Shown here in pieces: positions 1-23,167 of a DNA stretch of 23,167 bases (positions are counted from its first letter, which is position 1; each line of letters starts with the position of its first letter). This DNA is from a virus. The position numbers and the translations under genes were made by a program. The stretch lies in IMG/VR virus record IMGVR_UViG_3300021961_000658, positions 1-23,167 of that record; one strand, written 5' to 3'. The notes beneath the pieces were generated by a model. The model was not told the origin of the DNA. It did not search any database and saw only the letters and a program-made list of their open reading frames with translations.

Positions 1-838
1 TTCGAAGTTTGGATAAGTTGCTTTCAATTTGCGATTCAAGTTTTCCAAGTTTCTTGACCTTGCCCTCAACCTCACTTTTATTAGCGACTTGTTCGGAGAG
101 TTCCGTCACATCGCCATTAAGTCTGTTGATTTCTTCATGTAGGGTTTGTACCACGCCATGATTACTTTGTATTTCTTCAACATATTCGTTAACTTTTCCC
201 TCATTATTAATCTTTTTATCTTCAATATGTTTTTTATGTAAATCATATTTTTGTTGGGCCAAATCTATATTGTGTTTTGAATCACTGATTTGTTCTTTAT
301 TTGAAGATAATCGTTCTTTTACCAAACCATTCATAGCTGAAAAAATTTGTATATCCAACAAATCTTCAATAATAGACCTTCTATCAGCCGCAGAGAGTTG
401 CATGAATGGTGTAAATGATGCCGAACCAAGTATTACAATTTGAGTGAATGATTTATAGTTTAACTTCAGAATAAATTTTTCTAAAAAATCTTGGTAATCT
501 TTAACTGATGCTTCTTGATTTATCAATTCATTGTTGCAGTAAATTTCAAATATGTTTGGTTTAATACCACGAATAATTTTATAATTCTTATTATTGGTGT
601 CAAACTCAACTTCAACAACGCAATCCTTGTTATTGATTGAATTCAATAGTTGTGGTTTATTGATGTTACGAAAAGGTTTGCCAAACAAAGAAAAACACAA
701 TGCATCCAGTAAAGTTGATTTGCCAGAACCATTTTCACCAACAATCAAAGTGTTTGTGACATTATTTAAATTTACTTCCGTGAAATAGTTACCAGTGCTT
801 AACAGGTTTTTCCACTTTATATTACGAAAAATTAACAT
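1..838 (-). CDS. 46: gp46 recombination endonuclease subunit (SMC/Rad50-like ATPase), partial: N-terminal 279 residues
   Basis: Large subunit of the phage Mre11/Rad50-type complex that resects DNA ends for recombination-dependent replication. I translated it directly; it runs off the left edge of the window. The first 279 residues show a Walker A loop GENGSGKST (34-42), the conserved stretch FGKPFRNINKPQLLNS (52-67), a Q-loop context TQIVILG with Q133, then TPFMQLS (143-149). From about residue 170 a charged coiled coil begins. This matches T4 gp46 from its first residues. The zinc-hook, signature motif and Walker B lie outside the window. The ATG at 838 overlaps the gp47 stop by one base (TAATG), so translation is probably coupled to gp47, its partner nuclease. 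Confidence 0.96.
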   Translation of the reverse strand, partial: MLIFRNIKWKNLLSTGNYFTEVNLNNVTNTLIVGENGSGKSTLLDALCFSLFGKPFRNINKPQLLNSINNKDCVVEVEFDTNNKNYKIIRGIKPNIFEIYCNNELINQEASVKDYQDFLEKFILKLNYKSFTQIVILGSASFTPFMQLSAADRRSIIEDLLDIQIFSAMNGLVKERLSSNKEQISDSKHNIDLAQQKYDLHKKHIEDKKINNEGKVNEYVEEIQSNHGVVQTLHEEINRLNGDVTELSEQVANKSEVEGKVKKLGKLESQIESNLSKLR

Positions 839-1908
839 TAATCTATTTGTTCCAAATTTACTGCCTCAATATACAGTTCTCTCATCAAAGTTTTTAGTTT
901 ATCAGATTCCACATCGAGTGTCAAGCCATCGATATACTTTGAAAGTATAGTCATCGTATCTTCTGCCTGATCTATAATATCTTGGTCATCAGTTAGTAGG
1001 TTGTCAGAAAAATCTTCTACAATACTTAGGTCTGAAACTCCAGCCTTATATAAGTTATCCAATACATGTTCGAACAAAAATGGGTTTTGTTTATTCAAAA
1101 CCACAACCTTAACATAATTATCTTTCAACTTATCATATTCAAAACTTTTCCATGTTTCGAAATCGGAAACGCCATCATCATAGGTTATTTTACTAAACAT
1201 GGAAAATGTATTTTTAACAAAGGACATCTCCCTAGTTTCGGTATCAAAAATGTGAAACCCTTTATTATCATTGTAGTCTGACCAAGTTAATTCGTAAGGA
1301 GTTCCAACATAATTAATGTTGCCATCATTAGATTTGTGATGAAAATGACCAGACAATACTATATCATATTTCTCAAAAAGTTTTTTACTCAAACCAGTTT
1401 CACAAAGATGTCCTTTTTCCATTTCAAAACCTGCAATCTCAAAATGTCCGAAACAAATTTGAGATTTTGACTCCTTCATACTTTGCAAGATTGTTTGTTC
1501 ATTCTTGTCGCAAATCCAAGGAACAATATCAATATCAACACCTTCAAAATTCACAGTATCAAACTCATCATACAATTCAATGTTGTGATATTCATTCAAA
1601 AGTAAAGTTGGAGAATTAACTTCTAATGTATTTTTAAAAGCTACATCGTGGTTACCAACCAATGCATGTAATTTAATTCCTAAACGATCACACTTATCAA
1701 AGAAATATTTTCTAGAAAGATATAGTGAATTGAAATTAATAAATTTACGTCTATCAAATAAATCACCCATTTGAAAGATTACTTTAATGTCATTATCAAT
1801 CAAATAAGGAAAAAATATTTCATCATAAAACTTTTTGAAATAGTTGTGAAAAATTAAAGAATCACCTCTAGCACCAAAATGGGTATCACCAAGAATACAT
1901 AATTTCAT
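838..1908 (-). CDS. 47: gp47 recombination endonuclease subunit (Mre11/SbcD-like phosphoesterase)
   Basis: Nuclease subunit partnering gp46. All phosphodiesterase motifs of the calcineurin-like/Mre11 family are visible, numbering from the ATG at 1908: GDTH (7-10), GDLFDRR (48-54), GNHD (85-88), GHFE (154-157) and SGHFHH (186-191). The length, 356 residues, is close to T4 gp47. An in-frame ATG three codons upstream (1917) is possible. I prefer 1908 because the protein then begins MKLCILGDTH as in T4, and because the ATG overlaps the preceding stop as ATGA, the arrangement used repeatedly in this operon. Its own stop overlaps the gp46 start. Function is very likely; the exact start is less sure. 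Confidence 0.95.
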   Translation of the reverse strand: MKLCILGDTHFGARGDSLIFHNYFKKFYDEIFFPYLIDNDIKVIFQMGDLFDRRKFINFNSLYLSRKYFFDKCDRLGIKLHALVGNHDVAFKNTLEVNSPTLLLNEYHNIELYDEFDTVNFEGVDIDIVPWICDKNEQTILQSMKESKSQICFGHFEIAGFEMEKGHLCETGLSKKLFEKYDIVLSGHFHHKSNDGNINYVGTPYELTWSDYNDNKGFHIFDTETREMSFVKNTFSMFSKITYDDGVSDFETWKSFEYDKLKDNYVKVVVLNKQNPFLFEHVLDNLYKAGVSDLSIVEDFSDNLLTDDQDIIDQAEDTMTILSKYIDGLTLDVESDKLKTLMRELYIEAVNLEQID

Positions 1909-2522
1909 AAAAACCATCCCATCTTTTTATTCGTTATCGGTTTTGGTTTATTTTGACCAACAATTGCGTTGTTTAACTTATTATCATTTTGACCATAATC
2001 AAATAAAGCCCAATTGTTTTCACCACGACTTCTGACAAAATGAAGAAATAATTGCACAACTTCTTCTTGATTTATTTCTTCACGCCAATGTTCAGCTTGA
2101 CATCCAAGATACAACATAGCATCACCACATTCAAATGATACCTTTCTTTCTTCACCTTTAGGTGTTTTAATGTAAATTGGCCAATCTTTTTTTTGATATA
2201 AATTTACTGTCATACTAATTTCACACGCTGGTCTATCTTTATGTCGTTTTAAATCATCACCAGCTCTATAAATTCTAGCATAACAATATGTTGGAAAAAC
2301 AGATTCTTTAATTAAATTACAAACAGCTGGAACAGATTGTGTCAAAACTTCAACAAATGGTAAAAAGTTATAGACAGAACTTGAATTTGGAGCTTGCATA
2401 TCTCCCACTATATTAGATTGGTCACAAAAATTTTTAAATTCTCTAGTTAAATTTAGACAATCATTTTCTTTTAAAAATTTTGGAACAAAAATATAATTAT
2501 TATCAACCAACTCTTGTATCAT
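1905..2522 (-). CDS. 2OG-Fe(II) oxygenase (prolyl-4-hydroxylase-like)
   Basis: Predicted iron- and 2-oxoglutarate-dependent dioxygenase, 205 residues. The double-stranded beta-helix core gives the iron triad H94-x-D96 (context RHKDRP) and distal H145 (context AEHWREE). Upstream is YARIYRAGDD (81-90), and GDAMLYLGC (133-141) precedes the distal His, as in other small phage members. I cannot assign the 2OG-binding basic residue with certainty. The start overlaps the gp55 stop as ATGA, and the stop overlaps the gp47 start in the same way, so the gene is locked into the late-sigma/recombination operon. Such oxygenases are common accessory genes of aquatic T4-like phages, but their substrate is not established. 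Family assignment is firm; substrate is unknown. Confidence 0.88.
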   Translation of the reverse strand: MIQELVDNNYIFVPKFLKENDCLNLTREFKNFCDQSNIVGDMQAPNSSSVYNFLPFVEVLTQSVPAVCNLIKESVFPTYCYARIYRAGDDLKRHKDRPACEISMTVNLYQKKDWPIYIKTPKGEERKVSFECGDAMLYLGCQAEHWREEINQEEVVQLFLHFVRSRGENNWALFDYGQNDNKLNNAIVGQNKPKPITNKKMGWFL

Positions 2523-3055
2523 GCATCAGGACTTTCCAAAAAATTATCCAAACCTTTAGCTTTCATTTTTTTCTTCTTTTTATTTTCTTCGAAATTGTAA
2601 ATGAATTCCGAAATATTATCATATAGTTCAAATTGTTTCATATTACCTTCCGCATCTTCATACATCTCACCTTCATCAAGTATACCAAATTGTTGTGTTG
2701 CCTTATATTTGACATAAAGTTGTTTCTTCTCCTTCATAATTCTTCGGAGAAATGCATAATACACTATTTGAGTAAAATAAGCAAACGGATTTTTACTTTT
2801 ATCCGGGTCAAAATTACGGAAATACATCAAACAGTTTTCAACACCATCCGAAATCATCTCATCACGGAAAGTATAAGAAATGAAATTTGGCTTTCTGGAA
2901 AGATGTTCAGCAATCTTCAAAAAACATTCGCCAATGTAATTTGGTATAGGAGGTTCTTCTGTTTTCTCCTTTTTTGCCGTTAAGCAACCTTTCTTATACT
3001 CTATAAGAGCTGATAAAAAATCTGCGTTATTGATATAGTGATTCGATTTAGTCAT
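2519..3055 (-). CDS. 55: gp55 late-transcription sigma factor
   Basis: Diverged sigma factor that directs host RNA polymerase to TATAAATA late promoters. The 178-residue protein starts MTKSNHYINNADFLSALIEY, closely matching the T4 gp55 N-terminus, and keeps the region with EMISDGVENCLMYFRNFD and KNPFAYFTQIVYYAFLRRI. It ends GLDNFLESPDA (168-178), the counterpart of the T4 C-terminal peptide that contacts the sliding clamp (hydrophobic LDxFLE followed by acid). The open frame extends upstream to 3166, but that start would overlap the Sm-like gene by about 41 bases and lacks homology. The ATG at 3055 has AAAGG six bases upstream. Perfect gp55-type promoters stand before genes 13 and 22 in this window. 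Confidence 0.95.
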   Translation of the reverse strand: MTKSNHYINNADFLSALIEYKKGCLTAKKEKTEEPPIPNYIGECFLKIAEHLSRKPNFISYTFRDEMISDGVENCLMYFRNFDPDKSKNPFAYFTQIVYYAFLRRIMKEKKQLYVKYKATQQFGILDEGEMYEDAEGNMKQFELYDNISEFIYNFEENKKKKKMKAKGLDNFLESPDA

Positions 3056-3125
3056 ATTATTACCTTTATTTCGCTTGACAAACGGCTTGACAAGAGATAC
3101 ACTCCTCGGTGTCCCCCATTCAAGA
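3056..3125. other. Intergenic region upstream of gp55 with tandem GCTTGACAA repeat
   Basis: The 70-base gap between the Sm-like gene and gp55. It holds the gp55 ribosome binding site (AAAGG), two direct copies of GCTTGACAA on the plus strand (3073-3081 and 3085-3093, period 12), and on the minus strand a small hairpin, ACAC/GTGT around the loop CGAGGA, that exposes a Shine-Dalgarno-like GAGGAG. A 13-codon TTG-initiated reading frame follows that GAGGAG and ends in a TGA overlapping the gp55 ATG. Its coding status is unproven. Confidence 0.5.
3075..3103 (+). promoter_or_regulatory. Candidate sigma70-type promoter reading the plus strand (antisense)
   Basis: TTGACA at 3075-3080 is a perfect -35 hexamer. 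It is followed after 17 bases by TACACT (3098-3103), four of six matches to the -10 consensus. A second perfect TTGACA lies at 3087-3092 without a good -10. It would transcribe antisense into the Sm-like and uvsW genes. No plus-strand gene is convincing downstream, so this is weak. Confidence 0.25.
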
Positions 3126-3557
3126 TTAATGAAATAGCTTTCCTTTCCTATACTTTTCAAGTTCAATTAAATCTTCTTCAGTCAGTTCTTCTTCCTCATC
3201 ATCATCATCTTCTTTTGAATTAATATCAAGCAATTCTTCCTCCAAACTGTTTCTCAGTTCTTCCATGATGTGGTTATTAATTGTATTTTGATAATACTCA
3301 GCCAATGAATCTTTCGGATCAACCATAGTAATAATGTCTGAATGATAGATTACCGCATAGTCTTCTTTCACAATTTCTATAGGTAACCAAGGCATCATCA
3401 TAAAGACTGATTTACCGGATGGTATTCTTCTTATAATAATTTTCATTGGGTTGTTTAAGATTACGACATTTTCATCTTCTACAATAGAAGATATCAAGTC
3501 TTCACCAGTTTGCATCCTAATTATTTTTATCGACGAGTTAGATTGTTGTTTATCCAT
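3126..3557 (-). CDS. Sm/LSm-like (Hfq-fold) phage protein with acidic tail
   Basis: A 143-residue protein. Residues about 8-90 (context IKIIRMQTGEDLISSIVED, then VVILNNPMKIIIRR and FMMMPWLPIE) match the pattern I know from cyanophage-type proteins of Sm-like fold: a short beta-barrel starting KIIRLxxGEE, a central NP, and a MxPW/F-x-P turn, followed by DPxxxLxxYY. A crystal structure of an Sm-like protein of putative cyanophage origin has been published; equating it with this gene is my inference. Residues about 113-130 form a nearly pure Asp/Glu run, followed by a short basic end. The start overlaps the end of uvsW by 8 bases, and gp55 follows. RNA binding, protein scaffolding or a role in late transcription are all possible. 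Confidence 0.7.
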   Translation of the reverse strand: MDKQQSNSSIKIIRMQTGEDLISSIVEDENVVILNNPMKIIIRRIPSGKSVFMMMPWLPIEIVKEDYAVIYHSDIITMVDPKDSLAEYYQNTINNHIMEELRNSLEEELLDINSKEDDDDEEEELTEEDLIELEKYRKGKLFH

Positions 3558-5016
3558 TTTTTATCTCTATGTTGTAGAATTTATAATTGAATTTTTCTTC
3601 ATTGTATATTTTAACACGTTCAATAAAATGTTTCAAGGTAAAATTGTTATGTTTACCTATTCTTAAATCGTCAACGATATCAAAAAGTGTGGCTTCAGTT
3701 TTATTGTCACCTTTCCTCAACCCTCTTCCTATGGATTGTAAGTTACGTATTCTAGATTTTGATGGGCTAGCGAATACAACATTATGTAAATTTCGAATAT
3801 TAATACCTGTGCTGAAAGTACCATAAGACGCAACAATGATAGCATCTTTTTCTTTTTCAGTGATTGACCGAACCGACTCTCTTATTTCAACATCAGTGCC
3901 ACCAAATACAAAAAATACATGTCTATTTTTGGCATTTTCTTTTATCAAAGAATGTAAATGTTTTCCGTGTTTTTCAACAAATTGAAATAATATAAGTGTG
4001 TTACCTTCAAGTGATAAAGCAAGATTTTTAATAAAAACATTTCTTGTTTCATTCTTAACTATGTATTCTATTTCTGTATTGTAATCCCAAGACCTAGATT
4101 GTTTACAAATATCTTCTGGATACTTTAATAACAAACACTTAATTTTAAAGTCTGCAAGTTGACCTTTTTGAATCAACTCTGAAGTTGTTGTTGCTTTATA
4201 AACTGGACCAAACAAACCTTCTAAAACTAACCTGTGTGTTTGCGTGCCATCTAAAGTACCTGTTGTACCTATTCTATATTTAGCTTCTGAACAACCTGAT
4301 AGTATAGTTGTCAATGATTTGGCTTTGAATTGATGTGCTTCATCACCTAAAACAAAATCAAATTGTTCAAAATATTCTTTTTCGTTTTTGTAAATTGATT
4401 GCCATGTTGTGATAGTGAGAAACTTGTTTGTGTGTTTCTCTTTACCTGAGTATTGACGATGGCAGTATTCATCGGAATCATAACCATAGTCCGCAAAGTC
4501 TTTATACATCTGTTCAACAAGAGATGTTGTTGGAACAATCAGTAGACCACGTTGTAAATCACCTTCTTGTAAATACCGAATGATGAGATATAGTATTAAA
4601 GATTTGCCTGATGCCGTTGGTGATAATAGTAAAAGTCTTTTATTTCTTATTGCATGAACAAAAGATTGTATTTGATAATCTCTAGGTTCAAATGGTAAAT
4701 TTAAAGTTCTTATAAAATCTACCGCTTCCACTAAAGAAAAATTTTCTGTTATTAATATTTTATTATCTATATCTATAGAATATTCACGTTCTTCACAAAA
4801 TTTTTTTATATAAGGAACTAAACCATGATAAATTGTGAATGTTCGTAAATCAGCTAAACGAATTTTACCATCCCAAATTCTACTTTTGTATGCGGGAGTA
4901 AATTGATAACCTGGAACAAAAAAAGTGAAGTAATCACTAAGTTCTTGCGCTAAGCTTCTATCACATTCAAATTTTATAAAGGCTTCATTTAGCTTATGTA
5001 AAATAATATCTGACAA
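3550..5016 (-). CDS. uvsW: UvsW RNA-DNA/DNA helicase (SF2)
   Basis: Superfamily 2 helicase that unwinds R-loops and branch-migrates recombination and stalled-fork intermediates, switching replication from origin-dependent to recombination-dependent mode. It has 488 residues, close to T4 UvsW. Visible motifs: N-terminal domain with RIWDGKIRL (46-54), Q-motif YQ (114-115), Walker A SPTASGKS (132-139), IVPTTSL (160-166), DEAH (225-228), and motif VI QSIGRGLRK (427-435). The start is TTG at 5016, directly abutting the uvsY stop. CAGGG lies about 7 bases upstream, no in-frame Met occurs in the first 160 residues before Walker A, and homology to T4 begins immediately, so TTG is well supported. Confidence 0.96.
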   Translation of the reverse strand: MSDIILHKLNEAFIKFECDRSLAQELSDYFTFFVPGYQFTPAYKSRIWDGKIRLADLRTFTIYHGLVPYIKKFCEEREYSIDIDNKILITENFSLVEAVDFIRTLNLPFEPRDYQIQSFVHAIRNKRLLLLSPTASGKSLILYLIIRYLQEGDLQRGLLIVPTTSLVEQMYKDFADYGYDSDEYCHRQYSGKEKHTNKFLTITTWQSIYKNEKEYFEQFDFVLGDEAHQFKAKSLTTILSGCSEAKYRIGTTGTLDGTQTHRLVLEGLFGPVYKATTTSELIQKGQLADFKIKCLLLKYPEDICKQSRSWDYNTEIEYIVKNETRNVFIKNLALSLEGNTLILFQFVEKHGKHLHSLIKENAKNRHVFFVFGGTDVEIRESVRSITEKEKDAIIVASYGTFSTGINIRNLHNVVFASPSKSRIRNLQSIGRGLRKGDNKTEATLFDIVDDLRIGKHNNFTLKHFIERVKIYNEEKFNYKFYNIEIKNG

Positions 5017-5451
5017 TTAAATACCCTGTATAAATTTTTGCCAACTTATAAAATCTCTAAGTTGATAAGTTCTACTGTTCAATTCTTTGAGTATATTGTG
5101 ACACAATTCAACAACTTCATCATGTACAGCTTTCTGAGCAATGTATTTGTTCAAATCATCATCACTATCTAAATATGTAGTTATCTCGGATTTCAACACA
5201 AAAGGAAATGGTTCCCAACCATATCGTTCTAGTTGTTCATCATCCAATTTACCTGTGTAATATTCCCATTTCACTTTCTTCATCTTATTATATTTGAATT
5301 CTGCTTCTTTGGCCAACATACGATGCCTTGAAAGAATATCAAGATATTTACTGTGATATTTGGGAATATTCAAAAGTTCTCTGTCTGGCTCAGTCTTGTC
5401 AATATCACAATCTTGCCGCCACATTTCTAATAAATCATCAATTTGTTTCAT
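5017..5451 (-). CDS. uvsY: UvsY recombination mediator
   Basis: Recombination mediator that helps load the RecA-like UvsX onto single-stranded DNA covered by gp32. The 144-residue protein is similar in size to T4 UvsY (about 137). It is highly charged and mostly helical, beginning MKQIDDLLEMWRQDCDID and including LSRHRMLAKEAEFKYNKMKK. Position immediately before uvsW matches T4 and its marine relatives. GGAGG lies 7 bases before the ATG, one of the strongest ribosome sites in the window. A host-type promoter lies just upstream and overlaps the end of the preceding tube-like gene, suggesting that the recombination block starts its own early transcript here. Confidence 0.9.
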   Translation of the reverse strand: MKQIDDLLEMWRQDCDIDKTEPDRELLNIPKYHSKYLDILSRHRMLAKEAEFKYNKMKKVKWEYYTGKLDDEQLERYGWEPFPFVLKSEITTYLDSDDDLNKYIAQKAVHDEVVELCHNILKELNSRTYQLRDFISWQKFIQGI

Positions 5452-5469
5452 ACTATACCTCCAAAAGTA

Positions 5470-5498
5470 AGTTTATACTATTTGGAATTTTTTGTCAA
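5470..5498 (-). promoter_or_regulatory. Host-type (sigma70-like) early promoter before uvsY
   Basis: On the minus strand a perfect TTGACA (5498-5493) is followed by two possible -10 hexamers: TATAAA with 15-base spacing (5477-5472), or TAAACT with 17-base spacing (5475-5470). The uvsY ATG lies at 5451. The -35 element overlaps the stop codon of the upstream tube-like gene. It sits exactly where structural genes give way to recombination genes, which suits an early or middle transcription start. Confidence 0.6.
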
Positions 5499-6028
5499 GC
5501 GTTTTGTATTATATCGTAATAAGAATACCTAAAAGAAACATCTGCCGTTGGTATTGATTCGGGTGAATCTGTTGCAGACATGATTATGGTAGACAATGTT
5601 GTTGGGAAAACATCATAAAATTTAAATGTTATTGTTGGGTTATTTGAAGAATTTAACATCACAACTTTTGCATCAGAATACTGTGGTTTTAATTGTGGAG
5701 CTCTGTTTCTATTCAATTGTCCTAATCTTTTATATTCTTCATATTCTTTTGGAAAAGTCATTGCTCGAATCCAATCATGGACTTCTATCCAAGATTTCAT
5801 CATTTCATCAACCATAAATGTTACATTCAAAATGTCATAAATTGCTTTTTCTCCAGGTAAATATATATCAACAAACGGAGTCATTTGTGGCACTTCAGAC
5901 ATTGAAATTCCAGGTATACTTACCGATTGACAAAAATATTGTATACTTGGCAATCTTTCGAATGTCAATATAAATTTATTTGTTTGTAAAAAATTAGGAT
6001 TTGTAGGATTTCTTGTTAATGCGCTCAT
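5495..6028 (-). CDS. Second gp19-family tail tube-like protein
   Basis: A 177-residue member of the T4 gp19 tail-tube superfamily, distinct from the tube gene at 12855-13400. Shared features with that gene are the opening substrate-like strand with a VSIPG turn (36-40), a mid-protein W-x-x-V-H-D-W segment (80-86) equivalent to the FERWM helix, and a C-terminal block containing FYDVFPTTLS, an S-x-T-D turn and SFRYSYYDI that is diagnostic of the family. It is separated from gp23 by a terminator and has GGAGAG about 10 bases before its ATG. Related phages often carry a gp19-like gene near gp23/uvsY. It might form a tube variant, a baseplate-tube junction or a tube cap; I cannot decide which. Confidence 0.82.
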   Translation of the reverse strand: MSALTRNPTNPNFLQTNKFILTFERLPSIQYFCQSVSIPGISMSEVPQMTPFVDIYLPGEKAIYDILNVTFMVDEMMKSWIEVHDWIRAMTFPKEYEEYKRLGQLNRNRAPQLKPQYSDAKVVMLNSSNNPTITFKFYDVFPTTLSTIIMSATDSPESIPTADVSFRYSYYDIIQNA

Positions 6029-6057
6029 TTATTATAATCTCTCCAAATGTGTTCCTA

Positions 6058-6065
6058 TATTTAGG
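6058..6065 (-). promoter_or_regulatory. Weak late-promoter-like octamer before the gp19-like gene
   Basis: The minus-strand octamer CCTAAATA sits 30 bases upstream of the gp19-like ATG and just past the gp23 terminator. It matches TATAAATA at six of eight positions. Position favours it; sequence does not. Confidence 0.25.
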
Positions 6066-6068
6066 TGC

Positions 6069-6100
6069 AAAAAAAAGAGGGGACTACGAATAGTCCCCTC
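6069..6100 (-). terminator. Intrinsic terminator after gp23
   Basis: On the minus strand a perfect 9-bp stem GAGGGGACT/AGTCCCCTC (6100-6092 with 6085-6077) with a 6-base loop is followed directly by eight T (6076-6069). It lies 46 bases past the gp23 stop codon. This is a textbook rho-independent terminator for the major capsid transcript. Confidence 0.93.
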
Positions 6101-6102
6101 AA

Positions 6103-6136
6103 AAGTCTCTTTATTATAATATTATTATTGAGACTT
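6103..6136 (-). other. AT-rich stem-loop between gp23 stop and its terminator
   Basis: AAGTCTC and GAGACTT (6136-6130 pairing with 6109-6103) can form a 7-bp stem enclosing a 20-base loop made almost only of A and T. It lies directly before the terminator hairpin. It may stabilise the 3' end of the gp23 messenger; no function is shown. Confidence 0.4.
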
Positions 6137-6145
6137 GAACCTAGA

Positions 6146-7483
6146 TTACATCAAGTTAGCGATCTTGAATGCTCTGTAATACAAGTTAGCTCTAGCTGTT
6201 AAAGCACCAGAACCTTGGGCAGTACCTTCGGCAAATGGGTTAGCAACTAAACCATAACGTGTCTTGAAACCAATCTTAGGTTGGAAAGTGCTTGTGTCAA
6301 CTGCACGAACCATTTGCAATGGAACGTATGGGCAGTAGAACAAACCAGCGTCATAAGCGTTAGAACCCTTATAACCAACAACTGCAAACTCAGAAGTTGA
6401 AGAAGTTGGGAAATATGGGTCAATATAAACTTTGATGCGACCAAACAATGTACCAGCAAATGTGTTACCTGTATCGTCAACAGTCAAGTTAACATTGCTA
6501 CTTAAAGCTGAACTATAGTCAAGGATACCAGCCATTGCGAGAGCAGAAGCAACATCAGATGAGCAAATCATAATGTTACCTTTACCACGACGGGTTGTCT
6601 TGGCGATAGTGTTAGCTTCACGTTCAATTTGGAAAGCCAAACCTTTAACTTTTTCAACCATCCAACGGCCGTTAGAATCGGTATCTAAGTCGAAAGTACC
6701 TTGAGTTGTTGTTCCAACAGCAGCACCAACTTTAGCGGTTGCATAAACTGTACGAACGACTTCACGGTTAATTTCAGCCAAGATTTCTGTAGAAAGAATG
6801 TTGGCCAATTCTGTTTCGGCGTCTAAACCATGAACAGCTTTCAAGTCTTGTGCGAGTTCCATTGAGTACTCAGCCTTCAAAGCACGGGTCTTAGCAGTAA
6901 CAGAAACTTTCTCGATTGAGAATCCCATTTCTTGGAACATATTGTCTTCACCAGTAGCTGTTGGTTGAGCAGCGCCAGTTGTTTGTGTGAAGACAGAAGG
7001 TGTTGCAGAAGTGTCAGAAGCCAAACCAATAGCTGTTTGTGTACCACCTGTAACACCACCAGAGAAACCAGTGTTAGCTTCGTTATAGAAAGCTTCAGTT
7101 GCACTGTTATTGATATCACGGTTTGTACCGTAAGTTGTTCTCATTGCGAAAATAAGACCTGTAGGTCCAGTCATAGGCTGAACACCGCAGATATCATAAG
7201 CAATAAGGTTAGGTAATGAACGACGAACCAAGCTGATTAAGATTGGATCAAAACCAGCAACTGGTCCAGTTGAAGTAGCACCGCCGGTGAAACCACCTGT
7301 ACCAGCTGAGTTGGTAGGTGAAGCTTCAGTCAACATATTGCCGCCTTCTTTAACCATAGCTTGAGCTTGGTTTTCCAAAACAAGAGCTGTAACAGCCTTG
7401 CGATATGGATCTTTAATTTCTGGGAGGTCTGGATGTGCGAGAACAGATTCCCATTTCTTTTGTAATTGTTCAGTTAAGTACAT
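6146..7483 (-). CDS. 23: gp23 major capsid protein precursor
   Basis: Major head protein, HK97 fold, 445 residues (T4: 521). The diagnostic block after residue 75 reads FDPILISLVRRSLPNLI, then AYDICGVQPMTGPTGLIFAM, near-identical to T4-type capsids. The N-terminal residues 1-53 form a helical delta-like region ending MLTE, followed by ASPTNSAG. LTE/A fits the gp21 cleavage rule (aliphatic-x-Glu), predicting a mature chain of residues 54-445. AAGGAG lies 10 bases before the ATG. gp22 lies immediately upstream in the same unit, and a strong terminator follows, which suits very high late expression. No gp24 vertex paralogue is seen in the window. Confidence 0.98.
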   Translation of the reverse strand: MYLTEQLQKKWESVLAHPDLPEIKDPYRKAVTALVLENQAQAMVKEGGNMLTEASPTNSAGTGGFTGGATSTGPVAGFDPILISLVRRSLPNLIAYDICGVQPMTGPTGLIFAMRTTYGTNRDINNSATEAFYNEANTGFSGGVTGGTQTAIGLASDTSATPSVFTQTTGAAQPTATGEDNMFQEMGFSIEKVSVTAKTRALKAEYSMELAQDLKAVHGLDAETELANILSTEILAEINREVVRTVYATAKVGAAVGTTTQGTFDLDTDSNGRWMVEKVKGLAFQIEREANTIAKTTRRGKGNIMICSSDVASALAMAGILDYSSALSSNVNLTVDDTGNTFAGTLFGRIKVYIDPYFPTSSTSEFAVVGYKGSNAYDAGLFYCPYVPLQMVRAVDTSTFQPKIGFKTRYGLVANPFAEGTAQGSGALTARANLYYRAFKIANLM

Positions 7484-7505
7484 GTTTTTTAACTCCTTTA
7501 AGTTA

Positions 7506-8576
7506 TTATTTTAATTTTGTTTTGGAAATTGATTGAACAACAGCGTTAACAATTTCGTCATATGACTTAGGTTGTGAACGTTCTTCTGTTAATTCAGAAA
7601 CTTCTTCGTGCAACTGAGTCTCGTCAGCTTTTTTGATTTGTGATGGGAAATAATTTTCACGAATTGCAACAAGCTTAGTTTTAAATTCCTCCTCTGTGGA
7701 GAATGTCACACTCTCTGCGAGTGATTTCATTTTTTCTGCTTGAGTTTCGGTAAGTCCCGTACAAACATCACGTACCATTTCTTTTTTGTATGACTCAACT
7801 ATAGCTTTCTTATAGTTGATGTTGTTTTCAATTTCTTCATTTAATTTACCTTCAAGTTCTTCAACTTTACCGGCAAGTTCGTCAACCAAATCGACTTTAT
7901 CTTCTGGAACATCAATGTAGTGTTCTGCAAACAAGTTGCGGAGTCCACTGATGAATTCTTCAGTAATTTCTGAACGTAATCCAGATTCAATAGCGATTTC
8001 GTTATCTTTCAACCACTGTTCGACAACATAGTTGAGGTAATCATCAACTTTTTGTGTCAAATCGGCTTTGATTGTTTCAACAGATTCTTCTAACATACCA
8101 GCATAACGTGACTCAATCTCTTCTTCGATTTGAGAAACACGGTCATGAATTCTGGCTTCAAAAATTGTTGAAACTTTGAGTTTGAATTCTTCTGAAATAG
8201 TAGAATCATCTGCAAATAAGGCATTAACATCCTCATGCACTGTTGTTTCGGCAACAACAGTTTCTTCTACAGATTCATCTTCAGAAATAACTTCTTCAAC
8301 CTTCTCTTCTTCTTCTTTTCTCATTTTTAATTGAGTGTCAGGTGAAGCATCAGAAGGCTTAGTAGCAACTGAAGATTTATTTTTTCCAGAATTGTCTGGT
8401 GCTTTTTTACCAGCGTCAACTTTGTGAGAGTCGTCGTCTGGTTTAGCATTTTGAGGTGTAGGACCTCCAAGGTCTTGGACCTCACCTTGTAATTTTTCTG
8501 GAGGCATAGATGCGGCAGATTTCTTACTTCCTGAAAGAATTTCAGCAGCTGCTTCCATTAATTTATTTGATGCCAT
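7506..8576 (-). CDS. 22: gp22 prohead scaffolding core protein
   Basis: Main internal scaffold on which the prohead forms, later degraded by gp21. It has 356 residues, longer than T4 gp22 (269). The N-terminal half (about 1-120) is low-complexity, Pro/Lys/Ser rich and then strongly acidic. Conserved helical scaffold follows: YVVEQWLKDNEIAIESGLR (183-201), the FISGLRNLFAEHYIDVP segment (208-224) and a coiled coil (226-265) are all close to T4. Several Glu-rich sites could serve the protease. AAGGAG precedes the ATG, and a perfect TATAAATA late promoter lies just upstream, immediately after the gp21 stop codon. Confidence 0.95.
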   Translation of the reverse strand: MASNKLMEAAAEILSGSKKSAASMPPEKLQGEVQDLGGPTPQNAKPDDDSHKVDAGKKAPDNSGKNKSSVATKPSDASPDTQLKMRKEEEEKVEEVISEDESVEETVVAETTVHEDVNALFADDSTISEEFKLKVSTIFEARIHDRVSQIEEEIESRYAGMLEESVETIKADLTQKVDDYLNYVVEQWLKDNEIAIESGLRSEITEEFISGLRNLFAEHYIDVPEDKVDLVDELAGKVEELEGKLNEEIENNINYKKAIVESYKKEMVRDVCTGLTETQAEKMKSLAESVTFSTEEEFKTKLVAIRENYFPSQIKKADETQLHEEVSELTEERSQPKSYDEIVNAVVQSISKTKLK

Positions 8577-8599
8577 TGGGTTTTCTCCTTATGATTTCT

Positions 8600-8607
8600 T
8601 ATTTATA
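8600..8607 (-). promoter_or_regulatory. T4-type late promoter TATAAATA for gp22-gp23
   Basis: Exact match to the T4 late promoter octamer on the minus strand, 24 bases before the gp22 ATG and directly after the gp21 stop (8613-8611). It defines a gp22-gp23 unit closed by the terminator at 6069-6100. Confidence 0.88.
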
Positions 8608-8610
8608 AAA

Positions 8611-9261
8611 TTAAAGTTTTCTGATGTAATTTTCAAATAATTTAAAAGCAACTTCTTCAATTTGTTGTTTAGATGCTTTTTTTATTTCTTTTTTCGCATA
8701 GTCGAAGTCCGATTCAACAAACTTACCATTTACGAACATCCATTCTTTATTTTCCATAATACCGTTGACAAAAGCACCAGGTGCAGAAGGGTCTGCAACA
8801 ATATCTGCTGCGGTTGCAAGACGTAAATCATCCTGAACCAAATTATAACCTTCTTTTGTTTGAACTAAAGAACCTAATGCCCTTGAGGAAACACCACAAG
8901 TAACATCATTTTCTATAAAGTTTTTGACAATTTGTCCGTATGGAGTGTCAAGAATGAGTGCTTTACCATAGAATGTATTGCCATCTTCTTCTAAAGATAA
9001 AATCTTATGTGATACTCTTTCTAAATTAAGAGTTGGAGTATCTGGATGGCCTAATTCTCCTAAAGCACGGTTTTGAGAGATAAATTCATCGTTATATCTC
9101 TCTACTTCTCTGCGAAGTGTATCCATTTTATACATGCGATTATTTTTATTGACTTCATTGCCAACTAAAAATGTTCCTTCGATGTATAGTTTTTTCTTGC
9201 CGTTATCTGATTCTTCAGCTATATACTGAACATTTTCTACGGCTTCTCTAATTAGTTTCAT
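8611..9261 (-). CDS. 21: gp21 prohead core protease
   Basis: Serine-type maturation protease that cleaves gp23, scaffold and core proteins before packaging. Its 216 residues match T4 (212). Conserved stretches are LYIEGTFLVGNEVNKNNRMY (25-44), ALGELGHP with the presumed catalytic His72 (66-73), and GVSSRALGSL with the presumed nucleophile Ser125 or Ser126 (123-132). The block ending ADPSAPGAFVNG is also family-typical. The N-terminus carries YIAE (13-16), an aliphatic-x-Glu site that could be self-processed. AGAGGAA lies about 9 bases before the ATG. It follows the unknown 121-residue gene with a one-base gap. Confidence 0.96.
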   Translation of the reverse strand: MKLIREAVENVQYIAEESDNGKKKLYIEGTFLVGNEVNKNNRMYKMDTLRREVERYNDEFISQNRALGELGHPDTPTLNLERVSHKILSLEEDGNTFYGKALILDTPYGQIVKNFIENDVTCGVSSRALGSLVQTKEGYNLVQDDLRLATAADIVADPSAPGAFVNGIMENKEWMFVNGKFVESDFDYAKKEIKKASKQQIEEVAFKLFENYIRKL

Positions 9262-9262
9262 T

Positions 9263-9628
9263 TTACAGTTCCTCTAAAGGTGTTGCATATGAAGCAGTCT
9301 TACTCACATTAAGAATAAGTGTTCCATATGTTCCAGAATTATTTAAGTAAAAATTGGCGGTTGAAGTGTTTGCGATTGAAATGTCGTGTTGTGTAAAAGC
9401 CAACTCTGCATTTCCAACAATCTGCAAAACAAGTTCTCCTGTGTTGTCATCGCCTCTGTAAACAGACCAAACTCCATCTGTTGAGCTTAAAGCTAAAGTA
9501 ATTGCAGCGGCAGTTACCGTTTCATTGGCATTTTTTTCCAATTCACTCAAAGTAACTGTTTTTGCTCCGGCACCAACAACACGAATTGTTGATTTTGATT
9601 TTATTGTGTTTATAACTTCTTTTGACAT
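9263..9628 (-). CDS. Hypothetical virion protein (small, beta-rich)
   Basis: A 121-residue protein I cannot assign to a named T4 gene. It is low in charge after residue 35, rich in Thr, Ala, Ser and Asn, with alternating hydrophobic strands (SSTDGVWSVYRGDD around 48-61, ELVLQIVG, then ANFYLNNSGTYGTLILNVS) that suggest a small beta-sandwich. There is no signal peptide or membrane segment. It abuts the upstream stop directly, with AGGAT about 10 bases before the ATG, and lies one base before gp21, inside the prohead gene block. Small beta proteins in this position are seen in some marine T4-like phages. A capsid decoration or head-associated role is inferred from context only. Confidence 0.8.
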   Translation of the reverse strand: MSKEVINTIKSKSTIRVVGAGAKTVTLSELEKNANETVTAAAITLALSSTDGVWSVYRGDDNTGELVLQIVGNAELAFTQHDISIANTSTANFYLNNSGTYGTLILNVSKTASYATPLEEL

Positions 9629-10069
9629 TTATTTTAATCCTAAAGTTGACCGCCTTCTCATCGACATCTTTCTTTTTAACAATGAACGGCGCAGTTTAGC
9701 TCTCCTAGTTGTTTTCCAAGAACGTTTCAATAAACGTGCTTTTCTTATCCTATCAATAGCAGGTATGCGTTTAACGGTATTACCTGATATTTTATAACCT
9801 TTAATGCCAGAACGTCTGCGATTCTTTTGAACAACAATACGGCCTTTGGCGTTTCTTCTTACTCTACGGCGAATCTTATTGATTCTACCCATTTTAATAA
9901 TGTTGGCATTTCTTTTTACAGCTTCCAACAAATCATCATCAAACATTTCTGTTTTTAATTTTTCTTTTTCTTCAGCTAATTTAATTTTGAGCTTTTCTTC
10001 CAACATTTGTTCAAAAATGTCTTTAGCTTGTTTTAAATCTCCATCGATAATTAAATCTATTAATCTCAT
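9629..10069 (-). CDS. 68: Very basic prohead core-like protein (gp68 position)
   Basis: A 146-residue protein with two parts. Residues 1-55 form an amphipathic, acidic/basic helix (LIDLIIDGDLKQAKDIFEQM onward) resembling the N-terminal module of the gp67-like protein upstream. Residues 59-146 hold 37 Arg/Lys and a single acidic residue, including RRRVRR (67-72), NRRR (83-86) and KRKMSMRRRS (132-141). Position between the portal/gp67 and gp21 corresponds to T4 gp68, a prohead core protein, so I use that symbol tentatively. The start overlaps the preceding stop as ATGA. The tail could bind packaged DNA or interact with acidic gp22 and gp67-like tails in the core. Confidence 0.7.
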   Translation of the reverse strand: MRLIDLIIDGDLKQAKDIFEQMLEEKLKIKLAEEKEKLKTEMFDDDLLEAVKRNANIIKMGRINKIRRRVRRNAKGRIVVQKNRRRSGIKGYKISGNTVKRIPAIDRIRKARLLKRSWKTTRRAKLRRSLLKRKMSMRRRSTLGLK

Positions 10070-10920
10070 TTTTTAACTTTACTGAAAGCAAATTCTGCAA
10101 CCTTCGATAAATGTTGAGGTGATTTGTGTACCATATCAGAAAGTTTTTTCTTATTATCATCGTTTAATGCATTATGAACTTGCGTAATTGCTGATGCAGT
10201 AAAGTGATCCACTTTTCTAGATTGACCGTTAGCAAACTTTACAGTTTGTGATTGGCTGCCTTTTACGATTTTGTGTAACTGATCCATAACCGCTTCTTCA
10301 ATTACTTCTTCAACAGTTTCTTCAATTTCTTCTGATTGTAAATTTGCTTGAACATCTGGTCCAAAAGGAACAGAAAAATATTTGTCTAATTGTTTATTAT
10401 AATAGAGGGCAATCTTAGTTTTATTTGGGTAATTTCTGATTGCTTTTCTTTTTAACATTAATACGAATGGAGGTTCTTCTGGTAAATCTTTTGCAACAGC
10501 TTCATCAATCTCATCTGGTGTAATTGAAATGTATTCTTCTTGTCTGGTTTCTTCACCAGGTTTATCACCAATTTTTATTCTGTGAGCTCTAACTTTTCTA
10601 CCTGAAGGTGAAATTTTATAATCTGAGGTATCAACAATATCTTCTTCAACAGTTTCTTCACGCACAACTTGTCGTGTTTTTTGAAAAATTTGTTTATTGT
10701 TTGTTATTAAATCTACCATCTTATTAAAAAGGTTTTGTAGAATCATCCTATCCGCATTGTTAAATTGAGGTCTTTCATCTTGCATCTTATCTAAAATGCG
10801 ATGAATTCTTTGCAATTGTGCTTTATTTGCCAGACCAGCACGGACTAAAATGTCAAACTTTGCATAGTCTGATTCTTCCAAAACTACATCATTAGATTTA
10901 AAACCTTTTAGAGTTTTCAT
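10066..10920 (-). CDS. Conserved hypothetical prohead-region protein, 284 residues
   Basis: Not present in T4 as such. The N-terminal domain (about 16-75, starting DYAKFDILVRAGLANKAQLQ and containing FNNADRMILQNLFNKMVDLI) is helical and is a pattern I associate with marine T4-like phages at this locus. A basic/acidic linker follows with KISPSGRKVRAHRIK (102-116), then PPFVLMLKRKAIRNYPNKTK. An acidic stretch at about 195-212 leads into a C-terminal helical module of about 50 residues (NGQSRKVDHFTASAITQVHN then ALNDDNKKKLSDMVHKSP). The stop overlaps the gp68-position start (ATGA). The gene lies among prohead core genes, so I expect a core or head-associated protein. Several E-E/E-A junctions could be protease sites. 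Confidence 0.8.
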   Translation of the reverse strand: MKTLKGFKSNDVVLEESDYAKFDILVRAGLANKAQLQRIHRILDKMQDERPQFNNADRMILQNLFNKMVDLITNNKQIFQKTRQVVREETVEEDIVDTSDYKISPSGRKVRAHRIKIGDKPGEETRQEEYISITPDEIDEAVAKDLPEEPPFVLMLKRKAIRNYPNKTKIALYYNKQLDKYFSVPFGPDVQANLQSEEIEETVEEVIEEAVMDQLHKIVKGSQSQTVKFANGQSRKVDHFTASAITQVHNALNDDNKKKLSDMVHKSPQHLSKVAEFAFSKVKK

Positions 10921-10922
10921 TT

Positions 10923-11135
10923 TTATTCTGTTTCCGTATCTTCCGTATCTTGTACTTCTATTTCCAATTCATCTTCAGATTGTTCATCTGAACCACCAAA
11001 AAGTGTTTTAGAAATGTCTTTTTTCTTGGCTTCTAATGTTTCGAAAGCTCTCGCAGAAAGAATATCATTTAAATTTTCTTTTGCATCAGCAGCATTACCT
11101 GCCATAACATTTTGAATAAAATCTTGAATTTCCAT
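10923..11135 (-). CDS. 67: gp67-like prohead core protein
   Basis: A 70-residue protein with an N-terminal amphipathic helix (MEIQDFIQNVMAGNAADAKE onward, to LF at 45-46) and an acidic tail (about 49-70, nearly all Asp, Glu, Ser, Thr, Gln). T4 gp67 is a small prohead core protein with the same design and the same position after gp20, so the match is by architecture, size and synteny. In T4 it is cut to internal peptides. AAAGGAAA lies upstream of the ATG and gp20 ends 12 bases before. The module is partly repeated in the basic protein at 9629-10069. Confidence 0.78.
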   Translation of the reverse strand: MEIQDFIQNVMAGNAADAKENLNDILSARAFETLEAKKKDISKTLFGGSDEQSEDELEIEVQDTEDTETE

Positions 11136-11147
11136 AATTTTTTTCCT

Positions 11148-12806
11148 TTATTGCCTATTTAGTATAGATGAATACTTATTTACTTCATCATCTAGTTGTG
11201 GAGTTTTTGACTCCGCATTTCTATCATCTATCGTATTATCAACAGCTGGGTATTCATCTGGACTTGCCGGCGCTTCTTCATTTTGTTGCATAATAGGACC
11301 ACCAATTCCAGCTTCCTCTTCTTCTTCAATTTGTTTTTGCATCTCATCGACTTCAACATCATTCATGCGTAAAATATTTTTCTTAACATATTCTGTTGAA
11401 AAATATTTACCAACATATGGGTCTATTTGAGTGAGCATTTGAATTCTATTTGCTAGTAATTCTGATTCTCTCATTTCAGTAAAATTATTATCTTTTCTGA
11501 AATCATAAATTACTTGTTCTTTGAATTCATCCCATTCTTGACTTGTGCAAATGCCTTTTAATACAAGTTGAGTGCCTAAAGCTTCATCGAAGATTTGTGA
11601 AAACTTGTTACGCAATCTACCGATAAATTTAGCAAATTTTAATTCATCTCTTGTAATTTCTTGGCTTCGACCAATACCAGCAAAACCACCGCCAGTTTGT
11701 TCATCCAACCTAGACAGAGGAACATTCAAAGCTTTTAATAAATTTCTTTGGAAATATTTGACATCTTCCAACTCACCAAGGTTTTGTCCAGCTGGTAATG
11801 TAGTAATCTCTGTACCTTTACCACCTTCACGGCGTGGTAACCAAAAATCTTCAAGCATTGACATATGCTTACGGTCATCTCTAAGTTCACCAGTAGAAGC
11901 ATCATAGACCATCTTGTTACGATACTTGACCATTACATCACGCAAGTATTGTTCTGCTTTAGCTTTTGGTAAATTACCAACGTCAATGTAGAAGATACGT
12001 CTTTCAGGCGCTCTTGATATTCGGTAAATAACCACTGCGTCCTCAATCATACGTAATTGATTGAGTGGCTTAATTACTTTATGTAAGTATGAAATGACAA
12101 ATGTATTTTTTGCATCCATCAAACCAGAATTCACATTGATAATTGAATCTGGTGAAATTCTTACTGCTGCGTTGACTGAAGCTGTATAATTTTGAGTAGT
12201 AGTACCTTTATCATTAAAAACAAAATACTCAGCTGTTGACAATATAACAGTGGCTCCTGTTTTTGGGTCTCTACCAGTTTTTACTTCTCTTACTTTTCTT
12301 ATTTTTCGTGGGTCAATATAACGAAGTTCTTGTATACCTTCTTTTGGATTTTTATCATTCACTATGATGTGATAATAAATTCTTCCGTCGATATACCATC
12401 TTTTAAATAAATCCGCTGCAAGTTTTTGGAAATTTAATAATTTTAAAACTGTTCCAAATTCTTCTGTTATTTTTTTCTTAATCGAATCTGTAGTTTTGAC
12501 ATTATCCAATCTAATATCAACAACTCTATTATCTGAAGTGTATGTGATTGATTCATTTACAATCTCGTCAATTGCCATTTCCAATTCTGGATGATTTGAC
12601 ATTTCACGATATCTTGTAATTAATTCCAATTCATTTCGAACTGAACCTTCTAAATCAACATATGTTCCATAATATGCGTTTGATGTGATGGTAACAGCAC
12701 CATCATCGATTGCTTGTGTTGGAAGCGTAAAAGAAGCTTGCTCAGGCTTTTCAGCCTGAACAACATCTTTTCTTCCTAAAGTAAAACCAAATAATTTAAT
12801 AGCCAC
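11148..12806 (-). CDS. 20: gp20 portal vertex protein
   Basis: Dodecameric portal through which DNA enters, initiator of prohead assembly, 552 residues (T4: 524). The family core is clear: NHPELEMAIDEIVNESI (72-88), KRWYIDGRIYYHIIV (135-149), RYIDPRKIRKVREV (162-175), SRAPERRIFYIDVGNLP (264-280), and HMSMLEDFWLPRREGG followed by LPAGQNLGELEDVKYFQRNL. The C-terminal 60 residues are acidic and probably flexible. The start is GTG at 12806, with AGGA about 10 bases upstream; the protein then starts MAIKLFGFTLGRK as expected. It follows the terminator-like hairpin behind gp19, with no obvious late promoter of its own in between. Confidence 0.97.
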   Translation of the reverse strand: MAIKLFGFTLGRKDVVQAEKPEQASFTLPTQAIDDGAVTITSNAYYGTYVDLEGSVRNELELITRYREMSNHPELEMAIDEIVNESITYTSDNRVVDIRLDNVKTTDSIKKKITEEFGTVLKLLNFQKLAADLFKRWYIDGRIYYHIIVNDKNPKEGIQELRYIDPRKIRKVREVKTGRDPKTGATVILSTAEYFVFNDKGTTTQNYTASVNAAVRISPDSIINVNSGLMDAKNTFVISYLHKVIKPLNQLRMIEDAVVIYRISRAPERRIFYIDVGNLPKAKAEQYLRDVMVKYRNKMVYDASTGELRDDRKHMSMLEDFWLPRREGGKGTEITTLPAGQNLGELEDVKYFQRNLLKALNVPLSRLDEQTGGGFAGIGRSQEITRDELKFAKFIGRLRNKFSQIFDEALGTQLVLKGICTSQEWDEFKEQVIYDFRKDNNFTEMRESELLANRIQMLTQIDPYVGKYFSTEYVKKNILRMNDVEVDEMQKQIEEEEEAGIGGPIMQQNEEAPASPDEYPAVDNTIDDRNAESKTPQLDDEVNKYSSILNRQ

Positions 12807-12820
12807 TTGTAAATAATCCT

Positions 12821-12852
12821 ATAAAATAGGGAAGAGCTAACTGCTCTTCCCT
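12821..12852 (-). terminator. Intrinsic terminator-like hairpin after gp19
   Basis: On the minus strand a 10-bp stem with a core GGGAAGAGC/GCTCTTCCC (12851-12843 with 12837-12829) and a 5-base loop lies two bases past the gp19 stop. It is followed by TATTTTA, a weak U-tract. It should at least attenuate, or protect the 3' end of, the gp18-gp19 messenger. Confidence 0.8.
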
Positions 12853-12854
12853 TA

Positions 12855-13400
12855 TCAAATCACGCCGTCTTCAATACTTTCCCACCACTGGTAGGAAAGA
12901 GTTACTGAAAATTCTTCAATAGTGTCGTTTGAACCCCAGTCAACATCAATTGGAGTGATGTCGGTTGGGAATACACCCACAAATTTATATTTTTTAAGAA
13001 CATCACCATTTTTACCGTATTGACGAACTTCAGAATCAACTGAGTAACCTAAAGGTGTTTCAGCCGCTGGGTTTCTTACGTTCAAATTGTGACTATTCAT
13101 GCCGTTCATCCAACGCTCAAATGCATTACGCACAACAAAATCTTCATCGTTGATGATAGAAATAGTCCAATCCACAAAGGTTCTATTTCCAGCAAACTTC
13201 AATTCACGACCAAAGTATTGGACAGGAACAACACCTACTGTTGAACCTGGCAATTGGGCAGTTTTACACATAAATGATAATTTTGTTTGTGCATTTCCTG
13301 GTAACGAAAATGCCGGAAATGGCATCGTTACCTCAAATAGGTTTGGTCTTGCACCATCACCTTGCATCTGAGAGCGGAATTCGTTAATGTTAAAAGCCAT
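12855..13400 (-). CDS. 19: gp19 tail tube protein
   Basis: Major protein of the inner tail tube, 181 residues (T4: 163). Residues 1-60 contain RPNLFEVTMPFPAFSLPG and the turn TAQLPGSTVGVVPVQYFGRE (47-66), the typical tube start. FVVRNAFERWMNGMNSHN (87-104) is the conserved helix, and the end VGVFPTDITPIDVDWGSND then FSVTLSYQWWES is diagnostic. AGGAG lies about 9 bases before the ATG. It follows gp18 closely and is closed by a strong hairpin, consistent with stoichiometric, high-level production with the sheath. Confidence 0.96.
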   Translation of the reverse strand: MAFNINEFRSQMQGDGARPNLFEVTMPFPAFSLPGNAQTKLSFMCKTAQLPGSTVGVVPVQYFGRELKFAGNRTFVDWTISIINDEDFVVRNAFERWMNGMNSHNLNVRNPAAETPLGYSVDSEVRQYGKNGDVLKKYKFVGVFPTDITPIDVDWGSNDTIEEFSVTLSYQWWESIEDGVI

Positions 13401-13420
13401 TTATTTTCTCCTATCTCTCT

Positions 13421-13428
13421 TATTTATT
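13421..13428 (-). promoter_or_regulatory. Late-promoter-like octamer AATAAATA before gp19
   Basis: One mismatch to TATAAATA on the minus strand, overlapping the gp18 stop codon, 21 bases before the gp19 ATG. Spacing is like the gp13 and gp22 promoters. Confidence 0.5.
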
Positions 13429-15088
13429 AGAATTGTCCAACGACTTCGTTGAACGCAACACCAGTTCGAACAGCAACGAAGTTAAGTTGGATAAAGTTGA
13501 TTGAACGAGCTGGTTTAATATAAATGTCACCAACAAATTCATTTCTATCGATTACTTCGGCAGTATTATTTGTTGTGTCGCAAACAACTCTATAGTCGTA
13601 AATGCCACGGCGTCCTTGGATATCACGCAAATATGGTTCAACTAAATTGACAAATTGCGCTCTTGTAAATTCGTCGTTAAATTCAAACAATGAAGAACGT
13701 GAAGCTTTTGCAATGGCTTTTTCGAGTACAATAAACAATCTGCGAACATTGATACGATCAAATGCTGATGGTCTAGACTGTAATGTCTTATCTCCATATA
13801 AAATTGTACCTTCTCCTGGGAATGTTACAACTGGATTAACACCCGTTTTATATAAGGTATCTCTTTGTGCGCTTGTTGGATTCCAAGAAAGTTTTACCAA
13901 GTTTTTAATTTGGCCACGGTTATAACCAGCAGGTGAGAACCAAGGGTCTCTTTGAATGTCTGTTCTTGCACATAATCCTGCAATGTCACCATTCAATGGA
14001 ACCCAACGATATACGTCATTGTATTTGTCGTATTGATATTTCCAACCTGAATCCATAACAACATAAGAAGAATCTGTAATTGTATTTCTATAAGTTACAA
14101 TATTTGTTGTTGGATTTGTAACATTGACAACATCGCTATATTGTGGTGAAAGAAATACCAATGCATCTTTTCTAGATTCCACTAATGTTACTAGAAAATC
14201 AGGAATAGTATCTGATGTTAATGCACCACCCATGATCAAAGAAACATCTACAGAATCTGGGTTTGAAAATAAATTAAATGCCGAAGCAAGGCCGGCGTTT
14301 TCAGGAGCCACATCAACTCCACCGCTAAATTCAAATATGGCATTAACAACAGCATCAAGCGTTAAATCGTTGTTAGCAATTAAATCGGTAGATAATTGGT
14401 CCCAATTTGAATTACTCTCACCATTCATCCACCAAACCCATTTTGATCTCGTATTCATTACAGAACCATAGTGATTATTGGAACCATCATAACTTTTAGC
14501 ATCTATAACTTTAGATACATAAGAATATTTTTCTAAAATAGTATCTACTGTACCAGTAATAACACCGGTATAATCATACACAACAACATGCAATTCGTCA
14601 TTGATCAAATCTTTACTATCTGCCCAATCTGAAGTACCTGGTGCTGAATTGAATTCATTTCTCCAATCCCAAGTGGAAAAAGTAGTAGCATCAGCATAAG
14701 AAACACCTATGTTATTTCCTAATGAACCTGGATATTTTGCTAGAAATGTTTCGTTGTCCACTCTAGTCCATTGGTCAGCATTTCTTACCAGTCTTCCGGT
14801 TCCTCCTGCTGTAGCATTTAAAGCTCCAAGACCAATTGCACGAACAACTCTTAAATCATTTGCATAGGATAAGAAATTTGCTGCGGTAAAAAACGAAGTT
14901 GCGGTGTTGCTGTCTGGTTTGCCAAATTTTTCGACTAATTGGAGTTCATTGTTAATGATAGTAATCTCATTCACTGGACCCCAGTTAAAATTTCCGGCAA
15001 AACCACCGACAGTGGTTGCCACAGAAGGTACAACGGTAGTAAGGTCGACTTCTGAGACATTCACACCTGGTGATAATTGAAAAGCCAT
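13427..15088 (-). CDS. 18: gp18 contractile tail sheath protein
   Basis: Sheath subunit that contracts on infection, 553 residues, shorter than T4 gp18 (659), with the difference probably in the surface domains. The N-terminus MAFQLSPGVNVSEVDLTTVV, the following GGFAGNFNWGPVNEI and LVEKFGKPD are hallmark sheath sequences. The C-terminal core carries GYNRGQIKNLVKLSWNP, then INVRRLFIVLEKAIAKASRS and IYIKPARSINFIQLNFVAVR. AGGAG lies 8 bases before the ATG. A possible late promoter lies 50 bases upstream. It forms a transcription unit with gp19 that ends in a terminator-like hairpin. Confidence 0.97.
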   Translation of the reverse strand: MAFQLSPGVNVSEVDLTTVVPSVATTVGGFAGNFNWGPVNEITIINNELQLVEKFGKPDSNTATSFFTAANFLSYANDLRVVRAIGLGALNATAGGTGRLVRNADQWTRVDNETFLAKYPGSLGNNIGVSYADATTFSTWDWRNEFNSAPGTSDWADSKDLINDELHVVVYDYTGVITGTVDTILEKYSYVSKVIDAKSYDGSNNHYGSVMNTRSKWVWWMNGESNSNWDQLSTDLIANNDLTLDAVVNAIFEFSGGVDVAPENAGLASAFNLFSNPDSVDVSLIMGGALTSDTIPDFLVTLVESRKDALVFLSPQYSDVVNVTNPTTNIVTYRNTITDSSYVVMDSGWKYQYDKYNDVYRWVPLNGDIAGLCARTDIQRDPWFSPAGYNRGQIKNLVKLSWNPTSAQRDTLYKTGVNPVVTFPGEGTILYGDKTLQSRPSAFDRINVRRLFIVLEKAIAKASRSSLFEFNDEFTRAQFVNLVEPYLRDIQGRRGIYDYRVVCDTTNNTAEVIDRNEFVGDIYIKPARSINFIQLNFVAVRTGVAFNEVVGQF

Positions 15089-15138
15089 GGTTTAATCTCC
15101 TTTATATTTTTTTCAGGCTGAATAATTCTTTTATTCTC

Positions 15139-15146
15139 TATTTATG
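15139..15146 (-). promoter_or_regulatory. Late-promoter-like octamer CATAAATA before gp18
   Basis: One mismatch to TATAAATA (first base) on the minus strand, a few bases past the gp17 stop in the 61-base gap before gp18. Confidence 0.55.
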
Positions 15147-15149
15147 TTT

Positions 15150-16781
15150 TTAGAAAATTGAACTGGTATAACCTCGATTTTGAATTTCAGACCAGAAATT
15201 TCCATCAGAATCTACAATAGGTTCTGGTCTTCCATCATCGATAATACCTACCGGGGTCAAATTTTCATCTATTAACATATTATTTTCTTCTAAAAGAACC
15301 TTTCGGATATCTATATTTGTTGATTCTTTGAAGTAGTTTTGTGCGGCCAACCAAGCAAACAAAACTAATCCCATTACCAAATCATCATTATTACCCTCTT
15401 CAGCTGCGTAACTATCTTTTTCTCTCACAAAGGTATTCAATTCAGCTATGGTATCAAAATCATTGATTAATAATTTGTCGGATTCAATCAATGTTTTTAA
15501 GTTTGCACAACCAATTTTCTTAACAGTTTTAGTTGTTCTAATACCAAAATTTGCAGTACGTTTGAAACCACCAGATATTGTTTGACCTTTGATATGGTGG
15601 TGGTCAATTTTGTAAACATTTTCATATTCCAAATCATAATGCATTATATCAACCACTTGTTGACCTACGTTATTAGTTTCAATCAAAACGTAAGCTTCAT
15701 TATATCTATTTGCCAGTGAATAAATTACTGTTGGAAAAAATAACAAGGGTAATTTATTGTTCCTATACTTTGCAACTTGTTTATAAGGAACTTGAGTTGC
15801 ATCTATGACATTAATCGTTGAATAGTCTTGTCCAACGCCCTCCGAACAGTCTACAGTTGCAATATAGGTGTGTCCTTGTATCGGTTCTTCATAGATGTCC
15901 AAACCTTCTTCCATTCGTATTGGGTTGAAGAATGGCATTGACCTAAGTTTTGCACCAGAAATTAATGTTGCCGATGAACCAATAAATTCAGTTTCAAATT
16001 CTACTCTGAATTGTTCTTCGGACGTATTCCTAATTGTCTCTTCTTTCCACTTTTCATCTCTACCCGGCACCATAGACCAGTGAACTTCAACCGGTGTATA
16101 TGTTGACCTGCCTTCTATAGCATCTGTCCACATCTTATAGAAAAGATTTAAACCATTAGGAGTTGAAACGATAATAACTTTTGTGGTTTGACCAGATGAA
16201 ATAACAGGATATGTTGATTGAAAGAAATCTTGCGCCATATTATGTTGAACGAACGCAAATTCATCAAGGAAGATTAAGTTATAAGAACCACCACGAACAC
16301 CAGAAGCGGATGTGGCATATGCAAATATTTTTGAACCATTCTCCAATTCAATATTACCCTTGTTCCAAACAATAATGCCTTGTTGCAACCAAAGTGGTAA
16401 ATACTCATAAGATTTTTGTAATCTTCCTAAAATCTCACGAGCGAGAGAACCTTTGTTAGCTAAAACACCAATTGTATAATCTTCTTGGAATAAAACACAC
16501 CACAACATATAACCAACAGTTGTGGTTGTTTTACCAACCTGTCGTGGCATTTTACAAATTGAGAAACGGTTATTATGAAAAGAATTGACCATATTTTCTT
16601 GAAATGGCCACATCTCAAATGGAACTAAACCCAAATCAACGTTTACAATCTTAACATAATTTCGAATGAAATATACGGGGTCAGCAATACATCTAGCAAT
16701 CTCTAATGCTTGTTCTTCCGTATAGTTGATTTCAACGCCTACTCTTTTTAGACGTTCATTACCAAGATAACCTTCACTCAT
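15150..16781 (-). CDS. 17: gp17 terminase large subunit (packaging ATPase and nuclease)
   Basis: Motor and headful nuclease, 543 residues (T4: 610; the shortening is N-terminal). ATPase motifs: FEMWPFQ adenine-binding motif (55-61), Walker A PRQVGKTT (79-86), Walker B NLIFLDE (168-174), coupling motif STPNG (206-210). The RNase H-like nuclease domain shows DCSEGVGQDYS with D311, IETNNVGQ with E368, and GNNDDLV with D466/D467, the expected acidic triad. The ATG overlaps the stop of the Dps-like gene by four bases (ATGA), so its translation is likely coupled to that gene, an unusual partner. Confidence 0.98.
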   Translation of the reverse strand: MSEGYLGNERLKRVGVEINYTEEQALEIARCIADPVYFIRNYVKIVNVDLGLVPFEMWPFQENMVNSFHNNRFSICKMPRQVGKTTTTVGYMLWCVLFQEDYTIGVLANKGSLAREILGRLQKSYEYLPLWLQQGIIVWNKGNIELENGSKIFAYATSASGVRGGSYNLIFLDEFAFVQHNMAQDFFQSTYPVISSGQTTKVIIVSTPNGLNLFYKMWTDAIEGRSTYTPVEVHWSMVPGRDEKWKEETIRNTSEEQFRVEFETEFIGSSATLISGAKLRSMPFFNPIRMEEGLDIYEEPIQGHTYIATVDCSEGVGQDYSTINVIDATQVPYKQVAKYRNNKLPLLFFPTVIYSLANRYNEAYVLIETNNVGQQVVDIMHYDLEYENVYKIDHHHIKGQTISGGFKRTANFGIRTTKTVKKIGCANLKTLIESDKLLINDFDTIAELNTFVREKDSYAAEEGNNDDLVMGLVLFAWLAAQNYFKESTNIDIRKVLLEENNMLIDENLTPVGIIDDGRPEPIVDSDGNFWSEIQNRGYTSSIF

Positions 16782-17212
16782 TTTGTTATGCTACGAAGCA
16801 TCCATCCGTGTTTGTTGTGAACGTCAATTCTACCCGCAAGAAAGTCCATTAAACCTTGTTTGTCAAATTGTTCAGCTAATTTAAATGTCATATTCAATGT
16901 ATTTAAAACCACATCATTATCCGATAACAATTTTCTTGCCATCTCAACACCTTCTAACATTTCATTTTCATCTTGTATTTCGGTTAATTCCATATACTTA
17001 GAAAACGAACCAGGAGCATAAGCATCTAAAGCTCTTATTTGTTCTGCGGTAACATCAACCGCAGCATGTAGTTCTTCATAAAGATTACCAAAAAATTCAT
17101 GATATTGTGGAAAATTAGAACCTTCTACATTCCAATGAAAGTTGTGACTTTTCAAATACATTGCAAAAGTATCAGCAAGTATTTTTCTCATTAATTCTAC
17201 TAAAGTTTCCAT
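16778..17212 (-). CDS. Dps-like ferritin-fold protein (DNA protection/iron storage family)
   Basis: A 144-residue four-helix ferritin-like protein. HNFHWNVEG (23-31) followed by H38 aligns without gaps to the E. coli Dps ferroxidase region: H26, H38, D53 and E57 correspond to H51, H63, D78 and E82. The fifth residue, D67, is replaced by Gly42. The final helix contains GRIDVHNKHGWMLRS (126-140), typical of Dps. It lacks the Lys-rich N-terminal tail with which E. coli Dps binds DNA. The ribosome site TAAGGA is built on the gp16 stop codon, and its own stop overlaps the gp17 start, so it is embedded in the terminase operon. Family is clear; whether it oxidises iron, protects DNA or serves packaging is unknown. 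Confidence 0.9.
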   Translation of the reverse strand: METLVELMRKILADTFAMYLKSHNFHWNVEGSNFPQYHEFFGNLYEELHAAVDVTAEQIRALDAYAPGSFSKYMELTEIQDENEMLEGVEMARKLLSDNDVVLNTLNMTFKLAEQFDKQGLMDFLAGRIDVHNKHGWMLRSITK

Positions 17213-17221
17213 TTCTTTTCC

Positions 17222-17608
17222 TTATTCTTTACTCTTTAACATTTTAACCAAATCTTTTGTTGAACCAACAAATACAGCATTTTGCACATTCACATTGTTT
17301 TGTTCAGATTTAGGTTGTAAATCTTTTTTTCTTTTTTGTATTTCCATTAAATCTTTGTTCATGTCTGCCAAACTTTTCAACATATTCGCTGCGACTTCAT
17401 ATGCTCTAGGATGTTCCGATTCTTTCGCAACATTCAAAATATTATCCATGGCCACATTACCTTTTTCAATTAAGCCTCGTATATTTTGCCTAGCGAATTC
17501 AGCGTCATCTTCAACAGAAGAAGTAACTGTGGTAACAATTTCGTTTTCGTTATAATCTATAGGTTCAATATCCAATACCTCAGAAAGTTTTTCATTTACT
17601 TTACTCAT
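17222..17608 (-). CDS. 16: gp16 terminase small subunit
   Basis: DNA-recognition and motor-regulating terminase subunit, 128 residues (T4: 164). The central domain reads FARQNIRGLIEKGNVAMDNI, then AKESEHPRAYEVAANMLKSL and MNKDLMEIQKRKKDL, a helix pair as in T4 gp16 (ADSPRHMEVFATLMGQM there). The C-terminal NVNVQNAVFVGSTKDLVKML (109-124) matches the T4 NIQNATVFMGSPTEL end. Short acidic N-terminus. AAGGA lies 10 bases before the ATG. A Dps-like gene separates it from gp17, unlike T4, where 16 and 17 are adjacent. Confidence 0.93.
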   Translation of the reverse strand: MSKVNEKLSEVLDIEPIDYNENEIVTTVTSSVEDDAEFARQNIRGLIEKGNVAMDNILNVAKESEHPRAYEVAANMLKSLADMNKDLMEIQKRKKDLQPKSEQNNVNVQNAVFVGSTKDLVKMLKSKE

Positions 17609-17623
17609 AATCTATTTTTCCTT

Positions 17624-20287
17624 TTATTTAACCTCTTTAACCCCAAAGGTATCACCACCCACACCGAAATATTGACGAATGTTATCTGCATTAAATCCTT
17701 CTGCTGACATTTTATTTGATATTCTATAAGTTACAGTATCGCCTGCACTTGCACCGTGTGTATCAACTCTGAAATAATTAAGAGGCCCAAACCATGTATT
17801 TACAGGAGCTGTCCAAGCGCATACTTTTGTAAATGTTCCAGAATTAATTTTTCTTTCTAAGTTGACAATTGCTTCAGCCGTGTTATCATCAACATCAAAA
17901 AACAATCCGCTAAATTCAACTTTACATTTTGTAAATCCTGGTGAAACAGTAAACGATACTTCTAAATCAGCTGTATCACCTTCGTTTCTAAATTGACCAC
18001 CATCTGCAACATTAAAAGATGCAGTCGTTTGATTGCCAGCGCTAAATGTATTCCAATTTTCATTACCTGTTGATAAATCTTTCCATCCATTGTTATAAAC
18101 GACTAGAGTTTTTACTCCTCTTGATGCTGGGTCCCAATTACTACCGTCTGCATATGCAATCATACCATCAACCGGTGAAGATGGAGCCGCAGTAAGTGTT
18201 GGTAATGAAACTACACTTGTCAATTGAACTGGTGTTGCACCACCAGTCTTCAGTGAAGAAACTGTAGCTGAAGTACCATCAGATGTTAATTGAACAGCAC
18301 CCAAATATACTTTGGATGAATAAAGTGTGTTCCACTTTTTACTTATATTACCTAAATCATAATTATTATCCGAATCTGGTATTAAAGTGCCTTTAACATC
18401 AAAATATTCTGCAAATTCGGTTGTATCACTGTGTGCTACTATTTGAGCTGCATATGTTGAAGAACTTTCGACGATTGATGATGGTGTTGTAAATGTGTTT
18501 GCTGTATCAAAAGCCGCATTAGCGTGATGTGCTGAATAAGTTGCTTTATTATCAACATCTACGATATCATTAGCATTAGTGTTTGCTGTATCAAAAGCAG
18601 CACCAGCATGATTGCTAACTGTTGTAATATTACCTGCATTGGTTGTAATATCAGAAGCATTAGTATTTGCTTGGTCAAAAGCAGCATCAGCATGATTACT
18701 AACATCTACAATTGTATTTGCTTGGTCATAAGCAGCACCAGCATGATTGCTAACTGTTGTAATATTACCTGCATTGGTTGTAATATCAGAAGCATTAGTA
18801 TTTGCTTGGTCAAAAGCAGCATCAGCATGATTACTGACTGTTACAATATCTGATGAATTTGTATTTGCTTGGTCATAGGCAGAATTTGCATAATCACCTG
18901 AAGTTACAGCTAAATCATATGTCAAATTCGCATATGTAAAAGCAGAATTTGCATAATCTCCAGCTGAACTGGAATCCTGTGATACAGTAATTGTTGATGT
19001 ATAAACGGTGTTTGCTAAATCATAAGCAGAATTTGCATAATCACCAGATGTTTCGGCCTTTTGGTCAGCAGTAGCTGCATCAGTAGTTGCAGTATTTGCT
19101 TGGTCATAAGCAGCACCAGCATGATTACTAACCGTTGTAATATTACCTGCATTAGTTGTAATATCACCAGCATTAGTATTTGCCTGATCATAAGCAGCAT
19201 CAGCATGATTACTGACTGTTACAATATCAGATGCGTTTGTATTGGCTTTTACAAAAGATGCATTGGCGTGATGACCAGAATAAATTGCTTTATTATCTAC
19301 GGTGGTTGCATAAGTTGTAACTGCGTTTGCTCCATTGAAAGCACTGTTTGCGTGATGTCCGTTGTAAATGGCTTTATTATTTACTGTTGCAATATCAGTT
19401 ATATTTGTATTTGCTTGGTCAAAAGCACTATTTGCATAATCACCTGAAGTTTCTGCATATAGTATTCCAGTATTTCCTCGGTCCAAAGCAGTATTAGCAT
19501 AGTCACCACTCGTTACTGCTCTTTGGTCAGCAGTAGCTGCATCAGTAGTTGCAGTATTTGCTTGGTCATAGGCGGCGTTAGCGTGTGGTCTAGCATAAGG
19601 ATCTATGTGTTCTGTAGCTGTATTTGCAACCGCAAAGGCAGCATTGGCATAATCACCTGCAATAACAATATCTACAGCATTTGTATTTGCTTGAGTAAAT
19701 GCAGCTTCAGCATGACCTTCAACCAAAGATAATTCAGTATCGGTAAGTATGTTTGAATATGTGACACCATCATTTGTAAATTCCCACCTATCACTCGTTT
19801 CATTCCAACCTAAAATTACGGTTGCTTCATCTCCACGATTTACTCTAAAACCGGCATTGACTGCTGGGTAACCAGTAGCACCATAAACAATATCTATCAA
19901 ATTATCTTGTACTCTTAAAGTCGAAACTTCTAATGAGGCGGTGCATCCAGAAACTGTCAAATTTCCTGTAATAATCATATCACCACCAACAGTTCCACCT
20001 GTGGTTAAATCCACTATATTGTTTGCTAAATCAAATGCAGAATTCGCATAATTTCCAGCACTTAAAGCTTTTTGATCGGCCGCAGCTGCGTTCGTAGTCG
20101 CTGTATTTGCTTGATCATAAGCAGATTCTGCCATTGGTATACTCGCTTCAATTGAATCATTAAAGTCTTGCAATGAAACCCGTCCTGTTGTTCCGGTTGT
20201 CTGGTCAACAACCGGTATTATTATTTGTGTTAAATCTGCACCTGGTGTTACCGGTAATAATTCTGATATTTTTTTAGTAGTTGCCAT
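17624..20287 (-). CDS. Large heptad-repeat fibre/whisker-like structural protein
   Basis: An 887-residue protein not found between 15 and 16 in T4. Order: N-terminal head (1-50, MATTKKISELLPVTPGADLT onward); a short repeat stretch (52-95); a beta-module (about 98-180, GDMIITGNLTVSG, DNLIDIVYGA, GFRVNRGDE, ILGWNETSDRWEFTNDG) shared with many phage tail proteins; a long repeat domain (about 190-610) of A-N-S-A-Y/F-D-Q-A-N-T units mostly 28 or 21 residues long, multiples of seven, suggesting a trimeric coiled-coil shaft; then NYDLGNISKKWNTLYSS, PVDGMIAYADGSNWDP and a C-terminal beta-rich tip of about 140 residues. AGG lies about 10 bases before the ATG. Likely a head/neck whisker or tail fibre; the attachment site is inferred from its place in the neck cluster. 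Confidence 0.85.
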   Translation of the reverse strand: MATTKKISELLPVTPGADLTQIIIPVVDQTTGTTGRVSLQDFNDSIEASIPMAESAYDQANTATTNAAAADQKALSAGNYANSAFDLANNIVDLTTGGTVGGDMIITGNLTVSGCTASLEVSTLRVQDNLIDIVYGATGYPAVNAGFRVNRGDEATVILGWNETSDRWEFTNDGVTYSNILTDTELSLVEGHAEAAFTQANTNAVDIVIAGDYANAAFAVANTATEHIDPYARPHANAAYDQANTATTDAATADQRAVTSGDYANTALDRGNTGILYAETSGDYANSAFDQANTNITDIATVNNKAIYNGHHANSAFNGANAVTTYATTVDNKAIYSGHHANASFVKANTNASDIVTVSNHADAAYDQANTNAGDITTNAGNITTVSNHAGAAYDQANTATTDAATADQKAETSGDYANSAYDLANTVYTSTITVSQDSSSAGDYANSAFTYANLTYDLAVTSGDYANSAYDQANTNSSDIVTVSNHADAAFDQANTNASDITTNAGNITTVSNHAGAAYDQANTIVDVSNHADAAFDQANTNASDITTNAGNITTVSNHAGAAFDTANTNANDIVDVDNKATYSAHHANAAFDTANTFTTPSSIVESSSTYAAQIVAHSDTTEFAEYFDVKGTLIPDSDNNYDLGNISKKWNTLYSSKVYLGAVQLTSDGTSATVSSLKTGGATPVQLTSVVSLPTLTAAPSSPVDGMIAYADGSNWDPASRGVKTLVVYNNGWKDLSTGNENWNTFSAGNQTTASFNVADGGQFRNEGDTADLEVSFTVSPGFTKCKVEFSGLFFDVDDNTAEAIVNLERKINSGTFTKVCAWTAPVNTWFGPLNYFRVDTHGASAGDTVTYRISNKMSAEGFNADNIRQYFGVGGDTFGVKEVK
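18595..18700. repeat. 106-bp direct repeat, copy 1 (in fibre gene)
   Basis: Identical over 106 bases to 18730-18835, offset 135 bases (45 codons). It encodes repeat units of the fibre shaft. Confidence 0.95.
18730..18835. repeat. 106-bp direct repeat, copy 2 (in fibre gene)
   Basis: Perfect copy of 18595-18700. Identity at third codon positions implies recent duplication or gene conversion. Confidence 0.95.
19060..19108. repeat. 49-bp direct repeat, copy A (in fibre gene)
   Basis: Identical to 19522-19570 (offset 462 bases, 154 codons), coding for an ATTDAATADQ-type unit and the junction into YDQANT. Confidence 0.9.
19108..19213. repeat. 106-bp direct repeat, diverged copy 3 (in fibre gene)
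   Basis: Same length and frame as the copies at 18595 and 18730, with about eight substitutions by eye. Confidence 0.88.
19522..19570. repeat. 49-bp direct repeat, copy B (in fibre gene)
   Basis: Identical to 19060-19108; same reading frame on the minus strand. Confidence 0.9.
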
Positions 20288-20300
20288 TTGTTTTTTGCCT

Positions 20301-21170
20301 TTAACTCTCTAAAGTTAATGTGTAATTTGAATCTTCTGTTAACAATTCGTAACCATCTTCTGTTAACATTATGATAGCTTCAGGTTCATTTTGATTTATA
20401 AATTCTTCAGAGAATCCAAATTCATCATCTGGAAGCGCATCTATTGGGTTTGGTGTTATCTTACTTTCGGTTACTATCTGTGTATTTGCTGTAGTCACAT
20501 CGTTTGGTGTAACTGTATTATCTGTTATGTATAAGTTTGTATTTGACTGTCTAATATAACTTGAACTTTCAACCAGTGGCCAAATATATCCTTTTGCTGT
20601 AAATTCTAAATCCCAAGTAATTAAACGGGTGGACATCATATCACCTTCATAATCGGTGGTAGTATTTACTGAGTTTAATATGATTGGTAAATCATATTTT
20701 TGACTCATAGTTGGAATAAAATTTACAGTAACGTTAAAATCTGGTGTAAAAAATGGTAAAATTTGTTCCAATATTTGAGTGCCGTCTTCAGTATTTCTTG
20801 TATAAATTGATAAAGAAAAATCAAAATTATAAGGTATAGGAACAAATTGACTGTTCAATTTTATTGAATTGTTTGCAGAAAAATTTCTAGTAAAACTAAT
20901 TTGTTTTCTGGAACTATCATAACTTAAACCCGTCATTTCAAATGAAATTCTTGGCACTATAACACTGACAGATTTTGTTAAATCTGGGTCTGATGTTAAT
21001 CTAGTTAAATATTTTTCTTTTGGTCCATATGAAAGTGGAACACGAATTCTTTCTTTTTCTTCCGATAAATCTTTTGTGTATCGAACCAATTGTATGTCAT
21101 TGAATATTGTTCCAAAAGCAACAACTACTTTTCTTATAGTTCTATGATAAAAATGATTTTTACCTAACAT
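20301..21170 (-). CDS. 15: gp15 tail sheath terminator / tail completion protein
   Basis: Forms the ring capping the tail tube and sheath and connects the tail to the neck. It has 289 residues (T4: 272). The N-terminus MLGKNHFYHRTIRKVVVAFG, then FNDIQLVRY and RIRVPLSYGPKEKYLTRL, match the T4 pattern, as do SIYTRNTEDGTQILEQILPF (121-140), FTPDFNVTVNF and the WDLEFTAKGYIWPLVE end of the fold. The C-terminal 70 residues are a Thr/Asn/Glu-rich extension. The ATG at 21170 overlaps the gp14 stop (TAATG) with GGAGAGG just upstream, so synthesis is coupled to gp14. Confidence 0.94.
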   Translation of the reverse strand: MLGKNHFYHRTIRKVVVAFGTIFNDIQLVRYTKDLSEEKERIRVPLSYGPKEKYLTRLTSDPDLTKSVSVIVPRISFEMTGLSYDSSRKQISFTRNFSANNSIKLNSQFVPIPYNFDFSLSIYTRNTEDGTQILEQILPFFTPDFNVTVNFIPTMSQKYDLPIILNSVNTTTDYEGDMMSTRLITWDLEFTAKGYIWPLVESSSYIRQSNTNLYITDNTVTPNDVTTANTQIVTESKITPNPIDALPDDEFGFSEEFINQNEPEAIIMLTEDGYELLTEDSNYTLTLES

Positions 21171-22126
21171 TATGCCTCTCCAAACGGATTATTTTCACTA
21201 AAGTCAATTATAGAACTACCTTCAGTTTCAAGTATTTGATTATCTGCCATATCTTCAAAAATATTATCTGTTGTAATTAAGTTATTTGCTGGTTCATCCA
21301 TTGACCATTCTGCGCCACTTGTTTCACCTTTTAATATTGTACCAGATTGGAAAGTGCCTTGAACACGTATAACATCAACGTGTCTAGCTGGATCCCAAGT
21401 ATGAACTATAGCTTGTGCAGTAGCTGTATCTAAACTGGCGCCTTGATAAATTATTTCGCCAGGAATAAACCTACCATCACCACTTAAAGGAACTGATAGT
21501 CTAGTTTTTCTGTAAAGGTCAAATGCTTGGTCGTCGATTTCTTGTTTACCAGTTTCAATGATTTCGTCCGAAAATACAAATTGTTTCAACTTTAACGCAT
21601 ATACGTATACATTACCACCACGACCACGTCCTAATGTGTAATACATTGCTTGGTCATTTTCATGTTCAACAAAAGATATTTCAAAAAAGTTTTGAACGAG
21701 TGGTACGTAAATTAAATCACCTTCTCTAGGCCTTGTTGGTGCATTGTTTTCTGTTGCAACAATATCACCTATTCTTGGCCTGTTATAATTTGTTGCACCA
21801 ACAGAATATTTAAATTTTCGGCGAGAAACTAAAACTGACAACTCGTCTCGTATTTCAAGTCCAAATTTAGAAACAAAGTCGCCTTCTCCATCCATACCTG
21901 TCACATTCTCTAAATAAATTTCCAATGGATGTGCAGACACAAATTGTTTCAACGTATCTTCACCAAATAATTGGTCTTCACCGTCTGCATTTCTGGATGT
22001 TCTAGGTAAATAATAAACATCCATTCCATAAATTCCAATAGCTTCAATGACCAAATCCTCAACAAGAAGTTGCTCTTGTGTTATTTGATCCTGAGGAAAA
22101 GGTTGAAAATAAAAATTAGTGGCCAC
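21170..22126 (-). CDS. 14: gp14 neck protein
   Basis: Head-completion/neck protein that, with gp13, seals the filled head and binds the tail. It has 318 residues (T4: 256). The N-terminal core has QLLVEDLVIEAIGIYGMDVYYLPRT (19-43 in two halves), LKQFVSAHPLEIYLENVTG and FGLEIRDELSVLVSRRKF. Residues about 219-277 (RFIPGEIIYQG and GTFQSGTILKGETSGAEW) look like an added beta-module of the GE-x-V/I-x-G plus TSGA type found in marine phage structural proteins. The start is GTG at 22126, four bases after the gp13 stop; no closer Met fits, and homology begins at once. The ribosome site is weak (GGG). Confidence 0.92.
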   Translation of the reverse strand: MATNFYFQPFPQDQITQEQLLVEDLVIEAIGIYGMDVYYLPRTSRNADGEDQLFGEDTLKQFVSAHPLEIYLENVTGMDGEGDFVSKFGLEIRDELSVLVSRRKFKYSVGATNYNRPRIGDIVATENNAPTRPREGDLIYVPLVQNFFEISFVEHENDQAMYYTLGRGRGGNVYVYALKLKQFVFSDEIIETGKQEIDDQAFDLYRKTRLSVPLSGDGRFIPGEIIYQGASLDTATAQAIVHTWDPARHVDVIRVQGTFQSGTILKGETSGAEWSMDEPANNLITTDNIFEDMADNQILETEGSSIIDFSENNPFGEA

Positions 22127-22129
22127 TTT

Positions 22130-23086
22130 TTAACCCATTATAAAATCGTTAGGTAATACATTATAAGATTGCATCTCTTCTTCAATCTTATCAATTTCTC
22201 GTTGTGCATCTTCCATTATTCTAGGGCCGTCAAGTGTAACACCACCTGGCATTTGTATACCAGCAAACTTAGAAAGGTTTGAACCCCATTGATATTTAAT
22301 TTTGGCCGTTGTGTATTGTTTTAAGAATCTATCATCCCAAACATCGGAAACACCAACTTTGGTCATAGTCACACCACTAATATCTCCAGAAAGTTCACCA
22401 ACTATTTCTATTTCCGTTGGAGAATTAATTCTGTTAACTTGTATTTCTTGACCATCAGATAATGTCAGAATATCACCTTCTATGATTTCTTGGTCAAACG
22501 TTGTTGATGTTCCAGTTAAAGTGTTTGATGATGTTGTTCCAGATAAACTACCCGTTAATGTGATTGTATCTGGATCAAGCTTTCGGTAACATTCAATAAG
22601 AACATACTCACCAACGGAAACATCTCTAGACCAATCAATATCCAAATATAATTTATTCAAATGACGATTAAACCTACATTGTGGAGTGCCAGAGAATAAA
22701 AGGTTGAGTGTTCTTATGTGTTGCATCGTAATTTCATATGAAACATAAGAAACTGATGTAAAATCATACAAATCGTGCAGCCTCAGTTGATATCTTAGAT
22801 CAAACATATTGACTGAAGAATTCGAATCGTCAAATGGCATAACACCAGTAACCGATATGACGGCATCTGGACAATAAATCCATCTGCGGTCAATATCTTG
22901 TTGTGTTATTTTGTGCTTCATGTATATTTTTTCCATGCCATCAAAATGATAGTCATAGAAAAATTGAAGCGCATCATCAATCCTATCTTCTATTTGGTCA
23001 TCATCCACGTTAATCTGAATGACTGGCCAACCAAGACGGCGCATACAATAGTCTTTAAATTGTGCTCTTGTTGTGGGTCTGGCCAT
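22130..23086 (-). CDS. 13: gp13 neck protein with inserted beta-domain
   Basis: Neck protein contacting portal and gp14, 318 residues. Conserved ends are clear: MARPTTRAQFKDYCMRRLGW, IDDALQFFYDYHFDGMEKIY (36-55), ECYRKLDPD (165-173), and after a break VSDVWDDRFLKQYTTAKIKY, WGSNLSKFAGIQMPGGVTLD. Between residues about 176 and 244 a Thr/Ser/Gly-rich beta segment interrupts the usual KLDP-to-VWDDRFLK junction; it resembles the TGTST-TF and GD-x-L-x-L-x-x-G-Q-x-x-x-V module common in phage structural proteins. AGGAGA precedes the ATG and a perfect late promoter lies 20 bases upstream, making this the first gene of the neck operon. Confidence 0.94.
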   Translation of the reverse strand: MARPTTRAQFKDYCMRRLGWPVIQINVDDDQIEDRIDDALQFFYDYHFDGMEKIYMKHKITQQDIDRRWIYCPDAVISVTGVMPFDDSNSSVNMFDLRYQLRLHDLYDFTSVSYVSYEITMQHIRTLNLLFSGTPQCRFNRHLNKLYLDIDWSRDVSVGEYVLIECYRKLDPDTITLTGSLSGTTSSNTLTGTSTTFDQEIIEGDILTLSDGQEIQVNRINSPTEIEIVGELSGDISGVTMTKVGVSDVWDDRFLKQYTTAKIKYQWGSNLSKFAGIQMPGGVTLDGPRIMEDAQREIDKIEEEMQSYNVLPNDFIMG

Positions 23087-23105
23087 AAATTCTCCTATAA
23101 TGGAG

Positions 23106-23113
23106 TATTTATA
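23106..23113 (-). promoter_or_regulatory. T4-type late promoter TATAAATA for the neck operon
   Basis: Exact TATAAATA on the minus strand, 20 bases before the gp13 ATG, lying just after the stop of the preceding frame. AGGAGA follows between it and the start codon. Confidence 0.88.
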
Positions 23114-23124
23114 CCATATTAATA

Positions 23125-23167
23125 TTATGGGTTAGGAGTATCAACGAAGTTTATTACGCCATCTTTT
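23125..23167 (-). CDS. Possible 3' end of an upstream gene (partial)
   Basis: A minus-strand frame enters from the right edge and ends KDGVINFVDTPNP then TAA at 23127-23125. The stop followed directly by a late promoter repeats the layout seen at gp21/gp22 and gp18/gp19. Only 13 codons are visible, so the gene cannot be identified and the frame is not certain. Confidence 0.4.
   Translation of the reverse strand, partial: KDGVINFVDTPNP

Follow-up and report, generated by a model that had tools for sequence, protein, structure and literature searches.

The window considered here, i.e. the whole stretch of 23,167 nucleotides that was analysed (IMG/VR record IMGVR_UViG_3300021961_000658), is a 23-kb fragment of a virus genome. 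The source virus infects aquatic bacteria, and its relatives are uncultured aquatic T4-like phages. A gene encoding a Dps protein was found between the genes of the small and large terminase subunits, gp16 and gp17, in the position that is called the slot below. The features of this region are as follows.

17222..17608, minus strand: gp16, terminase small subunit, upstream wall of the slot (PF11053, E=6e-9; phrog_445, E=3e-37)
17213..17224, minus strand: gp16 stop codon TAA merged with the dps ribosome site (TAAGGAAAAGAA; sequence)
16778..17212, minus strand: dps, type I slot Dps, 144 codons, five-helix Dps fold (Pfam Ferritin PF00210, E=1.2e-18; PHROG 3636, annotated 'DNA binding protein', E=3.6e-30; sequence match to PDB 8ff9, E=2e-31)
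16778..16781, minus strand: ATGA, dps stop codon TGA (16780-16778) overlapping the gp17 start codon ATG (16781-16779; sequence)
15150..16781, minus strand: gp17, terminase large subunit, downstream wall of the slot (Terminase_6N/6C; phrog_5989, E=6e-63)

The gp16 stop codon (17224-17222) is followed by GGAAAAGAA and then by the dps ATG at 17212. The TAA continues into GGA, six bases ahead of this ATG. Thus the dps ribosome site is merged with the gp16 stop, as described in the original prediction, and the overlap of the dps stop with the gp17 start, reported there as well, was also confirmed by reading the sequence. The open reading frame is a genuine gene and not a chance one, given the Pfam, PHROG and PDB matches, the hundreds of viral relatives, and the dN/dS ratio (median 0.15), which corresponds to purifying selection.

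The AlphaFold2 model of a single chain, based on an alignment of 49 relatives, has pLDDT 97.8. It is a four-helix bundle (helices A, B, C and D at residues 2-28, 34-61, 88-115 and 119-143) with an extra short BC helix (residues 70-76), as in classical Dps; the short BC helix is a mark of Dps (PMC11150526). The best PDB matches found by Foldseek are all Dps proteins, the first being PA0962 of Pseudomonas aeruginosa (8ff9, TM 0.95, 40% identity). Hence the identification of the gene as a ferritin-fold dps, initially made from the letters alone, is borne out by Pfam, PHROG, the PDB match, AlphaFold2 and Foldseek, and structure prediction, proposed for the dodecamer, gave a Dps fold for the single chain. 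By homology, the protein is predicted to form a dodecamer. The lysine-rich N-terminal DNA-binding tail of the E. coli Dps kind is absent, again as originally described: the protein starts with METLVELM, and the modelled helix A begins at residue 2. The median net charge of type I proteins is -9.

The P. aeruginosa protein DpsL (PA4880) is a dodecamer with the Dps fold, and this fold is common to DpsL and the window protein. However, the ferroxidase site of DpsL lies within each subunit (E47, E80, H83, E130, E162, H165; PMC11150526), whereas the window protein keeps the inter-subunit Dps ligands. No DpsL (bacterioferritin-type) site, which consists of two ExxH motifs plus two other glutamates of one subunit, was found in the window protein, as helix D contains D130-x-H132-x-x-H135 and no ExxH; the E46xxH49 motif of this protein is not conserved across Dps types.

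The positions relevant for iron binding are encoded as follows.

17135..17137, minus strand: His26 codon, predicted iron ligand (Pa Dps H37, E. coli H51; alignment, invariance in 270/270, PMC10002758)
17099..17101, minus strand: His38 codon, predicted iron ligand (Pa Dps H49, E. coli H63; alignment, invariance, PMC10002758)
17087..17089, minus strand: Gly42 codon, variable outside type I (Pa Dps E53, E. coli D67; alignment)
17054..17056, minus strand: Asp53 codon, predicted iron ligand of the partner subunit (Pa Dps D64, E. coli D78; alignment, invariance, PMC10002758)
17042..17044, minus strand: Glu57 codon, predicted iron ligand of the partner subunit (Pa Dps E68, E. coli E82; alignment, invariance, PMC10002758)

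The register with E. coli Dps is ungapped with an offset of 25, and it reproduces the earlier alignment, in which H26, H38, D53 and E57 are retained and Gly42 replaces D67. The same four residues align without gaps with H37, H49, D64 and E68 of P. aeruginosa Dps (Pa Dps), and these two histidines and two carboxylates are its only iron ligands (PMC10002758). Pa Dps binds two irons, its ferroxidase activity is H2O2-dependent, and E53, the equivalent of G42, is absent from the listed ligands (PMC10002758). The four residues are invariant in 270 of 270 unique viral relatives (63 of type I, 100 of type II, described below, and 107 other viral proteins), where 'unique' means that only identical sequences were dropped and many loci are near-duplicates, and where the invariance of H26 and H38 is partly built in, as some search patterns contain these residues; the loci selected by gp17 (see below) are free of this effect. 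They are also invariant in 71 bacterial sequences.

Position 42 behaves differently. It is occupied by glycine in all 63 unique type I sequences. In type II the counts are G 41, N 28, D 24, A 3, K 2 and E 1; other phages have G, E, D, A, Q or K, mainly the first three, and bacterial relatives have D, M, E or G. An aspartate in the position of E. coli D67, which the window protein lacks, was not treated as a defining feature of Dps, because this position varies among relatives and is not a ligand in Pa Dps. The glycine, fixed in type I, could be taken to mean that one ferroxidase ligand has been lost and the cage is redox-dead, and an altered, non-ferroxidase cage was indeed among the original suggestions. 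However, Pa Dps works with H2O2 on just the four residues that are intact here (PMC10002758), and the substitutions at position 42 in type II and in bacteria are those of a non-ligand. For these reasons the dead cage was rejected as highly improbable. Judging by the alignments, Gly42 appears to be characteristic of the lineage and not to replace a ligand; a functional site of the H2O2 type is a better prediction than a damaged one. The intact four-residue site is possibly compatible with low-activity or storage variants as well.

Pa Dps (PDB 8FF9-8FFD) resembles the phage protein along the whole chain, at 40% identity and TM 0.95, with the four ligands in the same register. The differences are about 11 additional N-terminal residues, E53 instead of G42, and the cellular origin of the gene. 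Pa Dps cleaves plasmid DNA in vitro in the presence of divalent cations (PMC10002758). As P. aeruginosa DpsL also nicks DNA (PMC11150526), the slot protein might be a metal-dependent DNA-nicking Dps aimed at host or competing phage DNA. On the other hand, the reaction mechanism is left open in both studies, the window protein is acidic and tail-less, and a nuclease that is late and well expressed would endanger the phage's own DNA. Thus a nicking function seems improbable.

The search of IMG/VR with the window Dps yielded 80 close relatives, and wherever the flanks are present, gp16 and/or gp17 adjoins dps. Relatives of at least about 60% identity with readable flanks have Dps in the slot; the apparent exception, L185 (60% identity), belongs to other phages. 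Relatives at 50-60% identity come from other phages and other places in the genome. To avoid selecting on Dps, a second search was based on gp17, and it produced 69 loci with readable upstream DNA. Dps lies between gp16 and gp17 in 53 of these 69 uncultured T4-like loci, a prevalence that holds for relatives whose gp17 is 65-86% identical to that of the window. The search for Dps homologues between gp16 and gp17, proposed as a check, was therefore positive. The remaining 16 loci have no Dps, so it is not an ever-present companion of gp16 and gp17, and in most of them these genes are 10-26 nt apart.

Many of the 53 loci carry a second type of Dps, type II, mostly 37-47% (about 42%) identical to the window protein. 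A search with type II Dps retrieved 80 loci, in all of which (80/80) it occupies the slot. All slot Dps tested belong to PHROG 3636 (E=4e-30 to 8e-34), but the name of this family tells nothing of the gp16-gp17 location or of two interchangeable types. The spacing to gp16 is typically -1 to +13 nt, and that to gp17 is -4 to +21 nt. In L007 and L011 Dps is about 2.1 kb from gp16. In this subgroup (L007:3859-5976, also L011), gp16 and dps are separated by two genes encoding tail-fibre-like proteins of 152 and 551 aa; the longer protein has Gly-rich matches and a weak similarity to Calx-beta.

Phage-borne Dps is already known, mostly from scattered isolates. The Dps of Synechococcus phages S-SRM01 and S-EIVl, Salmonella phage 7-11, Proteus phage P59 and Streptomyces phage Kenrey are about 22-31% identical to the window protein and, in the aligned cases, agree with it in the four ligands; glycine at position 42 is shared by S-SRM01 and S-EIVl. 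In the neighbourhoods read, these genes lie away from the terminase genes, and no isolate among the records whose Dps neighbourhood was read has Dps in the slot. Other ORFs are found between gp16 and gp17 in T4-like isolates: 69 aa in Mosig, 83 aa in S-SSM7, and a 677-aa F5/8 type C protein in Melnitz. Thus the expectation that full-site homologues would not be scattered over random loci holds in part: other phages do carry homologues elsewhere, whereas in the T4-like group the slot is strongly conserved. No report of Dps between gp16 and gp17 was found in the open-licence literature. The new part is the locus, that is, one late-operon site kept for Dps in which two divergent types replace each other, and which was not seen in the isolates examined. 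The cyanophage host marker psbA was not observed in 10 contigs of one set and 29 of another, the sets overlapping in part and the contigs being of uncertain completeness. Staphylococcus and Listeria 'phage' records with Dps matches were left out, as they look like bacterial DNA; the unannotated records OR850242, OR845009, OR847788 and OR848339 are apparently bacterial DNA filed as phage.

The types are exchanged between otherwise similar operons. Loci L046 (type I) and L373 (type II) are 78, 82, 83, 92, 89 and 89% identical in gp14, gp15, gp16, gp17, gp18 and gp19, respectively, with only 45% in Dps, and similar patterns were observed for the pairs L047/L375, L173/L339 and L018/L336. Presence and absence alternate in the same manner: L023, with Dps, and L278, without it, have identities of 82, 83, 90, 86 and 93% in gp15, gp16, gp17, gp18 and gp19. 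The gp17 tree comprises 68 representatives; mapping of the three slot states (type I, type II and none) onto it requires at least 18 changes. If only the well-supported branches are counted, the minimum is 6 changes for type II, 8 for type I and 5 for none. In the Dps tree type II forms one clade (support 100), type I nearly so (94), and viral Dps are set apart from the bacterial rows (99). Two independent acquisitions of types I and II are not claimed, as a joint clade survives the AU test (p=0.60).

These observations bear on the possibility that Dps, coupled by translation, serves as an accessory at the packaging motor, either to the terminase or to DNA. In most relatives dps is a few nucleotides from either neighbour, and so stable a location in a conserved slot could mean a link to packaging. 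However, such close spacing is usual for late operons of T4-like phages, other phages have their homologues away from the terminase, and in the subgroup of L007 and L011 Dps is distant from gp16. The motor role is disfavoured mainly because Dps is absent in about a quarter of the gp17-selected loci, where gp16 and gp17 are mostly directly adjacent, and because versions are freely exchanged, a Dps of about 42% identity substituting for another while gp16 and gp17 change little. Hence a functional link to the packaging motor is not supported, and we consider such a role very unlikely. The gene looks like exchangeable protective cargo and not like a part of the packaging motor.

Candidate mobile genes were observed beside the slot. 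GIY-YIG-like/NUMOD3 ORFs, with the GIY-YIG assignment resting partly on reading the sequence by eye, occur between dps and gp17 in L005, L043 and L072 and in the Dps-less slot of L244, and an HNH ORF is present between gp16 and dps in L040. Plausibly, homing endonucleases at these places help the swapping of Dps. One could go further and suppose a dedicated exchange site, where selection keeps the junction stocked with some Dps, recombination, possibly driven by homing endonucleases, swaps divergent versions matched to hosts or defences, and the protein acts, perhaps within the virion, on phage DNA that is newly synthesised or already packaged; we regard this as rather unlikely. In L300 (1944-3141) and L334 (4440-5634), gp17 has an intein-like interruption after the Walker-A-like 'PRQVGK', followed by an endonuclease-like ORF.

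Two further features of the window are relevant for the timing of expression.

23106..23113, minus strand: TATAAATA, octamer resembling the T4 late promoter, upstream of the gp13-14-15-(887 aa)-16-dps-17 run (located just upstream of ORF 23086)
2519..3052, minus strand: gp55-like late sigma factor (phrog_234, late sigma transcription factor, E=1e-60)

The window also contains TATAAATA ahead of ORF 8576 and AATAAATA ahead of gp19; by count such octamers are not above chance, and the argument is in their places. No octamer belonging to dps itself was found in the window. On the other hand, in several relatives, especially those within L003-L014 where another gene parts gp16 and dps, TATAAATA or AATAAATA occurs about 25-31 nt before dps, and the spacing at gp19 is the same. 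At 12-16 nt upstream of dps, AATAAATA was observed in 69 of 132 unique upstream regions versus about 3 expected. However, this octamer mostly coincides with the C-terminal Asn-Lys-stop codons of gp16 and is also present in the Dps-less L232-L234; because of this overlap and occurrence without Dps, it is weak promoter evidence. A separate late promoter at -12 to -16 was rejected, and only the cases at -25 to -31 were taken as promoter-like. Overall, late expression of dps is likely; the gene would share a transcript with gp13-gp17, and its translation would be serial with that of gp16 and gp17.

The position in a late operon among head and packaging genes also suggests that Dps might be packaged in the virion head and travel with the genome, guarding it or bringing protection against iron and peroxide to the next host. 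Dps-fold domains in BFVD occur inside longer proteins of uncultured phages, three of them named 'Prohead protease' (763, 333 and 432 aa; names as listed); in some other phages dps is found near the gene of the head-and-packaging structural protein phrog_1645 (L208, L218) and near ORFs with N-termini resembling capsid-targeting ones. T4-type internal head proteins have an N-terminal capsid-targeting sequence with a prohead-protease site (the concept is described in PMC9026906). However, no such N-terminus was seen by eye in slot Dps, and METLVELMRKIL of the window protein is, by the same judgement, unlike the T4-type sequence. Further, in a regular-expression survey of the loci of these other phages, ORFs resembling capsid-targeted ones were not commoner near Dps than farther away (43/692 near, 39/374 far), and Dps fusions were not found in any of the IMG/VR loci that were fetched. 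It is thus doubtful that Dps is carried in the virion; were this so, the cargo that phages bring from cell to cell would come to include iron chemistry.

The long BFVD proteins with the Dps fold are A0A6J7WPK9, A0A6J7XDU5, A0A6J7WIS1 and A0A6J5RFH1, and it is possible that they are fusions of Dps to head-maturation proteins. In L185-L225 (e.g. L185:3888-7736, L197:3712-8279) Dps is found among large proteins with MKTFxxFLxE-like N-termini that resemble T4 capsid-targeting sequences; these neighbourhoods also contain several shared segments with no function assigned.

Of the readings weighed, we favour the following as probable: slot Dps is a late, cytosolic, H2O2-driven iron sink that protects DNA in the infected, dying host and is carried as exchangeable cargo. 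By homology, it would be a classical mini-ferritin dodecamer that oxidises Fe(II), preferably with H2O2. Each of its twelve inter-subunit sites would be formed by H26 and H38 of one subunit and D53 and E57 of the partner. In the infected cell it may remove ferrous iron together with peroxide, so that phage DNA awaiting packaging is spared Fenton breakage. The cargo would be parked in the gp16-gp17 junction, the slot being filled, emptied and refilled with the other type by recombination. The original suggestion of a late role in oxidative protection stands insofar as Dps is in a late operon and protection is its most likely role; the altered cage and a functional link to the motor are not supported.

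The function of an iron and peroxide sink is supported by purifying selection, by rubrerythrin, encoded away from the slot in 4 of the 27 related slot-Dps contigs (those of L018, L020, L044 and L381), and by gut 'Gratiaviridae' phages, which carry Dps and Mn-catalase (PMC8008677). For the latter, and likewise for Dps of Lactobacillus plantarum phages (PMC6669764), relief of oxidative stress in infected cells has been proposed; these phages are from different families, and no location relative to the terminase is known to be reported for their Dps. Rubrerythrin genes were located at L463:2559-2999 and L464:2588-3022, with a dCMP-deaminase-like gene nearby in both regions read.

The pattern at the slot points to recurring selection for iron and peroxide control late in infection. 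Near-identical operons with type I, type II or no Dps form a natural experiment. They are also a warning for inference from operon neighbours, since a gene translated in series with the terminase need not belong to it.

Two more genes of the window have no PHROG or Pfam match. The 887-aa protein encoded between gp15 and gp16 (17624-20287, minus strand) contains many 'AYDQANT/AFDQANT' repeats and resembles a structural protein of a fibrous or coiled kind. The 146-aa, very Arg/Lys-rich protein encoded near the prohead protease gene (9629-10069, minus strand) is possibly a prohead core protein.
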